DNA from: Flavobacterium daejeonense DSM 17708
Lineage (GTDB): Bacteria > Bacteroidota > Bacteroidia > Flavobacteriales > Flavobacteriaceae
Reading direction: 5' to 3'
Assembly: GCF_000425425.1 (NCBI RefSeq)
Contig: NZ_AUDK01000014.1
Span: 1-64,000 of the forward strand
Length of the DNA: 64,000 nt
In this document: positions 1 through 64,000 of the stretch, one piece after another
Numbering within the stretch: position 1 is the stretch's first letter
Layout of the letters: each line of letters opens with the position of its first letter
The notes under the pieces: generated by a model
Database searches by the model: none
The model's input: only the letters and a program-made list of their open reading frames with translations
What the model was told of the DNA's origin: nothing
Translations under genes and position numbers: made by a program

Positions 1-117
1 CCTAAATGTCCCTGTTGTAAAATAGGCAATTTACACCGAATAGCGGTTTTTGACCAGCGCGGTCCGCCTGCTTGGTATCTTGGCAGTAGCCAAAATTCCA
101 GTCCCTATGAAAGTTAA
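1..117 (+). pseudogene. Transposase C-terminal end (IS91-like), cut by window start
   Basis: Frame 1 is open from the first base and ends with TAA at 115-117, giving 38 residues. They include CPCC near the start and FDQRGPPAW, which resemble the C-terminal end of Bacteroidota IS91-family (rolling-circle) transposases, where a late Cys pair and an FDxRGPP ending are common. The remainder lies outside the window, so it cannot be told whether the gene is intact. It faces the cassette array and stops about 160 bases short of the last attC-like hairpin. The family call rests on a short tail and is moderate. Confidence 0.5.
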
Positions 118-275
118 TTTTATGGGTAAGGGAACTTGTGTCCATAAGTGAAGGAAAACACGCCAAAAAACCACCCCAAATACACCACAAAAAAAAGAGG
201 ACACTTAATACTCTTGCTATTCTCTCTCAAAACTTTTCGATAAATCCATAGTGCTGGCGGAATTTCAGCGGTTCC
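118..275. other. Gap between transposase tail and last attC-like site
   Basis: No convincing gene is seen. A weak reading frame on the minus strand (2-190) has no family resemblance and overlaps the transposase tail. If the array is an integron, this stretch would be the start of a third cassette, beginning at the GTTGAAC of 276-282 (minus strand), later truncated by the transposon. Confidence 0.3.
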
Positions 276-335
276 GTTCAACACGAGTTTCATTGTTCGG
301 CTTACAGCCGCAACGAAACTCTAGCTGTTACCAGC
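276..335 (-). repeat. attC-like site closing the CBASS cassette
   Basis: A 60-base element read on the minus strand from GCTGGTAAC (335-327) to GTTGAAC (282-276), the latter a perfect GTTRRRY core. Between them 307-321 and 285-301 pair as a stem around a 5-base loop (302-306), with two unpaired T residues on one arm and one mismatch. An imperfect stem with extrahelical bases and a length near 60 is the classic form of an attC site. Confidence 0.65.
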
Positions 336-355
336 TGGGCTTCTTCTTTCGTTGG

Positions 356-1291
356 TCATTCTTCCTGTATAATTTTCACAATGTTTCTGCAAAATGCGTC
401 ATTGTCAATAAGATTCTGAAGTGTCGTTTGAAAATTTCTTAACTCTCTTTCTTCAAGTAGTTTCTGCTGTGAAGTCTTTCCAATATGTCCTTTTCGCATA
501 AACATTTCAATTGCTTTATCAATTCCGCCTAAAGTTGTTGGCATATCATAAAGTTTCAAAACGTCCTTGCTTTGATTGTCGTAAGTTACAAAAACCGGAA
601 AATTTCTACTCGAAGTTTCAAATTGAATTTCTTTTAAAGTTTTGGATTTAAAATATACAGTTGCTCTTTTCTTAATGTCGGCATCAAGGTCTTTGGGTAT
701 TACTATGTTAAGTTCAAATTTTTTGAATATTGCATCATCAACTTTAATGTCCGATTTTGTGTGTATTGATTCGCAAACAATAGAAACAAAATTGTAAAAG
801 TATCCAATAGCAAGAACTGTAGAAGGTAGCAGTCCTAATTCTCCAAGTGTGATTTTCTCATCAATTGTTTTCGATATTCTCTCAATTTCATTATTCAAGC
901 TAGTTGAATTGGCAAGGGGAATAGTTTTTTCAAATTGTGGAACGGTAATTCCAAGTAAGTCTGTTGGAAGTTTAGCACCACTTTCCTGAATAACAAATGC
1001 TCTAGAAGGTCCAAGCCGACCAAGAAAAAGTCCAAACTCAAAAATTACATTGTCCCTTGGTGTGTCAAAAGATTTATCTCTAATGGTTGATAAATCGTCC
1101 TTGGTTGCAACAAGAATTCCAAAATCAAACAAACTAGCTTCTTTCAATAACGTGTAAAGAAAACTCTCGTTAAATTTGAAAATATCATCTGTCCAAAGGT
1201 AACATTCGTATTTTGTTCCTAATTGCAACTTTATATATTCTGCAATTTCAAGACCTTCTTTAGAAGAGCCAATAAATATTCTTGTTTTCAT
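356..1291 (-). CDS. cap12: TIR-STING CBASS effector (Cap12 type), NAD+ hydrolase
   Basis: 311 residues. Residues 1-125 form a TIR-like nucleotide-binding domain of the CAP12/Pycsar effector kind: it begins with IFIGSSKEGLEIA and holds the RDNVIFEFGLFLG stretch in which Glu85 is the likely catalytic residue. Residues 150-311 look like bacterial STING, with LPSTVLAIGYFYNFV at 155-169 and YDMPTTLGG at 248-256. In the characterised homologue of Sphingobacterium faecium, cyclic di-GMP binding to STING makes the protein form filaments and the TIR destroys NAD+, killing the infected cell. The start codon overlaps the stop of the CD-NTase by one base (TAATG at 1289-1293), so the two are translationally coupled. 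Length and domain order match the family; function is by homology. Confidence 0.88.
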   Translation of the reverse strand: MKTRIFIGSSKEGLEIAEYIKLQLGTKYECYLWTDDIFKFNESFLYTLLKEASLFDFGILVATKDDLSTIRDKSFDTPRDNVIFEFGLFLGRLGPSRAFVIQESGAKLPTDLLGITVPQFEKTIPLANSTSLNNEIERISKTIDEKITLGELGLLPSTVLAIGYFYNFVSIVCESIHTKSDIKVDDAIFKKFELNIVIPKDLDADIKKRATVYFKSKTLKEIQFETSSRNFPVFVTYDNQSKDVLKLYDMPTTLGGIDKAIEMFMRKGHIGKTSQQKLLEERELRNFQTTLQNLIDNDAFCRNIVKIIQEE

Positions 1292-2322
1292 TATCCGTAG
1301 ATTATGTTTTCATCAATGCGTTTAAATTGCTTTCCAAGCTCTTCAGTGATGTCTTCAATAAGCTCGTCAAGTTCGAGTTTTAATTTTTTAAGCTCAACGA
1401 TTTTGATTTCGCTTGTTTCAAAGACTCTCTCTTTGCCGTTTGGAGACATTAAGCTCTCTCTATATAATTTGTCTGTGATAACCTTATCAAGTTGTCTAGA
1501 GCCTTCATTAAGCAAAAGTAATTCTTGATATTTGGGTTTGTTCAATGAGTGATTTTCCATAGCGAATACAATACTTGTAATCTCAAAACTTGATAGGTTA
1601 ATTTCATAATCAGCATCAACTTTGAGAGTTTTTAAAAGTCTCACCAATTTAGCAAGCCCACCGTTTACCAAGGAGTTCTTTGCCTTAACATTAGCGATAT
1701 GCAAAAATGGGAAGTCCTTTTGTCTTGAATGGTTGTCTTTATCGTAAATGTGAACACCACGATACTTCTCGTTGGAAGTGGATTGATAGTCTTGTGTATT
1801 TACCCAATTTGCAGGAACAACATCAACCTTTCTTTTTGGGTTAGTCGGAAAGACTTGAATTGATTTAGCTTTAGAATTGTCAACTTGGTTATAAATTGCA
1901 TTTAGGGCATTGTAACACTCCTGTCTCAATTCCTTTAGGTCAGCCAAAGGGTCACCTTGATATGGGCTTATTGGTGTCAATGGGGGTTCCATACTATGAT
2001 ACTTTTCAGTAAATACAAGTATGTCAATGTCGCTGTGTAGCTTGATATGTGTGTCAGTCTCCACAGAACCTTGATGGCGATATTCAACAGTTAGTCCCTT
2101 ATTATTTAATCCTTTAGTTAAGTTGTTCCGAATGTTTTCAGAAGCTACATATGTGTTATTTGTGTAACTAGGGTCTATTGGACTCATAGATTCAAGTGCA
2201 TATTTTACACTTTCACTAATTCTGATGTCTGAGAATGATTCCGATAACACAGCTTTTTGTAGCTGGTCATCAAGTCGTCTCTTTTTTAATTTCTCAAGTC
2301 TTTGAGTGTAGTTTTTTTTCAT
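1291..2322 (-). CDS. cdnE: CBASS CD-NTase, CdnE-like cyclic dinucleotide synthase
   Basis: 343 residues with a DNA polymerase beta-like nucleotidyltransferase fold. The active-site signature is visible: Gly85-Ser86, then S-D-I-D with Asp98 and Asp100, and a third acidic residue Asp167 in KRKVDVVPANW. In CBASS such enzymes sense phage infection and make a cyclic nucleotide second messenger. Paired with TIR-STING, the expected product is 3'3'-cyclic di-GMP, as for STING-linked CdnE enzymes. No Cap2/Cap3 or HORMA/TRIP13 genes follow, so this is the minimal type I layout. The gene opens right after an attC-like junction, with no obvious promoter of its own. The clade letter is inferred from the STING partner. 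Confidence 0.87.
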   Translation of the reverse strand: MKKNYTQRLEKLKKRRLDDQLQKAVLSESFSDIRISESVKYALESMSPIDPSYTNNTYVASENIRNNLTKGLNNKGLTVEYRHQGSVETDTHIKLHSDIDILVFTEKYHSMEPPLTPISPYQGDPLADLKELRQECYNALNAIYNQVDNSKAKSIQVFPTNPKRKVDVVPANWVNTQDYQSTSNEKYRGVHIYDKDNHSRQKDFPFLHIANVKAKNSLVNGGLAKLVRLLKTLKVDADYEINLSSFEITSIVFAMENHSLNKPKYQELLLLNEGSRQLDKVITDKLYRESLMSPNGKERVFETSEIKIVELKKLKLELDELIEDITEELGKQFKRIDENIIYG

Positions 2323-2355
2323 TGTTTAATTTTTATGATTGTCGCGTCTAGCCTT

Positions 2356-2491
2356 GCTGGTAACGGTCTAGTATATGAAAAGTAGGCGATTTCGAAGCAC
2401 GAAATTTTCAGTTAAGCATAAAGATTGATACGAGCCAAAAGACTTGATTTCACTACTGTTTCGCCTATTTTTTATATACATTGTTAGGCAC
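2356..2491 (-). repeat. attC-like imperfect palindrome closing the helicase cassette
   Basis: Read on the minus strand it runs from GTGCCTAAC (2491-2483) to GTTACCAGC (2364-2356), 136 bases. The arms 2371-2389 and 2461-2479 are reverse complements at 17 of 19 positions, enclosing about 70 bases. GCCTAAC fits the RYYYAAC core. The site starts 7 bases after the helicase stop, and the next gene starts 34 bases beyond it, so it fills nearly the whole space between the two genes. Confidence 0.6.
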
Positions 2492-2498
2492 TGGCTTT

Positions 2499-4427
2499 CT
2501 ATTTTTTCCCTATTAGTTTGTCGTACCATTTCAAGTTTTTAAGTCGTTCTATTTCTGCTTTATTGGTTTGGTTTTCTTTATTCTTATTCCGTAAATCTGA
2601 TTCAATTTTCTGAAGTTTAGTTTCAAGTCCGTCCGAGTGAATTTGTGAGTCAGATAGTTTTTTCTCGGTTTGTTTTAATGCTTTTTTCAATCGTTCGATT
2701 TCATTTTCAAACTCGGAAGTTTTTCCTAAAAGCAGTTCAATGGAAGAGTTCTGTTCTGATATTTTAGTTGATTTCTCTGTAAGTTCTTGTTTTTGCAATT
2801 CAATATTTTCTTTTGCCTCTGAAAGTTCATTCTTGGTTAATTCAAGTTGCTCAATAAGCGAAGAATTCTTGTGTTTGAAGTCCAAAAGACGTTTTCCCTG
2901 TACTTCAATGAATTTCTTAAAAATATCCGTCTCAATATCATTACGGAACTTTAAAGCTCTTTTGAAAAAGTCAAATGCCGATTTGATTTTCCCTTTTCCA
3001 AAATCTTCTCTTGCTTTTTTGTAGTAGAAATCCGCTTTGCCTGTATTAAGTTGTTCCGTTATTAATGTTCCGGGTGTTTCATTTTGGGCAAATTCGATAA
3101 CTCTAGGGTCGGTTTTTATAGCATAACTGTTAAGTTGAGTTTTAAGCATTAAACCACTAAAGGAAGTACAACGACTTAAAGCGACATAAACCTGTCCTGG
3201 AGCAAATGCTCTTCCTAAATCAGCAATTACTTTCTCAAACGTTAAACCTTGGCTCTTATGTACGGTAATTGCCCAAGCCAAACGAATAGGGAATTGTTCA
3301 AATGTTCCTACAATTTCTTCTACAATCTTTTTTTGCTCTCTGTTGTATGAATACTGAATATTATCCCAAACTGCTCTTTCAACTTCAACTTCGGATTCAT
3401 CATCAAATACAACTGTGATAGTAGCTTCTTCAAGTTCTTTTATCTTTCCAATTTTACCGTTGTAAAATCTTTTGTACTCGCCTGTGTCATTTTTGATAAA
3501 CATTATTTGAGCACCAACTTTTAATTTTAAGTAATGGTCTGTCGGTTTATGTTTATCTGGAAAAGTGCCCGTTACATTCGCTTCATAAGTAAATAATTCA
3601 GTTGTGAGTTGATTTAGCTTTGTAAGGTTCGTTTCGTTTACAATGTTATTGTGGGTGGCAAGAATTATATAATCACTCCCGTTTCCTGAAAATGTCGGAT
3701 TGTATTTTGCATTAAGAACACTAAAATCATTTGTATTTACTTGACTTACTCGAACCCTATTCAATAAATCAATAAATTCTTGTTCGTTCTGCCTGTAGAT
3801 TTTCTTTAACTCAATATAAAGAGGTGTGTTCTGTTCTATGATTTTTGAACTAAAGAAAAAAGGGGTTTTGTAGAACTGCGATAGAATTGACCATTGTTCA
3901 TTATCTGCAATTGGTGGCAATTGAAAAGTATCTCCAATTAATATAACTTGAACACCACCAAAGGGTAAATAGGGTTTTTTGCGAAAAACTTTTAAAATTC
4001 TGTCAATTACATCTAACATATCTGCTCTTACCATTGAAATTTCATCAATGATTAGCAGTTCCAAATTCTCAATTATTTCACGCTTATCTTCTCGGTACCT
4101 GAAAGTAGTATAAATTGTCTCCCTATTTTCTGTTCCCGTTGCTGTTGTTCTCAATCTTGAATCGTCAGGAACGAAAGGTCCAAAAGGTATTTGAAAAAAG
4201 GAATGAATAGTAACACCACCTGCATTTATTGCGGCAACTCCTGTTGGCGCAAGAATTACTGTGCTCTTATTTGTAGTGTCTTTTATGTATTTGAGAAATG
4301 TTGTTTTACCTGTTCCTGCTTTCCCTGTTAGGTAAACTAATTTATCTGTGTGTCGGACAAATTCAGCAGCGTTGTTAAATTCAATGTTTTCCTTGTCAAG
4401 TTCTATGTTGTCTACTGTTTCTGTCAT
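2499..4427 (-). CDS. Pif1/RecD-like superfamily 1 helicase with C-terminal coiled coil
   Basis: 642 residues. Walker A is GKAGTGKT (35-42), Walker B IIDE (126-129), followed by GDTFQLPPI (165-173), the Pif1 type of motif III. Near residues 395-440 come HKSQGLTF and VYVALSRC, the late motifs of SF1B 5'-3' DNA helicases. From about residue 540 the protein is rich in Glu, Lys and Leu, a likely coiled coil, and it ends at WYDKLIGKK. Similar proteins are frequent in Bacteroidota accessory DNA; their role is not settled. Here it lies as its own unit between the attI-like region and the attC-like palindrome, so it behaves as a cassette. A defence role is possible but not shown. Confidence 0.8.
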   Translation of the reverse strand: MTETVDNIELDKENIEFNNAAEFVRHTDKLVYLTGKAGTGKTTFLKYIKDTTNKSTVILAPTGVAAINAGGVTIHSFFQIPFGPFVPDDSRLRTTATGTENRETIYTTFRYREDKREIIENLELLIIDEISMVRADMLDVIDRILKVFRKKPYLPFGGVQVILIGDTFQLPPIADNEQWSILSQFYKTPFFFSSKIIEQNTPLYIELKKIYRQNEQEFIDLLNRVRVSQVNTNDFSVLNAKYNPTFSGNGSDYIILATHNNIVNETNLTKLNQLTTELFTYEANVTGTFPDKHKPTDHYLKLKVGAQIMFIKNDTGEYKRFYNGKIGKIKELEEATITVVFDDESEVEVERAVWDNIQYSYNREQKKIVEEIVGTFEQFPIRLAWAITVHKSQGLTFEKVIADLGRAFAPGQVYVALSRCTSFSGLMLKTQLNSYAIKTDPRVIEFAQNETPGTLITEQLNTGKADFYYKKAREDFGKGKIKSAFDFFKRALKFRNDIETDIFKKFIEVQGKRLLDFKHKNSSLIEQLELTKNELSEAKENIELQKQELTEKSTKISEQNSSIELLLGKTSEFENEIERLKKALKQTEKKLSDSQIHSDGLETKLQKIESDLRNKNKENQTNKAEIERLKNLKWYDKLIGKK

Positions 4428-4443
4428 TGTCGGTTTTTAGCTT

Positions 4444-4535
4444 GTGCCTAACTTGTTTATATGCTCAGTTTTTAATACTAAAGTTGAGCATATACCTATC
4501 TTTTTGGTTAGATATGCTCAACTGTAGTTGAGTTT
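4444..4535 (-). repeat. attI-like recombination region beside the recombinase
   Basis: Between the recombinase stop and the helicase start lie three copies of a TGAGCATAT word: inverted copies at 4458-4467 and 4485-4494 (10 of 10 complementary, 17-base spacer) and a third at 4512-4521. The last runs into a perfect 7-2-7 palindrome at 4517-4532. The cassette junction GTTAGGCAC (4452-4444, minus strand) follows directly. Such repeated recombinase-binding arms next to a core site are what attI would look like. They could also be an operator. Confidence 0.5.
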
Positions 4536-4541
4536 TATTTT

Positions 4542-5585
4542 TCATAAATCATCAAAAGGACTTTTAATTTGTTGTATGTTTTTTGTACTTACATGAGTAT
4601 AAATCTCTGTAGTTTTACTGCTATTATGCCCTAATAATTTTTGTATGTATCGCAAATCTGTTCCGCTTTCTAGCAAATGTGTAGCATAACTGTGTCGAAG
4701 CCAATGTAGCGTAACAGGTTTATTTATACCCGCCAATTTAATACTTTTTTTCAATACTTCTTCCAAACTTCTGTCAGAATATTTGTTATTTTTTCTTTGA
4801 CCTTCAAAAAGCCAAGTGCTTGGTCTGTATTCTTCATAATAGGCTCTTAATAATATCAAAATTTTGGATGATAAAGGAGTGATTCTGTCTTTTTTACCTT
4901 TACTTTGCCTGATTATAACAATACCTCTTTTAGAATCAATATCCGTTGGTTTCAAATTTAAAAGTTCGCTTCTTCGCAAACCACAACTATAAATTATACT
5001 CAGCATGGTTTTGTGTTTTAAATTACTATGGGCTTCTAATATTGCTTTCACTTCTTCTTTACTCAAAACATTCGGCAAAACTTTGGCTCGCTTGGGACGG
5101 TGAATTTTATCCACATCAATCTTGGTTTTCAAAATGGTAACAAAAAACAATTTGATAGCATTCACAATTTGATTCTGGTAGGAAGCTGATAGTTTATTTT
5201 TCAAAATATACTCATTATTAAATACAATAACATCTTCGTTAGTTATTTCGGAAATGGCTTTCTCTCTATAAAAAATCAAAAACGATTTTAACGCATCGCT
5301 ATATGTTGAAATAGTATTTTCGCTATAACGTTTGGAACGCATCCATTGTTTGAATTTTTCTATTTGTACTTGTGCTTCTTCCGAAGGAATGGTATGTGAT
5401 AATGGGGTTATTTTGAATCGGACTCTGTTTTCTTCGGTATCAGGAATATGCCATGCTGTATGTGTCTGACTCCATCGGGCGCCGTCAATTTTTTTGATGC
5501 GTTCAATCAAGTCCGCATTTTTTTCAAAATAAACAGCAATTCTATTTTCTCCTTTGTGTTTGATAGCTTTAGCGGACCATTTCAT
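4542..5585 (-). CDS. Tyrosine recombinase of the cassette array
   Basis: 347 residues. An N-terminal segment of about 65 residues precedes the usual SAM-like core-binding domain (about 70-155), then the catalytic domain with Arg204 in GLRRSE, Lys near 229-231 in SKGKKDR, His294 and Arg297 in HWLRHSYATH, His320 in LLGH and the nucleophile Tyr329 in YTHV. All catalytic positions are present. The ending SPFDDL recalls the SPLDAL end of integron integrases, but the stretch between the FEG motif and HWLRH is short, so the extra helix that marks IntI seems absent; it is a Xer/IntI-like Bacteroidota recombinase. It reads towards the array, unlike most integrons where the integrase is divergent. Confidence 0.85.
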   Translation of the reverse strand: MKWSAKAIKHKGENRIAVYFEKNADLIERIKKIDGARWSQTHTAWHIPDTEENRVRFKITPLSHTIPSEEAQVQIEKFKQWMRSKRYSENTISTYSDALKSFLIFYREKAISEITNEDVIVFNNEYILKNKLSASYQNQIVNAIKLFFVTILKTKIDVDKIHRPKRAKVLPNVLSKEEVKAILEAHSNLKHKTMLSIIYSCGLRRSELLNLKPTDIDSKRGIVIIRQSKGKKDRITPLSSKILILLRAYYEEYRPSTWLFEGQRKNNKYSDRSLEEVLKKSIKLAGINKPVTLHWLRHSYATHLLESGTDLRYIQKLLGHNSSKTTEIYTHVSTKNIQQIKSPFDDL

Positions 5586-5620
5586 AATGAATTGATTTTC
5601 TTATATAAATATAATGAAAT

Positions 5621-5837
5621 AACCCGTTGGGTGAATTATTAAAAACGTCAGTTCGATTTTTTGTATAATCCCGACACTTCGGGACGGAACAAAAAATGTC
5701 CCGATAATTATCGGGACGAGAACCGTTTTTAATGGAATTTTTCTTGTTCCCGATACGATTTTCTTCCCGAGGCTTCGGGAGAAAATCACTCGAACTGACG
5801 AAAAATTTCATTAAAAACTAATTTCACCCAACGGGTT
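5621..5837. repeat. Nested REP-like palindromic element
   Basis: The 15-base word at 5621-5635 is repeated inverted and perfect at 5823-5837; inside it an 11-base pair (5646-5656 and 5790-5800) is also inverted. Three smaller palindromes of the CCCGA...TCGGG kind fill the middle, including a perfect 20-base one at 5698-5717. No protein frame of note. Similar CCCGATAATTATCGGG words recur at about 5243 in relative style elsewhere, for example near 55245-55262, which suggests a dispersed repeat family. Confidence 0.7.
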
Positions 5838-5887
5838 GAAATAACAATTGGAATGGCAATTTCAATTGCAAAGAATATTATTGTTTG

Positions 5888-6060
5888 ATGCAGGGATTGT
5901 GTGGGGGATGGCAGCGGAGCTCTCCCTATTTTTCATCGGGAAGCGGGAGCGTACAGCTCTCCCCTGGTGGAACGTCCCGAAGCTTCGGGAGGAAGCAGGG
6001 GCACGCCCAAAAAAAAAGAGATTCTGAAACATCCCGACGTTTCGGGACAACATAAAAAAA
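5888..6060. other. GC-rich structured intergenic element
   Basis: This stretch is much richer in G and C than its surroundings and begins GCAGGGATTG, with GGATGGCAGCGG, then a CCCGAAGCTTCGGG palindrome near 5975 and GGGGCACGCCC near 6000. Comparable GC-rich intergenic pieces with AGCGG and GCCC blocks are familiar from Flavobacterium genomes; their function is unknown to me. Reading frames across it look like chance. Together with the REP-like element it fills the 500 bases between the recombinase and the next gene. Confidence 0.35.
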
Positions 6061-6094
6061 TCCGACTGCTTGTGACAATCGGATTGGGGTTTTA

Positions 6095-6664
6095 CTATTC
6101 GATACAGTGTAAATTATCCATAAAATAGGTTTCGGGCTGGTAGGTTTTGCCGTTGAGTTCAGAAACCAATTCTTTTTTGATGATGTAATCTTCGGTGTCG
6201 GTCAGGTATTTGATGCGCATCAGGGAAACCGGAGAGGATTTTAAATCTTCCATAGTCCCTTTCATAAACATAAAAGTCCCTACAATCACGCGGTTGTCAA
6301 AGCCTTTTTCGTCGCGCAGCATGCTGCCGCAATATTCCATATTAATGTGTAACAGCGTAATGACTTTTCCGTTGTTTAACTGCAAATAGAGTTTGGAATT
6401 TTTGTCAAAACAATTGGCTTTGATGAATCCTTTGCTTTTTTGAATAAGCTGAACGTTCAGGGTTGGCAGTCCGTCAGTAGTTGCCAGCGTGCAAAAAATA
6501 TAACTGGAAGTTCCGGCAAAGTTTTTTTCGGACATCAGGTATTCTTTCGTTTGCTTGTAAGTACCTATGGAATCCTTGACGTTACTGGAATATTCGCAGG
6601 GGAATTTTTGTGCCAAAGCATTCAGGCTAATAAAAAATAAGGCAGAGAGTACTAGTTGTTTCAT
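6095..6664 (-). CDS. Secreted protein of unknown function
   Basis: 189 residues starting with a clear signal peptide (MKQLVLSALFFISLNALAQ), probably cleaved after that Ala-Gln. The mature part has no motif I recognise; it contains three or four Cys and a mixed alpha/beta-looking pattern. It lies 15 bases downstream of the THUMP-like methyltransferase gene on the same strand and may be co-transcribed as the last gene of that leftward block. It borders the accessory island on its other side. Confidence 0.6.
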   Translation of the reverse strand: MKQLVLSALFFISLNALAQKFPCEYSSNVKDSIGTYKQTKEYLMSEKNFAGTSSYIFCTLATTDGLPTLNVQLIQKSKGFIKANCFDKNSKLYLQLNNGKVITLLHINMEYCGSMLRDEKGFDNRVIVGTFMFMKGTMEDLKSSPVSLMRIKYLTDTEDYIIKKELVSELNGKTYQPETYFMDNLHCIE

Positions 6665-6679
6665 TAGGATTGTTTCTTG

Positions 6680-7861
6680 TTATTTTATTTTGGCGCAAAA
6701 TACTATTATTTTGTTAGTATTCACATCAGTGGTGAAAAAAGAATAGTGATTGCCGCCGTCTTTAATTTTCCATTTTTTACGAATGTTTTCCACGGTTTCA
6801 GGAAAATTTCGGGTGGTGATGTTGCATGGTTTGCCGCTCAGATGGGTTTTGATTTCGGGTTTGTTGTATGGGAAAACGGCTTTGATTTCAAAAATTCGTC
6901 CCGGAAAATCTACTAATTCTTCCGAAGTATAAAGGTGCGAATGCCGGTGTAGTTTGTCAAGTCTAAATTGAATGGCAACTTCGTCAAAAGCCCCCGATTT
7001 CATAATGGCACTGTTGGCTTCATAGAGGTATTTTTGAGGCAATCCGTAGTTGGGAAGACTTTGATTTTGCCGCATTTCAAAGTCAAAAGTATCAACGGAA
7101 CCTTTGGTTATATTGGCTGTTTTTACGGAAATAATGCCCGAATAATCGCGATGTAATTCCCATAAAAGTTCTTTGACTTCGTTTTCTAAAGCAATAATGT
7201 GAATGGTTTTGACATTTTTCAACTCAGATAATCCGGCTGAAATATCCAGTAAAGGAGCGGTTTTAATCAAAATAGCAGCCGATTTTTCGAAATAGAAATC
7301 CAGATTTTCAGGAACGTTGGGCAGGCAGTCTTTGAGCATAAAAACCTTGCCTTTTATATCGCTTCTTCGGGAAGGATCAATGTAAATCCAATCCCATTTC
7401 TGGGTGCTTTTTTTCAGGATTTCCAGACTGTCGCCTGAACAACATTCGATATTTCTAACTTGAAACTGTTCAAAATTATGTTGTACAATTTCCGAAAGTT
7501 CCGGGTTGATTTCGCAATGAACTACAGATTTTACTTTTTTGGCAAAATAATAATCGTCCACACCAAAACCGCCTGTTAAATCAATCAGATTTTCGCCGGA
7601 AATCAAATTACTTTTGTATATAGCGGTGGCTTCGGAAGAAGTTTGTTCGACCGAAATTTTGCCCGGAAAAAGAATATTTTGGGTGTTAAACCAGCTTGGT
7701 AATTTGTCTTTGGCTTTTGCTTTGGCTTCAATTTGGTTCAAAATCAATTTCCAGTCCACTTCCGGAAAAGGATTTTTTTGCAAAGCCAATTTGGAAATCG
7801 AAGTATTACTATTTTTGTTTATAAACTCCTGAATTTCGGACTGTAAAATATTGATATTCAA
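6680..7861 (-). CDS. SAM-dependent methyltransferase with THUMP-like C-terminal domain
   Basis: 393 residues. LIDLTGGFGVDDYYFA (about 93-108) is the SAM-binding motif I and WIYIDPSRR the post-motif of this family; the C-terminal part matches the THUMP-like domain found next to such methyltransferases in Bacteroidota. RNA is the likely substrate, unproven. The start is TTG at 7861, one base after the end of the AI-2E-type transporter gene, so the pair is probably one transcript. Confidence 0.75.
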   Translation of the reverse strand: MNINILQSEIQEFINKNSNTSISKLALQKNPFPEVDWKLILNQIEAKAKAKDKLPSWFNTQNILFPGKISVEQTSSEATAIYKSNLISGENLIDLTGGFGVDDYYFAKKVKSVVHCEINPELSEIVQHNFEQFQVRNIECCSGDSLEILKKSTQKWDWIYIDPSRRSDIKGKVFMLKDCLPNVPENLDFYFEKSAAILIKTAPLLDISAGLSELKNVKTIHIIALENEVKELLWELHRDYSGIISVKTANITKGSVDTFDFEMRQNQSLPNYGLPQKYLYEANSAIMKSGAFDEVAIQFRLDKLHRHSHLYTSEELVDFPGRIFEIKAVFPYNKPEIKTHLSGKPCNITTRNFPETVENIRKKWKIKDGGNHYSFFTTDVNTNKIIVFCAKIK

Positions 7862-7862
7862 T

Positions 7863-8954
7863 TTAAATGTCTTTGGTTAGCAATTTGATGATTTTGTATT
7901 CCGGAAAGAATTCTTTACCAATTACTTTTATGATGGTATATAAAGGAACAGCGAAAATCATTCCCAAAATTCCAAAAAGAAAACCGGCAATTAAAATAAC
8001 AAGGAATATTTCCAAAGGATGAGAACTGACACTTTTGGAAAAAATAAGTGGTTGGGAAACATTATTATCTATCAGTTGTACAATCCAGAACCCGATTAAA
8101 ACATAGATGGTTACCGGTAAAATTTCAGATTGAAAATCATTTCCTAAGTGGCTTAACATCGTTAAAATGGCGGCTAATATTGATGCGATTAGCGGGCCAA
8201 CATAAGGGATGATGTTTAAAACAGCGCATAAAAAAGCAATAATTAAAGCATTAGGTATTCCAAAAATGACTAAAACAATCAGGTATAAAAGAAAAACGAT
8301 GAATAATTGAAATAATAATCCAATAAAATAGCGGGAAAGTAAATTGTTTATTTTTTCGAAAGAGTTTAAAAATTGCTCTTCGTGGCTGTCAGGGATGAGT
8401 TTTTTAGCTCCTCTGAGAAAGAGTATTCTGTCTTTTAAAAGGAAAAAAGTAATGAATAATACCGAACCAAATCCAACACCCAAACTACTAATCGTTCCAA
8501 GAAGGCCGTTTAAAAAATTAGGAATTACGGTAAAGTTGATGTTCGAAGTCAAATTGGCTTCTTTTAAAACTTTTGCCGAATCGATATTATGAGCGTCTAA
8601 AAAAGAAGTAATTTGATTTTGAAGTTCGATGATGTTTTTTTCAATTTCGGCAGTATTAAGCAGTGATAAGTTTTGTCCTTGCGAAGAGATTAAAGGAATA
8701 AACATTAAAATAAACCCCAGAATAAGTAATATAAAAATAAATACCGTAGTGGTAGTAGCGAGGATATGGTTGAATTTTAAACGTTTTTTAAAAAAATGGG
8801 AGATAGGCTGCCCTATCATGGTTAGAATTATGGAGATTACTAAATAAGTAAGTACAGTGCTGATTTTATAGATAAAAAACAATAGTAAACCGACTAAAAT
8901 AGTCGTTGCTAAGGCTCTTAAAATACCTCTGGAAATAGTTCTTGATGTAATCAT
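7863..8954 (-). CDS. AI-2E family transporter (PerM-like)
   Basis: 363 residues with about eight hydrophobic segments: two near the N-terminus, one near 65-88, and a cluster after residue 155, ending in ILGMIFAVPLYTIIKVI, a hallmark of the AI-2E/PerM permease family. Members export small molecules such as autoinducer-2 or act as sodium/proton antiporters; the substrate here is unknown. The gene is 33 bases downstream of the SpoU methyltransferase gene and directly abuts the next methyltransferase. Confidence 0.82.
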   Translation of the reverse strand: MITSRTISRGILRALATTILVGLLLFFIYKISTVLTYLVISIILTMIGQPISHFFKKRLKFNHILATTTTVFIFILLILGFILMFIPLISSQGQNLSLLNTAEIEKNIIELQNQITSFLDAHNIDSAKVLKEANLTSNINFTVIPNFLNGLLGTISSLGVGFGSVLFITFFLLKDRILFLRGAKKLIPDSHEEQFLNSFEKINNLLSRYFIGLLFQLFIVFLLYLIVLVIFGIPNALIIAFLCAVLNIIPYVGPLIASILAAILTMLSHLGNDFQSEILPVTIYVLIGFWIVQLIDNNVSQPLIFSKSVSSHPLEIFLVILIAGFLFGILGMIFAVPLYTIIKVIGKEFFPEYKIIKLLTKDI

Positions 8955-8987
8955 TGCTCTTTGTTTAGCTGATAAAGATAAAAAATA

Positions 8988-9491
8988 TCAAATCAATTTA
9001 GAAGTAAATTCATAAAGTGCAATACTTGCGGCCTGAACGACATTCATACTGCTGTTTTTACCAAACATATTGATGTGTACAATTTGGTTGGAAAGCGCTA
9101 AAAGTTCCTCACTAACGCCGTTGATTTCGCTTCCGATAATCAGAGCAATTTTTTTGTTGGTTGGCAAAAGAACATCTTTAAGTGCTTTACTGTTAGAGGT
9201 GATTTCTAAAGAAATGATTTCGTAATCCTGTTCTTTTAAATGTTCAATTAAAGTGTTTTCTTCTTCAAAAACAAGATACGGAAGATGTAAATGAGTGCTT
9301 CGGCTGGTTTTATTTATTTTTCTGGGATTTAACGGAATATCTTTTCCTAAAAAGATGATTTTTTCAATTCCGAAAGCTTCCCCGATTCGAAAAAGTGAGC
9401 CGATATTTTGCTGAAAATAAATGTGGTCACAAATCAGGGTGATCGGAAATTGTGAGGATTCAAATTGGGTTTCTTCGTGAGTGAGTTGCAC
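8988..9491 (-). CDS. TrmH/SpoU family RNA 2'-O-methyltransferase
   Basis: 167 residues, a compact SPOUT methyltransferase. Three family motifs are visible: NIGSLFRIGEAFGIEKIIFLG (within residues 29-50), IALIIGSEINGVSEELL and the C-terminal HINMFGKNSSMNVVQAASIALYEF, which builds the trefoil knot and binds SAM. The target is a tRNA or rRNA ribose and cannot be told. GTG at 9491 is the start; it lies 10 bases after the DUF4159 gene. Confidence 0.82.
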   Translation of the reverse strand: MQLTHEETQFESSQFPITLICDHIYFQQNIGSLFRIGEAFGIEKIIFLGKDIPLNPRKINKTSRSTHLHLPYLVFEEENTLIEHLKEQDYEIISLEITSNSKALKDVLLPTNKKIALIIGSEINGVSEELLALSNQIVHINMFGKNSSMNVVQAASIALYEFTSKLI

Positions 9492-9501
9492 GGGAAAATA
9501 A

Positions 9502-10140
9502 TTAGTTGTTAAAGATGTAATTGATAATGTTGGCGCCCATTTTCAGGGCTTTTTCACGCACAGCAACCGGGTCGTTGTGAACTTCGGCGTCTTCCCAGCC
9601 ATCGCCTAAATCGCATTCGAAAGTATAAAGTAAAGCTAAACGGTTGTTGATGAAGATTCCAAAAGCCTGAGGACGTTTGCCATCGTGTTCGTGAATTTTA
9701 GGCAGACCATTAGCAAAAACAAAAGGTTTTTGAAAAATAGGATGTGTTGCAGGAATTTCGACTAAGGCTTTATCGGGGAATATTTTTTTGATTTCTTTTC
9801 GGATGTATTCGTCCATCCCATAATTGTCATCTATGTGCAAAAAGCCGCCGCCACTTAAATATTTTTGAAGGTTTTGTACGTCAGAAGGACTGAAAATAAC
9901 ATTTCCATGTCCGGTCATGTGAAGGAAAGGATACGAAAATAAATCAGGACTGCTTGGTTCTACTGTAGCTGGTTTTGGACTAATGGTCGTGTTGATATGG
10001 CTGTTGCAAAAACGAATCAGATTAGGCAGAGAAGTAGGATTGGCATACCAATCGCCGCCGCCACTGTATTTTACCAAGGCAATCTCCTGAGAAAAAGAAG
10101 CGAATGAAATCAATAATAAGATAAGATAGATTTTTTTCAT
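9502..10140 (-). CDS. DUF4159 domain secreted protein
   Basis: 212 residues with a signal peptide (MKKIYLILLLISFASFSQ). The motifs KYSGGGDWYANPTSLPNL, FLHMTGHGNVIFSP and GGFLHIDDNYGMD are typical of DUF4159, a glutamine-amidotransferase-like fold exported in Bacteroidota, function unknown. Placed between rsmE and a SpoU methyltransferase. Confidence 0.8.
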   Translation of the reverse strand: MKKIYLILLLISFASFSQEIALVKYSGGGDWYANPTSLPNLIRFCNSHINTTISPKPATVEPSSPDLFSYPFLHMTGHGNVIFSPSDVQNLQKYLSGGGFLHIDDNYGMDEYIRKEIKKIFPDKALVEIPATHPIFQKPFVFANGLPKIHEHDGKRPQAFGIFINNRLALLYTFECDLGDGWEDAEVHNDPVAVREKALKMGANIINYIFNN

Positions 10141-10167
10141 TTTTTTTAGTCCTTAGTTGTTAGTCTG

Positions 10168-10287
10168 GTCATTGCGGGTTCCGATAGCTATCGGAACGAA
10201 GCAATCTCACTACTTTTTTTGATTTAATTTTTATATGCAGGATTTACTTGTATTAATGTGATTGCTTCGCTATCGCTCGCAATGAAC
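10168..10287. repeat. REP-like inverted repeat downstream of rsmE
   Basis: CATTGCGGGTTCCGATAGC near 10172 and GCTATCGCTCGCAATG near 10270 are imperfect inverted copies, both containing the GAAGCAAT/ATTGCTTC word. GATAGCTATC adds a small palindrome. This is the CATTGCGA...GAAGCAATC type of dispersed intergenic repeat seen in many Bacteroidota. Confidence 0.55.
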
Positions 10288-10995
10288 TTATTCATTAAAA
10301 AACACCACACTATGACAGGCAACTACAGCTGCCGTTTCAGTGCGTAATCTGGTATTTCCTAAAGATACCGGAGTGTAATTATTTTCTAAAGCCAAAGCAA
10401 TTTCTTTGGTCGAAAAATCGCCTTCAGGGCCGATTAACAAAGTAACGTCTTCGTTGGGTTTTAAAACTGATTTCAGTGTTTTTTTATCGGTTTCCTCGCA
10501 ATGGGCAATCAATTGTAAACCCTTATTTTGTTGTTTGCTGATGAATTCCTTGAAAGTAACCGCTTCGTTTAGTTTTGGTAAATAGCTTTCGTTGCATTGT
10601 TTCAAAGCGGATAAAACGATTTTATCAAAACGTTCTTTGTTAATCACTTTTCTTTCCGAACGATCGCAGATAATTGGTGTGATTTCCTGAATACCAATTT
10701 CGGTTACTTTTTCTAAAAACCATTCAAAACGGTCGTTCATTTTGGTAGGAGCAACCGCTAAATGCAAATGAAATTTAGAAGTTTCTTTTTTCTCTAAAGA
10801 GTTAATTTTTACCGTGCATTTATTGTCAGAAGCTAAGGTAATTTCGCATTCAAATAAATATCCTGCGCCATTGGTTACATATAAAATATCGCCGTCTTTT
10901 TTTCGTAATACTTTAATGATGTGTTTGCTTTCTTCTTTGTCAAAAATGAAAGATTCCGTTAGCTCGTCAATATTTGGATTGTAAAATAATTGCAT
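10288..10995 (-). CDS. rsmE: 16S rRNA (uracil-1498-N3)-methyltransferase RsmE
   Basis: 235 residues, usual for the family. It opens with the PUA-like region (SKHIIKVLRKKDGD at about 23-36), followed by the SPOUT domain: ERFEWFLEKVTEIG-type segment, ICDRSERKV, and the C-terminal LLIGPEGDFSTKE and SLGNTRLRTETAAV motifs that bind SAM. It methylates N3 of U1498 in 16S rRNA. It starts 4 bases after tsaD ends and is surely co-transcribed with it. Confidence 0.92.
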   Translation of the reverse strand: MQLFYNPNIDELTESFIFDKEESKHIIKVLRKKDGDILYVTNGAGYLFECEITLASDNKCTVKINSLEKKETSKFHLHLAVAPTKMNDRFEWFLEKVTEIGIQEITPIICDRSERKVINKERFDKIVLSALKQCNESYLPKLNEAVTFKEFISKQQNKGLQLIAHCEETDKKTLKSVLKPNEDVTLLIGPEGDFSTKEIALALENNYTPVSLGNTRLRTETAAVVACHSVVFFNE

Positions 10996-10998
10996 AGT

Positions 10999-12021
10999 TT
11001 AGAATTGAATTCGCGCTTTAGAAACTACTGAAGCATTTTCGAAATTTTGAGATAAAAACTTTTGATAACCTACAATTCCTATCATTGCGGCATTGTCAGT
11101 TGTGTATTCAAATTTAGGAACAAAAGTTTTCCAACCGTATTTTGCGTAGGCTTCTTTCAGCGTATTTCTAATTCCGGAATTGGCAGAAACGCCACCGCCA
11201 ATCGCGATTTGTTTAATGCCGGTTTCTTTGACGGCCATTTTTAATTTGTCCATCAAAATTTCAATAATAGTATATTGAATGGAAGCACAAATATCGTTGA
11301 TGTTCTCGTCAATGAAATTAGGATTCTCGGCTTTATTTTTTTGGATAAAATATAAAATAGCAGTTTTTAAACCGGAGAAACTAAAATCTAATCCCGGTAC
11401 TTTTGGTTTGGTAAACTTAAAAGCTTTTGGATTTCCTAATTGCGCATTTTTATCTACCAAAGGGCCTCCCGGATAAGGTAAGCCAAGGATTTTTGCGGTT
11501 TTATCAAAAGCTTCTCCTACTGCGTCATCGGTGGTTTCACCAATGATGGTCATGTCAAAATAATTGCCCACACGCACAATTTGAGTGTGCCCCCCGCTAA
11601 TAGTCAGAGCGATAAAAGGGAATTCGGGTTTGTCATAACCTGCTTCATCGATAAAATGAGCCAAAATATGTGCCTGCATGTGGTTTACGGCAATCAGCGG
11701 AATATTCAGCGCTAAAGCCATTGATTTGGCAAAAGAACTTCCAACTAATAAAGAGCCCATTAATCCCGGACCTTGTGTAAAAGCAATGGCCGATAATTGT
11801 TCTTTAGAAATGTTGGCTTTCTTTAAAGCGGCGTCAATTACCGGAACAATGTTTTGCTGGTGCGCACGCGAAGCCAGTTCAGGAACCACCCCTCCGTATT
11901 GGGTGTGAACCAATTGATTGGCTACAACATTTGAGAGCACTTTGTCGTTACATAAAACAGCAGCGGCAGTGTCGTCGCAGGAACTTTCAATAGCAAGAAT
12001 GTAAACCTCAGGATTGAGCAT
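10999..12021 (-). CDS. tsaD: tRNA N6-adenosine threonylcarbamoyltransferase TsaD
   Basis: 340 residues from the ATG at 12021; a TTG four codons earlier (12033) is a less likely start. The ASKHA/Kae1 features are present: ILAIESSCDDTAAAV at the N-terminus, metal-binding NHMQAHILAHF, GGHTQIV, the GGPLVDK loop and GGGVSANSGIR near the C-terminus. It transfers threonylcarbamoyl to A37 of ANN-decoding tRNAs with TsaB/TsaE. It is divergent from tamB. Confidence 0.95.
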   Translation of the reverse strand: MLNPEVYILAIESSCDDTAAAVLCNDKVLSNVVANQLVHTQYGGVVPELASRAHQQNIVPVIDAALKKANISKEQLSAIAFTQGPGLMGSLLVGSSFAKSMALALNIPLIAVNHMQAHILAHFIDEAGYDKPEFPFIALTISGGHTQIVRVGNYFDMTIIGETTDDAVGEAFDKTAKILGLPYPGGPLVDKNAQLGNPKAFKFTKPKVPGLDFSFSGLKTAILYFIQKNKAENPNFIDENINDICASIQYTIIEILMDKLKMAVKETGIKQIAIGGGVSANSGIRNTLKEAYAKYGWKTFVPKFEYTTDNAAMIGIVGYQKFLSQNFENASVVSKARIQF

Positions 12022-12222
12022 AAAAAGGTACAATTTTTGGGTTATCTTTTTAGAAACCGATTTTATTTTTCATAATTTTACGGCGCAGCCAAAATTAAAG
12101 AATTTTTATTAAAGGTTTCGCTCTTTCCTTGGGCAAAATCATTTTTCATCAACATAACAGCAAAGCATATCAAAAAAGCGATCAAAATAACTTCAAATAT
12201 AATTCTTGGGCTCATCATTCTA

Positions 12223-15200
12223 TTGTTGTTGCTGGGTATCGCATTGACCTTACCGACGGTTCAAACCAAAGTGGGGAAATATTTGATGAATCGCATTAAT
12301 AATGATTTTGGTACTCATATCGCTATTGATAAGGTTAAAATTTCGGTTTTTGGCGGGGTTAAAATTCAAAATGTATTGATTTTGGACCATCACAAAGATA
12401 CTTTGATTTATTCCAGAATTTTAAACACCAATCTTTTGGATTTAAATGCGGTGATGGAGGGTGATTTGATTTTTAAAACGATTCGTTTGGACGGGGTTTT
12501 GTTTGATATGAAAACCTATAAAAACGAAAAGAAAACCAATATGGATGTTTTTATCGAATCTTTCGATTCGGGAGCACCGCCATCCGGAAAACATACCCTT
12601 TTTATTTCTGATAAGGCTTCTATCAGAAATGCGCATTTTAGATTGTATGATTATAACCGGGTTAATCCTAAAGATGTTGATTTTACAAAAGTCAATGCTG
12701 AATTAACTGATTTTAAACTTTACGGTCCCGATGTGGATATTAAAATTGATAAATTGTCTTTTTTAGATCATCGTGGTTTGTTTGTTGAAGATTTATGTAC
12801 GGTTTTTAGTTATACCAAGAAAAAAATTCAACTTCGAAATTTTGATTTAAAAACACCATATTCGAAAATTAAAGGCGAATTAGCACTTAATTATAAAATT
12901 GAAGATTTTACTCATTTTAATGATAAAGTAAAATGGGATTTGAAAATCCATTCGGCTACCGTTGGAACAAATGATGTGAGATGTTTTTACGACGGTTTAG
13001 CTAAAAATCAGTTTTTTTATCTCAAAAGAACTGATTTGAGGGGAACTTTAAACGATTTGTACGTAAGTCGTTTGCGAATGGTTGATTCCAATGGTTCTAA
13101 AATGGATGGAGATATTCGTTTTAAAAATATTTTCGGAAAAGAGCAGCAGCGTTTTTATATGGATGGCGATTTTAGTCAGGTTGCAACCAGTTATGATCAT
13201 TTGGTTCATTTGATGCCAAAAGTTTTAGGTGAAAAATTGCCTTTGGAAATCAAAACGCTTGGAAATTGCTGGATGGAAGGAAATATTCAGTTGACAGCTT
13301 CAACCGTTGATGCAGCTTTGAATATGAAAACAGAAATTGGAAGGGTGCAATCGGTTTTTTCGATGACAGATATTGATTTCATTGACAAAGCGGCTTATAA
13401 CGGAAATGTAGTTTTTGAAAATTTTGATGTGGGAACTTTTTTAAATCGGGAAGATTTAGGAAAAGTAACGATGGACGTCAATGCTGACGGGAAAGGTTTT
13501 ACGGAGAAATATTTGAATACGCAGGTAAAAGGAGCGATTAATACTTTGGATTATAAAGGTTATACATATAATAATATAACGGTTAACGGGAATTTCAAAC
13601 TGCCATACTATAAAGGACAAATTACTGTTGCCGATCCAAATTTGGCGATGGATTTCGATGGATTAGTTGATTTAAGTGCTAAAGAAAACAAGTATGATTT
13701 TCATATTAATGTTACTAAAGCTGATTTGCACAGACTCAAATTTGTAAATGACAGCATTTCCAATTTCAAAGGAGATGTAGTGGTGCAACTTACCGGAAAT
13801 ACCATCGAAAATTTACAGGGAAATGTTTTTATCAAACAAACTTCTTATCAAAATGTAAAGGATACTTATGTTTTTGATGATTTTAATGTGAGTTCTAATT
13901 TTGATGAAAAAGGAATCCGAACACTTACCATTAATTCGCCCGATATTGTAGAAGGTCAGATGGTGGGACATTTTCAGTTTAAACAATTAGGGAAGCTCAC
14001 CCGAAATTCGTTGGGAAGTTTATACACGAATTTCAAGCCTGAAAAAGTAGATAAAGGACAATTTCTGCGATTTAATTTCACGGTTTATAATAAAATTGTA
14101 GAGATTTTGTATCCCGAAGTGGGATTAGCAACTAATACGGTTTTGAAAGGATTTATTAAAGCCGACAGTCAGGAATTTAAGATGAATTTTAATTCACCTA
14201 AAATTACTTATGCTAAAAATACTTTTGATAATATCCGTGTGGCGGTTGATAATAAAAACCCGTTGTACAATGCTTATGTCGAATTAGACAGCATCAAAAC
14301 GCCTTATTATAAAATGCGTGATTTTAGTTTGATTAACATTACGACTAAAGATACTTTGTTGTTCCGTTCGGAATTTAAAGGCGGTGAAAAAGGAGAGGAT
14401 TATTTTAATTTGAACTTATATCACACTATTGATAAGGAAAATAATAATGTGGTCGGGATTAGTAAATCGGAGATGAAATTCAAAGAAAATCTTTGGTATC
14501 TGAATCAAAAAGACCATTCGGATAACAAAATTGTTTTTGATAAGTCATTTAAGAATTTTGTTTTCGACAATATTATTTTATCTCACGAAGGACAGTCGGT
14601 TTCTTTAAACGGAACCATTGACGATCGATTGCATAAGGATTTAGAATTAAATTTTAAAGACATCGATTTGTACAAAGTCACGCCTTTGAGCAGCAAATTT
14701 GTCTTTAACGGAAATGTTAACGGCGAGGTACATTTTAAGCAAAACAATCAAATGTACAAACCAACGGCTTCTTTAGTGGTCAATCGACTGAATATTAATA
14801 AAACCGATTTGGGTGTTTTGAAATTTAATATTGAAGGTGATCAAAATCTGGAAAAGTTTACTATTGATTCCTATTTAACTAATGATAATATTGAATCGTT
14901 CAATGCAAACGGAAGTTTTGAAATTGTAAATAAGAAAACCATTTTAGACCTGAAAGTTAAGCTGGATAAATTTAATCTTGGGGTTTTTAGTTCTCTGGGT
15001 GGTGAGGTTTTGTCTAATATAAGAGGTTTTGTTACCGGAAATTCGGTGGTTACAGGCGATGTTAATAAACCAAAAATTAGCGGACGTTTGTTTGTAGATA
15101 AAGCCGGGATGACTATTCCGTATCTGAATGTTGATTATCAGCTGAACGATCGCTCGATTGTGGATTTGGTTGATGAAACTTTTTTATTTCGAAATAATAC

Positions 15201-16662
15201 GATTACCGATTCAAAATTCAATACCAAAGGTTTGTTGAACGGAAGTATCGAACATCGTAATTTTTCCGATTGGAAACTGGATTTTGATATTAGTTCTAAA
15301 AAATTAGTGGTTTTGGATACTAAAGATTCTGAAGATGCGGCTTATTACGGAACCGCATTTATTAACGGAAATGCTTCGATAAAAGGACCTACGGATGCTT
15401 TGTTTATTAAAATTGCAGCCAAATCAGAAAAAGGATCAGATGTTAAGATTCCGATTAATTATGCCGAAAGTGTAGGTGAAAATTCCTTTATTCATTTTGT
15501 AACTCCTAAAGAAAAGTACAATAACAAAATGGGTATCGTTGAAAATAGTCGAAAATACAACGGACTCGAACTGGAGTTTGATTTGGATATTACGCCTGAT
15601 GCTGATATTGAAGTGATTTTAGACCGTAATTCCGGTCATGGAATGCGCGGAAAAGGGTATGGTTCGTTGTTGTTTAAAATAAATACTTTGGGGAAATTTC
15701 AAATGTGGGGCGATTTCCAGGCTTATGAAGGAACGTATAATTTTAAATACGGTGGTTTAATCGATAAAAAGTTTGCGGTTAGAAAAGGAGGTTCGATTAT
15801 TTGGGAAGGAAACCCGATGCGTGCACAGTTAAATCTTCAGGCGGTTTATAAAACGATTGCAAATCCTGCGGTGTTGTTGGATAATTCCTCATTTAACCGA
15901 AAAGTTCCGGTTGATGTAGTGATTGGTATTCAGGGAGATCTGGCGAGTCCGGATCCGGAATTTAATATCGAGTTCCCAACGGTAAGTAATGTCTTGAAAT
16001 CGGAAATACAGTATAAATTATACGATAAAGATGTGCGTCAAACACAGGCTTTGTACTTGCTTTCTTCGGGAGGATTCCTGAGTCCGGAAGGAGTAAATCA
16101 GTCGGATTTCTCCGGAAGTTTGTTTGAAACAGCTTCCAGTTTGCTGGGAGATATTTTGAAAACCGATAATGATAAATTTAAAGTAGGTTTAAATTATGTA
16201 TCTCCCGATCGAAGAATTGGTAAAGAAACGGATGGGCGAGTAGTGGCAACGATTTCTTCTAAAATCAACGAACGTATTTCGATTAACGGAAAGGTAGGGG
16301 TTCCTTTTGGAGGAATTAATGAATCAGCTGTTGTAGGGGATGTGGAAGTGCAATACAGGGTAAATCAGGATGGAACGATGAATCTGCGATTATTTAACCG
16401 GGAAAATGATATTAATTACATCGGGCAGGGTATTGGTTATACGCAAGGTCTGGGGTTAACCTATGAAGTTGATTTTGATACATTCAGAGAGTTAGTGAGT
16501 AAAATTTTCAAAAAATATAAAATTCAAAAAGTAAAAACTACTAACGAATATTTTGAAGATTCTAATGTAACTCCGGAATATATTAATTTTAACAATAGTA
16601 AAGAACCTAAAAAAGAAGAGTCTAAGAATAATTCGGAGGCCGTTCGAACGGATGAAGACTAA
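12223..16662 (+). CDS. tamB: TamB-like translocation and assembly module protein
   Basis: At least 1479 residues. A hydrophobic N-terminal anchor is followed by a very long stretch of beta-rich repeats (AsmA/TamB type) and the conserved TamB C-terminal domain in roughly the last 400 residues (GMRGKGYGSLLFKI, FQMWGDFQAYEGTYNFKYGG within limits, PDPEFNIEFPTV, TDGRVVATISSKINER). TamB bridges inner and outer membrane for protein or lipid delivery. The first TTG is 12223, but the frame stays open back to 12076 and the residues before it (KKAIKITSNIILGLIILL) complete the membrane anchor, so translation probably begins earlier at a non-standard codon; no ATG or GTG exists there. Confidence 0.85.
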   Translation: MLLLGIALTLPTVQTKVGKYLMNRINNDFGTHIAIDKVKISVFGGVKIQNVLILDHHKDTLIYSRILNTNLLDLNAVMEGDLIFKTIRLDGVLFDMKTYKNEKKTNMDVFIESFDSGAPPSGKHTLFISDKASIRNAHFRLYDYNRVNPKDVDFTKVNAELTDFKLYGPDVDIKIDKLSFLDHRGLFVEDLCTVFSYTKKKIQLRNFDLKTPYSKIKGELALNYKIEDFTHFNDKVKWDLKIHSATVGTNDVRCFYDGLAKNQFFYLKRTDLRGTLNDLYVSRLRMVDSNGSKMDGDIRFKNIFGKEQQRFYMDGDFSQVATSYDHLVHLMPKVLGEKLPLEIKTLGNCWMEGNIQLTASTVDAALNMKTEIGRVQSVFSMTDIDFIDKAAYNGNVVFENFDVGTFLNREDLGKVTMDVNADGKGFTEKYLNTQVKGAINTLDYKGYTYNNITVNGNFKLPYYKGQITVADPNLAMDFDGLVDLSAKENKYDFHINVTKADLHRLKFVNDSISNFKGDVVVQLTGNTIENLQGNVFIKQTSYQNVKDTYVFDDFNVSSNFDEKGIRTLTINSPDIVEGQMVGHFQFKQLGKLTRNSLGSLYTNFKPEKVDKGQFLRFNFTVYNKIVEILYPEVGLATNTVLKGFIKADSQEFKMNFNSPKITYAKNTFDNIRVAVDNKNPLYNAYVELDSIKTPYYKMRDFSLINITTKDTLLFRSEFKGGEKGEDYFNLNLYHTIDKENNNVVGISKSEMKFKENLWYLNQKDHSDNKIVFDKSFKNFVFDNIILSHEGQSVSLNGTIDDRLHKDLELNFKDIDLYKVTPLSSKFVFNGNVNGEVHFKQNNQMYKPTASLVVNRLNINKTDLGVLKFNIEGDQNLEKFTIDSYLTNDNIESFNANGSFEIVNKKTILDLKVKLDKFNLGVFSSLGGEVLSNIRGFVTGNSVVTGDVNKPKISGRLFVDKAGMTIPYLNVDYQLNDRSIVDLVDETFLFRNNTITDSKFNTKGLLNGSIEHRNFSDWKLDFDISSKKLVVLDTKDSEDAAYYGTAFINGNASIKGPTDALFIKIAAKSEKGSDVKIPINYAESVGENSFIHFVTPKEKYNNKMGIVENSRKYNGLELEFDLDITPDADIEVILDRNSGHGMRGKGYGSLLFKINTLGKFQMWGDFQAYEGTYNFKYGGLIDKKFAVRKGGSIIWEGNPMRAQLNLQAVYKTIANPAVLLDNSSFNRKVPVDVVIGIQGDLASPDPEFNIEFPTVSNVLKSEIQYKLYDKDVRQTQALYLLSSGGFLSPEGVNQSDFSGSLFETASSLLGDILKTDNDKFKVGLNYVSPDRRIGKETDGRVVATISSKINERISINGKVGVPFGGINESAVVGDVEVQYRVNQDGTMNLRLFNRENDINYIGQGIGYTQGLGLTYEVDFDTFRELVSKIFKKYKIQKVKTTNEYFEDSNVTPEYINFNNSKEPKKEESKNNSEAVRTDED

Positions 16663-16909
16663 TAAAAGTGATTTTATTTTTTTGTAAAAAATCTAATTTC
16701 GTAATTGATGTTAAAAAGTTGTAAATAATAGGTTATTCTTATATAAAATCTATAAAAATCGTTTTCTTTTAAAAAAAATAAGGCTTTTTTTGTTTTTCTT
16801 AAAACTTATTAACGAAAACGTTTGAATTTGTAATAAATAGTTAAAATAATAAAACAGAAGCTTTTAAAGTAATTTATGTTTCTTATTTTTACCTTTCAAA
16901 ACTAAAACT
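16663..16909. other. AT-rich gap before pfkA
   Basis: No gene. Very AT-rich; the last 40 bases carry TTATTTTTACCTTTCAAA, which is close to but not identical with the Bacteroidota -7 consensus TAnnTTTG, and probably contain the pfkA promoter. Confidence 0.35.
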
Positions 16910-17896
16910 ATGCTAAAAACAATTAAAAAAATAGGTGTTTTAACTTCAGGTGGAGATTCGCCTGGAATGAATGCCGCCATACGTTCAGTGGTTCGAACTT
17001 GTGCGTACCATAATATTGAATGTGTTGGGATTTACAGAGGTTATCAGGGAATGATTGAAGGCGACTTCGAAGAAATGGGACCTCGTAGTGTAAATAACAT
17101 TATTAATAAAGGAGGAACAATTTTGAAATCGGCGCGTTCGTCAGAATTCAGAACTCCGGAAGGAAGGAAAAAAGCCCATGAAAATTTGATTAAAGCAGGA
17201 ATCGAAGCTTTAGTAGTTATTGGAGGAGACGGAACTTTTACCGGAGCTTTAATTTTTAATTCCGAATATAACTTCCCTGTTATGGGAATTCCGGGAACTA
17301 TTGATAATGATATTTATGGTACCAGTCATACTTTAGGTTATGATACAGCTTTAAATACCGTTGTAGAAGCTATCGATAAAATTAGAGATACAGCGAGTTC
17401 TCATAACCGTTTATTCTTTGTAGAGGTAATGGGAAGAGATGCCGGACATATTGCTTTGAATGCGGGTATTGCCGGTGGAGCCGAAGAAATTTTAATCCCT
17501 GAAGAAGATTTAGGTTTAGAGCGTTTATTAGAATCGCTTCAAAAAAGTAAAGCTTCCGGAAAATCATCCAGTATTGTAGTTATTGCTGAAGGAGATAAAA
17601 TTGGTAAAAACGTATTTGAATTAAAAGATTACGTGGATGCTAATTTACCGGAATATGATGTGCGTGTTTCTGTTTTAGGACACATGCAAAGAGGTGGTTC
17701 GCCTTCTTGTTTTGACCGTGTTTTAGCAAGCCGTTTGGGTGTTAAAGCGGTAGAATCTTTATTGGAAGGGGTTTCAAACTTTATGGTAGGATTGAAAAAT
17801 GATACTGTAAATCTTACGCCGCTATCATTAGCGATTAAAGGGAAGTCGGAAATTGATCGTGAATTGTTGCGCGTTTCTGATATTATCACAACTTAA
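16910..17896 (+). CDS. pfkA: ATP-dependent 6-phosphofructokinase
   Basis: 328 residues, the length of bacterial PfkA. The signature loops are all visible: LTSGGDSPGMNAAIR (nucleotide site), GGDGTFTGA, GIPGTIDNDI with the catalytic Asp, VEVMGRDAGHIA and GHMQRGGSPSCFDR. It commits fructose 6-phosphate to glycolysis. GGDGT after the first glycine loop indicates the ATP rather than the pyrophosphate type. Next gene on the strand is gapA, 83 bases on. Confidence 0.96.
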   Translation: MLKTIKKIGVLTSGGDSPGMNAAIRSVVRTCAYHNIECVGIYRGYQGMIEGDFEEMGPRSVNNIINKGGTILKSARSSEFRTPEGRKKAHENLIKAGIEALVVIGGDGTFTGALIFNSEYNFPVMGIPGTIDNDIYGTSHTLGYDTALNTVVEAIDKIRDTASSHNRLFFVEVMGRDAGHIALNAGIAGGAEEILIPEEDLGLERLLESLQKSKASGKSSSIVVIAEGDKIGKNVFELKDYVDANLPEYDVRVSVLGHMQRGGSPSCFDRVLASRLGVKAVESLLEGVSNFMVGLKNDTVNLTPLSLAIKGKSEIDRELLRVSDIITT

Positions 17897-17902
17897 AAAA
17901 AA

Positions 17903-17929
17903 TTGTAGCAGAATTAATCCTTAAATTTG
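17903..17929 (+). promoter_or_regulatory. Promoter of gapA (Bacteroidota type)
   Basis: TAAATTTG at 17922-17929 matches the -7 consensus TAnnTTTG exactly, with a TTG (-33 type) at 17903-17905 and suitable spacing. It lies about 50 bases before the gapA start. Confidence 0.6.
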
Positions 17930-17964
17930 CACACGCAAAAAACAAATCACATAATAAACAATAA

Positions 17965-18984
<1,020 letters not shown>

Positions 18985-18999
18985 TATTCAAATCAATAT

Positions 19000-19034
19000 A
19001 AAATCCCGTTATTTAAAATTAACGGGATTTTTAT
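19000..19034 (+). terminator. Rho-independent terminator after gapA
   Basis: Arms AAATCCCGTTA and TAACGGGATTT form an 11-bp stem around an 8-base loop, followed by a run of T. Confidence 0.85.
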
Positions 19035-19122
19035 TTTCTAAAAACAAGAGATTGCAGCGGAATTTATTTCAATTACAATCTGAAGGCTAAAAACAAAAAA
19101 CTAACACACCAAAAACAAACAA

Positions 19123-19974
19123 ATGAAATTAATAGTTGACAGCGGTTCTACCAAAGCCGATTGGATTGCCATAGACGACCAGGGAAAAATATTATTTACC
19201 ACCCAAACTTTAGGATTAAATCCGGAAATCTTAGAAGGAGACCAGATTATAGCCCGATTAGACGATCGTTTTGATATACAGCAAAGTAAAAAGTTAGTGT
19301 CTCATTTGTATTTCTATGGAGCAGGTTGCGGAACGGATCGAATGAAAATTACATTGAAGGGCGTTTTTCAGGAGTATTTTCCAAATGCTGAAATTGTGGT
19401 GGAAGAAGATACTTATGCCGCTGTTTATGCAACGACTCCTAAGGATCAAAAAGCCATCGTGTGTATCTTAGGGACGGGGTCTAACTGTAGTTATTTTGAC
19501 GGAACTGTTTTGCATCAAAAAGTACAATCTTTAGGCTACATTGTTATGGATGATTCCAGTGGTAATGTTTATGGAAAAGAATTAATCAGAAAATATTATT
19601 TCAATAAAATGCCAAAGGATTTAGCGGTTGAATTTGAAAAAGAGTTCAATGTTGATCCTGATTTTATTAAAAACAAATTATATAAAGAGGAAAATCCGAA
19701 TGCGTATTTAGCGACTTTTGCTAAATTTTTAATTCAGCATAAAGATACGGAATTTTGTCAAAAAATCATTCGTAAAGGGATGAAGTCTTTTATCAAGAAT
19801 TATGTAATGCAATACGAAAATTGTCATGAAGTACCGGTGCATTTTGTAGGTTCTATCGCTTATTATTTAAGAGAAGAATTGCAACAGGCATTTGATAAAT
19901 ACAATTTAGAATTAGGTAATGTGTTGAGAAGACCTATTGACGGATTAATTTCATATCATGTAACGAATCAATAA
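19123..19974 (+). CDS. N-acetylglucosamine kinase-like BadF/BadG family ATPase
   Basis: 283 residues with ASKHA ATPase motifs: VDSGSTKADW (phosphate 1), YFYGAGCG, VEEDTYAAVYAT, CILGTGSNCSYFDG (phosphate 2) and VHFVGSIAYYL (adenosine). These fit the BadF/BadG/BcrA/BcrD family, whose Bacteroidota members are annotated as N-acetylglucosamine kinases. It ends 6 bases before mgsA, so both are probably one operon. Confidence 0.78.
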   Translation: MKLIVDSGSTKADWIAIDDQGKILFTTQTLGLNPEILEGDQIIARLDDRFDIQQSKKLVSHLYFYGAGCGTDRMKITLKGVFQEYFPNAEIVVEEDTYAAVYATTPKDQKAIVCILGTGSNCSYFDGTVLHQKVQSLGYIVMDDSSGNVYGKELIRKYYFNKMPKDLAVEFEKEFNVDPDFIKNKLYKEENPNAYLATFAKFLIQHKDTEFCQKIIRKGMKSFIKNYVMQYENCHEVPVHFVGSIAYYLREELQQAFDKYNLELGNVLRRPIDGLISYHVTNQ

Positions 19975-19980
19975 AAAAAT

Positions 19981-20355
19981 ATGGAAATCGCTATAATTTC
20001 ACATGATGGAAAAAAAGTTGACATGGTTCAATTTTTAAACAAAAATAAAGAGGTATTGTCAAAAGAGAGTATTCAGTTGATTGCTACCGGAACAACGGGA
20101 GGAAGAGCTGAAAAAGCAGGTTTTAAGGTAATGAAAATGCTTTCGGGACCTGTGGGAGGTGATGCGCAAATTGCAGCCAGAGTAGCGGAAGGGAAAACTA
20201 ATATGGTTTTCTTTTTTAAAGATCCTTTGGCAAGTCACCCACACGAACCGGATGTAAATATGCTGGTTCGTGTATGTGATGTGCATAATGTGCCGTTAGC
20301 TACTAATGAAGCTACTGCACAATTGTTATTGGATGCAATTGCAACTAGATTGTAG
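19981..20355 (+). CDS. mgsA: Methylglyoxal synthase
   Basis: 124 residues, slightly shorter than the usual 150. TGTTG phosphate loop, MLSGPVGGDAQIAARVAEG and FFFKDPLASHPHEPDVN with the catalytic Asp and His are intact. Converts dihydroxyacetone phosphate to methylglyoxal, a relief valve when sugar phosphates build up, which fits its place next to glycolytic genes. Its last 11 bases overlap the end of the convergent ridA. Confidence 0.93.
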   Translation: MEIAIISHDGKKVDMVQFLNKNKEVLSKESIQLIATGTTGGRAEKAGFKVMKMLSGPVGGDAQIAARVAEGKTNMVFFFKDPLASHPHEPDVNMLVRVCDVHNVPLATNEATAQLLLDAIATRL

Positions 20356-20725
20356 CAATTACCGAAATTTCAATATTAACATTTTTTGGCAAACATGCCA
20401 CCTGAACCGTTTCACGTGCTGGAGCGGTTACTTCGTTAAAATAGGAACCATAAACGGTATTAATTGTAGCAAAATCATTCATATTCATAATAAATATAGT
20501 TGATTTAATCACATTTTCAAAAGTCATTCCGGCAGCATCCAGAATGGCTTTTATGTTTTCCATAACCTGTTTCGTTTCGGCTTCAATGCTGGAAGTTACC
20601 AGATTTCCGTCGGCAGGGTTAATGGCAATTTGTCCTGAAGTATAAAGCATGTTTCCGATTAAAACAGCCTGGTTGTAAGGACCGATTGGAGCAGGTGCTT
20701 TTTCGGTGAAAATTATTTTTTTCAT
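20345..20725 (-). CDS. ridA: RidA family enamine/imine deaminase
   Basis: 126 residues, typical length. APAPIGPYNQAVLIGNMLYTS at the start and the ARETVQVACLPKNVNIEI end with the invariant Arg are the RidA signature. It hydrolyses reactive 2-aminoacrylate and related imines. Convergent with mgsA with an 11-base overlap, and 44 bases downstream of the LptD-like gene's end of reading direction neighbour; possibly its own transcript. Confidence 0.92.
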   Translation of the reverse strand: MKKIIFTEKAPAPIGPYNQAVLIGNMLYTSGQIAINPADGNLVTSSIEAETKQVMENIKAILDAAGMTFENVIKSTIFIMNMNDFATINTVYGSYFNEVTAPARETVQVACLPKNVNIEISVIATI

Positions 20726-20769
20726 GACATTATTGATTTAAAATGATTTGTTGTATTTAAACTAAAGAA

Positions 20770-23505
20770 TTAACGATTCGAATAGTTTCGTTTTTCCCAT
20801 TTAATATCACTCAGGATACCGGATTTGATTCCGATAAAGAAATTCCAGTTGGCATTAGTACCAAAAGGAGTCCAGTTGAAACTCATTCGCCAACTTGATA
20901 AATCACGTTCAAAGCGTAATTGTGTGTAAGTTACTCCTTTTTGAACAAAATCGTATCCTGTAGAAACCCCAACTTTCCATTTTGGTGTTAAATCAGTATT
21001 GGCGGAAATCATTAAGGAGTTTCCTGAAATTCTGTTTTCCCGATTATTGTTGCTATAGGTAAAGGAATAAGCAAAAGTCATATCCCACGGAATTTTAGAA
21101 TTAAAAAACTCCGAAATAGTATCTTCGCCTTCTTCTTCGCTGCCGTCAAACATACTTTTTCGGTTGTCGTTCAAATCGGTAGCGGTTCCAAAAAGGTCGT
21201 CTTCACGTCCACCGTTTCGGGTGGTTTGAGCATCTTTGTTGTCTTTGTTGTCTTTTTTATCCCTGCTTGACAGAGCATAATTTAAGGTAATATTGGCACT
21301 GGTCATTCTAAACAAACTACCGCCGTTTTCAATGTTGTATTTGTTAATTCTTTGACCGGAATTATCAATCGCATAAGGATCTAAAGTAGCGGCTAAGTTG
21401 GCGTTTAATTTGTTTTCAAAAAACTGTGCTCCTGTGCTTACACGAACCGGAGACCAGGCCAGAGCGGTTACACCGTCGGCATCTAAGTTATAACTGGTAG
21501 AAAGATTCAGGTTGTTCAGCAGCATTACTTTTTTAGGTTCTGTTTTGGTAGAGTCTTTGTCTCTTACTTTTGCTTCAAAAGTATTACTGATACTGATTCC
21601 TAATATGTTTGAATTACTTAATCCCGGCGCTCCGAAAATTCCGCCTTCAAAACGGGTGTATCGTTGATCCATTCTTCCGCTGGCATCAGAAGAATAGGTA
21701 TCGTAATATTTTTCAAAACTAGGTGTGTAGGAATAGGAGAAAGAAGGGCGAATTACGTGTCGGATAGCCTGAATTTTTTTATCGTCACCAAATTTAAAAG
21801 TTCCGTAAATAGTGGTTCCTAAACTGGCTGAAAAATTATAAGTTCTGAAAGCATCAAATCCGTTAACGGTATTAGTAACAACGGCACTTTGTTCTGTGTT
21901 GTATTCTTTTCGAATCGTTTTAGTGTACCAAACTTCTTCGTAGTTAGCGGTGGTGGTGGCACTAAAATATTTGAATAATTTAAAGTTTGTACTCAAAGGA
22001 ATACTGTGTTGGAAACCAATTTTAGCATCTTTAAACATTTCCGGTTTAAAGAATAAAGAATCTGTAGTATTGATATAGTTTCGACCGTTAAGGTTGTATT
22101 GTAAGTTAATATTTTTGAAAAAACCTTTTTTAACTCCGTCTTTTCCAACAAAAGGATACATTCTGTCCAAGCTAAATTGCAAAGTTGGCAGTGTCATATT
22201 GATAGATTCCGTTTGCGTATTTTGCGAATGTGTCGCGGTTAGCGACAATCGGGCCTGAGGAACAATGTTAAAAGTCTTTGAATAAGAAATCGAAGAACTC
22301 AGTGTATTGTTTAAGGTCGAACCGGTGTTGGATTGGTTAATGGATTGTTGGAAATATTTACTACTTCCTAAGTTTACCGATGCCGAGAAAGAGGAATTCG
22401 GGTTTGCTTTAGAATCCCGGGAGTGCGACCATTGGATGTTGTAAATATTTTGTTTGGAATAATCCGGATAACCTCTTTCACTGTTAATCAGGTTTTCAAA
22501 ACGAACGTTAATATTTCCTCTGAATTTGTATCTTTTAGCATAAGAAGACTCAAATCGCATACCGTAACTTCCATTAGTGTAATAATCTCCCAAAACAGTT
22601 AAATCATAATGATTGCTCAGGGCAAAATAATATCCTCCGTTTTGCAAAGAGAATCCGCGGGTATTGGAATTGTTGTAACTTGGTAAAATAATTCCCGAAA
22701 CGCTGGTTTCTTTACTCATTGGAAAATAAGCAAAAGGCAAAGCAATTGGGGTTGGTACATCGGCAATAACTAAGTTTGTTAGTCCGGTGATGACCTTTTT
22801 TCCGGGAATGAATTTTACTTTAGAAGTTCTGAAATAATATTCGGGATTTTCTTTATTCGTAGAAGTGGTGAAGCGTGCGCCTTTTAAAAAATAGACTGAA
22901 TCGTTTTCTTTTTTCGTAATGGCTGCTTTTACGTTAAATTCGCCCTGATCGGTTTTAGAATTCCAAATTAAAGCTTTCTTGGTTTTAAAATTAAAGCGGA
23001 TAGAATCGGGTTCTACCACATTAGAACCTTGTTTAAAGTTGGGGTATTGGGTATATTTTCCTAAAGAATCTTTGATTCTTCCGGCATAAACTTCATTTTT
23101 TTCATAATCCATTATAATTATTCCGGATTTCAATTCGATATCCTGATAATAAAGTTCAGCATTGTCATAGAGCGTGATTAATTTTCGCTTCTGATCAATT
23201 TTAGCATATTTATCGGCTTTGTATTTTACTTTTCCTTCCAAAAAAGCTTTTTTTGGATTGATGCTATCCTTTTTAATGCTGTCGGTTTCTTTACGAATAG
23301 TGTCTTTAACGGTGGTTTTGGTTTCCGCTGATTTTTTTGTTTGTTTCGCAGAGATGGCTTTCGTTTTCTTAGAAATATCCTGAGAATAGACGTCAGACGC
23401 CCCAAATGTTAAGAAAAATGATAATAAAACGATATGAAATAAGTTTGTATGCAAAGGGATAAATACTATTTTTGTAAAATTATGGCTTGTTTTTTGAAGT
23501 GTCAA
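20770..23505 (-). CDS. lptD: LPS-assembly protein LptD-like outer membrane protein
   Basis: 911 residues from a TTG start; a second TTG 18 codons later (23451) would give a tidier signal peptide. After the signal come a Lys/Thr-rich linker, an OstA/LptA-like jellyroll (about 90-240: KYAKIDQKRKLITLYDNAELYY region) and a long beta-barrel in which the LptD_N-to-barrel transition FAYFPMSKETSVSGIILPSY is recognisable. It inserts lipopolysaccharide into the outer leaflet. Divergent from the amidase gene across 80 bases. Confidence 0.85.
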   Translation of the reverse strand: MTLQKTSHNFTKIVFIPLHTNLFHIVLLSFFLTFGASDVYSQDISKKTKAISAKQTKKSAETKTTVKDTIRKETDSIKKDSINPKKAFLEGKVKYKADKYAKIDQKRKLITLYDNAELYYQDIELKSGIIIMDYEKNEVYAGRIKDSLGKYTQYPNFKQGSNVVEPDSIRFNFKTKKALIWNSKTDQGEFNVKAAITKKENDSVYFLKGARFTTSTNKENPEYYFRTSKVKFIPGKKVITGLTNLVIADVPTPIALPFAYFPMSKETSVSGIILPSYNNSNTRGFSLQNGGYYFALSNHYDLTVLGDYYTNGSYGMRFESSYAKRYKFRGNINVRFENLINSERGYPDYSKQNIYNIQWSHSRDSKANPNSSFSASVNLGSSKYFQQSINQSNTGSTLNNTLSSSISYSKTFNIVPQARLSLTATHSQNTQTESINMTLPTLQFSLDRMYPFVGKDGVKKGFFKNINLQYNLNGRNYINTTDSLFFKPEMFKDAKIGFQHSIPLSTNFKLFKYFSATTTANYEEVWYTKTIRKEYNTEQSAVVTNTVNGFDAFRTYNFSASLGTTIYGTFKFGDDKKIQAIRHVIRPSFSYSYTPSFEKYYDTYSSDASGRMDQRYTRFEGGIFGAPGLSNSNILGISISNTFEAKVRDKDSTKTEPKKVMLLNNLNLSTSYNLDADGVTALAWSPVRVSTGAQFFENKLNANLAATLDPYAIDNSGQRINKYNIENGGSLFRMTSANITLNYALSSRDKKDNKDNKDAQTTRNGGREDDLFGTATDLNDNRKSMFDGSEEEGEDTISEFFNSKIPWDMTFAYSFTYSNNNRENRISGNSLMISANTDLTPKWKVGVSTGYDFVQKGVTYTQLRFERDLSSWRMSFNWTPFGTNANWNFFIGIKSGILSDIKWEKRNYSNR

Positions 23506-23586
23506 ACTTACAGATTATTTTTCGTCAAAAATAGTCAAATAATCAAATTCTAGCCGTAGTGTTTAATTAAAATTAACTTTAGATTT

Positions 23587-24738
23587 ATGTTTGTAATTAC
23601 TAAAACAAAAGTTGTACTAACTTTTTTACTTCTCTTTCTTTCTTTTACTAATTATAGCCAGTCGGGTAATTTTAAAGTAACTCTGGATGCAGGTCATGGT
23701 GACCATGATTTTGGGGCATCTTATAATGGTCACGTAGAGAAAAAAATAAACCTGGCTATTGTTCTTAAAGTAGGTAAAATATTAGAGTCTCATCCTAAAA
23801 TAGATGTGATTTATACCCGAAAAACCGATGTTTTTATTGATTTGGTTGAAAGAGCTAATATTGCTAACAGAGCCAATGCGAATATATTTGTTTCCATTCA
23901 CTGTAATGCTAATAGAAATACAGCTGCCGATGGAACGGAAACCTATGTGATGGGTATGAGTAAAATTGCTTCCAATCTGGAAGCGGCTAAAAAAGAGAAC
24001 TCGGTAATCACTTTAGAAAAAGATTATAAAAGAAAATACGAAGGTTTTGACCCGAATTCGCCGGAAACGATGATTGGTTTTACCTTAATGCAGGAAGAAT
24101 ATTTAGATAATAGTATTTCTTTGGCAAGTAAAATACAAAATGGTTTTGCTGCTTTAGGCAAAAAAATCAGAGCCGGGGGAGTAAAACAGGCACCTTTTAT
24201 GGTGTTGCATAAAGCGTATATGCCTAGGGTTTTAATCGAGACGGGATTTGTTTCTAATTATACAGAAGGAAATGTTTTAGATTCGGAAGAAGGACAAAAC
24301 GATATAGCCCGAGCGATTGCTAATGCTATTATTAGTTATAAAAACGAATATTTTGGCGGCGGTGAATCGGAAGTTGGAGTGAAACCTTCTCAAAGAATGA
24401 ACGAAAGAATGCCTGATACCGCTACTCCTGAAAAGAGTAAATCAGATTCTGTTGTGGCCAAAAAAACAGTTTCTCAGTCGAATTCAGATGTGATTTTTAA
24501 GGTTCAACTGGCTGTTTCGGGAAGAAAATTAGAATTAGCGCCTAAAAATTTTAAAGGACTTCGCAGTGTTACCATGGAACGCATAGGGAAAAATTACAAA
24601 TATTTTTACGGACAAACGGCTGATTATGAAGATTCCAGAAAGCTTTTGAGCGAAGCTAAAGAAAAAGGATTTAATTCGGCTTTTGTGGTTGCTTACAAGA
24701 ACGGGAATCAAATCGATATTCAGGATGCAATAAAATAA
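23587..24738 (+). CDS. N-acetylmuramoyl-L-alanine amidase (Amidase_3)
   Basis: 383 residues: signal peptide to about residue 24, then the zinc amidase domain with LDAGHGDHDFGA (His), VEKKINLAIVLKV (Glu), FVSIHCNAN (His) and RVLIETGFVSN (catalytic Glu). The last 90 residues (KVQLAVSGRKLEL...) look like an SPOR-type peptidoglycan-binding domain. Cleaves the stem peptide from muramic acid in peptidoglycan during cell division. Confidence 0.9.
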   Translation: MFVITKTKVVLTFLLLFLSFTNYSQSGNFKVTLDAGHGDHDFGASYNGHVEKKINLAIVLKVGKILESHPKIDVIYTRKTDVFIDLVERANIANRANANIFVSIHCNANRNTAADGTETYVMGMSKIASNLEAAKKENSVITLEKDYKRKYEGFDPNSPETMIGFTLMQEEYLDNSISLASKIQNGFAALGKKIRAGGVKQAPFMVLHKAYMPRVLIETGFVSNYTEGNVLDSEEGQNDIARAIANAIISYKNEYFGGGESEVGVKPSQRMNERMPDTATPEKSKSDSVVAKKTVSQSNSDVIFKVQLAVSGRKLELAPKNFKGLRSVTMERIGKNYKYFYGQTADYEDSRKLLSEAKEKGFNSAFVVAYKNGNQIDIQDAIK

Positions 24739-24785
24739 CGTCAAGTTCTATTATTTGTTTTAAATTTGCACTAAAACCTATTATT

Positions 24786-25748
24786 TTGAAATTAACTAGA
24801 GAAATTAAGACAGCAATTTTAGTAATTGCAGCAATATTGATATTTATTTGGGGTTATAGTTTTTTAAAAGGGCGCGATCTTTTTAATAGTTATACTACAT
24901 TATATGCTGAATACGACAGCGTGGAAGGTTTAGCTCCTTCAGCGGCAGTAACCATAAATGGTTTGGTAATTGGTAAAATTGAACAAATTACCATCAATCC
25001 TTCGAATGGAAAATTATTAGTTGAAATGCAAATTAAAACTGATTTTCCAATTTCAAAAACCAGTTTGGCAACAATTTACGAACCGGGATTTATCGGTGGA
25101 AAACAAATTGCTATTGAACCTGATTTTTCGAATAAAACAGAAATTGAAAACGGGGATAAGCTAAATGGAAGCGTTCGTTTAGGAATGACTGAGTCGTTGA
25201 GTAAAAAATTAGTTCCGCTTCAGGATAAGATTGAAAAATTATTGGTAAATGCTGATAATCTGATTGCCGGAATCAATAATGTTTTGGACAAAAACACACA
25301 GGAAAATTTAAAGAAAAGTTTAGCTGAATTAAGCAAAACGATGGAGCAATTTCATCAGGCATCAGTGGGAGTGAATTCTTTAGTGGCTGAAAATAAAACC
25401 CAAATCAGCGGAATGGTTACTAATTTTAATAAAATTTCCGGTAATTTTTCTAAAATCTCTGATTCTCTAAGTAAAGCCGATTTAGGGAAAACGGTTAAAA
25501 GTTTAAACTCTACTTTGGCTAAAGTGAACGGAATTATGGCTGGTTTAGAAGCCGGTGACGGAAGTATGGGTAAATTACTTAAAGACGAAGCTTTTTATAA
25601 TAATTTGTCAAATACTTCTAAGGAATTAGAATTATTGCTTCAGGATCTTCGTTTGTATCCAACCCGTTATGTAAATATTTCTCTTTTTGGAAAGAAAAAT
25701 AAGCCTTATGTAGGACCAAATGATACTATTTCCAAAGCAAAAAAATAA
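24786..25748 (+). CDS. MlaD/MCE family periplasmic lipid transport protein
   Basis: 320 residues from the TTG at 24786, giving KLTREIKTAILVIAAILIF, one membrane anchor as in Bacteroidota homologues. The MCE domain follows at about 38-115 (AEYDSVEGLAPSAAVTINGL, GFIGGKQIAIEP), then a helical region. Part of phospholipid transport between membranes; the partner permease and ATPase are not nearby. A TAAATTTG -7 element lies at 24761-24768. Confidence 0.85.
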   Translation: MKLTREIKTAILVIAAILIFIWGYSFLKGRDLFNSYTTLYAEYDSVEGLAPSAAVTINGLVIGKIEQITINPSNGKLLVEMQIKTDFPISKTSLATIYEPGFIGGKQIAIEPDFSNKTEIENGDKLNGSVRLGMTESLSKKLVPLQDKIEKLLVNADNLIAGINNVLDKNTQENLKKSLAELSKTMEQFHQASVGVNSLVAENKTQISGMVTNFNKISGNFSKISDSLSKADLGKTVKSLNSTLAKVNGIMAGLEAGDGSMGKLLKDEAFYNNLSNTSKELELLLQDLRLYPTRYVNISLFGKKNKPYVGPNDTISKAKK

Positions 25749-25754
25749 CAAATT

Positions 25755-27089
25755 ATGAGTTATTTAGACAATATATTATTTGCCATCGTCTTAATTATTG
25801 GTTTTGGATATTTTATTTCAAATATCAAAAAAATCTATCGTAATATTAATTTGGGTATTGATGTAAACCGCAAAGACAATCCTAAAGAAAGATGGAAGAA
25901 TATGGCGATGATTGCTTTAGGGCAGTCAAAAATGGTAAAAAGACCTATTGCCGGAATTTTGCACATTATTGTTTATGTAGGGTTTATTATCATCAATATT
26001 GAGTTATTAGAAATTATTATTGACGGATTGTTTGGAACACACCGAATATTTGCTTCTTTGGGTGCTGTTTATAATTTTCTAATCGCTTCTTTCGAAATTT
26101 TAGCACTTTTAGTTATTGTTTCGGTAACGGTTTTTTGGATTAGAAGAAATATCATCAGACTAAAACGTTTTGCAAACCCGGATTTGAAAGGTTTTCCTAA
26201 AAATGATGCGAATTACATCCTGTATTTCGAAACTATTTTAATGTTTTTGTTCCTGTTTATGAATGCTTCCGATTTGCATTTGCAAAATATTCCCGGAGGT
26301 TATTCTCATTTTATCAAAGCAGGTTCTTTTCCTGTAAGTCAGTTTTTAGCACCTTTATTTGACGGAGTAAACAGCAATGCGGTTGCCATGCTTTATGATA
26401 TATTCTGGTGGTTGCATATTGTTGGGATTTTGTTGTTTATGAATTATCTATATTTTTCTAAACACCTTCATATTCTTTTGGCTTTCCCAAATACGTATTT
26501 TGCTAATTTGAATCCGTTAGGAGAATTTGATAATTTAGAGGCAGTTACCAAAGAGGTAAAATTGATGATGGATCCTAATGCCGATCCGTTTGCCGCTCCG
26601 GCTGCTGCTGAAGGAGAAGCTCCGGCAAAATTTGGATCCAGTGATATTCAGGATTTAAACTGGGTTCAATTATTAAATGCCTACACTTGTACCGAATGTG
26701 GTCGCTGTACCTCCGTTTGTCCGGCTAACATTACCGGAAAGAAATTGTCGCCTCGTAAAATTATGATGGATACCCGCGACCGAATGGAAGAAGTGGGAAG
26801 AAATATTGATGCTAACAAAGGCGTTTTTGTACCGGATAATAAGTCGTTATTAAACGATTATATTTCTCCCGAAGAACTTTGGGCATGTACTTCCTGCAAT
26901 GCCTGTGTGGAAGAATGTCCGGTAAATATTAGTCCGTTGTCTATTATTATGGATATGCGTCGTTATTTAGTTATGGAACAAAGTGCTGCACCGGCTGCTT
27001 TAAATTCCATGATGACTAATGTTGAAAACAATGGTGCTCCATGGCCATACAATCAACAGGACAGGTTGAATTGGAAAAATGAAATATAG
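25755..27089 (+). CDS. 4Fe-4S dicluster membrane protein, heterodisulfide-reductase-like
   Basis: 444 residues. N-terminal half has about five membrane helices with His residues spaced like a cytochrome b/NarI-type domain; the C-terminal part (from about 310) has CTECGRCTSVCP and CTSCNACVEECP, two 4Fe-4S cluster sites. With the next gene it forms a membrane electron-transfer pair of the HdrC/HdrB or GlpC type. The acceptor is unknown. Starts 6 bases after the MCE gene. Confidence 0.85.
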   Translation: MSYLDNILFAIVLIIGFGYFISNIKKIYRNINLGIDVNRKDNPKERWKNMAMIALGQSKMVKRPIAGILHIIVYVGFIIINIELLEIIIDGLFGTHRIFASLGAVYNFLIASFEILALLVIVSVTVFWIRRNIIRLKRFANPDLKGFPKNDANYILYFETILMFLFLFMNASDLHLQNIPGGYSHFIKAGSFPVSQFLAPLFDGVNSNAVAMLYDIFWWLHIVGILLFMNYLYFSKHLHILLAFPNTYFANLNPLGEFDNLEAVTKEVKLMMDPNADPFAAPAAAEGEAPAKFGSSDIQDLNWVQLLNAYTCTECGRCTSVCPANITGKKLSPRKIMMDTRDRMEEVGRNIDANKGVFVPDNKSLLNDYISPEELWACTSCNACVEECPVNISPLSIIMDMRRYLVMEQSAAPAALNSMMTNVENNGAPWPYNQQDRLNWKNEI

Positions 27090-27159
27090 TTTAATGGATT
27101 AATCGGTAAATGTTTATCCGATTAAACTATTAACTCATCAACGATTAAACAAAAAAAGA

Positions 27160-27951
27160 ATGTCAGAAAATTTGATAGTACCTACAATGGCCGAAATGCT
27201 GGCTCAGGGAAAACAACCGGAAGTGTTGTTTTGGGTAGGTTGTGCAGGAAGTTTTGACGATAGAGCCAAAAAGATTACTAAGGCTTTTGTACGTATTTTA
27301 AATAGTGCTAATGTTTCTTTTGCTGTTCTTGGAACGGAAGAAAGTTGTACCGGAGATCCGGCCAAAAGAGCAGGAAACGAATTTTTGTTTCAAATGCAGG
27401 CCATGATGAATATCGAAGTGCTGAAAGGCTATGAAACCAAAAAAATCGTAACCGCCTGTCCGCATTGTTTCAATACTTTAAAAAATGAGTATCCGGAATT
27501 AGGAGGCGAATTTGAAGTACTTCATCATACAGAGTATTTGAAATCTTTGTTGAATAACGGAAGGTTGACTATTGAAGGCGGGCAGTTTAAAGGTAAAAAA
27601 ATTACGTTCCACGATCCTTGTTATTTGGGCAGAGCGAATAAAGTATATGAAGCGCCACGTAATTTAATTGAAAAATTAGATGCCGAACTGGTCGAAATGA
27701 AACGTTCAAAATCCAATGGTTTGTGTTGTGGTGCCGGAGGAGCGCAGATGTTTAAAGATGCCGAAAAAGGAAATAAAGAAATCAATATCGAAAGAACGGA
27801 TGATGCTTTAGAAACTTCTCCGGATATTATAGCAACCGGATGCCCGTTTTGTAATACGATGATGACTGACGGGATTAAGCATAAAGAAAAAGAGGCAGAG
27901 GTAAAGGTAATGGATATTGCCGAACTGATTGCCAATGCGCAGGATTTATAA
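27160..27951 (+). CDS. CCG-domain Fe-S oxidoreductase (HdrB/GlpC-like)
   Basis: 263 residues with two cysteine-rich CCG-type domains: FWVGCAGSFDDR, TACPHCFNTLKNEYP, HDPCYLGR, NGLCCGAGGAQMF and ATGCPFCNTMM. These bind non-cubane 4Fe-4S clusters in HdrB and related enzymes. Partner of the preceding dicluster protein, separated by 70 bases that hold an imperfect hairpin (27099-27125). Confidence 0.87.
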   Translation: MSENLIVPTMAEMLAQGKQPEVLFWVGCAGSFDDRAKKITKAFVRILNSANVSFAVLGTEESCTGDPAKRAGNEFLFQMQAMMNIEVLKGYETKKIVTACPHCFNTLKNEYPELGGEFEVLHHTEYLKSLLNNGRLTIEGGQFKGKKITFHDPCYLGRANKVYEAPRNLIEKLDAELVEMKRSKSNGLCCGAGGAQMFKDAEKGNKEINIERTDDALETSPDIIATGCPFCNTMMTDGIKHKEKEAEVKVMDIAELIANAQDL

Positions 27952-27964
27952 TAGTATAAGAAAA

Positions 27965-28510
27965 ATGAAGAAGGCGCTTTTGATTGTAGATATTCAAAAT
28001 GATTATTTTGTAAATGGAAAGATGCAACTTTTTAATTCTGAAGAAGCAGGAAAAAAAGCAAAATTAATACTGGAAAAATTTAGATCGGAGAATTTGCCAG
28101 TATTTCACATTCAGCACATTGCAACTAGGACAGATGCAACTTTTTTTATAAAAGGAACAAATGGCGTCGAAATTCATGACTACGTTAAACCTTTGAAAGA
28201 AGAGATTGTTATTGAAAAGACGTTTCCTAATAGTTTTAGGGAAACAGACCTTTTAAAATATTTGCAAGTACAAGAGATTACAGATTTAGTAATTGTTGGT
28301 ATGATGACACACATGTGTATTGATGCTACTACACGAGCAGCAAAAGATTTTGGGTTTAATTGTATAATTATTGAGGATGCTTGTGCAACAAAAGATCTTG
28401 AAGTAAATAACAAAAAAGTAAAAGCCAATGAAGTTCAGACTGCATTTTTATCTGCATTAAATTATTTCTATGCCAAGATAATCGATACAGAAAAATTTCT
28501 ATTGGAATAA
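27965..28510 (+). CDS. Isochorismatase-family cysteine hydrolase
   Basis: 181 residues from the ATG at 27965, the start that gives KKALLIVDIQNDYF; an upstream in-frame ATG would overlap the previous gene. Catalytic Asp in DIQNDYF, Lys in VIEKTFPNSF and Cys in GMMTHMCIDAT are present. Family members cleave isochorismate, nicotinamide or related amides; the substrate cannot be told. It sits between the HdrB-like gene and the ABC-ATPase-named gene. Confidence 0.85.
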   Translation: MKKALLIVDIQNDYFVNGKMQLFNSEEAGKKAKLILEKFRSENLPVFHIQHIATRTDATFFIKGTNGVEIHDYVKPLKEEIVIEKTFPNSFRETDLLKYLQVQEITDLVIVGMMTHMCIDATTRAAKDFGFNCIIIEDACATKDLEVNNKKVKANEVQTAFLSALNYFYAKIIDTEKFLLE

Positions 28511-28526
28511 TTTAAAAATAAAAAAA

Positions 28527-29009
28527 ATGTATATACCGTTTGAAAATTTACCGGAAGAATCCAGAATTTGGATTTATCAATCGAACAGAAAATTTTCGGA
28601 TGCCGAAATTTCTGAAATAGCAAATGATTTGGAGTTGTTTTTAAATGGCTGGGCTGCACATGGCACTAGTTTAGAAGCTTCTTATCAAATAAAATACAAC
28701 CGTTTTATAATCATTGCGGTGAATCAGGAAATTCAGGCAGCAACGGGTTGTTCTATTGATGCATCAGTTGCTTTTATTCAAAAATTGGAGCAAAAATACG
28801 ATGTAGATTTGTTGGATAAGATGAATGTGACTTTCAAATTAGGAGAATATATTGCTCACAAACCATTGCTGGATTTCAAAAAAATGGTGAAAGATAAAGC
28901 GGTTACTCAAAACACCGTTGTTTTTAATAATTTGATTAATACTATTCAGGAATTTAACGAAGTTTGGGAAGTGCCTGCAATAGATAGCTGGCATAGCCGT
29001 TTCTTTTAA
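28527..29009 (+). CDS. Conserved Bacteroidota protein (often misnamed ABC transporter ATPase)
   Basis: 160 residues. The pattern YIPFENLPEESRIWIYQSNR and LNGWAAHGTSLEASYQIKYN is familiar from a Bacteroidota family that databases call ABC transporter ATPase, but no Walker A, signature or Walker B motif is present, so that name is not supported. CSIDASVAFI suggests a possible conserved Cys. Function unknown. Confidence 0.7.
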   Translation: MYIPFENLPEESRIWIYQSNRKFSDAEISEIANDLELFLNGWAAHGTSLEASYQIKYNRFIIIAVNQEIQAATGCSIDASVAFIQKLEQKYDVDLLDKMNVTFKLGEYIAHKPLLDFKKMVKDKAVTQNTVVFNNLINTIQEFNEVWEVPAIDSWHSRFF

Positions 29010-29029
29010 AAAGACTAAAACAAATTATT

Positions 29030-30979
29030 ATGAAAAATAGAGACATCAAGATTTTAATTCTTTATGTCTTATTTTTTTTTGTAGCTGCCTGTAGTCCGAC
29101 AAAAAAGAATAAGTCTGAGACAACTTCGTCAGAAACAATAACGCAGCCAAAAGAGATTTCAACGGTTAGAGAAATAGCTTTGGATACAGTAAAACTACGA
29201 CAGTTTTATCAAAATTTAGATGCTTCAAAAACTGAAGCGGCACAATATTCTTCCTTTGAAAAAAACATCACTGTTTTGAAAAATGAAGAAGCCGTTTTGC
29301 CTATTAAAAATCTGGAAAATCAAAAGATTGCTTATGTGAAATTGGGTAATGCTTCCCATGATACTTTCTTAACTACATTAGGTAATTATACAGAAGTAAC
29401 GGAAATTACCGATACAAATCTGGTAAGTTTACAAGCAAAATTAACAGGATTTTCAAAAGTTATTATTGGTTATCATCCATTGGAAACTAATATTGAAACG
29501 ATTCAGTTTTCCGCTGCTGAATTGACGATGCTTAATACTTTAGCACAGCATAATTCGGTTATTTTAGATGTTTTTGCTTCTCCGGCAGTATTACAATCCA
29601 TTCCGGATTTTAGCAATATTAAAGGTTTAATTGTTTCTTATCAAAATTCACCAATAGCTCAAACGGTTTCTGCCGAATTAATTTTTGGCGCTATAAGTTC
29701 GCAAGGAAAATTACCAATCAATATATCCTCATCTTTCACGGAAAATTTAGGTTTATTATCTGAAAAACTTAATGTTTTAGGTTTTTCGACTCCGGAAAAT
29801 GTAGGTATGAATACCGCCATTTTATCTAAAATTGATGGTTTTGCTCAAAAAGCAATTGATGGCAAAATGACACCGGGAATGCAAATTTTAGTCGCCCGAA
29901 AAGGAAAAGTCATTTATCAAAAAGCTTTCGGCTATCATACTTACGAGAAAGATATTAAAGTTTCAAATTCGGATGTTTATGATTTGGCTTCTTTGACCAA
30001 AATTATTGCTACTTTACCCAATGTGATGCAGCAATACGATCAGGGAAAAATAAATATGGAAACGACTTTAGATATGATGTTGCCGGTTTTTAAAAATTCG
30101 AATAAAAAAGACATCACATTTAAAGAATTATTGTCTCATTATGCACGTTTGCAACCCTGGTATCCATTCTATAAAAATACCGTTGACAAAAAAGGAAATC
30201 CTTTGCCTCAATATTACAGAAACGTAGCAAGCGAAGAATTTTCTATAAAAATTGCCGAAAATCTATATTTAAGAAGTGATTATGAGGATACGATTTTGAA
30301 AATTATTGTAAACAGCAAATTATTGCCAAAGAGGGAATGTAAATACAGCGATTTTACTTTTATGATTTTAAAAGCCTATTTGGAAAATGCAACCGGAAAG
30401 AAATTAGATGTTTTAAGTATGGAAAACTTTTTTCAACCTTTAGGTTTGAATAATTCAATGTATAATCCCATTGGGAAAATAGATAAAAACCGAATTGTTC
30501 CAACAGAAGTAGATACTTATTTTAGAAATCAGACCGTTCAGGGATATGTGCATGATATAAGTGCAGCAATGCAGGGCGGAGTAGGCGGTCATGCCGGATT
30601 GTTTTCGAGTAGTTTGGATGTGGCTAAAATGATGCAGTTGTATCTACAAAAAGGGAGTTATGGCGGAAAGCGTTATTTCTCGGAAAAAACATTCAATGAC
30701 TTTAACAGTTGTTACTATTGTCCGCAAGGAAACAGAAGGGGAATTGGTTTTGACAAACCGCAACTAGGTGATTCAGGTCCCACTTGCGGTTGTGTTTCGA
30801 TGACTAGTTTTGGGCATACGGGGTTTACCGGAACAATGGCCTGGGCTGACCCAGCTGAAGAAATTGTTTATGTTTTTCTGTCTAACAGAACTTATCCGAA
30901 CGAATCGATGAATAAACTTTCCCGAGAAAATATTCGCGAAGATATTCAATCGGTTATTTATCAGGCTATTGAAAAGTAG
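29030..30979 (+). CDS. Lipoprotein serine hydrolase (class C beta-lactamase-like)
   Basis: 649 residues. A lipoprotein signal ends in VAACSPTK. Residues about 65-240 look like a glycoside hydrolase family 3 C-terminal domain (FEKNITVLKNEEAVLPI), and about 255-640 form a beta-lactamase/penicillin-binding-protein domain with DLASLTKI (Ser-x-x-Lys) and a later HTGFTGT in place of KTG. Longer Bacteroidota relatives carry the GH3 catalytic N-terminal domain in front, which is missing here. It may act in peptidoglycan recycling. Confidence 0.8.
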   Translation: MKNRDIKILILYVLFFFVAACSPTKKNKSETTSSETITQPKEISTVREIALDTVKLRQFYQNLDASKTEAAQYSSFEKNITVLKNEEAVLPIKNLENQKIAYVKLGNASHDTFLTTLGNYTEVTEITDTNLVSLQAKLTGFSKVIIGYHPLETNIETIQFSAAELTMLNTLAQHNSVILDVFASPAVLQSIPDFSNIKGLIVSYQNSPIAQTVSAELIFGAISSQGKLPINISSSFTENLGLLSEKLNVLGFSTPENVGMNTAILSKIDGFAQKAIDGKMTPGMQILVARKGKVIYQKAFGYHTYEKDIKVSNSDVYDLASLTKIIATLPNVMQQYDQGKINMETTLDMMLPVFKNSNKKDITFKELLSHYARLQPWYPFYKNTVDKKGNPLPQYYRNVASEEFSIKIAENLYLRSDYEDTILKIIVNSKLLPKRECKYSDFTFMILKAYLENATGKKLDVLSMENFFQPLGLNNSMYNPIGKIDKNRIVPTEVDTYFRNQTVQGYVHDISAAMQGGVGGHAGLFSSSLDVAKMMQLYLQKGSYGGKRYFSEKTFNDFNSCYYCPQGNRRGIGFDKPQLGDSGPTCGCVSMTSFGHTGFTGTMAWADPAEEIVYVFLSNRTYPNESMNKLSRENIREDIQSVIYQAIEK

Positions 30980-31073
30980 TTAGAAAACCCTGAGATTACC
31001 TTGGGCAGTTTTAGCCTTCTTTTATGAAATAAAAGGCTTATTTTTATTAATTTAGGCGTATTAAAAATTACAG

Positions 31074-32222
31074 ATGAAAATAGCAATAGTTTGTTATCCA
31101 ACCTTTGGAGGAAGTGGTGTTGTCGCTACCGAATTAGGGTTGGAATTAGCACGTTTAGGTCATGAAGTTCATTTTATAACCTACAGTCAGCCGGTTCGAT
31201 TAGCCTTGTTGAGTCCTAATGTGCATTATCATGAAGTAAATGTACCGGAATATCCTTTGTTTCATTATCAGCCATATGAATTAGCCCTTTCGAGTAAATT
31301 GGTCGATATGGTGAAACTTTATAAAATAGATGTGTTGCATGTACATTATGCTATTCCTCACGCTTATGCCGGTTATATGGCTAAGCAAATGTTGAAAAAT
31401 GAAGGAATCGAAATTCCGATGATTACTACTTTGCACGGAACCGATATTACCCTGGTGGGGAATCATCCGCACTATAAACCGGCGGTAAGTTTCAGTATCA
31501 ATAAATCGGATGTGGTGACTTCTGTTTCTCAAAGTCTAAAAGACGACACGTATAATTTGTTCAAAATTAAAAGGGATATTCATGTGATTCCTAATTTTAT
31601 TGAATTGGATAAAAACAATAACGAATACAATGTTCCCTGCCGACGTTCTTTGATTGCAAAGCCCGAAGAACGCATTATTACGCATATTTCCAATTTCAGA
31701 AAAGTAAAATGCATTCCGGATATTATTCAAATATTTTATAAAATTCAACAGGAGATTCCAGCCAAATTGTTAATGGTAGGAGATGGTCCGGAAAAGGAAA
31801 AAGCTGAATTATTATGTCAGGAATTAGGTATTTTAGAGAAAGTAATCTTTTTTGGAAACAGTAATGAAATAGATAAAATTTTAAGTAATTCAGATTTGTT
31901 TTTACTGCCTTCAGAAACCGAAAGTTTCGGATTAGCAGCTCTGGAAGCCATGGCCTGGGGTGTTCCGGTAATTTCCAGTAATTCCGGTGGTTTGCCTGAG
32001 GTGAATTTCGAAGGGGTTTCAGGTTATTTGAGTGATGTGGGTAACGTTGAGGAAATGGCCGAAAATGCTTTGAAAATTTTAAAAGAGGATTCGGTTTTAA
32101 CTCAGTTTAAGGAAAATGCTTTGTCGGTGGCAAAGAAATTTGATATCAAATTAATTTTGCCTTTGTATATTGATATTTACGAGAAAGCCATCAAAAAATA
32201 TTCTAAAAAATGCAAGCAATAA
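31074..32222 (+). CDS. bshA: N-acetyl-alpha-D-glucosaminyl L-malate synthase BshA
   Basis: 382 residues, GT-B fold glycosyltransferase family 4. [16 protein letters not shown] at the N-terminus, [11 protein letters not shown], and [21 protein letters not shown] at the nucleotide-sugar site are characteristic of BshA. First step of bacillithiol synthesis from UDP-GlcNAc and malate. bshB/bshC are not in the window. Confidence 0.92.
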
Positions 32223-32253
32223 TCTAAACCGGATAATGATTAAAAGATTAGAA

Positions 32254-32682
32254 ATGAAAAAAAGTATTCTGGTATTAGTTTTAATGATAACTTTATTTTC
32301 CTGTAAAACGACTGTAAAAGTTCCCGAAAAGAAAGCTTTATATGAAGTTTTGCTACAGCAAAATGACGGCGGAGGAAATATTAATTTCTATGAAATTTTA
32401 ACCGAACCCAAAGAGATTAAAATGCTGTTAGGCGACGAAAAGCTGATAGGAAAAATTAGTGCCAATGATGTGCAGGAATCTAATTTTATTATTCTGAATA
32501 TGGGTAAAAAACCCACCGGAGGTTATTCTATTACAGTAGATAAGGTCACAGAAACCGATACAAATATTGTGATTAAAGTTAAAGAACACCATCCGGAACC
32601 CGGAGCAATGCTCACACAAAGTATAACTTATCCTTATACGGTAGTGAAAATAAACTCAAAAAAACCGATAGTAGTCCAATAA
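32254..32682 (+). CDS. PrcB-like lipoprotein
   Basis: 142 residues from the ATG at 32254, chosen because it opens a lipoprotein signal (MKKSILVLVLMITLFSCK). The later GKKPTGGYSITVDKV and HHPEPGAMLTQSITYPYTVV match the PrcB C-terminal family, first known from a Treponema protease complex. Role here unknown. Confidence 0.75.
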   Translation: MKKSILVLVLMITLFSCKTTVKVPEKKALYEVLLQQNDGGGNINFYEILTEPKEIKMLLGDEKLIGKISANDVQESNFIILNMGKKPTGGYSITVDKVTETDTNIVIKVKEHHPEPGAMLTQSITYPYTVVKINSKKPIVVQ

Positions 32683-32684
32683 AA

Positions 32685-32714
32685 AAATGCCACCTTAAAC
32701 GGGTGGCATTTTTA
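32685..32714. terminator. Bidirectional terminator
   Basis: ATGCCACC and GGTGGCAT pair in an 8-bp stem between convergent genes, with A before and T after, so it can serve both strands. Confidence 0.8.
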
Positions 32715-32732
32715 TGTGTATTTTTTTTAGGA

Positions 32733-33215
32733 TTAGAATTGGTATCTGATACCTAAAGCGATGTCCGGACCAAAATTATCTCCGCTAACATTATCAGAAA
32801 AATATAATTCAGGTCTGATGTCTAAAGAAAGTTGAATTGGCACTTCGTCAAAACCATATTCAATACCAAGATCTCCGGCTACAAAAACGAAAGTTTTGTT
32901 GTAATCGGCATTTTTAGCATTCCAGTTACCAACACCACCACCAACACCGGCGTACCAGTTAAAACCACCATCAATGTTCCAAACCCATTGGTAAATACCT
33001 GTTAATTTGAAAGCATCAACATTGTTGTTGTTTCTCCATCCTAAGTCTAACTCTAAACGGTTATTGTCAGACAAACCTCTTTGGTAGGATATCTCACCAC
33101 CAAAACCATCGTTGTCTCCTAAACGTAAACCCAGAGCGTTTTTTGAAATTTCCTGTGCTTGTGTGCTGAATGCTAATCCCATTAGCATAAAAGCTGATAA
33201 AATGATTTTTTTCAT
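32733..33215 (-). CDS. Small outer membrane beta-barrel protein
   Basis: 160 residues: signal peptide (MKKIILSAFMLMGLAFSTQAQ) followed by amphipathic strands rich in Gly, Asn and aromatics, ending in IALGIRYQF with the terminal Phe of an outer membrane barrel. Probably an eight-stranded OmpW/OmpA-like barrel; function unknown. Confidence 0.8.
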   Translation of the reverse strand: MKKIILSAFMLMGLAFSTQAQEISKNALGLRLGDNDGFGGEISYQRGLSDNNRLELDLGWRNNNNVDAFKLTGIYQWVWNIDGGFNWYAGVGGGVGNWNAKNADYNKTFVFVAGDLGIEYGFDEVPIQLSLDIRPELYFSDNVSGDNFGPDIALGIRYQF

Positions 33216-33331
33216 AATTTAAGTTTTGATATTACAAATCTACAATTATTCTTAAACGTGACATTTATTATATAATTATAATCTTTTACAGAATTCCCAT
33301 TTTTTTTTAATCGGAATCTATATACAAAACG

Positions 33332-34183
33332 TTATTTGGGAAGAATAATAGATGCAATAAGTTGTTCCTCAGTAAGTTCCTCTTTTTCTATGCTGATTTC
33401 TGTTTCGGCGTATTTGGATTCTTCGTAACGAAATAATTTCCATTTTTTTCGGTTGTATTCTAAAGCAGTCAGATTTTCAACCCAATCTCCGGAGTTTAAA
33501 TACATTGTTGAGCCATTTTTATTGTTTTTTTTCAAAATTTTTGGCTCGTGAATATGACCGCAAATTACATAGTCATAATGGTTTTCAATGGCTAATTCGG
33601 TTGCGGTTTCTTCAAAATCCGAAATATGTTTGACTGCCTTTTTAACGCTGGCTTTGATTTTTTTTGAAAAAGAATAAGGTTCCTGACCTATTTTTTTGAG
33701 ACACCAATTGATAAAACGATTCATCAGAATCAGATAATCATATCCTAAACCGCCTAATTTAGCAATCCATTTGGCATGATTTACCGAAGCGTCAAAAACA
33801 TCACCGTGAAAAATCCATGCCTTTTTATCATTTAGTTCTAAAACAAGTTTATCCGCCAGTATAAAATTCCCCATGTTCATTTCGGTAAATTTCCGAAGCA
33901 TCTCATCATGATTTCCTGTGATGTAATACACTTTAGTACCTTTGGAAGCAAAGCTTATTATTTTTTGGATGACTTTTAAATGTGATTTTGGGAAATAAGA
34001 TTTTCTAAATTGCCAGATATCAATAATATCGCCGTTTAATACCAAAATTTCCGGTTTTATTGACGAAAGGTAGTTGTGCAATTCTTTAGCATGACTTCCG
34101 TAAGTTCCCAGGTGAACATCGGAGATTACAACTACTTCAACTTTTCTTTTTTTCAATTGATTTATTAATTTGTTGTTATGCAA
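33332..34183 (-). CDS. UDP-2,3-diacylglucosamine diphosphatase-like metallophosphoesterase
   Basis: 283 residues from TTG at 34183. Metal ligands are in SDVHLGTYGSHA, LNGDIIDIW, TGNHDEML, FHGDVFD and CGHIHEP, the order of LpxH-type phosphoesterases. LpxH cleaves UDP-diacylglucosamine in lipid A synthesis. The C-terminal tail of about 40 residues is acidic. LpxH itself or a LpxH-like paralogue. Confidence 0.78.
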   Translation of the reverse strand: MHNNKLINQLKKRKVEVVVISDVHLGTYGSHAKELHNYLSSIKPEILVLNGDIIDIWQFRKSYFPKSHLKVIQKIISFASKGTKVYYITGNHDEMLRKFTEMNMGNFILADKLVLELNDKKAWIFHGDVFDASVNHAKWIAKLGGLGYDYLILMNRFINWCLKKIGQEPYSFSKKIKASVKKAVKHISDFEETATELAIENHYDYVICGHIHEPKILKKNNKNGSTMYLNSGDWVENLTALEYNRKKWKLFRYEESKYAETEISIEKEELTEEQLIASIILPK

Positions 34184-34342
34184 ATTAACATTGCCAATAT
34201 GAATTCAATTTAAAGTTAAGGTTAATAAAAAAGTTTCTTATTGTAAATGAAGACTTTGTTTTAGGTCTAAGTTTTGAAATCTTTAAATCTTTAATTTTTA
34301 AAGCTAAAACTAAAATATTACATTTGTTCAAAATTTTTTATA

Positions 34343-35407
34343 ATGGCAGGAAATAGCTACGGAACCCTATTTAGAATCACAACTTTTGGAGAATCACACG
34401 GAGAAGCTTTAGGAGGAATTATTGATGGATGTCCATCAGGAATTGCATTAGATTTTGATGCAATTGAATTAGAAATGTCAAGAAGAAAACCGGGACAGTC
34501 AGCGATAGTTACCCAACGTAAAGAACCGGATGCCGTACAATTTTTATCCGGAATTTTCGAAGGAAAAACAACCGGAACACCTATTGGGTTTATTATTCCC
34601 AATACCAATCAAAAATCAGACGATTATTCGCATATAAAAGATAATTACCGTCCTAGTCATGCAGATTATGTGTATGATCAAAAATACGGTTTCAGAGATT
34701 ATCGCGGAGGAGGAAGAAGCTCTGCCCGTGAAACAGCCAGCAGAGTAGTAGCCGGTGCTATTGCTAAACAAATGTTGTCTGATATTAAAATTCAGGCTTA
34801 TGTTTCTGCTGTTGGTCCGTTGTCTTTGGATAAATCCTATGAGGAATTAGATTTTTCTAAAATTGAGAGCAATCCGGTGCGTTGTCCGGATGAAGCAATG
34901 GCGGCCACAATGGAAGATTATATCAAACAAATTCGTAAAGAAGGAGATACAGTAGGTGGTGTGGTGACTTGTGTAATCCAAAATGTACCTGTTGGTTTAG
35001 GAGAACCGGTTTTTGATAAATTGCACGCTGAATTAGGAAAAGCAATGCTTTCTATCAATGCTGTAAAAGGTTTTGAATTTGGCAGCGGATTTGAAGGTTC
35101 AAAAATGAAAGGAAGTCAGCATAATGATTTGTACAATGCTGACGGAACTACTAAAACGAATCTTTCAGGTGGAATTCAGGGAGGAATAAGTAACGGAATG
35201 GATATTTATTTCAGAGTAGCTTTTAAACCTGTGGCGACTATTATGCAAAAACAGGATTCATTGAATAATAAAGGTGAAATTACCGAGATGACGGGAAAAG
35301 GGCGTCACGATCCTTGTGTGGTGCCACGTGCAGTGCCAATTGTGGAAGCCATGGCAGCCATTGTTTTGGCTGATTTTTATTTGATAAATAAAACTTACGC
35401 AAAATAG
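34343..35407 (+). CDS. aroC: Chorismate synthase
   Basis: 354 residues. [47 protein letters not shown] and [15 protein letters not shown] are the family signatures binding FMN and EPSP. Last step of the shikimate pathway. Stands alone here, divergent from the LpxH-like gene. Confidence 0.97.
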
Positions 35408-35508
35408 CAAGCTAAGGATTTTTTTTATTTTTGCCTATAAGAGGTGATTTGTTGAGATATTCTTTTGGTTTCTAGATAAAATATTATAATTTTTCAGTGA
35501 AACTGTTA

Positions 35509-35538
35509 AAAACTCCTCTGAGAACAGAGGAGTTTTTT
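35509..35538. terminator. Terminator between aroC and the symporter gene
   Basis: ACTCCTCTG and CAGAGGAGT form a 9-bp stem with a 4-base loop and a T run; A run before the stem allows the reverse strand too. Confidence 0.85.
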
Positions 35539-35570
35539 ATTAGTAAAATTTAAACTAACATAAATTAAGG

Positions 35571-36851
35571 ATGAAGAAAAAAGGCCTGGCTTTGCATTGG
35601 AAAATAGTTTTAGGAATCGTTCTGGGATTGTTGTTTGGATTCCTAATGAAAAATTTTGAGTTGAAAGATTTTGTGGTGGATTGGATAAAACCATTTGGAA
35701 CTGTTTTTATTAATTTATTAAAAATGATTGCCGTTCCCTTGATTATTGTTTCTTTAATTGTGGGTTTAGCCGATTTGAAAGATATTTCCAAACTATCAAG
35801 ATTAGGAGGGAGAACGGTATTGTTTTATTTAGGAACTACTTTTTTTGCAGTTTCTTTAGGATTGGTTTTGGCCAATATTGTAAAACCGGGAAGTTATATT
35901 AATCAGGAAGCAAGGGAGAGTTTGTTGTCAAATTTTGCCGGTGATGCTTCGCAAAAAATTGAGTTGGCACAAAAAGCTAAAGAAAGTGGTCCTCTTCAGC
36001 CATTGGTAGATATTGTGCCGGATAATATTTTTACAGCTATGGGAGATAATTCCAGTATGTTGCAGGTTATTCTATTTGTGGTTCTTATTGGTATTGGTTT
36101 GATTTTAATTGAAGAAGAAAAAGCAAAACCGGTTGTTGATTTTTTCAAAGGAATGAATGATGTCATTTTGAAAATAATAGACATTATTATGTTGTTTTCA
36201 CCTTATGGAGTTTTTGCCTTAATGGCAGCTTTAATGGTTGAAATCCCGGGATTTTCAACCTTAGAAGCACTGGCTATTTATGGTTTGACTGTTTTATTAG
36301 GTTTGATAATAATGACTTTCTTATTTTATCCTACTTTACTAATGTTATTGGCCAAAGTAAGTCCTAAACGGTTTTTTAAAGCGATGGCTCCGGCTCAATT
36401 ATTAGCTTTTTCAACCAGTTCCAGTGCCGCTACACTTCCGGTAACAATGGAATGTGTAACAGATAATTTGGGTGTTGATGAAGAGGTTTCCAGTTTTGTT
36501 TTGCCTTTGGGAGCTACGGTAAATATGGACGGAACCAGTTTGTATCAGGCGGTGGCTGCTATTTTTATTGCTCAGGCCATGCTTCCTTATTCATTGGATT
36601 TCTCTACACAGGCTATGATTGTAATTACAGCTACTTTAGCATCAATTGGTTCGGCAGCTGTGCCAAGTGCCGGAATGGTAATGCTGGTAATTGTTTTAGG
36701 ACAGGCTGGAATTCCTGAGGCCGGATTGGCTTTAATTTTTGCTATCGACCGGCCTTTGGATATGTGCAGAACAGTGGTGAATATTACCAGCGATGCTACT
36801 GTGGCGACGATTGTTGCTAAATCGGTGGGGAAACTAAACAGTAAGTCTTAA
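35571..36851 (+). CDS. Dicarboxylate/amino acid:cation symporter
   Basis: 426 residues, many membrane helices. AFSTSSSAATLPVTMEC (hairpin loop 1), LGATVNMDGTSLYQA and IDRPLDMCRTVVNITSDATVA are the substrate- and sodium-site motifs of the DAACS (GltP/GltT/DctA) family. Imports glutamate, aspartate or C4 dicarboxylates with H+ or Na+. Confidence 0.92.
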   Translation: MKKKGLALHWKIVLGIVLGLLFGFLMKNFELKDFVVDWIKPFGTVFINLLKMIAVPLIIVSLIVGLADLKDISKLSRLGGRTVLFYLGTTFFAVSLGLVLANIVKPGSYINQEARESLLSNFAGDASQKIELAQKAKESGPLQPLVDIVPDNIFTAMGDNSSMLQVILFVVLIGIGLILIEEEKAKPVVDFFKGMNDVILKIIDIIMLFSPYGVFALMAALMVEIPGFSTLEALAIYGLTVLLGLIIMTFLFYPTLLMLLAKVSPKRFFKAMAPAQLLAFSTSSSAATLPVTMECVTDNLGVDEEVSSFVLPLGATVNMDGTSLYQAVAAIFIAQAMLPYSLDFSTQAMIVITATLASIGSAAVPSAGMVMLVIVLGQAGIPEAGLALIFAIDRPLDMCRTVVNITSDATVATIVAKSVGKLNSKS

Positions 36852-36865
36852 TTTATATAAAACAA

Positions 36866-36893
36866 AAAACGTTGGTTTAGTACCAACGTTTTT
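36866..36893. terminator. Terminator at the convergent symporter/rhlE ends
   Basis: AAAACGTTGGT and ACCAACGTTTT form the stem; the hairpin overlaps the last codons of the leftward helicase gene and serves both directions. Confidence 0.8.
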
Positions 36894-38127
36894 TGTTTTT
36901 CTTAGAAGCATCTGATTTTCTGGATTTAGTCGATTTTCCGCTTCGGTTATTGTTTTTGGGTTTGCTTTCCGTTTGTTCAGGACTTCCGGAATGCCATTGA
37001 TACGGATGATCAGTGATGGTTTTTACATCAACTTTTATGAGTCGTTGAATATCTTTCCAATAAACATGTTCGTCTTTTCCGCAAAAAGAAATTGCAATTC
37101 CGCCATTCCCGGCACGTCCGGTTCTTCCTATTCGATGGACATAAGTTTCGGGAATATTCGGTAAATCAAAGTTAATTACATAAGGTAACTGATCGATGTC
37201 AATTCCTCGTGCTGCAATATCAGTAGCGATAAGTACACCAATTTCTTTATTTTTAAAAGCATCTAAAACGCGTTGTCGGGCGCTTTGTGATTTATCACCG
37301 TGAATGGCTTCGGCGGCTACATTTTTTTTGCGCAGCGCTTTTACAATATTATCGGCACCATGTTTGGTTCGGGCAAATACTAAAACATCTGTCAGATTTT
37401 CATTGTGCAGCAAACTGTGAAGCAGGTTTCTTTTTTCGCCTTTTTCAACAAAATAAATACGTTGTTCTACTTTTTCGGCTGTGGAAGAAACCGGAGAAAC
37501 TGTAACTGTTTCCGGATCGGTTAAGAACATTTCGGCTAATTCCCTGATGGCAATTGGCATCGTGGCCGAAAAGAATAAGGTTTGACGGTTTTTAGGAGTC
37601 AGTTTTACGATTTTTTTTACATCGTTTACAAATCCCATGTCGAGCATTTGATCGGCTTCATCTAAAACTAAGGTGTGTAAATGATCTAAGTTTACAAAGC
37701 CTTGTTTGTGTAAATCCAACAATCGTCCGGGAGTTGCAATTAGAATGTCGATTCCTTTTTTTAATTCATCTACCTGAGGATTTTGGGAAACTCCTCCAAA
37801 AATAGTCAGCTGTGTAAGGTTCGTATATTTGGCATAAGTATTAAAACTTTGACCAATTTGCACCGCTAATTCCCGAGTAGGAGTGATGACCAATGCGCGG
37901 ATTTGTTTTGATTTTTTGGAAGAACCAACTATTCGGTGCAATTGATGAATGATCGGAATAGCAAAAGCAGCCGTTTTTCCGGTTCCGGTTTGGGCGCAAC
38001 CAATCAAATCAGTTCCGGCTAATATAAGGGGAATCGCTTGTTCCTGAATAGGGGTAGGTTTGGTGTAACCTTCTTCAAAAACCGCTTTTTGAATACTTTT
38101 TGAAAGTGATAAATCTTCGAATAACAT
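36877..38127 (-). CDS. rhlE: DEAD-box RNA helicase, RhlE-like
   Basis: 416 residues: Q motif (GYTKPTPIQEQAIP), AQTGTGKT, DEAD box in LVLDEADQML, FFSATM, and YVHRIGRTGRAG. The C-terminal 45 residues are rich in Lys, Ser, Asn, an RNA-binding tail. Works on ribosome assembly or mRNA decay. A TATCTTTG -7 element lies upstream (38174-38181, minus strand). Confidence 0.92.
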   Translation of the reverse strand: MLFEDLSLSKSIQKAVFEEGYTKPTPIQEQAIPLILAGTDLIGCAQTGTGKTAAFAIPIIHQLHRIVGSSKKSKQIRALVITPTRELAVQIGQSFNTYAKYTNLTQLTIFGGVSQNPQVDELKKGIDILIATPGRLLDLHKQGFVNLDHLHTLVLDEADQMLDMGFVNDVKKIVKLTPKNRQTLFFSATMPIAIRELAEMFLTDPETVTVSPVSSTAEKVEQRIYFVEKGEKRNLLHSLLHNENLTDVLVFARTKHGADNIVKALRKKNVAAEAIHGDKSQSARQRVLDAFKNKEIGVLIATDIAARGIDIDQLPYVINFDLPNIPETYVHRIGRTGRAGNGGIAISFCGKDEHVYWKDIQRLIKVDVKTITDHPYQWHSGSPEQTESKPKNNNRSGKSTKSRKSDASKKNKKRWY

Positions 38128-38173
38128 AAGTTTGGTGTTAATTATCCTGTAAGCGTTACAGTGATAAGTGCTG

Positions 38174-38181
38174 CAAAGATA
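38174..38181 (-). promoter_or_regulatory. -7 element of rhlE promoter
   Basis: TATCTTTG on the minus strand fits TAnnTTTG exactly, about 50 bases before the start codon. Confidence 0.5.
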
Positions 38182-38256
38182 GTATTATTATTCCGGATGC
38201 TTATTGCGTAATGCGGTTTCGAAGTTTTAAATTAAGGATTCTAAAAGCCATTTGTT

Positions 38257-39300
38257 TTAAAGGATGTTTTTGCTTGTTCTGGATTTGATAAAATCAGTAA
38301 CCAGATAACCGATTAATTTTCCAACGAGATGGTTGTTTTTATCGACATCCAAATCAGGAGCACCTTCACAAATGTGTAAATAAGAAGCGTTTTTGTTTTT
38401 AGCAAAAAAAGTAATAAACTGGCGTAATTCTTCGACTGAAAAACCGCTTAAAGTCATGGCATTACTGGCAATATTAGGAATGGCACCCAAATCGACTTCA
38501 ATACCAAAAAAATCATTTTTGATAAATTCTAAGGCATCATTCATTTCCTGAGTGAAGTTTTTTTCTTTTCGGATATTGATGCTGTCGTAGGTGTTAAAGC
38601 GAATTCGGTCTTCGGTTTTTTTGATAAAGTCTAAAACACTTTTAGAAGTATAATTTTCGTGCAGCCCAAAAACAAAATATTTTTTTAAAAAACCCTCTTC
38701 GTAAGCATAAGAAAAACCATTTCCGCTATGGCGACCTTCTAAAATTCTAAAGTCGGAATGCGAATCAAAATTGATGGCATTAACGGGTTTTCCTTTTGCT
38801 AAAGCGGTTCCTTTAATGTTTCCGTAGGCATTGTTGTGTCCGCCGCCAATAATAATGGGAATTTTGCCTAATTTGACAATGCTAAAAATAATATGAGAAA
38901 CATCTTTGTCAATTTTTTTGACTAACTGACTCAGTTTTACGCGGTCGTCAATAGTATTAAAATCTAAATTTTCTACTTCGGCCATTTCTTCCGAAACATT
39001 AATTTGTCCTAAAACCAGTATTTGATTGCCTTTGCAAAAGCGATTGTGCTGAATATTAGCGATGCTTTTAATGGCTTCATTCCAGGCTGAAGCCGCTCCG
39101 GGTCTTCCAAAATTAGCTCTGATACCAATATCTTCCGGAATTCCTAATAAAATATATTTTGCTTCGGTATTTTTGATGTAAGAAATTGGATTTTCGCCAA
39201 TGGGAACCGTAAGCATTTTTTCTCCAAATTTGATTTCGCCACTTCTATGGTTCGTTACTTTAGCAAGATCATTGATTGTAAACGGCAGAAATTTATCCAT
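38257..39300 (-). CDS. Arginase/formimidoylglutamase-family hydrolase
   Basis: 347 residues from the ATG at 39300 (MDKFLPFTINDL), preferred over one seven codons earlier. Metal-site motifs GGGHNNAYG and NFDSHSDFR are present, and EVDLGAI stands at the third metal-site position, so the dinuclear manganese centre looks intact. Hydrolyses a guanidino or formimino group; in Bacteroidota it is often annotated formimidoylglutamase, substrate unproven. Confidence 0.82.
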   Translation of the reverse strand: MDKFLPFTINDLAKVTNHRSGEIKFGEKMLTVPIGENPISYIKNTEAKYILLGIPEDIGIRANFGRPGAASAWNEAIKSIANIQHNRFCKGNQILVLGQINVSEEMAEVENLDFNTIDDRVKLSQLVKKIDKDVSHIIFSIVKLGKIPIIIGGGHNNAYGNIKGTALAKGKPVNAINFDSHSDFRILEGRHSGNGFSYAYEEGFLKKYFVFGLHENYTSKSVLDFIKKTEDRIRFNTYDSINIRKEKNFTQEMNDALEFIKNDFFGIEVDLGAIPNIASNAMTLSGFSVEELRQFITFFAKNKNASYLHICEGAPDLDVDKNNHLVGKLIGYLVTDFIKSRTSKNIL

Positions 39301-39408
39301 AAAAAGAAAATTTTTTCTCAAAAATAATATAATTTCTCTACTTACGTTATAGGTTAAAAATTATATTGTTAAATTTGATATTATTAAAATTGAAAAAAAG
39401 TTAAAAAA

Positions 39409-40284
39409 ATGGAAAACAAGCAAAGTAGTACAAGTCTTAAAGCAGTTATTGCTGTATTGGCGGTTTTATTAGTTGGGAGTTTAGTTTATATTTTTAAATT
39501 ATCTTCTGACACCGAAAAAGTACAAACAGTATTAACCACGACTGTTAGCGAAAAAGAATCGGTATTGAAAGATTTAGAAGAATTAAAAGCGACTTATGAT
39601 GCTGCAATTGCTGAAAATACTTCAATGTCTGATGAGTTAATTCAGGAAAGAGACAAAGTGGTAAGTTTAATGGCTGAAGTGAAAAAATCCAAAGGAGATC
39701 TTTCAGCTTTTAAAACCAAAATGAACCTTTTACAAAATAAGTTAAAAGCTTTAATGGCCGAAAATGAAGGTTTAAAAAATGAAAACTCTGTTGTAAAAGC
39801 TCAACGCGATAGTACCGCTGTGGTTTTGAACGAATCTAAAAAGTTCAATGAAGCCTTAGTTGGTCAAAATGACGAATTAGCTAAAGTTGTTGAAAAAGGT
39901 TCTAAATTAACGGTTTTAAACATCCAAAGTTCAGCTTATAAAGTAAGAAGCTCAGGAAAAGAAATCGAAACGGAAAAAGCAAGAAGAACTAATATGCTTA
40001 AAATTAGCTTTACAATTGCCGGAAATGAAATTGCACAATCTGGTGATAAAACCTATTATGTACAGGTGATTGACAGTAAAAATAATGTTTTGGGTGAAAA
40101 GAAAAACATTAGTTTTGACGGAAAAGATTTGACTTATAGTTTTACCAGTACTGTAAAATATGAAAACAAAACAGTTCAGGTTTCTGAAAATTTACCAGGA
40201 AAAGATTTCCAAAAAGGAACTTATTATGTAAATGTTTTTGATAAAGGAGATTTAGTTTCTAAGTCAAGTTTCGAATTGAAATAA
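39409..40284 (+). CDS. Membrane-anchored coiled-coil protein
   Basis: 291 residues. One N-terminal membrane segment (AVIAVLAVLLVGSLVYIF), a coiled coil from about 30 to 165 rich in Glu, Lys, Leu, then a small beta-rich domain (about 170-290). Homologues in flavobacteria are sometimes labelled chromosome partitioning protein without support. Function unknown; likely envelope. Confidence 0.7.
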   Translation: MENKQSSTSLKAVIAVLAVLLVGSLVYIFKLSSDTEKVQTVLTTTVSEKESVLKDLEELKATYDAAIAENTSMSDELIQERDKVVSLMAEVKKSKGDLSAFKTKMNLLQNKLKALMAENEGLKNENSVVKAQRDSTAVVLNESKKFNEALVGQNDELAKVVEKGSKLTVLNIQSSAYKVRSSGKEIETEKARRTNMLKISFTIAGNEIAQSGDKTYYVQVIDSKNNVLGEKKNISFDGKDLTYSFTSTVKYENKTVQVSENLPGKDFQKGTYYVNVFDKGDLVSKSSFELK

Positions 40285-40304
40285 TTTAATAACAATCAAA
40301 TATA

Positions 40305-40338
40305 AAAAAGAGGAGTGTTTAAAGCTCCTCTTTTTTTT
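40305..40338 (+). terminator. Terminator after the coiled-coil gene
   Basis: GAGGAG (40310-40315) and CTCCTC (40325-40330), flanked by A and a run of nine T, form the hairpin. Confidence 0.75.
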
Positions 40339-40388
40339 TGTGTCTAAATTTCCGTAAATTGTAATGAAAAAGCCCTTAAATATTGAGT

Positions 40389-40568
40389 TTACAGGCTTTT
40401 TTGTGGAGTAGAGGAGATTACAATTGAGTTATATTCAAATTGAAATTCAACTGAATTTTCATCAACAGCAATCACCGTCCCATTTAGCCATTTGGCGAAT
40501 GGGGACGGACTTCCTGAAAATGGTTTTCCAATAAAACTTTGAAGTAACTGAAGTCTTTTGTTTTTCAT
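40389..40568 (-). pseudogene. Truncated hotdog thioesterase (PaaI-like), N-terminal part only
   Basis: A 59-codon frame from ATG 40568 to TAA 40389 that encodes LLQSFIGKPFSGSPSPFAKW and NGTVIAVDENSVEFQFEY. This is how PaaI-type hotdog thioesterases of flavobacteria begin, but the rest (the HGG motif with the catalytic residues) is missing; the frame ends after 59 codons at a hairpin (40363-40402). A remnant rather than a working gene. Confidence 0.55.
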
Positions 40569-40580
40569 TTTATTTTCTAT

Positions 40581-40650
40581 TTATATTTCCAAAAATTCTA
40601 ATGTCTTTTTTACAAAATCTCCGTGACTTTGAAATATGGAACCAGGGTGT
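40581..40650 (-). pseudogene. Possible alpha/beta hydrolase C-terminal scrap
   Basis: Minus-strand frame reads PGSIFQSHGDFVKKTLEFLEI then stop, like the last helix of alpha/beta hydrolases (in pieces: FVKKTLEFL). It lies directly after the SDR stop and has no start. Weak call from a short stretch. Confidence 0.3.
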
Positions 40651-40657
40651 TAATTAG

Positions 40658-41428
40658 CTATTTCATTCCTGGACTTATTTGCCCCATTATTTTAATAGCC
40701 ATAGCACGGCTAAGAAACTTGAAGTTGAATAACATTAAGCGGTTTTTCCAGCCTGATATTACTCTTGGTTTACTTCTTCTTTCCAAACTGGTAATTAAAT
40801 CTTGTGCAACGTCATGAATTGTGGATAGTACAAATTCGGGATATGAATTGGTTTCCTTACCAGCATTTGAATGAAAATCTGATTTAGTTGCTCCAGGATT
40901 AAAACCCATTACATAAATACCTTTCTTTTTAAATTCAAACCACAAGGATTCGGAAAAATTAGCAACAAAGCTTTTAGTTGCTGCATAAACAGCTGCTCCC
41001 GGAAAAGAAGAATGTCCTAAAAGTGAAGCCACATTTACCAGACTGTCTCCTTTTTTTGCGTTTTGCAGGAAAGCGTAAGACAGTGTTACCAATGCATCCA
41101 TATTAAGGTGCATACCATTTATTTGTTCCTGAAGCGGCATGTTGATAAATTGCCCGTACATTCCAACACCTGCATTATTAATTAGGACATCATAACGTTC
41201 TGATTTAATGTGTTCAGACAGCCTAACCAAATCTTTTGAGTTGTTTAGATCGGCTACTAGTACTGTGTGGTTATTTCCATGAAGTATCGCTTTGGCTTGA
41301 TTTAATTTATTCTCACTTCTTGCTAAAAGTGTTACTGCATAATTTTTTTCAGCCATCAATTTGGCTACTTCTAATCCGATGCCTCCACTGGCACCTGTAA
41401 TTAATACTTTTTTATCTTTTAATTTCAT
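40658..41428 (-). CDS. Short-chain dehydrogenase/reductase
   Basis: 256 residues. TGASGGIGLEVAKLM (NADP-binding TGxxxGxG), NNAGVG, the catalytic Ser region NVASLLGHSS and YAATK (Tyr-x-x-x-Lys) are all there. The long C-terminal tail resembles classical SDRs of the DltE/YqjQ type. Substrate unknown. Downstream of the RND pump genes on the same strand, 63 bases away. Confidence 0.88.
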   Translation of the reverse strand: MKLKDKKVLITGASGGIGLEVAKLMAEKNYAVTLLARSENKLNQAKAILHGNNHTVLVADLNNSKDLVRLSEHIKSERYDVLINNAGVGMYGQFINMPLQEQINGMHLNMDALVTLSYAFLQNAKKGDSLVNVASLLGHSSFPGAAVYAATKSFVANFSESLWFEFKKKGIYVMGFNPGATKSDFHSNAGKETNSYPEFVLSTIHDVAQDLITSLERRSKPRVISGWKNRLMLFNFKFLSRAMAIKIMGQISPGMK

Positions 41429-41491
41429 GTTTTTTAATTTTATTTTGTTAGTAATTCAAGAAAGAGACTCATCATAAGTCTGGCTCTTGGT

Positions 41492-44400
41492 TTAGTTAAT
41501 GCTATTGTTAAATTTTTCCAAAGATGGAGGAATCAATTTATACATTACAGGTGTTACAATTCTTGCCAAAATTGTTGAACTTATAAGTCCTCCAATCAAT
41601 ACAATCGCCAATGGAGATATTTGAGGATTGGGATTTACTGCCAGCGGAATCAGCCCACAGATTGCGGTAACTGATGTTAAAACCACTGGTAGGAAACGAG
41701 TTTCACCAGCAATAGCAATCGCTTCGTCAATAGACTTTCCTTCTTGTCTTAACTGATTTGTAAAATCAACTAGTAGCAGTGAGTTTTTGACTTGAATTCC
41801 AGACAAACCTATGAAACCAATAATAGAAACCAATGACATTGGATTTCCTGATGCTATCAAAAATATTACACCTCCAAGAACTCCAAGTGGAATGATAGAT
41901 AGTACGATGATAATTCCTTTAAATGTTTTGAATTGTAGCAATAAAACAGCAATGAATAAAAACGTACTTAATATAATTACAGCAAGAAAATTACCTCCTA
42001 ATGCATCACCTTCTGATTCTTTTTCTCCGGATAGTTTGTAGTAATATCCTTTTGGTATTTCAAGTTTATCTAATTTCGGTATAATAGCTACCAGCAGGTC
42101 ATTGGCTAAATAACCATCTTTTGTCATGGCACTAACTTTTGAAAAAGGCGATTTGTTAAAATGATTGATTGCCGTAGGTGCAGTTTCAAAAGATACTGTT
42201 GCAATCTGATTGAGTGCTATTGGAGTTCCCTGAACATTATTTACATATAAATTTTTCAGTGCATCAAGATTAGAAAATTTCTCTCTTGGTAAAGTAATGG
42301 TCACGTTTCTGGCATCACCACGGTCATCTATATAATCTCCAATTTTTAGACCAGCCACAGCAAGACGAATTACTTTATCAATTTCACTAGTTAATACGCC
42401 TAATGTTCTTGCTTTTTCTTTATTAATTTTTACTTTAACATCCGTTTTATAGGTGTTTAACTCGTTGTTGATGTAAACTGTACCTTCCTGATTTCGCAAA
42501 ATAGTTTCTACCTGAGAAGATAATTTGCGTAAAACTTCCTGGTCTTCACCGAATAAACGTACAACGATATTGGCTTCCAATGGTGTGCCTTGTTCAAAAT
42601 CTTTTACTTCTACTTTAGCATCAGGCAGCTTTTTAAATTTTTCACGTAATTCTTGTATAAGAATCGTTTTTTCTGAAGGTTTTGCCTCATCTTCCAATTG
42701 CACAAAAATTTGAGCAAAATCAGATTTTCTATCTTGTGGATGCACATTGTAATATATTTGTGGATTACCGTGTCCTACATTTGAAGTGAAATACACAATT
42801 TCTTTATGGTTTTTCAATTCGGATTCCACAATTTTAGTTACCCTGTCACTTTCTGAAATATTGGCTTGAAGAGGCATTTTTATATTTATCAAAAACATTG
42901 GTTTTTCCGAAGTTGGGAATAACTTAAATCCGGCTACAGAAAACAGTCCAAAAGCGATTACACTTAAAAATATAGAAATGGCAATCGTGATTTTTGGAAA
43001 TTTCAATGCTTTAGGCATAATATTTTTGTATGCGTTTGTAAGGAACTTTTGCAAATACTGAAGAAATATGTTTCCTCCTTCATGTTCATGTGTTTTTAAG
43101 AATCGACTGCTTAAAAACGGAACCAATGTTAAAGCCACTATCATAGATGCTAATACACTCGTGATTACCGCCATTGGTAAACTTCGGATGAATTCACCTG
43201 CCATATCAGGAAGAAAAGCCAGTGGTATAAAGGCTATAACCAAAGTAGCTGTAGTACCTACAACGGCTATGCCTATTTGTTTTGTACCTTTTAAAACAGC
43301 ATCCATTTTAGAATGTCCTTCACGTAGCCAACGTTCAATATTTTCAACAACTACAATACTGTCATCGACCAATAGTCCTAGAGCAACCACCAAGCCCACA
43401 ATACTCAATTGGTTTAAAGAATAGCCTAAAGCATTCATGGCAATTAATCCTAAAGCCAAAGATAAAGGTATGGAAATCATCACTATAAGCGATGCTCTTC
43501 CTCCTAATGGAATTAATGTAATGACTACCAAAAGAATTGCCAATCCAAAGTCAAAACCTAAATGCCCTAAGCGTTTTGATACCATATCGGCCTGGTCAAA
43601 GTTTTTAATGAGTTTGATGTTTGCAGGCAAGTCTTTAGAGAATGCATTTACTATAGGCAGGTATTCTTTCTGAACATCACTAATGTTAACATTATCCTTC
43701 ATTCCGGCAGTAACCAAAACGCATCGATGTCCATTAATTCTTGTAATATGATAGGCTACTTCAGACTTGTAATTTACATCAGCCACATCTTTCATATAGA
43801 TGATTTTGCCATTAGCATTGAAAATAACCGTATTGGCTACGTCATCAGCATTTTTGAATTTTCCACTTGTTTTTACATTGAATACTTTGGTATCTAAATC
43901 AATACTTCCTCCGGGAATGTCAGCAGCTTCACTTTGCAAACTTCCCATTACCACATTCAATGGAATTCTCAATTGTGCCAATTTTTCCAAATTCAAATCC
44001 ACGCGGATTTCCTGTTCCGGAATTCCGCTGTATTTTACATCTTTAAGATTGGTTATTTTTTCAATTTTTGTCTTTAGTTTATCTGCTTCATCACGTAGTT
44101 TCTTGTCAGATGCATTTTCGGAAACCAAAGCTACCTGAAGAATTTTTACATCCGAAGATGAAATTTTCTCCGTTTTAATCTGATAAATATCTTTTGGTAA
44201 TTCGCTACTTTTAAGAGCATTCATTTCGGTAGAGATTTCCTGATATTTATTATCAACATCCACTCCGTATTTGAATTTTACTTGAAAGGCAGCAACTCCG
44301 TCTTCTACGGTTGTTAATATTTTTTCGATATTTTCTAAGCCGTAAATCTTGTTTTCAATAGGTTTTACGACTTGTTCTTCCATGTCTTTCGGACTTGTAC

Positions 44401-44557
44401 CAGGGTAAATAACGGTAATTAAATATTGCGGAGGATGTGTTCCAGGGTCTTCTGACCTTGGCATCGTGAATAAAGTAAGAACTCCTACCACAGCCACTAA
44501 AAGAGCGAGAATCAGTGTGAACTGATAATTCTTAACTGAAAAGTTTGTAATCTTCAT
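41492..44557 (-). CDS. RND efflux permease (pump 1)
   Basis: 1021 residues, the length of AcrB/MexB-type permeases. Twelve membrane helices in two halves, each with a large periplasmic loop; GLVVALGLLVDDSIVVVENIER carries the Asp pair of the proton relay (in parts LLVDDSIVVVENI). Together with the adaptor and TolC genes just upstream in reading order it makes a complete tripartite pump that expels drugs or other toxic compounds. It is the third gene of the TetR-controlled operon; it starts 7 bases after the adaptor ends. Confidence 0.92.
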   Translation of the reverse strand: MKITNFSVKNYQFTLILALLVAVVGVLTLFTMPRSEDPGTHPPQYLITVIYPGTSPKDMEEQVVKPIENKIYGLENIEKILTTVEDGVAAFQVKFKYGVDVDNKYQEISTEMNALKSSELPKDIYQIKTEKISSSDVKILQVALVSENASDKKLRDEADKLKTKIEKITNLKDVKYSGIPEQEIRVDLNLEKLAQLRIPLNVVMGSLQSEAADIPGGSIDLDTKVFNVKTSGKFKNADDVANTVIFNANGKIIYMKDVADVNYKSEVAYHITRINGHRCVLVTAGMKDNVNISDVQKEYLPIVNAFSKDLPANIKLIKNFDQADMVSKRLGHLGFDFGLAILLVVITLIPLGGRASLIVMISIPLSLALGLIAMNALGYSLNQLSIVGLVVALGLLVDDSIVVVENIERWLREGHSKMDAVLKGTKQIGIAVVGTTATLVIAFIPLAFLPDMAGEFIRSLPMAVITSVLASMIVALTLVPFLSSRFLKTHEHEGGNIFLQYLQKFLTNAYKNIMPKALKFPKITIAISIFLSVIAFGLFSVAGFKLFPTSEKPMFLINIKMPLQANISESDRVTKIVESELKNHKEIVYFTSNVGHGNPQIYYNVHPQDRKSDFAQIFVQLEDEAKPSEKTILIQELREKFKKLPDAKVEVKDFEQGTPLEANIVVRLFGEDQEVLRKLSSQVETILRNQEGTVYINNELNTYKTDVKVKINKEKARTLGVLTSEIDKVIRLAVAGLKIGDYIDDRGDARNVTITLPREKFSNLDALKNLYVNNVQGTPIALNQIATVSFETAPTAINHFNKSPFSKVSAMTKDGYLANDLLVAIIPKLDKLEIPKGYYYKLSGEKESEGDALGGNFLAVIILSTFLFIAVLLLQFKTFKGIIIVLSIIPLGVLGGVIFLIASGNPMSLVSIIGFIGLSGIQVKNSLLLVDFTNQLRQEGKSIDEAIAIAGETRFLPVVLTSVTAICGLIPLAVNPNPQISPLAIVLIGGLISSTILARIVTPVMYKLIPPSLEKFNNSIN

Positions 44558-44564
44558 GACGTTG

Positions 44565-45614
44565 TTATTTAATTATTTTGATAGTCGATTGTTCGTTTAG
44601 ATAAGCACTATTAGAAATGACTATCTGGTCTGTTTTTTGAAGCCCGTCTTTTACAAAAACCTGATCATTGTCAAATTTGAAAATCGTAATGGGTTGACGT
44701 TTCACTTTGTTGTTTTCGACTACAAAAACAAAAGCTTTGTTGCCATCGGCTTCAATAAGTGAATTATAAGGGATAGCTATAAAATCTTCGGCTTTATCGG
44801 TTTGTATTTCTGCTTTTCCAAACATTCCTACAGCTGGTTTTTGATTTTTCATGTCCAGTTTTAGTTCAACTTGAAAAGACCCAAGAGCTGCATCTGCCGC
44901 TTGTGATTTTCTAAAAACGGTAGCTTCAAATGCTTCATCAGGAAATCCGTCAAGAAATACTTTAGCTTTCTGACCTAGTTTAACCGAAGCCCATTCTTTA
45001 TCAGTTAATCCCACTTTCAGCAGATAATTATTGTTTTGTTTTGTTTCATTTATTGCCAAAATTGGAGACCCTGGACCAACTACTTCGCCTTCATTTGCTA
45101 TCTTATTAGCGATAAAACCATCGGAAGTAGCATATATTTTAGAGTAACGAGAATTAAACGCTACAGCTTCTTTTTGCTTTTTGGCAATGTCTAAACCTGT
45201 CTTTGTGTTTTGAAGCTGTTCCAAAGTATAAACACTGTCTTTATACAAATTAACAGCTCGTGTATAATCGCGTTCATATTTCTTAACATTTAAATCAGCC
45301 TGATTTAAACCGGCACTAATTTCTGTAGCATCCAATGTTGCTAAAAGTTGCCCTTTTTTGAAAAACTGCCCTTCTTCAACATAAATTTTACGAACAACAC
45401 CACCAATTTTGAATGAGTAATTCGCTTGGTTTTCTGTAGTTACCAATCCTGATGCACTTATATTATTTGTTAATGCTAAAGATTCAACTGTAGCTGTTTT
45501 TATTGAAATAACGTCCGTAGTTTCAAAAGGATGGCTTACCTTTTTATCGTCTTTGCAAGAGAAAAAAAGTGGTAAAGTTAAAAGGGAAACTAGTATTGTT
45601 GTTCTTTTACTCAT
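44565..45614 (-). CDS. RND efflux periplasmic adaptor (pump 1)
   Basis: About 349 residues from ATG 45614, which opens a lipoprotein signal (LVSLLTLPLFFSCKDD). Earlier in-frame ATGs at 45689 and 45800 lie between or inside tolC and would remove the signal peptide from the N-terminus. Barrel-sandwich lipoyl domain (YSFKIGGVVRKIYVEEGQFF, in parts), helical hairpin and beta-barrel fit the HlyD/AcrA family. Confidence 0.88.
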   Translation of the reverse strand: MSKRTTILVSLLTLPLFFSCKDDKKVSHPFETTDVISIKTATVESLALTNNISASGLVTTENQANYSFKIGGVVRKIYVEEGQFFKKGQLLATLDATEISAGLNQADLNVKKYERDYTRAVNLYKDSVYTLEQLQNTKTGLDIAKKQKEAVAFNSRYSKIYATSDGFIANKIANEGEVVGPGSPILAINETKQNNNYLLKVGLTDKEWASVKLGQKAKVFLDGFPDEAFEATVFRKSQAADAALGSFQVELKLDMKNQKPAVGMFGKAEIQTDKAEDFIAIPYNSLIEADGNKAFVFVVENNKVKRQPITIFKFDNDQVFVKDGLQKTDQIVISNSAYLNEQSTIKIIK

Positions 45615-45708
45615 AAGTGTAAAATTATTTTTTTTGTATTCGTGACCCGAGCCTGAAAGATGACCGGATGTAATAATCGTTGATTTCATAATTTTATGTT
45701 TTTGTGAA

Positions 45709-47043
45709 TTATTTAAAAGTAAATGTTGCGTTAGCTCTTTCCATTTCAGCGAAAGCAATCCAGGAATTATAAAGAGAAATATTTGCATTAAGTTGGGCAT
45801 TTACCCACTGATTTTGAGCATCCAAAAGTTCAATGTAGATAGTCTGACCTTCTTTATAAAGCTTCGTTATATCATCATTATATTTTTTGGCAGATGCTTT
45901 TTGGTTATTATCAGCATTGAATTGTTCCAGTGCAGATTTAAGGTTGTTTTGTGAAACTTGAAATTGAAGCAACAGTTGTTGTTTTACATTATCTATTTGG
46001 GAATTTATTTTTTTATTGTCTTCTTCAACTTGTTTAAGTTTATATTTGTTTTTGTTTCCGGAGAAAATGTTCCACTCAAGAGATAAACCTGCAAAATAAT
46101 AGCGAGAGTCTTTATTTACATCAAAATCAAAATCCTGAAATCCAAAATCAGCAAAACCGCCTAAAGTTGGCAACCAGTGCGACTCTGTGAGTTTACTGAT
46201 ATTGTTATTTATTTCTTTTACTTCGTTAAGTTTTTTTAACTCTTCTCTGTTAGTTGTATTATCTGCAGCCAAATCGCTTGGGAATGTTACGTTTAGATCA
46301 GTTTCAATGGGCGAATCCAGTTTTTTATTCAATAAAAAATTGAAATAAGCCTGTGCATTTTTACTGGTTTGTTTTGCTGTTTCTAAGTTGGCCTGGATGC
46401 GAATGACTTCATTATCACTTCGCAAAACAGCCGTACGGTTTATTTTGTCATTTTTAAATAAGGAATGGTTTACCCTTTGGTTCTCTTTAACCAGAGCCAA
46501 AGCATCTTCATAAATCTTAATCCCTTCTAACGATTGTAAATATTTGTAATAGGCAATTTTTATATCCTTAACCAATTCTCGCTGATAGATTTCCAATTCA
46601 ATTTTTTGTAAAGTTGTTTGTTGAGCCTTAATTCTTTTGTTATAAATGATTTCAAAATTCAACAACGGCATTGTGGTATGAATTTTAGCGTCATAAAAAT
46701 TATCGGGATTGATTAATACCGATTGGTTTTGTAGCGTAGGGAAAGCATTAGAATTTGTAATTTGATTTAAAGTATTATATACCGGATTTAGCATATCACC
46801 TACAGGAATATCAATCGTTCTTCCGCCTTCGGCCTTGGTATATGTTCCATTTAATGAAACGCTAGGGTAGAATAACGAACGTGCTTCTTTTAAAGCATAC
46901 ATACTTTTGTTTATGTCAAAATTATGTTGCTTGATTACCTCATTGTTTTTTAATCCGGTTTTAATATAACCGTCTAGTTTACTTTGTGAATATCCCAGAT
47001 ATCCACAAATGACCAATAGCAGTGTTAATGTTTTATTTTTCAT
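45709..47043 (-). CDS. TolC-family outer membrane channel (pump 1)
   Basis: 444 residues from ATG 47043, giving signal peptide MKNKTLTLLLVICGYLGYSQ. Long alpha-helical repeats and the conserved Leu/Asn-rich outer membrane efflux pattern. First gene of the pump operon: a TGAACTACGTTCA operator lies 20 bases before the start. Confidence 0.9.
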   Translation of the reverse strand: MKNKTLTLLLVICGYLGYSQSKLDGYIKTGLKNNEVIKQHNFDINKSMYALKEARSLFYPSVSLNGTYTKAEGGRTIDIPVGDMLNPVYNTLNQITNSNAFPTLQNQSVLINPDNFYDAKIHTTMPLLNFEIIYNKRIKAQQTTLQKIELEIYQRELVKDIKIAYYKYLQSLEGIKIYEDALALVKENQRVNHSLFKNDKINRTAVLRSDNEVIRIQANLETAKQTSKNAQAYFNFLLNKKLDSPIETDLNVTFPSDLAADNTTNREELKKLNEVKEINNNISKLTESHWLPTLGGFADFGFQDFDFDVNKDSRYYFAGLSLEWNIFSGNKNKYKLKQVEEDNKKINSQIDNVKQQLLLQFQVSQNNLKSALEQFNADNNQKASAKKYNDDITKLYKEGQTIYIELLDAQNQWVNAQLNANISLYNSWIAFAEMERANATFTFK

Positions 47044-47063
47044 TTTATACATTGTTTATTAAT

Positions 47064-47076
47064 TGAACTACGTTCA
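47064..47076. promoter_or_regulatory. TetR operator in front of the pump 1 operon
   Basis: TGAACTACGTTCA, 5-bp arms around a 3-base centre; the same palindrome with AAC centre stands in the tetR promoter. Both copies flank tetR, so the repressor most likely binds them and controls itself and the pump. Confidence 0.65.
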
Positions 47077-47095
47077 TTTTTTTGAATAAAAAAAA

Positions 47096-47713
47096 TTATA
47101 ATCTATCTATTATTTTTAAAAACTCATTGTAACCATCATATAGGATAGTATCTGGATTTGTGAATTTTACTCCTTTAGTTCTTTGGCGTATTTCTAAACA
47201 GCACATACCGTGTACTAAACTCCAAATCATAAAAGTCAATGGTTCTAATGTATGTCCTTTAAAATGTTCTTTTTGTATACATTGATGAACCGTTTCTTTT
47301 AAAGCACCAAAGGTTGTTGCACCTTCATCCCAATCTTCATTATCGCAGTTTGTCAGAAATTCAATAGGTGCTTTAAGGTTGAACATTAAATCATACATTT
47401 CCTGATTTTCAAGGGCAAATTTAATGTAGATAAAACCCATTTTTCGGAGACGTTCCATTGGATCTTCAATACTAAACAGCTCTTTAAAATAACCTCCTAA
47501 TTCCTGAAATCCAATAGAATGCAAATCATGTAAAATGGCATTTTTATCTTTAAAATAAACATAAACAGTACCAACGCTATAGTCAATTTCGTCTGCAATG
47601 TTTCTTATAGTTGTTTGCTCAATTCCTTTTTCTATAAAAAGCTTTTTTGCTCCTTTCAGAATAAGCATTTTTAACGCTTCTTTTTCCCTTGCTTTTCTGT
47701 CTGCTACACTCAT
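47096..47713 (-). CDS. TetR/AcrR transcriptional regulator
   Basis: 205 residues from ATG 47713 (MSVADRKAREKEALK). N-terminal helix-turn-helix: GIEQTTIRNIADEIDYSVGT and VYVYFKDKNAILHDL are typical. The C-terminal ligand domain is variable, as usual. It precedes the tolC-adaptor-RND operon and surely regulates it. Confidence 0.9.
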   Translation of the reverse strand: MSVADRKAREKEALKMLILKGAKKLFIEKGIEQTTIRNIADEIDYSVGTVYVYFKDKNAILHDLHSIGFQELGGYFKELFSIEDPMERLRKMGFIYIKFALENQEMYDLMFNLKAPIEFLTNCDNEDWDEGATTFGALKETVHQCIQKEHFKGHTLEPLTFMIWSLVHGMCCLEIRQRTKGVKFTNPDTILYDGYNEFLKIIDRL

Positions 47714-47731
47714 AAGTAATAATTTCTTCTG

Positions 47732-47763
47732 CAAAGATATGTTTTATTTTTGAACAACGTTCA
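47732..47763 (-). promoter_or_regulatory. tetR promoter with overlapping operator
   Basis: On the minus strand TATCTTTG (47739-47732) is a perfect -7 element about 20 bases before the start; TGAACAACGTTCA (47751-47763) covers the -33 position, where a bound repressor would block RNA polymerase. Confidence 0.7.
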
Positions 47764-47896
47764 TTTTTTTAATTATTTTAATGAAGTGATTTAAACTTTT
47801 TTGAGATTAAATTACTTCCATTATTAACTTTAAATCCGTATAAATCAATAGTGTCCTTTGAGAGTGATTTACATATAATTTTCGCAAATGGCATAA

Positions 47897-47965
47897 TTAT
47901 TTGATTTTAATGACAACTTTACCTTTTACTCGTCCCGTTTCTACATATGCCATAGCATCATTGGT
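47897..47965 (-). pseudogene. C-terminal scrap of a zinc-type alcohol dehydrogenase/quinone oxidoreductase
   Basis: The last 21 codons of a minus-strand frame read NDAMAYVETGRVKGKVVIKI plus Lys, the usual end of MDR alcohol dehydrogenases (ETGRxxGKVVI). The upstream sequence has no matching body, so this is a leftover tail. The rest of 47764-48273 shows no gene. Confidence 0.55.
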
Positions 47966-48273
47966 TTGGATGTGCAAACAAAAACTACAGAATGAGAAAG
48001 AAAAAAAACATCTTAACTTTTGCTCAATTTTTTGTTTACATGTCCAGACAACCTGAATTGAAATTAGGTGATCAACTACAGGAATTTGCAACAATCAAAA
48101 AATCATACAAAAGTCAAATATCAAAAAACTTCCCAAAAAAAAAACAGAAAGATGTCCTCACTAAATTTTGATTACTGTCTTTTTTTCCAAAATTTTCTCT
48201 ACTTTTAATTCCGATTAGACCGACAAATTACACGTCAAAACTTAAATATTGATTTGAAATAAACCAACATACA

Positions 48274-48915
48274 TTGACCCACCAAGAATTAAAATCAGTA
48301 ATACAAAAACACTACAGTTATATTTTCGAAGAAGCCCTCATTGATGAAATTGCAACGGTGGCAGTAACAAAAAAATTCAAAGAAGGGGATATTTTAATAG
48401 AAATAGGAAGTACTATTTTTAAAATGCCATTGTTACTGGAAGGTGCCATTAAAATTTTGAGGGAAGCTCCAGATCAGGGAGAGTTATTTCTATATTTTTT
48501 AGAAAAAGGAGATACCTGTGCCATGTCTATGGCCTGCTGCATGGGAAAAACTAAAAGCGAAATCAGGGCTGTTGCCGAAACAGACGGCATCGTACTTATG
48601 TTACCTGTAGAAAAAATGGAAGAATGGCTGGGTAAATACAAAAGCTGGCGAAGCTTTGTTTTTGACAGCTATACTAACCGTATGAAAGAGATGCTTAATG
48701 CGATTGATACTCTTGCTTTTATGAATATGAACGAGCGTTTGATTAAACATCTGAATGAAAAAGCAAAAGTAAACCAAACAAACATCATGCAAATTACCCA
48801 TCAGGAAATTGCTGATGAACTCAATACTTCACGCGTGGTCATTTCAAGATTGCTTAAGGTGCTTGAAGACGAAGGAAAAATAAAACTCAACCGAAATATT
48901 ATAGAATTATTGTAA
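48274..48915 (+). CDS. Crp/Fnr family transcriptional regulator
   Basis: 213 residues from TTG 48274. Cyclic-nucleotide-binding-like beta-roll at about 25-125 and a C-terminal winged helix (HQEIADELNTSRVVISRLLKV in parts) with the recognition helix TSRVVISRLL. Cys residues at the middle (DTCAMSMACCMGK) may form a redox or metal site. Likely controls the pump 2 operon that starts 150 bases downstream. Confidence 0.87.
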   Translation: MTHQELKSVIQKHYSYIFEEALIDEIATVAVTKKFKEGDILIEIGSTIFKMPLLLEGAIKILREAPDQGELFLYFLEKGDTCAMSMACCMGKTKSEIRAVAETDGIVLMLPVEKMEEWLGKYKSWRSFVFDSYTNRMKEMLNAIDTLAFMNMNERLIKHLNEKAKVNQTNIMQITHQEIADELNTSRVVISRLLKVLEDEGKIKLNRNIIELL

Positions 48916-48950
48916 AATTTTAATTCACAAACAAGTTATCTATTTTATAG

Positions 48951-48976
48951 TAAAAGTCCCTTTTTGGGACTTTTTA
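48951..48976 (+). terminator. Terminator between the Crp-type gene and pump 2
   Basis: AAAAGTCCC and GGGACTTTTT pair around a short T-rich loop and run into T. Confidence 0.75.
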
Positions 48977-49066
48977 AATTTTATGGGTTCCCTATGTAAC
49001 TATTGTTACAAACTACCTTTCCCCTCTCTCTTACTTTTGCTTCAAATTAATGAAACAACAGTAACG

Positions 49067-50380
49067 ATGAAAAATAAAAATATATTTACTCTCTTCGGGC
49101 TCTTAGCCTTATCATGGACCGCTTTCGGTCAGGATACTTTGCGTATTTCAAAAAAAGACCTGATTCCGAGAATGTCCGAAAAAAATCTGCAAATCAAAAT
49201 TGCCGAGAAAAATTATGAGTCGGCTATGGCAGATTATCATCAGTCAAACTCTTTGTTTCTTCCCAATGTGAATTTGTCTCACACCGCTATGCTGACCACA
49301 AATCCGCTGATGGCTTTTGGTTCAAAATTAAATCAGGCTATCGTTAGTCCTGAGGACTTTAATCCCAACGTTTTGAACCATCCTTCACAAACTAAAAATT
49401 TTGCCACCAAAATCGAAGTGCAGCAGCCATTAATCAATCTTGACGGTTTGTATGGACGTCAGGCGGCCAAATCAAAAATGGATGCTTTTGCTTTGCAAAC
49501 CGAGCGTACCAAAGAATATTTAGAACTGGAAGTAAACAAAGCATTTATGCAGTTGCAACTGGCGTACAAAGCAGTTAAAGTTTTGCAAAAGGCTGAAAAC
49601 ACAGGCAAAGCCAATTTAAAATTGGTTGAAAACTATTTTAAACAGGGAATGCTACAAAAAACAGATGTATTGAACGTACAGGTTCGTGTAAACGAAATTA
49701 GTAATCAACTGCAGTATGCCAAATCAAATGTTCAAAATGCTTCGGATTATTTAGGTTTTCTTTTAAATGACGAACAGTCCAAAAAAGTGTATAAACCGAC
49801 AGAAGAATTTGAAAGTGAATTTTCGGTTATCAGCGTAAACACAGTATTACCAACAAACAGAAAAGATATTCAGGCATTGGATAAATCATCTGAAGCGTAT
49901 GAAAAGATGGTAATGTCGAGCAAAATGAATTTACTCCCAAGATTGAATGCTTTTGGAAGTTATGAAATGTATGATGACAATTTATTTGGAACTAATGCCA
50001 AAGGATATTTGGTTGGAGCGCAATTATTATGGAATGTTTTTGATGGTTATAAATCCATTGGAAAATTGGAAAAAACAAAAGCAGACTACAGCAAAGCCCA
50101 AACAGAAACCGAACAGTATAAAGCCAAAAGTCAGATGGAGTTAAACCAAGCAGTCCGGCAGCTTTCGGATGCAGAAAACAACGTAAAGCTAACTCAACTG
50201 GCTTTTAAGCAAGCACAGGAAGCCTACAAAATCAGAAGCAACCGTTTTGCCCAGGGATTGGAAAAAACAACAGATTTACTGCAATCCGAAACCTTGCAGT
50301 CCCAAAAGGAATTAGAAAACCTGCAAGCCATTTTTGAATATCGATTCACACAAGAATATATTCAATTTTTAACCAAATAA
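49067..50380 (+). CDS. TolC-family outer membrane channel (pump 2)
   Basis: 437 residues from ATG 49067, chosen because it starts the signal peptide (MKNKNIFTLFGLLALSWTAFGQ). Outer membrane efflux protein repeats follow. First gene of a five-gene rightward operon: tolC, adaptor, RND, DUF3240-like, DUF2892. Confidence 0.9.
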   Translation: MKNKNIFTLFGLLALSWTAFGQDTLRISKKDLIPRMSEKNLQIKIAEKNYESAMADYHQSNSLFLPNVNLSHTAMLTTNPLMAFGSKLNQAIVSPEDFNPNVLNHPSQTKNFATKIEVQQPLINLDGLYGRQAAKSKMDAFALQTERTKEYLELEVNKAFMQLQLAYKAVKVLQKAENTGKANLKLVENYFKQGMLQKTDVLNVQVRVNEISNQLQYAKSNVQNASDYLGFLLNDEQSKKVYKPTEEFESEFSVISVNTVLPTNRKDIQALDKSSEAYEKMVMSSKMNLLPRLNAFGSYEMYDDNLFGTNAKGYLVGAQLLWNVFDGYKSIGKLEKTKADYSKAQTETEQYKAKSQMELNQAVRQLSDAENNVKLTQLAFKQAQEAYKIRSNRFAQGLEKTTDLLQSETLQSQKELENLQAIFEYRFTQEYIQFLTK

Positions 50381-50435
50381 AAAGCCAATATCAATGACAA
50401 TTACAAGAATCAATATCAATTTTAAAAATATTATA

Positions 50436-51527
50436 ATGAAGAACTTCTTTTTAAAATCAACACTAACGATTTCGTTTTTGGTTTTGCTGTCTTCCTGCAA
50501 CGGAGAGAAAAAAGACGTTATTGCTAATGAACCTGCCATCGTCGTAAAAGTAAGCGGCACGGACACAAACAGCAACAGCCCATTTATAACGGCAAGCGGA
50601 AAAATTGAAGCCCAAAACAGCGCTAACCTAAGCACTCGTATGATGGGATATGTGACCAAGCTTCACGTGAAAGTTGGTCAAAAAGTAACTGTTGGACAGC
50701 TTTTGGTGAGCATCAACAATACCGATTTACAGGCCAAAAAAGCTCAAGTAGACGCCAACATCCTTCAGGCTACGGCCGGGTACAACAATGCCAAGAAAGA
50801 CTACGACCGCTTTACGGTTCTATTTAAACAACAAAGCGCTTCGCAAAAAGAATTGGATGACATGACTGCCCGTTATGAAATGGCAAAAGCCGGATTAGAA
50901 GGTGCCAAACAAATGCGTAACGAAGTAATGGCACAGTTTGCCTACTCCAATATCACGGCACCATTTTCAGGAATTGTGACGAATACTTTTGTAAAAGAAG
51001 GAGATATGGCAAATCCAGGAATGCCTTTAGTAAGTGTTGAAGGAAATTCAAAACTACAAGTAACCGCGATGGTTGCCGAAAGCGACATTGCATCGATAAC
51101 AAGCGGAATGTTGGTCAAAGTTTTGGTCAAATCAACCAATAAAACATTGAACGGAAAAGTGAGTGAAGTGAGTTTGTCAGCCAAAAATACCGGAGGTCAA
51201 TATTTGGTAAAAATTAACTTGGAAGGAGCTGATAAAACAGTTTTATCAGGGATGTTCGCAAATGTGCAATTTCCGGTAGCCAATAAAAATAGTACGACAC
51301 AAACATCCGATAAAGTCTTGATACCTCAATCAGCATTGATTCATCAAGGACAATTGACGGGAGTTTATACTGTGGGTGCAGGAAATGTTGCTATTTTGAG
51401 ATGGCTTCGCATCGGAAAAACTTTTGGTAATGAAGCAGAAGTTTTGTCAGGGCTTTCGGCAGGAGAGCAATACATCGTTTCGGCCGATGGAAAGTTGTAT
51501 AACGGAGCTAAAATCAGTATTCAGTAA
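50436..51527 (+). CDS. RND efflux periplasmic adaptor (pump 2)
   Basis: 363 residues from ATG 50436, giving lipoprotein signal ...FLVLLSSCNGEKK. GYVTKLHVKVGQKVTVGQLL is the lipoyl-like domain (20 residues shown), ITAPFSGIVT the beta-barrel side. Family HlyD_D23/AcrA. Follows tolC by 55 bases. Confidence 0.9.
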   Translation: MKNFFLKSTLTISFLVLLSSCNGEKKDVIANEPAIVVKVSGTDTNSNSPFITASGKIEAQNSANLSTRMMGYVTKLHVKVGQKVTVGQLLVSINNTDLQAKKAQVDANILQATAGYNNAKKDYDRFTVLFKQQSASQKELDDMTARYEMAKAGLEGAKQMRNEVMAQFAYSNITAPFSGIVTNTFVKEGDMANPGMPLVSVEGNSKLQVTAMVAESDIASITSGMLVKVLVKSTNKTLNGKVSEVSLSAKNTGGQYLVKINLEGADKTVLSGMFANVQFPVANKNSTTQTSDKVLIPQSALIHQGQLTGVYTVGAGNVAILRWLRIGKTFGNEAEVLSGLSAGEQYIVSADGKLYNGAKISIQ

Positions 51528-51606
51528 ACAGTAATTAGTAGCAGTTTTAAGTTTAGTTGAACAGCAATTTTAAACTTATAAACCATAAACTTTAAACAAA
51601 AAAAAT

Positions 51607-54600
51607 ATGCAAGAAGGAATTTCAGGCAGAATAGCCCATTTTTTTATCAACTCAAAATTGACTGTCTTATTGATGGTAGCGTTGATGATTATTGGGGTTT
51701 ACAGTTCGTTTCTGATCCCAAGGGAGGAAGAACCGCAAATTAACGTTCCTATGGCCGACATCATGGTAGGCTATCCGGGAGCAAGTCCGGCAGAAGTAGA
51801 AAGCCGAGTAGTGAAACCATTGGAAAAAATAATTTCGAACATCAAAGGGGTTGAACACGTCCACAGTATGGCCATGAACGGTCAGGCCATGATGATTGTC
51901 CAATTTTATGTGGGACAGGATGTTGAGCGTTCGTATGTGAAATTATACGACGAATTGGAAAAACATGAAAATATGTTCCCAACCGGCGTTTATAAACCAA
52001 TGGTAAAAACCCGTTCTATTGACGATGTACCCATGTTGGCACTGACCTTATGGAGCGAAAAACAAGATGAATTTCAGTTACGCCAAATTGCCGAAGAATT
52101 GACTTCGGAAATAGAGAAAGTTAAGGACGTGGCAATCACCAAAGAAATCGGAGGACAAAACCGCGAGGTAAAAGTGATTTTGGATAAAGATAAAATGGCT
52201 GAAAACGGTGTGGATCCTTTGAGCATTATGCAAATGATCCAAGCCAATAACGGGAGTTCGCAATCCGGAAGTTTTGTGAAAAACGATCAGGAGTATTTGT
52301 TAACGACAGGTCAGTTTTTGTCAAATACTGAAGATGTAGAAAATCTTGTCGTTGGAATAAACAAAAACATGCCGGTTTATTTGAAACAAGTTGCTACCGT
52401 TCAGGACGGACCATCAACACCAAAAAGTTATGTGTCTTTCGGATATGGAAAAACCAATGAAAAATTTAAAACTGCAAAATCCGAATATCCTGCTGTCACG
52501 ATTTCTATTGGCAAAGTAAAAGGTGCCGATGCAATGAAAATTTCAGCCAAAATTTTGGACAAAGTAGAACAGCTTAAAAAATCGTTGGTTCCAAATGACG
52601 TTCATGTAGAAGTAACCCGAAATTACGGAGAAACCGCATCTGATAAAGTAGGCGAACTGCTGATGCACCTTGGAATTGCGATTATTGCCGTGACCGTTTT
52701 GGTTATGCTCGCCATGGGATGGCGAGGCGGTTTGGTGGTTTTTCTTTCAGTACCTTTGACTTTTGCTTTGACCTTATTTGCTTACTATCTGCTTGGATAT
52801 ACCCTAAACCGAATCACCCTTTTTGCCCTGGTGTTTGTAGTGGGAATTGTAGTTGACGACAGCATTATTATTGCCGAGAATATGCACCGTCATTTCAAAA
52901 TGAAGCGACTACCGTTTAAGCAAGCGGCCATTTATGCCATCAATGAGGTAGGGAATCCAACTATTTTGGCAACTTTCACTGTAATTGCGGCAATTTTACC
53001 AATGGCTTTCGTGTCAGGAATGATGGGACCTTATATGAGTCCGATGCCAATCGGGGCTTCTATAGCGATGATACTTTCTTTGTTTGTTGCATTGACTGTG
53101 ACGCCATATTTAGGATATCATTTCCTTCAGGAAAAAGAAGAACAGCAGCACAAGGAAACCCACGGTCTTGAAACGAGTTGGATATACCGTTTTTACAACA
53201 AATTTGAGCGTCCGTTTCTTGAAAATTCAGGAAAAAGAAAGATATTGATGGTTGTAACAGTGATTTTATTATTGGGTTCCATACTAATGTTCTTTACCAA
53301 ATCGGTATTGGTAAAAATGCTGCCGTTTGACAACAAAAATGAATTTCAGGTGGTTATCGATATGCCTGAGGGAACTACATTGGAACGTACTTCGGCGGTG
53401 ACAAGGGAAATTGCACACTATCTGTCAACACGTCCCGAAGTGGTGAATTACCAAAACTACATAGGAACTTCGGCTCCGATTACCTTCAACGGTTTGGTTC
53501 GCCATTATGATATGCGTGGCGGAAGCAATATGGCCGATATTCAGGTGAATCTATTGCACAAAGAAGAAAGAAAAGCGCAGAGCCACGAAATTGCCAAAGG
53601 AATGCGTCCTGAAATTCAGAAAATTGCCAAAAAATATGGCGCAAATGTAAAACTGATTGAAGTGCCTCCGGGGCCACCGGTATTGTCAACTTTGGTAGCC
53701 GAGATTTATGGGCCTGATTACAAAGAGCAGATTAAAGTGGCGGATCAGGTGAAAACTATTTTGAAAAACACTCCCGATATCGTGGATGTTGACTGGATGA
53801 CCGAAGACAACCAAACTGAATACAAATTGGAAGTTGACAAGGAAAAAGCAATGCTAAACGGCATTGCTCATCAGCAAGTAGTTGGTAACCTTACTTATTT
53901 GCTGAAAGAATATCCGGTTTCGAATCTGTATGACGAAAAATCAAATGATAATGTAGCAATCGTCCTTTCGCTTGACGATAAAGACAAAACCAGCCTTCAG
54001 GAAATTGAAAACCTGAAAATCAAAGGGAATCAAGGAAATATGGTTCCGGTCAGTGATTTGGTAAAAGTAAAAAATGACACTTTACAGAAAACCATCTATC
54101 GTAAAGACCAAAAACGTGTAGTTTACGTAACGGCCGATATGGCAGGAACATTGGAAAGTCCGGTGTATGCGATTTTGGGAATGAACGAAAAACTTGCCAA
54201 AATAACTTTGCCAAAAGGCTATAAAGTAAACGAATTATATATGGAACAACCCACCGATGAAAGTGATTTCACGGTAAAATGGGATGGAGAATGGCAAATT
54301 ACACTCGAAGTATTCCGCGATTTGGGCGTGGCATTCATGGTGGTTATCGTCATCATATATATGCTGATTGTGGGGTGGTTCCAAAATTTTAAAACGCCTA
54401 TTGTGATGATGCTTGCCATTCCGCTGTCACTTATCGGAATCGTGTTGGGACATTGGTTATTGGGGGCTTACTTTACGGCAACTTCTTTCATCGGGATGAT
54501 TGCTTTGGCCGGTGTTATGGTTCGAAACTCGGTATTGCTGATTGACTTTATTGAAATTAGGCTCAACGAGGGTATTAATCTCAAACAAGCCATTATCGAG

Positions 54601-54798
54601 GCGGGCGCGGTGCGTACGACCCCTATTTTACTGACTACAGGTGCGGTTGTAATAGGTGCATCCATTATCCTTTTTGATCCTATTTTTCAAGGGTTGGCAA
54701 TTTCGCTAGTGTTTGGAGCCATTATTTCAACTATACTAACGCTTATTGTAGTGCCGATAATTTATTACATCACCGAACGCAAAAAGTGGGAGAAATAA
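51607..54798 (+). CDS. RND efflux permease (pump 2)
   Basis: 1063 residues. VVGIVVDDSIIIAENMHRHF carries the Asp residues of the proton relay in helix 4, and the second half repeats the fold (FIGMIALAGVMVRNSVLLI). Closer to the AcrB/CzcA-like group that in Bacteroidota travels with a Crp/Fnr regulator and a DUF2892 protein; the substrate is unknown. Confidence 0.92.
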   Translation: MQEGISGRIAHFFINSKLTVLLMVALMIIGVYSSFLIPREEEPQINVPMADIMVGYPGASPAEVESRVVKPLEKIISNIKGVEHVHSMAMNGQAMMIVQFYVGQDVERSYVKLYDELEKHENMFPTGVYKPMVKTRSIDDVPMLALTLWSEKQDEFQLRQIAEELTSEIEKVKDVAITKEIGGQNREVKVILDKDKMAENGVDPLSIMQMIQANNGSSQSGSFVKNDQEYLLTTGQFLSNTEDVENLVVGINKNMPVYLKQVATVQDGPSTPKSYVSFGYGKTNEKFKTAKSEYPAVTISIGKVKGADAMKISAKILDKVEQLKKSLVPNDVHVEVTRNYGETASDKVGELLMHLGIAIIAVTVLVMLAMGWRGGLVVFLSVPLTFALTLFAYYLLGYTLNRITLFALVFVVGIVVDDSIIIAENMHRHFKMKRLPFKQAAIYAINEVGNPTILATFTVIAAILPMAFVSGMMGPYMSPMPIGASIAMILSLFVALTVTPYLGYHFLQEKEEQQHKETHGLETSWIYRFYNKFERPFLENSGKRKILMVVTVILLLGSILMFFTKSVLVKMLPFDNKNEFQVVIDMPEGTTLERTSAVTREIAHYLSTRPEVVNYQNYIGTSAPITFNGLVRHYDMRGGSNMADIQVNLLHKEERKAQSHEIAKGMRPEIQKIAKKYGANVKLIEVPPGPPVLSTLVAEIYGPDYKEQIKVADQVKTILKNTPDIVDVDWMTEDNQTEYKLEVDKEKAMLNGIAHQQVVGNLTYLLKEYPVSNLYDEKSNDNVAIVLSLDDKDKTSLQEIENLKIKGNQGNMVPVSDLVKVKNDTLQKTIYRKDQKRVVYVTADMAGTLESPVYAILGMNEKLAKITLPKGYKVNELYMEQPTDESDFTVKWDGEWQITLEVFRDLGVAFMVVIVIIYMLIVGWFQNFKTPIVMMLAIPLSLIGIVLGHWLLGAYFTATSFIGMIALAGVMVRNSVLLIDFIEIRLNEGINLKQAIIEAGAVRTTPILLTTGAVVIGASIILFDPIFQGLAISLVFGAIISTILTLIVVPIIYYITERKKWEK

Positions 54799-54876
54799 TG
54801 AATATTTTTCAGGGCTTGGAAATCTAAAACTTGAAATTCAGACTCTGATTTTTTTTAAAATTTAAACTGATTAAAA

Positions 54877-55179
54877 ATGAAATTAGTACTAATAACCGCC
54901 ATTACTGCTTTTGATTCTGAGGTTAAAGCAATACTTAAGAAAACAAAAGTAAACACATTTACTTATACAGAAGTAAAAGGACATAAGAATTTGACCGAAT
55001 CAGAAGAAATCGAAAACAACTGGTTTGCAGGTGAGGCAGTAGAAACCGACTCAACCCTGTTCTATGCTTTTGTACCAAGCCAACAAATGGAAACTGTTTT
55101 TGAAGAAGTAGAAAAACTGAATTCCAAGCAGGATATTGCTTCAAAAATCCACATAGCCGTATTAAACATCGAAAAATAA
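54877..55179 (+). CDS. DUF3240/P-II-like small protein of the pump 2 operon
   Basis: 100 residues, start KLVLITAITAFDSEVKAIL, alpha/beta pattern like P-II/DUF3240 proteins that accompany metal or RND exporters. No P-II T-loop signature visible. Linked to the pump by position only. Confidence 0.65.
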   Translation: MKLVLITAITAFDSEVKAILKKTKVNTFTYTEVKGHKNLTESEEIENNWFAGEAVETDSTLFYAFVPSQQMETVFEEVEKLNSKQDIASKIHIAVLNIEK

Positions 55180-55244
55180 ATTAAATATGAAATGAGCATG
55201 ACTTGGAATTGGTTTAAACCACCAATGAAGATATGCGGCTCGAG

Positions 55245-55265
55245 TCCCGATAATTATCGGGACGA
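55245..55265. repeat. REP-like palindrome copy
   Basis: The CCCGATAATTATCGGG word occurs here in the gap between two small genes, the same palindrome as in the 5621-5837 element, which shows a dispersed family. Confidence 0.6.
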
Positions 55266-55316
55266 ACAGGCGAAGCAATTACATATGACCAATAAAAAAA
55301 CAAATATTATTTACAT

Positions 55317-55502
55317 ATGAAAAATAGAATTATTAGAGCCGTTGCGGGGAGTTTTATCTTGTTGAGTTTACTTCTGGCTATTTATGTCAACCAAAATTTC
55401 CTTTGGTTTACCGCATTTGTTGGAGCCAACTTATTGCAATCTTCAATTACCAAATGGTGTTTACTTGAAGATATACTGACTAAACTTGGTGTCAAAGACT
55501 AA
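55317..55502 (+). CDS. DUF2892 (YgaP-type) membrane protein
   Basis: 61 residues: NRIIRAVAGSFILLSLLLA and FLWFTAFVGANLLQSSITKW in two membrane helices with a terminal CLLEDILTKLG, the usual DUF2892 pattern. Often linked to rhodaneses or exporters. Last gene of the pump 2 group. Confidence 0.82.
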   Translation: MKNRIIRAVAGSFILLSLLLAIYVNQNFLWFTAFVGANLLQSSITKWCLLEDILTKLGVKD

Positions 55503-55595
55503 TTTTTAAATTCTTAATTCTTAAGTTTTCAACGCAGATTAGATCTCTTATTTTTTTTAGAATAGCTTTTTATTTGAAAAAACAAGCCAAAAAAC

Positions 55596-55628
55596 AAAAG
55601 CCTGAATACTTAAATATTCAGGCTTTTA
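55596..55628 (+). terminator. Terminator after the pump 2 group
   Basis: AAAAGCCTGAATA and TATTCAGGCTTTT make a long stem; T run follows. Confidence 0.8.
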
Positions 55629-55787
55629 TTATTCATATAGTTAAGTTAAAAATACATAATTGAAAAATATCCAAGGAAAATTTTTGAAGCCAATGATAAA
55701 TCGGGAAATGCGTAGTTTTATGATTAGGTCAATAGAATACAGATCAAAAATGAATATTTTTGCATATTCAAAAAAACAAAAAAACCG

Positions 55788-56367
55788 ATGATAAATATAA
55801 ATACCGATCACTCATTTTCAATAAAAAATACTTTATTCTCTTTTGCCTTAACCTCCGAGGCTGCCGATGTTTTTGAAGAGTGCAACACTATTATAACAGG
55901 AATAGGCAAAGTAAATGCCGCTTATGAATTAACAAAAATCATTCAAAATAAAAGACCTTCATTAATTGTTAACTTAGGATCGGCTGGAAGTAACTTTTTT
56001 CAGAAAGGAGATATTGTCTGCTGTACCAAATTCATACAAAGAGATATGGATGTACGCGGTTTAGGTTTTCAGTTGTATGAAACGCCTCTATCGGGCTTAC
56101 CTCCTATTTTAGAATATGGTTTAAAAATGGACGGTTTACAGGAAGGAATCTGCGGAACGGGCGATAGTTTTGAGATGGAACATTCAGAAGTGTTATATAA
56201 TGTCGTAGATATGGAAGCCTATGCCTTGGCGATGGATTGCCATGAAAGAGCAAATTCCATTTTTGTGTCTGAAATACATCTCGGATGGCGCTGACGATAA
56301 CGCTGCTGAAGACTGGACTATTCAGGTTCATAAAGCAGCTATGCTTATGGAAATCTTTTGGGAATAA
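55788..56367 (+). pseudogene. Frameshifted nucleosidase (MTA/SAH nucleosidase-like)
   Basis: The frame runs from ATG 55788 with IITGIGKVNAAYELTK and NLGSAG, then VDMEAYALA at about 145-153, the nucleosidase signature with the catalytic Glu. After that it derails and stops at 56294. The +1 frame from about 56243 continues the family pattern (KEQIPFLCLKYISDGADDN) to TAA at 56365-56367. One inserted or lost base near 56240 therefore breaks the gene. A sequencing error is possible; otherwise a recent pseudogene. Confidence 0.75.
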
Positions 56368-56420
56368 ATAAGTGCAGCTCTGATAAACTTTAAAAATCAG
56401 AAAGTATTTTTAGAACCAAT

Positions 56421-56458
56421 AAAAAACCTCCAAAGTCAAATGATTTTGGAGGTTTTTA
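56421..56458 (+). terminator. Terminator after the nucleosidase
   Basis: CCTCCAAA and TTTTGGAGG pair in the stem, followed by TTTTTATT. Confidence 0.75.
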
Positions 56459-56491
56459 TTTTTTGGAAAAAAGGTAACAGAAATGGTATTA

Positions 56492-56587
56492 GCTTCTTTT
56501 TTCCTTGCTTTTCTGTCTGCTACACTCATAAGTAATAATTTCTTCTGCAAAGATATGTTTTATTTTTGAACAACGTTCATTTTTTTT
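56492..56587 (-). repeat. Duplicated tetR promoter and start region
   Basis: About 96 bases nearly identical (one visible substitution) to 47676-47771: the first 13 or so tetR codons, the TATCTTTG element and the TGAACAACGTTCA operator (here 56567-56579). The rest of tetR is absent. A direct duplicate of the pump 1 regulator promoter, 8.8 kb away. Confidence 0.85.
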
Positions 56588-56795
56588 AAAATTATTTTTT
56601 AAATAATTGATTGTCATATCAAAATAGTTTTAATTTGGAGAATAGAAAAAACAAAAATTATATAAGAAAACATTCGTAATTTGGCCTTTTTACAGCTATT
56701 GACCCTCTTATTAAGAAAGTAGTTTGAAAATATAACAGGACTTTTGGTCATTCTAAAAAATTACTATTTTGTTAAAATAGAATAAATTGAAAATC

Positions 56796-57551
56796 ATGAA
56801 AAAAATATTTTTACCCTTATTTTTTATTGCATTAAGCAACGGTATTTTTGGACAATCTTTGTCGCTTCCAACAGAAAGTTTGGAAAAATTATATCCAAAT
56901 CAAAAAATCGTAAGCCGTTATCATAATGACTGGACACAAAAATATTATCCAAAGCGTATTCAGGAGTTTAAAAAGGAGCCGCTGGAATTTGGCGAAATTG
57001 TATTTATTGGCAATAGTATTACAGAAGGAGGAAAGGATTGGAGTGCAAGATTTGGAATAAATCATATCCGCAATCGCGGAATTGCCGGAGATCTTACCGA
57101 TGGTGTATTGCAGCGCTTGGATGAAATTATTTATTCAAAACCTAAAGCGGTATTTATCCTCATTGGAATTAATGATCTGTTTAACCTTCATCACAATGAA
57201 GACAATCGTTCTTTAAAGTATGATAAAATTGTTCCCTCAACCGGATATATAGCCAAAAACATATTGAAGATTGCCAAAAAAATTCATCGTAAATCACCTG
57301 CTACAAAAATTTATGTGCGTACACTTTTGCCCAGTCGAAGAGAATATGTGAAAAAAGATATTCTTGAGGTAAATAAAATCATTAAAAAAAATGAGACTAA
57401 AGCTTATTACGAAGTTATTGATTTATATGCACAATTTATAGATACTAATGGAGAATTGATTAAGGAATTAACTAAAGACGGTGTGCATTTAAATGATGAA
57501 GGGTATGAGAAATGGATTAATTTTGAGAAATCAATAATTGAAAGATTGTGA
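56796..57551 (+). CDS. Secreted SGNH/GDSL hydrolase
   Basis: 251 residues from ATG 56796 with signal peptide KIFLPLFFIALSNGIFGQ. Block I is FIGNSITEGG (catalytic Ser), block III ILIGINDLF and block V DGVHLNDEGYEKW with Asp and His. Carbohydrate esterase or lipase of the SGNH family; Bacteroidota members often deacetylate glycans. Confidence 0.87.
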   Translation: MKKIFLPLFFIALSNGIFGQSLSLPTESLEKLYPNQKIVSRYHNDWTQKYYPKRIQEFKKEPLEFGEIVFIGNSITEGGKDWSARFGINHIRNRGIAGDLTDGVLQRLDEIIYSKPKAVFILIGINDLFNLHHNEDNRSLKYDKIVPSTGYIAKNILKIAKKIHRKSPATKIYVRTLLPSRREYVKKDILEVNKIIKKNETKAYYEVIDLYAQFIDTNGELIKELTKDGVHLNDEGYEKWINFEKSIIERL

Positions 57552-57647
57552 GAAAAATAGAAATATCTTTCTTAAGATCTAGTTTTATCTCTATTGGGAC
57601 TTCGTGAGGACTGTTTGAATTATTTTGTGTTCTAATTTTGATGTTTG

Positions 57648-58218
57648 TTATAAAATTAGATGCGATTTACTAATTTGCTCCATAAAGTCTTTATTTACCT
57701 TGGTTTCTTCGGCGAATGTTGCCCATTTACCCACTACATCATTAATTTGTTGTATAATTTGGTTTGTAAGTCTTTCTTGAATCTGAGGCCTTTTGGCGTA
57801 AAATTGTACCAATCTGTTTATTTTGGATAGTCCAATTACGGCTCCATTAGAAATATAGGTAATATGGACTTTTCCAATAATTGGAACAAAATGGTGTTCA
57901 CAATAAGAGTAAAGAGTAATGTCTTTTTCGATTAACATTTCTTCATATTGATACTTGTTTTCAAAAAGGGTAATTATTGGTTTGTTTTTAGGATTAATGC
58001 CACTAAAAATTTCTTCAACATACATTTTAGCAACTCTCCTGGGCGTATTTTGTATGCTGTCATCAGTTAGGTCGAGTCCAAGAATATGCATAATTTCTTT
58101 GAAATGATTTTGGATCAAATCTATTTTTTGATTGTCATTAAGTTCAAAAGCATCTTTACGAATTGGATTAAGTAAATGATTTTTTATCGATTTTATTTAA
58201 AGTTTTTTCTGTTGACAT
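57648..58218 (-). pseudogene. folE: Damaged GTP cyclohydrolase I (FolE)
   Basis: From 58118 the frame encodes DLTDDSIQNTPRRVAKMYVEE, YSYCEHHFVPIIGKVHI and YAKRPQIQERLTNQI, clear FolE core. Two defects: the expected N-terminus (MSTEKTLNKI... at ATG 58218, then KNHLLNPIRKDAFEL) is split by a frameshift at a six-T run (58180-58185), and after QINDVV the protein departs from the family and lacks the C-terminal region with the third zinc ligand Cys (SSRG segment). Two of three zinc ligands (Cys and His of CEHH) remain. Probably a decaying second copy. Confidence 0.6.
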
Positions 58219-58219
58219 T

Positions 58220-58864
58220 CTATAGTTTTTTTATTTTATTCATAACATTAAGAACCATTGCATCGCAGTAAATTAAATTGAATTCATATAAATCGGTTGC
58301 AGTATATGATTTTTCAATTTGTTTTCTGAGCATTGCTTTGGCACGATTCAGACGCACTTTGACATTAGATTCGCTGATGTTTAGGGATTGAGCCGTTTCT
58401 TCAACATTTAATCCTGTAATTTCCCTTAAAGAAAAAACTATTCTATAGTCTAAAGGAATTTGAATTAAAGCATTCTCAATTACAAAATTCAGCTCTTTAG
58501 CCATTATTACTTTATTGGTATCTGTATGTGAATTATCAGAAAACATAGGAATTGCTTTTTCATTAATTTCAGTTATAATTTCATTTTTGTAGCCTAACTT
58601 GTGTAGCTTTTTATAACAATTATTAATCATGATTTTAATAATCCAAGTTTTGAAAGAAGAGCGATTTTCAAATTTGGATAAATTAAGATAAGTATCAATA
58701 AATGTATCCTGCATCAAATCTTGGGTATCTTCGTGATTATAGTTATAACTTCTTCCTATTTTATATAAAAAAGGATTGTTCCGCCTGATAAGGATTTCGT
58801 ATAAAGCTAATTCTCCTTCCAGAATTTTATTTATTAATTCGGTATCGTTATATTGATTCATCAT
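58220..58864 (-). CDS. RNA polymerase sigma factor, ECF type
   Basis: 214 residues: region 2 with NYNHEDTQDLMQDTFIDTYL (about 40-60) and region 4 with YRIVFSLREITGLNVEETAQ and SNVKVRLNRAKAML. No anti-sigma gene follows. It ends one base before the predicted folE start and is 79 bases after the membrane protein gene. Confidence 0.85.
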   Translation of the reverse strand: MMNQYNDTELINKILEGELALYEILIRRNNPFLYKIGRSYNYNHEDTQDLMQDTFIDTYLNLSKFENRSSFKTWIIKIMINNCYKKLHKLGYKNEIITEINEKAIPMFSDNSHTDTNKVIMAKELNFVIENALIQIPLDYRIVFSLREITGLNVEETAQSLNISESNVKVRLNRAKAMLRKQIEKSYTATDLYEFNLIYCDAMVLNVMNKIKKL

Positions 58865-58904
58865 TATTGTTTTTGAACCTATTGGAATTAATTCAGATTA
58901 TACA

Positions 58905-58941
58905 AAAAATGGTTTCTATTTTATTTATAGAAACCATTTTT
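58905..58941 (-). terminator. Terminator after the DoxX-like gene
   Basis: AAAAATGGTTTCTAT and ATAGAAACCATTTTT form a 15-bp stem; placed just after the stop at 58943 on the minus strand. Confidence 0.85.
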
Positions 58942-58942
58942 A

Positions 58943-59326
58943 TTATTCTATAATTTTGGCAATTTTAGCAGTTGAAAATGCAGCAATTGCCATAACTAAA
59001 TCACGTACAGCTACATCTAAATAATTCCCACTGGCAATTAAAGTTAGTGCTATTAAGGTAAGCCAAGCTGCAACGATATAAGATCCTATCTCTGTTTTTT
59101 TCAAAACAATAATACCTGCAATGATTTCAATTAAACCAATAATCATCATAAAAGTACCACTATCAAAAGGAATTATAGCTGTTAAGGAAGGATTAATGTA
59201 ATTTTCCCAATTAGTCAAAATATTGGTAAACTTATCTAATCCGGCAACAATGGGTACAATTCCGAAAGTGAATTTTAATAAATGATACGTTGGTTTAATA
59301 ATTTGAATTTTGTTAGCGCTTTCCAT
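58943..59326 (-). CDS. DoxX-like four-helix membrane protein
   Basis: 127 residues with four membrane segments (TFGIVPIVAGLDKFTNIL, IGLIEIIAGIIVL, YIVAAWLTLIALTLIASG, VRDLVMAIAAFSTA). The VAGLDKF and YLDVAVRDL words match the DoxX-type membrane family of Bacteroidota. Function unknown. Confidence 0.72.
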   Translation of the reverse strand: MESANKIQIIKPTYHLLKFTFGIVPIVAGLDKFTNILTNWENYINPSLTAIIPFDSGTFMMIIGLIEIIAGIIVLKKTEIGSYIVAAWLTLIALTLIASGNYLDVAVRDLVMAIAAFSTAKIAKIIE

Positions 59327-59404
59327 TTTTTTTCTTTTTAAAGTTATATAATAAATCGGTTTATATTACTTTAGAGTTAATGAAAGACAAAAAGGTTACA
59401 AAAT

Positions 59405-59640
59405 TTATGCTGATAATTCCATTATTTTTTTCCAAATACTTTTGTCAACTGGAATTCCGTCTTTTATATTTTTATTTCTAGTTGCTGCACTTCTTTCTCC
59501 TGGATAATAAATTTTGTCTCCCGGATTCATGGGTTCTACATCATGTGTATAATCGATAATTTCGTTAATAAGTCGTTCTTGTAGATTTTTATCATTAAAA
59601 ATTTCAGGATAAATGCAGTTTTTATTTGCATATCCATATT
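59405..59640 (-). pseudogene. C-terminal fragment of a YiaK/Ldh-family oxidoreductase
   Basis: Minus-strand frame without a start, ending at TAA 59405-59407, reads in pieces NCIYPEIFNDKNLQERLI, PMNPGDKIYYPGERSAATR and DGIPVDKSIWKKIMEL. PGER...GIPVD...W is the C-terminal pattern of the malate/L-lactate/2,3-diketogulonate dehydrogenase family. The rest of the gene is absent. Confidence 0.55.
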
Positions 59641-59871
59641 GTAATAAATAAGTTTTGAAGTGAATTTTGGTTTGATGTTTTTAAAAAAATCTATTTCTAT
59701 TTCTTGTGATTTATTTTTCTCTTTTTCAAAAGTATTCTTCAATTTTTCAATTGAATTTATAATAATATTTATTGCATTTTCACTTCTATGAATTGGATCA
59801 TCTATTTCTAAGTCTGTAAAGTTTAATTGCTCGTTTAATTTAGAAAGTAGATGTGAGGCTTTGTTGTTCAA
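59641..59871 (-). pseudogene. N-terminal fragment of an RteC-domain protein
   Basis: 77 codons from ATG 59871 that match the start of RteC-like proteins: SENAINIIINSIEKL and EIDFFKNIKPKFTSKLIYY. The family pattern stops at YY, where the sequence switches to the YiaK-like fragment read in another frame. RteC regulates excision of Bacteroidota conjugative transposons. Confidence 0.6.
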
Positions 59872-59901
59872 AAAGTTATTATTTAATGATTTGAGAACAA
59901 A

Positions 59902-60960
59902 TTAGTTAATTATTTTATTGGTTATTTTTTTTGCCGCAATAATTGCTCCTTCCATGTATCCTGCATATTCACTCGCCGTTTCTGTGCCACAGAATAAAAG
60001 TTTACCATTTAGATACTCTTTTTGCAATAAAGGATGCCCATTGTTTTGATGTGGTCTATGAATGATTGGATTACCTGACAATACAAATTTATCTGTCCAA
60101 ATTTTATCAAAGTAAGCAATAGGATTTAATGCTTTAATTCCTAGTAATTCTCCAAGTTGCCGCAATACAAATTCTTTACGAACTTCTTGATTATATGATG
60201 TAGCTCCTCCATTTAGAAAACCAGTAAAGCCATATTTATCTTCTTCAAAATTAGTATGGTCATACATTTCCGTAACAATGCCTGCGTGGCTATATAACAT
60301 GCCAGAGTAACCTTCATTTCTCCAAAATGGTTCCGAATATTCCAATGTGAATTTAATCGCTCCTGCCATCCAAGTTTGCACAGTAGGAAGGACTTCAACT
60401 AATGAATTATCTAAGATTGGTGAAAATTTGATTTTGGAGGCTACTAATTGAGGAGGAATAGTGATAATAACTTTATCTGCTTTATATTCTCTTCCATCAG
60501 CAATTGCTATTACCACTTTATCAGCAATTTCATTAATTGACTTAACTTCTGTATTCAAAAGAATATTTTCAAAAAGTGTTTTTTTTGCTAAAGTATCAAT
60601 TAAAGCCTGTGTACCATTAGCAATTCTATAGGAAGGATTTTGAGATTCCGGGACATAAAATTCTTGAGGCGGTTCAAATGATTTGGTTTGAAACAATGAT
60701 TTGCCTCTTGAATATTGTGGATATTTTTTTAGATTCAATTCTTCAAGTAATGAAATTAGATTCGAATGGAAGTCTGAAAACCAAGTTGCACCTAATTCTA
60801 AAGGAGTATCTGAAATTCCTTTTATGGTTTGAATTCTACCACCAAGTCTGTCTGATGCCTCTAAAATAGTAGTTTCAATATTTTTTTTTGATAGTAAATA
60901 AGCCAAAGTAAGACCACTTAAACCACCACCTACGATTATAATTTTTTCATTTGTTTTCAT
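59902..60960 (-). CDS. Flavin-containing amine oxidase family protein
   Basis: 352 residues from ATG 60960, the codon that opens the FAD motif IIIVGGGLSGLTLAYLLS (Rossmann GxGxxG). LGATWFSDFH and the C-terminal FCGTETASEYAGYMEGAI (FAD-binding) fit monoamine oxidases. Divergent from an AraC gene that probably controls it. Substrate unknown. Confidence 0.88.
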   Translation of the reverse strand: MKTNEKIIIVGGGLSGLTLAYLLSKKNIETTILEASDRLGGRIQTIKGISDTPLELGATWFSDFHSNLISLLEELNLKKYPQYSRGKSLFQTKSFEPPQEFYVPESQNPSYRIANGTQALIDTLAKKTLFENILLNTEVKSINEIADKVVIAIADGREYKADKVIITIPPQLVASKIKFSPILDNSLVEVLPTVQTWMAGAIKFTLEYSEPFWRNEGYSGMLYSHAGIVTEMYDHTNFEEDKYGFTGFLNGGATSYNQEVRKEFVLRQLGELLGIKALNPIAYFDKIWTDKFVLSGNPIIHRPHQNNGHPLLQKEYLNGKLLFCGTETASEYAGYMEGAIIAAKKITNKIIN

Positions 60961-61106
60961 AGTGCAAAATTCTATTTTATAAAAAATAATTTTAATAGAA
61001 AAATGAGAAAATTTATGGTATAAATTTACATTTATAAGCCATATTGATATAAATGGCATCAAATTGTATGCTTTTTTGTAAATTTGCTTCTCTTCAAATT
61101 AAAGCT

Positions 61107-61997
61107 ATGAGTACAAAAAAGGATTCAGTCATTAATGAATATCATCTTAATAAAGAGCATTATGATAAGCCTCGATTTAGAGTTCATAATTTGAATGATT
61201 ATCTAAGGAAGCATTATGGCAATACTACAAAACCTCATATTCACAGTTTTTATCAAATAATTTGGTTTAAAAAAGGTAGCGGTATTCATTATGTTGATTT
61301 TAAAGGTTACGATGTATTTGAAAACGCTATTTTTTTAATTGCCAAAAATCAAGTTCACTATTTTGATGAGACTATTGATTATGAAGGTTTCTTAATCCAT
61401 TTTAATGAATCTTTTTTGGTGCAAAATGATAGTGAAGTTGATTTTTTTCTAAAGTATAACCTCTTTAACAGCCCTTATCAACAACCTTCTTGTTGTGTGA
61501 ATAATGGTGTAGAATTATTAGATGAATATATTATTCAAATAGAAAAGGAATTGAATAATAAAATTGAGTTTGGTAAAGAAGAATTATTGAGAACTTACTT
61601 AAAAGCAATTTTAATTCAGATACAACGTAGAAAAATTGAAGTTGATGAGAAAGATAATAATCATATTATCAACGAGAAGAGAATTCAGCTTATCAAATTT
61701 GTCAATCTAATTGACGAGAACTATAATAAAGGTTTTACCGTAGCTGAATATGCTCAATTAATGAATATCTCTACAAGAACCTTGTCAGAATTAATAAGTA
61801 AGAATCTTAATAAAACACCTTCACAAATGGTATATGAACGTATCATATTGGAAGCAAAAAGATTGTTATTACATTCAGACCTTAATATTAACCAGATTGG
61901 TTATAGATTGGGTTTTGATGATCCTTCTTATTTTGTGAAATTCTTTAAAAAGCATTCTGAAATTTCTCCTTCAGAATTTAGAAAATCCATTTCTTAA
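61107..61997 (+). CDS. AraC family transcriptional regulator
   Basis: 296 residues from ATG 61107. N-terminal cupin-like domain (HIHSFYQIIWFKKGSGIHYV, in parts) and C-terminal double helix-turn-helix: YAQLMNISTRTLSELIS and INQIGYRLGFDDPSYFVKFF, with PSEFRK at the end. Probably controls the divergent amine oxidase. Confidence 0.92.
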   Translation: MSTKKDSVINEYHLNKEHYDKPRFRVHNLNDYLRKHYGNTTKPHIHSFYQIIWFKKGSGIHYVDFKGYDVFENAIFLIAKNQVHYFDETIDYEGFLIHFNESFLVQNDSEVDFFLKYNLFNSPYQQPSCCVNNGVELLDEYIIQIEKELNNKIEFGKEELLRTYLKAILIQIQRRKIEVDEKDNNHIINEKRIQLIKFVNLIDENYNKGFTVAEYAQLMNISTRTLSELISKNLNKTPSQMVYERIILEAKRLLLHSDLNINQIGYRLGFDDPSYFVKFFKKHSEISPSEFRKSIS

Positions 61998-62082
61998 TAT
62001 TACCATTTCTTTTCTCTTTTGTCCCTTGTGAGCCTACTGGCTTATTTTGAATTTTGTGAAATAAATTTCAAATGACAAAATA

Positions 62083-62370
62083 ATGGCAAAATCTTATTTA
62101 CAAATCAGTTTAAAAATTGATAATGCAGACCGTGGAAATGCAGCTGGTGTTTACAATAAATACAAAACCCCATTTCTTAACGGGATCAAGGGAGCAACAT
62201 CTAAAGAGCTTTTAATAAGAGATGAGGATGTACAGGTGTTACATGGTTTTGAAACAGCAGAAGATGCACAAAACTATCTTTCAAGTGAGTTGTTCAACAA
62301 TGATGTTGTAATCGCTTTAAAACCTTACCTGAAGGACAATCCTGATGTAAGGATTTATACAATTGCATAA
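62083..62370 (+). CDS. Small ABM-like protein
   Basis: 95 residues, KSYLQISLKIDNADRGNAAG at the start, followed by VQVLHGFETAEDAQNYLSS; the pattern resembles antibiotic-biosynthesis-monooxygenase (dimeric alpha/beta barrel) proteins. Next to the SDR and OsmC genes on the same strand; function unknown. Confidence 0.65.
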   Translation: MAKSYLQISLKIDNADRGNAAGVYNKYKTPFLNGIKGATSKELLIRDEDVQVLHGFETAEDAQNYLSSELFNNDVVIALKPYLKDNPDVRIYTIA

Positions 62371-62455
62371 GTATTCTTCACTGTTTTTGCCAATGCTGTC
62401 ATTTTTTATGGAAGTATTGGCAAAATAAAATATTAATACCAAAATTGGAAATATT

Positions 62456-63208
62456 ATGAAACAAGCATTAATTATTGGTGGTACAACCGGGATGGGGAAA
62501 GCCACCGCACAAGAATTATTAAAAAAAGGTATCGAAGTTATTATTGTTGGTAGAGCGGATAAAAATCTGGAGACTGCTAAAGGGGAGCTAGCTTCTTTTG
62601 GAGCTGTAAAAACAATGGGAGTTAATCTTTTTGATATGAATGAGGTAAAAGTGTTTGCGGACTCATTGTCCAAAGAATTACCAAATTTAAAATACCTGGT
62701 AAATGCAGCAGGATATTTTAGTCCGAAGTCATTTTTAGAACATACAGAACAAGATTATGATATTTATCACAACTTCAACAAAGCTTTTTTCTTTATAACC
62801 CAATCGGTTGTTAAAGTAATGGCTTCAAATGGTGGTGGTTCTATCGTAAATATTGGATCTATGTGGGCTAAACAAGCTATTAAAGCTACACCTTCATCTG
62901 CTTATTCGATGGCTAAAGCTGGTTTACACAGTCTTACACAACATTTAGCAATGGAATTGGCTGATAGTAATATTCGTGTAAATGCTGTTTCTCCTGCTGT
63001 CGTGGTAACACCTATTTACGGTTCATTTATCGAAGAAGCTAAAATTGAAGAAACATTACAAGGATTTAATGCTTTTCACCCAATTGGAAGAGTTGGAAGA
63101 CCTGAAGATATTGCGAAAACCATAGACTTCTTATTATCTGATGACAGTTCATGGGTTACAGGTGCAATATGGGATATTGATGGTGGTGTTATGGCTGGTA
63201 GAAACTAA
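62456..63208 (+). CDS. Short-chain dehydrogenase/reductase
   Basis: 250 residues. IGGTTGMGKATAQEL, NAAGYF, the Ser region NIGSMWAKQA, YSMAKAGLHSL (Tyr-x-x-x-Lys) and GAIWDIDGGVMAGRN at the end show a classical SDR. Substrate unknown. Confidence 0.9.
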   Translation: MKQALIIGGTTGMGKATAQELLKKGIEVIIVGRADKNLETAKGELASFGAVKTMGVNLFDMNEVKVFADSLSKELPNLKYLVNAAGYFSPKSFLEHTEQDYDIYHNFNKAFFFITQSVVKVMASNGGGSIVNIGSMWAKQAIKATPSSAYSMAKAGLHSLTQHLAMELADSNIRVNAVSPAVVVTPIYGSFIEEAKIEETLQGFNAFHPIGRVGRPEDIAKTIDFLLSDDSSWVTGAIWDIDGGVMAGRN

Positions 63209-63291
63209 AAATACCTCCAGCGAATACTAAAATTAGAATGGAGTCTCGGATAGTTTAAACAAAATTAATATAAATTAAAAAATCGAATAAG

Positions 63292-63696
63292 ATGGCTAAA
63301 ACCATAAAAACAAAATATTTAGGGGAATATTATTCAGCTACTGAAGCTCCTTTAAATGAAAAACCCATTACCGTAAATGCAAATACTTATACCCCTGTGG
63401 ATTTATTAGTGACAGCATATGGTAGTTGCTTACTTGGGACAATAGATTCAGCAGCACGAAAAAATCACTTTGATATAGCTGATACTAAAAGTGAAATCAC
63501 TTTTTCTATGAGTGAAGATAAAACTAGAGTAGGACAAATGGAAATTAATATACTATTAAGTAACGATTTTACAGATAGTCAAAAAGAAGTAATTGAAACA
63601 GCTGCTGTTAATTATTGTCATGTAGGTAATAGTCTTGATCATAATATCGAACGCAAATATGAGTTCACTTACAATTCTAAAAATAATTTGTGGTGA
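63292..63696 (+). CDS. OsmC family peroxiredoxin-like protein
   Basis: 134 residues. TPVDLLVTAYGSCLLGTIDSA holds the first redox Cys (within 20 residues: LLVTAYGSCLLGTIDSA), AAVNYCHVGNSLD the second. OsmC/Ohr proteins reduce organic hydroperoxides. Grouped with the SDR and ABM-like genes, an oxidative-stress-like set. Confidence 0.87.
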   Translation: MAKTIKTKYLGEYYSATEAPLNEKPITVNANTYTPVDLLVTAYGSCLLGTIDSAARKNHFDIADTKSEITFSMSEDKTRVGQMEINILLSNDFTDSQKEVIETAAVNYCHVGNSLDHNIERKYEFTYNSKNNLW

Positions 63697-63734
63697 ATTC
63701 TAAGGTTAATTTCTAAACAATTAACCAAATTTGT

Positions 63735-64000
63735 TTATAAATTATGAAAAACTGCAGTATTTTGATTCTTAGTAAATGGATTTGGTATAGGGAATTGGTC
63801 TCTATTAGAAAAAAAACCATCTTCTAAATCCATAATATCATCGGAGGTACAAAGACAATGTGTTAATTGATTGTAAATTTCGTTTTTGTTTAAGTCAATA
63901 CCTATAAAAACTAATTCGTTCAATCTGTCACCAAATTTTTTATCCCAACGCTCTTCAATACTATCTTGATAATTAACAAAGTTTTGGAATTTAATGCGTT
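63735..64000 (-). CDS. CobW-type GTP-binding protein, C-terminal part
   Basis: The minus-strand frame is open to the window end. Before the TTG at 63923 it already reads SIEERWDKKFGDRLNELVF and then IGIDLNKNEIYNQL, the CobW C-terminal domain pattern of zinc-chaperone GTPases (CobW/YciC/ZigA). The GTPase part is beyond the window, so this is an incomplete gene, not a small ORF. Confidence 0.8.
   Translation of the reverse strand, partial: RIKFQNFVNYQDSIEERWDKKFGDRLNELVFIGIDLNKNEIYNQLTHCLCTSDDIMDLEDGFFSNRDQFPIPNPFTKNQNTAVFHNL

Follow-up and report, generated by a model that had tools for sequence, protein, structure and literature searches.

The closest described system to the locus reported here is the integron (IntI, attI and attC), including its sedentary chromosomal form. 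In integrons of the Treponema type, intI is reversed and the integrase, a true IntI, reads towards the cassettes. XerCD/dif modules carry a dif-like double-strand site of 28 bp. According to PMC7790495, a tyrosine recombinase became able to work on folded single-stranded sites by acquiring the I2 helix, and according to PMC9668308, IntegronFinder requires the additional domain of IntI.

The window, i.e. the whole 64,000-nucleotide stretch of Flavobacterium daejeonense DNA that was analysed, contains a locus that resembles an integron in several respects: a recombinase lies beside cassettes that mostly point in the same direction, R' and R'' ends pair within a cassette, a GTT box is present with a G after the bottom-strand AAC, the sites are asymmetric in favor of the bottom strand, and a sequence that may correspond to attI adjoins the recombinase. 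Unlike an integron, the window has a recombinase that lacks the additional (I2) domain, carries an extra N-terminal domain, falls outside the IntI clade and reads into the array, the last as in the Treponema type; moreover, 94 of 123 sites lack the extra R''-L'' base, position +8 is always mispaired and the L stem contains G.T pairs. Because two defining features that were tested do not hold and the recombinase lies outside the IntI clade, we refer to the system as a variant rather than a member of the integrons. With archaeal XerA and with XerC-XerD, the recombinase shares the fold and the catalytic motifs, and it differs from them in grouping with IntI, in its extra N-terminal domain and in its position beside cassette arrays. 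We consider it probable (about 0.82), judging from sequence comparison, that the element at 2362-2485 is the recombination site which closes cassette 1 and links it with cassette 2, within an integron-like platform operated by the recombinase at 4542-5585. A system that is integron-like in most other respects, lacks I2 and, for the most part, the bases read by it, and occurs in 223 of 249 sampled genomes of one family would put ideas on the origin of integrons to the test and would reveal a large reservoir of mobile cassettes that includes anti-phage systems.

Two gene cassettes and the joint between them

The features of the locus are as follows:
1-329, no strand assigned: end of a repeated insertion element, adjoining the AAC of cassette 2; the same sequence occurs on contigs C35 and C30
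327-2364, minus strand: cassette 2, ending GCCCAGCTGGTAAC at 327 (signature pair 2364 to 327)
356-1291, minus strand: TIR-STING effector Cap12, cargo of cassette 2 (NF050172, 4.4e-155)
1291-2322, minus strand: CBASS oligonucleotide cyclase (CD-NTase), cargo of cassette 2 (PADLOC Cyclase, 5.2e-117)
2351-2364, minus strand: R', the start of cassette 2, GTTACCAGCAAGGC (from cassette-end pairing)
2362-2485, minus strand: attC-like recombination site, from AAC (2485-2483) to GTT (2364-2362)
2365-4452, minus strand: cassette 1 with its own site, starting GTTAGGCACAAGCT (signature pair 4452 to 2483)
2371-2389, no strand assigned: L' arm of the hairpin, GTATATGAAAAGTAGGCGA, complementary to 2461-2479 at 17 of 19 positions
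2461-2479, no strand assigned: L'' arm of the hairpin, TCGCCTATTTTTTATATAC, complementary to 2371-2389 at 17 of 19 positions
2483-2496, minus strand: R'' end of cassette 1, AGCCAGTGCCTAAC, the reverse complement of the cassette 1 start except at +7 and +8
2499-4427, minus strand: PIF1-like helicase, cargo of cassette 1 (PF05970, 3.6e-27)
4441-4525, minus strand: putative attI, a palindrome TTGAGCATAT/ATATGCTCAA followed by TATAAACAAGTT at the start of cassette 1
4542-5585, minus strand: tyrosine recombinase of 347 aa without the IntI additional domain (NF040815, 225.8 bits, cut-off 220)

Read along the minus strand, the recombinase gene (5585-4542) is followed by the palindrome and TATAAACAAGTT (4525-4450), and the first cassette opens just behind the gene. 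Cassettes 1 and 2 are arranged head-to-tail on this strand (4452 to 2483, then 2364 to 327). The cargo of cassette 2 is a bacterial antiviral defence pair (CBASS), and its TIR-STING protein has further matches to PF20300 (1.6e-38), PF10137 (5.1e-28) and the PADLOC TIR effector (4.3e-128). The cassette stops at the insertion element, where the contig ends. This element has three copies in the genome (C13, C35 and C30), each adjoining the AAC of a different cassette, as if the R'' box were targeted. A protein end of 38 aa at 1-114, which we take to resemble an IS91-type transposase, matched no Pfam or NCBIfam family.

Further cassettes are present in the same genome: one on C1 and one on C35 obey the end-pairing rule given below, and one on C30 obeys it with one extra A.C difference. 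The C1 cassette (L003:464-6186) is 5.7 kb long and carries an HTH gene, an AAA gene (PDC-S06), a methylase and one further gene; since C1 starts in other sequence, it may belong to a single array together with C13. On C30 (L223), the apparent last codons of another recombinase copy lie ~1.2 kb before the insertion element and are followed by a cassette start, GTTAGGTACAATTT, with the insertion element 1030 bases on.

The hairpin between cassettes 1 and 2 is real and represents the joint between two gene cassettes, that is, an attC-like site. It had been described as 2356-2491 with 19-bp outer arms matching at 17 of 19 positions. This degree of matching was reproduced; however, the arms are the inner (L) arms at 2371-2389 and 2461-2479, which lie inside the R boxes, and the outermost 19 bases of 2356-2491 match at only 8 of 19. 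The middle between the arms, put earlier at about 70 bases, is 71 bases long, and the ends do correspond to two different cassettes, with GTTAGGC belonging to the first and GTTACCA to the second. At both arm mismatches, A faces C on the coding (minus) strand, which corresponds to G.T on the plus strand. Arms matching at 17 or more of 19 positions around a middle of 50-110 bases occur at three places in the 64-kb window, and 20 Markov controls contained 11 such matches in total (5, 3, 2, 1 and sixteen zeros); the hairpin by itself is therefore only moderately unusual.

The fold of the plus strand at 2345-2505 has an energy of -18.7 kcal/mol (z -2.16), while that of the minus strand has -14.8 kcal/mol (z -1.13). 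Thus, the better folder is the bottom strand of the cassettes, which is the plus strand of the window, and not the minus strand named previously, with the window site's own fold being only modestly better than those of shuffled sequences. A site profile built without the copies of this genome recovered the window site at full length (E 1.3e-6, positions 1-125), the next-best match in the window having an E of 0.71. In an Rfam scan of the window, nothing reached the gathering score.

Pairing of cassette ends and fold of the site

The ends of a cassette follow a simple rule: the cassette opens with GTT, and the bases ahead of its closing AAC repeat the cassette's own start as the reverse complement. 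In the window, the pairs GTTAGGCACAAGCT/AGCCAGTGCCTAAC and GTTACCAGCAAGGC/GCCCAGCTGGTAAC depart from complementarity only at +7 and +8, and the end pairing of both cassettes shows the fixed A.C mismatch. The corresponding signature consists of GTT, six positions that match exactly, one free position, A opposite C and three further exact matches. A scan of both strands of the 64 kb with this signature returned exactly two pairs, which are the window cassettes and tile through the site; in 200 Markov sequences, the mean was 0.075 per 64-kb strand and the maximum was 2. Allowing up to 3 mismatches, the pattern TANACTAGACCGTTA occurred less often than its reversed control (111+105 vs 305+318), and motif counts were therefore abandoned for cassette-end pairing.

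Among 20 regions behind family relatives of the recombinase, 17 hold signature cassettes, 91 in total, of which 52 abut the next one. The relatives' regions of L079, L090 and L097 contained no signature cassettes; the recombinase at L079 is 77% identical to that of the window. Some links of a first chain search, e.g. in L079, proved to be due to chance. In 12 control regions that contain true IntI genes, five signature pairs turned up when both strands were scanned over 210 kb (two in L214, two in L212 and one in L221).

A larger set was formed by the best 80 of 573 confirmed stretches, referred to here as the named loci, which come from Flavobacterium, Pedobacter, Algoriphagus, Pontibacter, Bacteroidales and others; a few records, which may be misbinned, come from other phyla. 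On the forward strand of these 80, 83 signature pairs were found in 286 kb downstream of the recombinase vs one in 627 kb upstream; at least 13 of the 80 loci had contributed cassettes from which the signature was derived. At least one pair was present in 34 of the best 80; among the 29 with at least 3 kb downstream, 21 had a pair and 8 had none. In 51 of the 80 named loci, the contig runs out within 3 kb on the downstream side of the recombinase, and in 11, within 3 kb on the upstream side. A separate scan without L-arm rules gave twelve chance pairs upstream of seven loci, none of them with A opposite C and three further matches.

Another question is whether the pairing belongs to the cassette or to the site as it stands between two cassettes. 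We analysed 123 cassettes from 28 loci, in which positions +1 to +7 match by construction. Positions +9, +10 and +11, which were not used in selection, match the start of the same cassette at frequencies of 0.87, 0.92 and 0.76, compared with only 0.61, 0.51 and 0.38 for the start of the neighbor. Complementarity is thus a property of the cassette and not of the site in place, as expected if the site forms in an excised circle. Position +8 is an A and is mispaired in all 123 cassettes (A.C 107, A.G 12 and A.A 4).

For an alignment of bottom strands, 62 of 109 sites were selected and L144 was left out, giving 61 sites. They share a 16-bp stem in which 91.9% of cells are paired, compared with 32-46% for slid partners, and its covariation is 0.576 vs 0.172 after shuffling, both values being scored on the same 61-site alignment from which the stem was derived. 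Fifteen of the 16 stem pairs show changes on both sides across the 61 sites, and one pair is G.T in 60 of them. The preliminary description had regarded the middle of the element as unusually long for an attC of short type; for the whole site, ~120 bases is the usual length in this family.

The strands of these sites are not equivalent. The bottom strand folds better in 117 of the 123 reconstituted sites and in 106 of the 123 sites in place, and under even scoring, a G.T pair occurs in the L stem of the bottom strand in 122 of 123 sites, compared with 17 for the top strand. A C precedes GTT in 120 of 123, which corresponds to a G after the bottom-strand AAC. An extrahelical base on the R''-L'' arm is present in 29 of 123 sites and absent in 94 (97 under flat scoring), and an extra base on the L' arm was found in 64 of 123. 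In a comparison set of 24 IntI-type cassettes from five loci of the same phylum, by contrast, the extra base on the R''-L'' (L'') arm, scored evenly with sites oriented by the C before GTT, is present in 24 of 24 sites, +8 is Watson-Crick paired in 22 of 24 (0 of 123 in the I2-less type) and a bottom-strand G.T pair in the L stem occurs in 4 of 24. The comparison with attC made in the preliminary description is therefore borne out for the anatomy, namely a cassette joint, complementary ends specific to each cassette and arrays beside a recombinase. It does not extend to a classical attC, because the recombinase is not IntI, 94 of 123 sites lack the extra base and +8 is mispaired in 123 of 123.

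The recombinase and its surroundings

The best NCBIfam model for the recombinase at 4542-5585 is NF040815 (XerA), and its score against TIGR02249 (213.1 bits) is below the cut-off of 265. Its reading frame is open throughout. Alignments reveal that the 42-residue IntI additional domain (I2, near patch III) is missing, with a gap against IntI4 (2a3v). The distance from box I (GLRxxE) to box II (HxLRH) is 91-92 aa in 29 of 30 family relatives (one not measurable) and in all 21 measured named relatives from the best 80, compared with 133 in 27 of 30 IntI proteins (three not measurable).

In both trees, IntI forms a separate clade (100/100), and the recombinase family is its nearest kin relative to the Xer proteins, represented by just five rows of XerA, XerC and XerD (99/94, and 100/97 with more named relatives). 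In the tree with more named relatives, the recombinase family forms one group in 20% of bootstraps. A simple sister-clade reading of IntI was withdrawn since this larger tree did not uphold it; judging from the tree, IntI may be sister to the recombinase family or nested in it, both arrangements being compatible.

The recombinase also possesses an extra N-terminal domain of ~70 aa. Pfam searches with this domain gave weak matches only, mostly to families of unknown function, and its model (pLDDT 74) had no significant match in the PDB with two structure aligners. The HARP domain of SMARCAL1 (4o66), which was compared with the N-terminal domain only and matched it without significance, was the first Foldseek row (E about 1, probability 0.30); a profile search placed it second with E 0.15, the leading row having E 0.027, and it was absent from the 50 matches listed by the second aligner. 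Because no match was significant and the second aligner did not return it, the relation to HARP is a hint at most, drawn from a model. When the whole recombinase was submitted to Foldseek, the matches were recombinases, XerA and IntI4 among them, and gave no further clue to function.

Directly behind the recombinase, the motif TATANAC[A/T]AGTT is present in 8 of the 20 relatives' regions and in both copies of this genome, while the other regions have different palindromes there. The second copy (L045:7981-9024, on C35) is 78% identical, contains one in-frame TGA near its start and is followed by one cassette that fits the end-pairing rule. Upstream of the window recombinase, at 5640-5820, there is a long inverted repeat (arms matching at 17-18 of 19 at 5724-5727), and a similar sequence occurs on C14 near 75753.

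Distribution, proposed mechanism and alternative explanations

A covariance model detected the site in 223 of 249 sampled genomes of the family and in 122 of 296 of the phylum (E<=0.001 under strict filtering, with scores for 14 and 11 candidates per genome, respectively; at least 10 of the 249 genomes, the window's genome included, had supplied training sites). Relatives of the recombinase (E<=1e-60) were found in 143 of the 249 family genomes. When the two genome lists were compared by eye, the site was present in 142 of these 143, compared with 81 of the 106 others (Fisher 1.5e-9). Sites often occur in arrays beside relatives of the window recombinase; L095 contains 24 of them in 18 kb. Relatives were also encountered in records of Nitrospirae, WOR-3, Desulfurellales, Undinarchaeales and Deltaproteobacteria (L184, L185, L194, L204 and L205), which may reflect a real spread or misbinned contigs.

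The cassettes have a median length of 648 bp (258-4519), and their longest ORFs of at least 80 aa run forward in 105 of 110. Among 104 cassette proteins that were scanned, 65 Pfam families were seen, none of which matched more than three proteins, and PADLOC detected restriction and methylase genes. The window site recurs in 11 fetched loci of the same genus at 81-90% identity with other sequence on both sides, and in 8 of the 11, identity runs from within two bases of AAC to GTT. One cassette is common to G150, G034 and Algibacter onchidii at 84-89%, and another occurs twice in L095 with other neighbors.

The site, the cassette ends, the arrays, the covariation, the association with the recombinase and the presence of the same cassette in different neighborhoods can all be read from the sequences, and we infer that the recombinase at 4542-5585 carries out excision and integration via a circular intermediate. 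The mechanism proposed here is modelled on the integron scheme as outlined in PMC2727003 and PMC7790495. A cassette would comprise one or a few genes and its own site. In the excised circle, both cassette ends would pair, so that the site could fold on one strand into a long hairpin with an R box of ~10 bp, an unpaired spacer, an L stem of ~16 bp and a variable tip. Insertion of such circles by the recombinase would take place either at the attI-like sequence behind the recombinase gene or between sites, and GTT would be the point of crossover. Only the folded bottom strand would be used, its polarity given by the G.T pairs; this choice of strand by G.T pairs, which are A.C on the other strand, would replace the extrahelical bases read by the I2 helix of IntI.

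Among the alternatives, the one that survives best, itself highly improbable, is that we see the remains of a cassette system, in which homology alone now allows passive recombination between the sites. It could account for the 81 of 106 genomes that have sites and no close recombinase, for the in-frame stop in the C35 copy and for the arrays of this genome that are cut by the insertion element; however, the stem covaries, the reading frame of the window recombinase is uninterrupted, and arrays that combine similar sites with other genes are found across the phylum sample.

Slightly less probable is a classical integron in which a true IntI in the cell uses the sites and the neighboring recombinase is a bystander. 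The genome G253 would agree with this, as its sites of the I2-less type lie ~4-6 kb from a true IntI (L214) and the 20 kb fetched around that gene contained no close relative of the window recombinase. Against it, TIGR02249 matched 39 of 118 phylum genomes, none of them in the window's own family or order, and had no match in 11 genomes of this family, the window's included, with 0 of 14 in the control genomes, which thus provide no positive control. Moreover, the IntI-type sites differ in the L'' arm base and at +8 as described above, and in 12 IntI-bearing genomes (58 to 150 candidates scored per genome), the site model matched 6, always off the stretch of the IntI gene except in G253.

Transfer by the host XerC/XerD at dif-like sites, as in pdif modules, would be compatible with the affiliation of the recombinase to the Xer superfamily and with the 11 bases of R' plus A, which is about the length of an Xer arm. 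We regard it as less probable again, as the sites are not of the dif-like 28-bp kind, being ~120 bases long with a covarying 16-bp stem; the ends pair within the cassette; and the recombinase, which adjoins the array, falls with IntI in the trees and is separated there from the few rows of XerC, XerD and XerA. Least probable of all are transcription terminators or structured repeats without a recombination function: the sites are hairpins between genes, and a pattern scan marked terminator-like patterns nearby (e.g. 320-339 and 4458-4494), but it found none at 2340-2500, the ends pair more within the cassette than in place, and the neighbors differ among the 11 same-genus loci and one cassette is common to three genomes, which speaks against the terminator of fixed sequence that the preliminary description had kept in view.

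The integron-like platform run by the window recombinase remains our preferred reading; counting against it are the regions that lack signature cassettes, the many sites without a close recombinase, the extra bases found on the R''-L'' and L' arms of some sites, the modest fold of the window site and the sites of G253. For its wider form, we see the chances as evenly balanced: Bacteroidota would possess a second integron lineage without I2, older than or parallel to the known one, that captures cassettes by way of folded single strands, takes its polarity from G.T pairs and a fixed A.C mismatch and has, perhaps, the N-terminal domain in place of I2. If this is true, IntI acquired I2 when a cassette system was already in place, and certain resistance genes now found in Gammaproteobacteria (tet(X3) and blaVEB-3) left their former hosts as its first cassettes. 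In a literature search that covered few subscription papers and no preprints, neither an integron lacking the additional domain nor arrays of this kind in Bacteroidota were described, and a prior description may therefore exist.

Two plasmids bear on the origin of these resistance genes. In PMC7473080, the 'xerD' gene beside tet(X) is left unexplained; the I2-less system could explain its presence there, although beside tet(X14), in the same paper, xerD points the other way. On an Acinetobacter plasmid (L249:5019-7040, NZ_CP041297.1), a cut-off recombinase relative, 54% identical, is followed by a palindrome and GTTATGTGCCATTT and then by tet(X3); at the 3' end, AAACGGCTACTAAC is a partial R'' only, and a full match was not found there. 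The 'xerD' beside tet(X) may thus be an integrase of the I2-less kind, with tet(X3) as its first cassette. On a Klebsiella plasmid (L250:5142-6763, NZ_CP084417.1), a cut-off relative, 51% identical, is followed by GTTAGCGGTAATTT and blaVEB-3, behind which no R'' matching GTTAGCGGTAATTT was found. The plasmid relatives carry the NCBI product name 'site-specific tyrosine recombinase/integron integrase'. With L-arm rules, the signature scan returned nothing in four plasmid stretches; without these rules, one cassette fits, in a stretch from Chryseobacterium.
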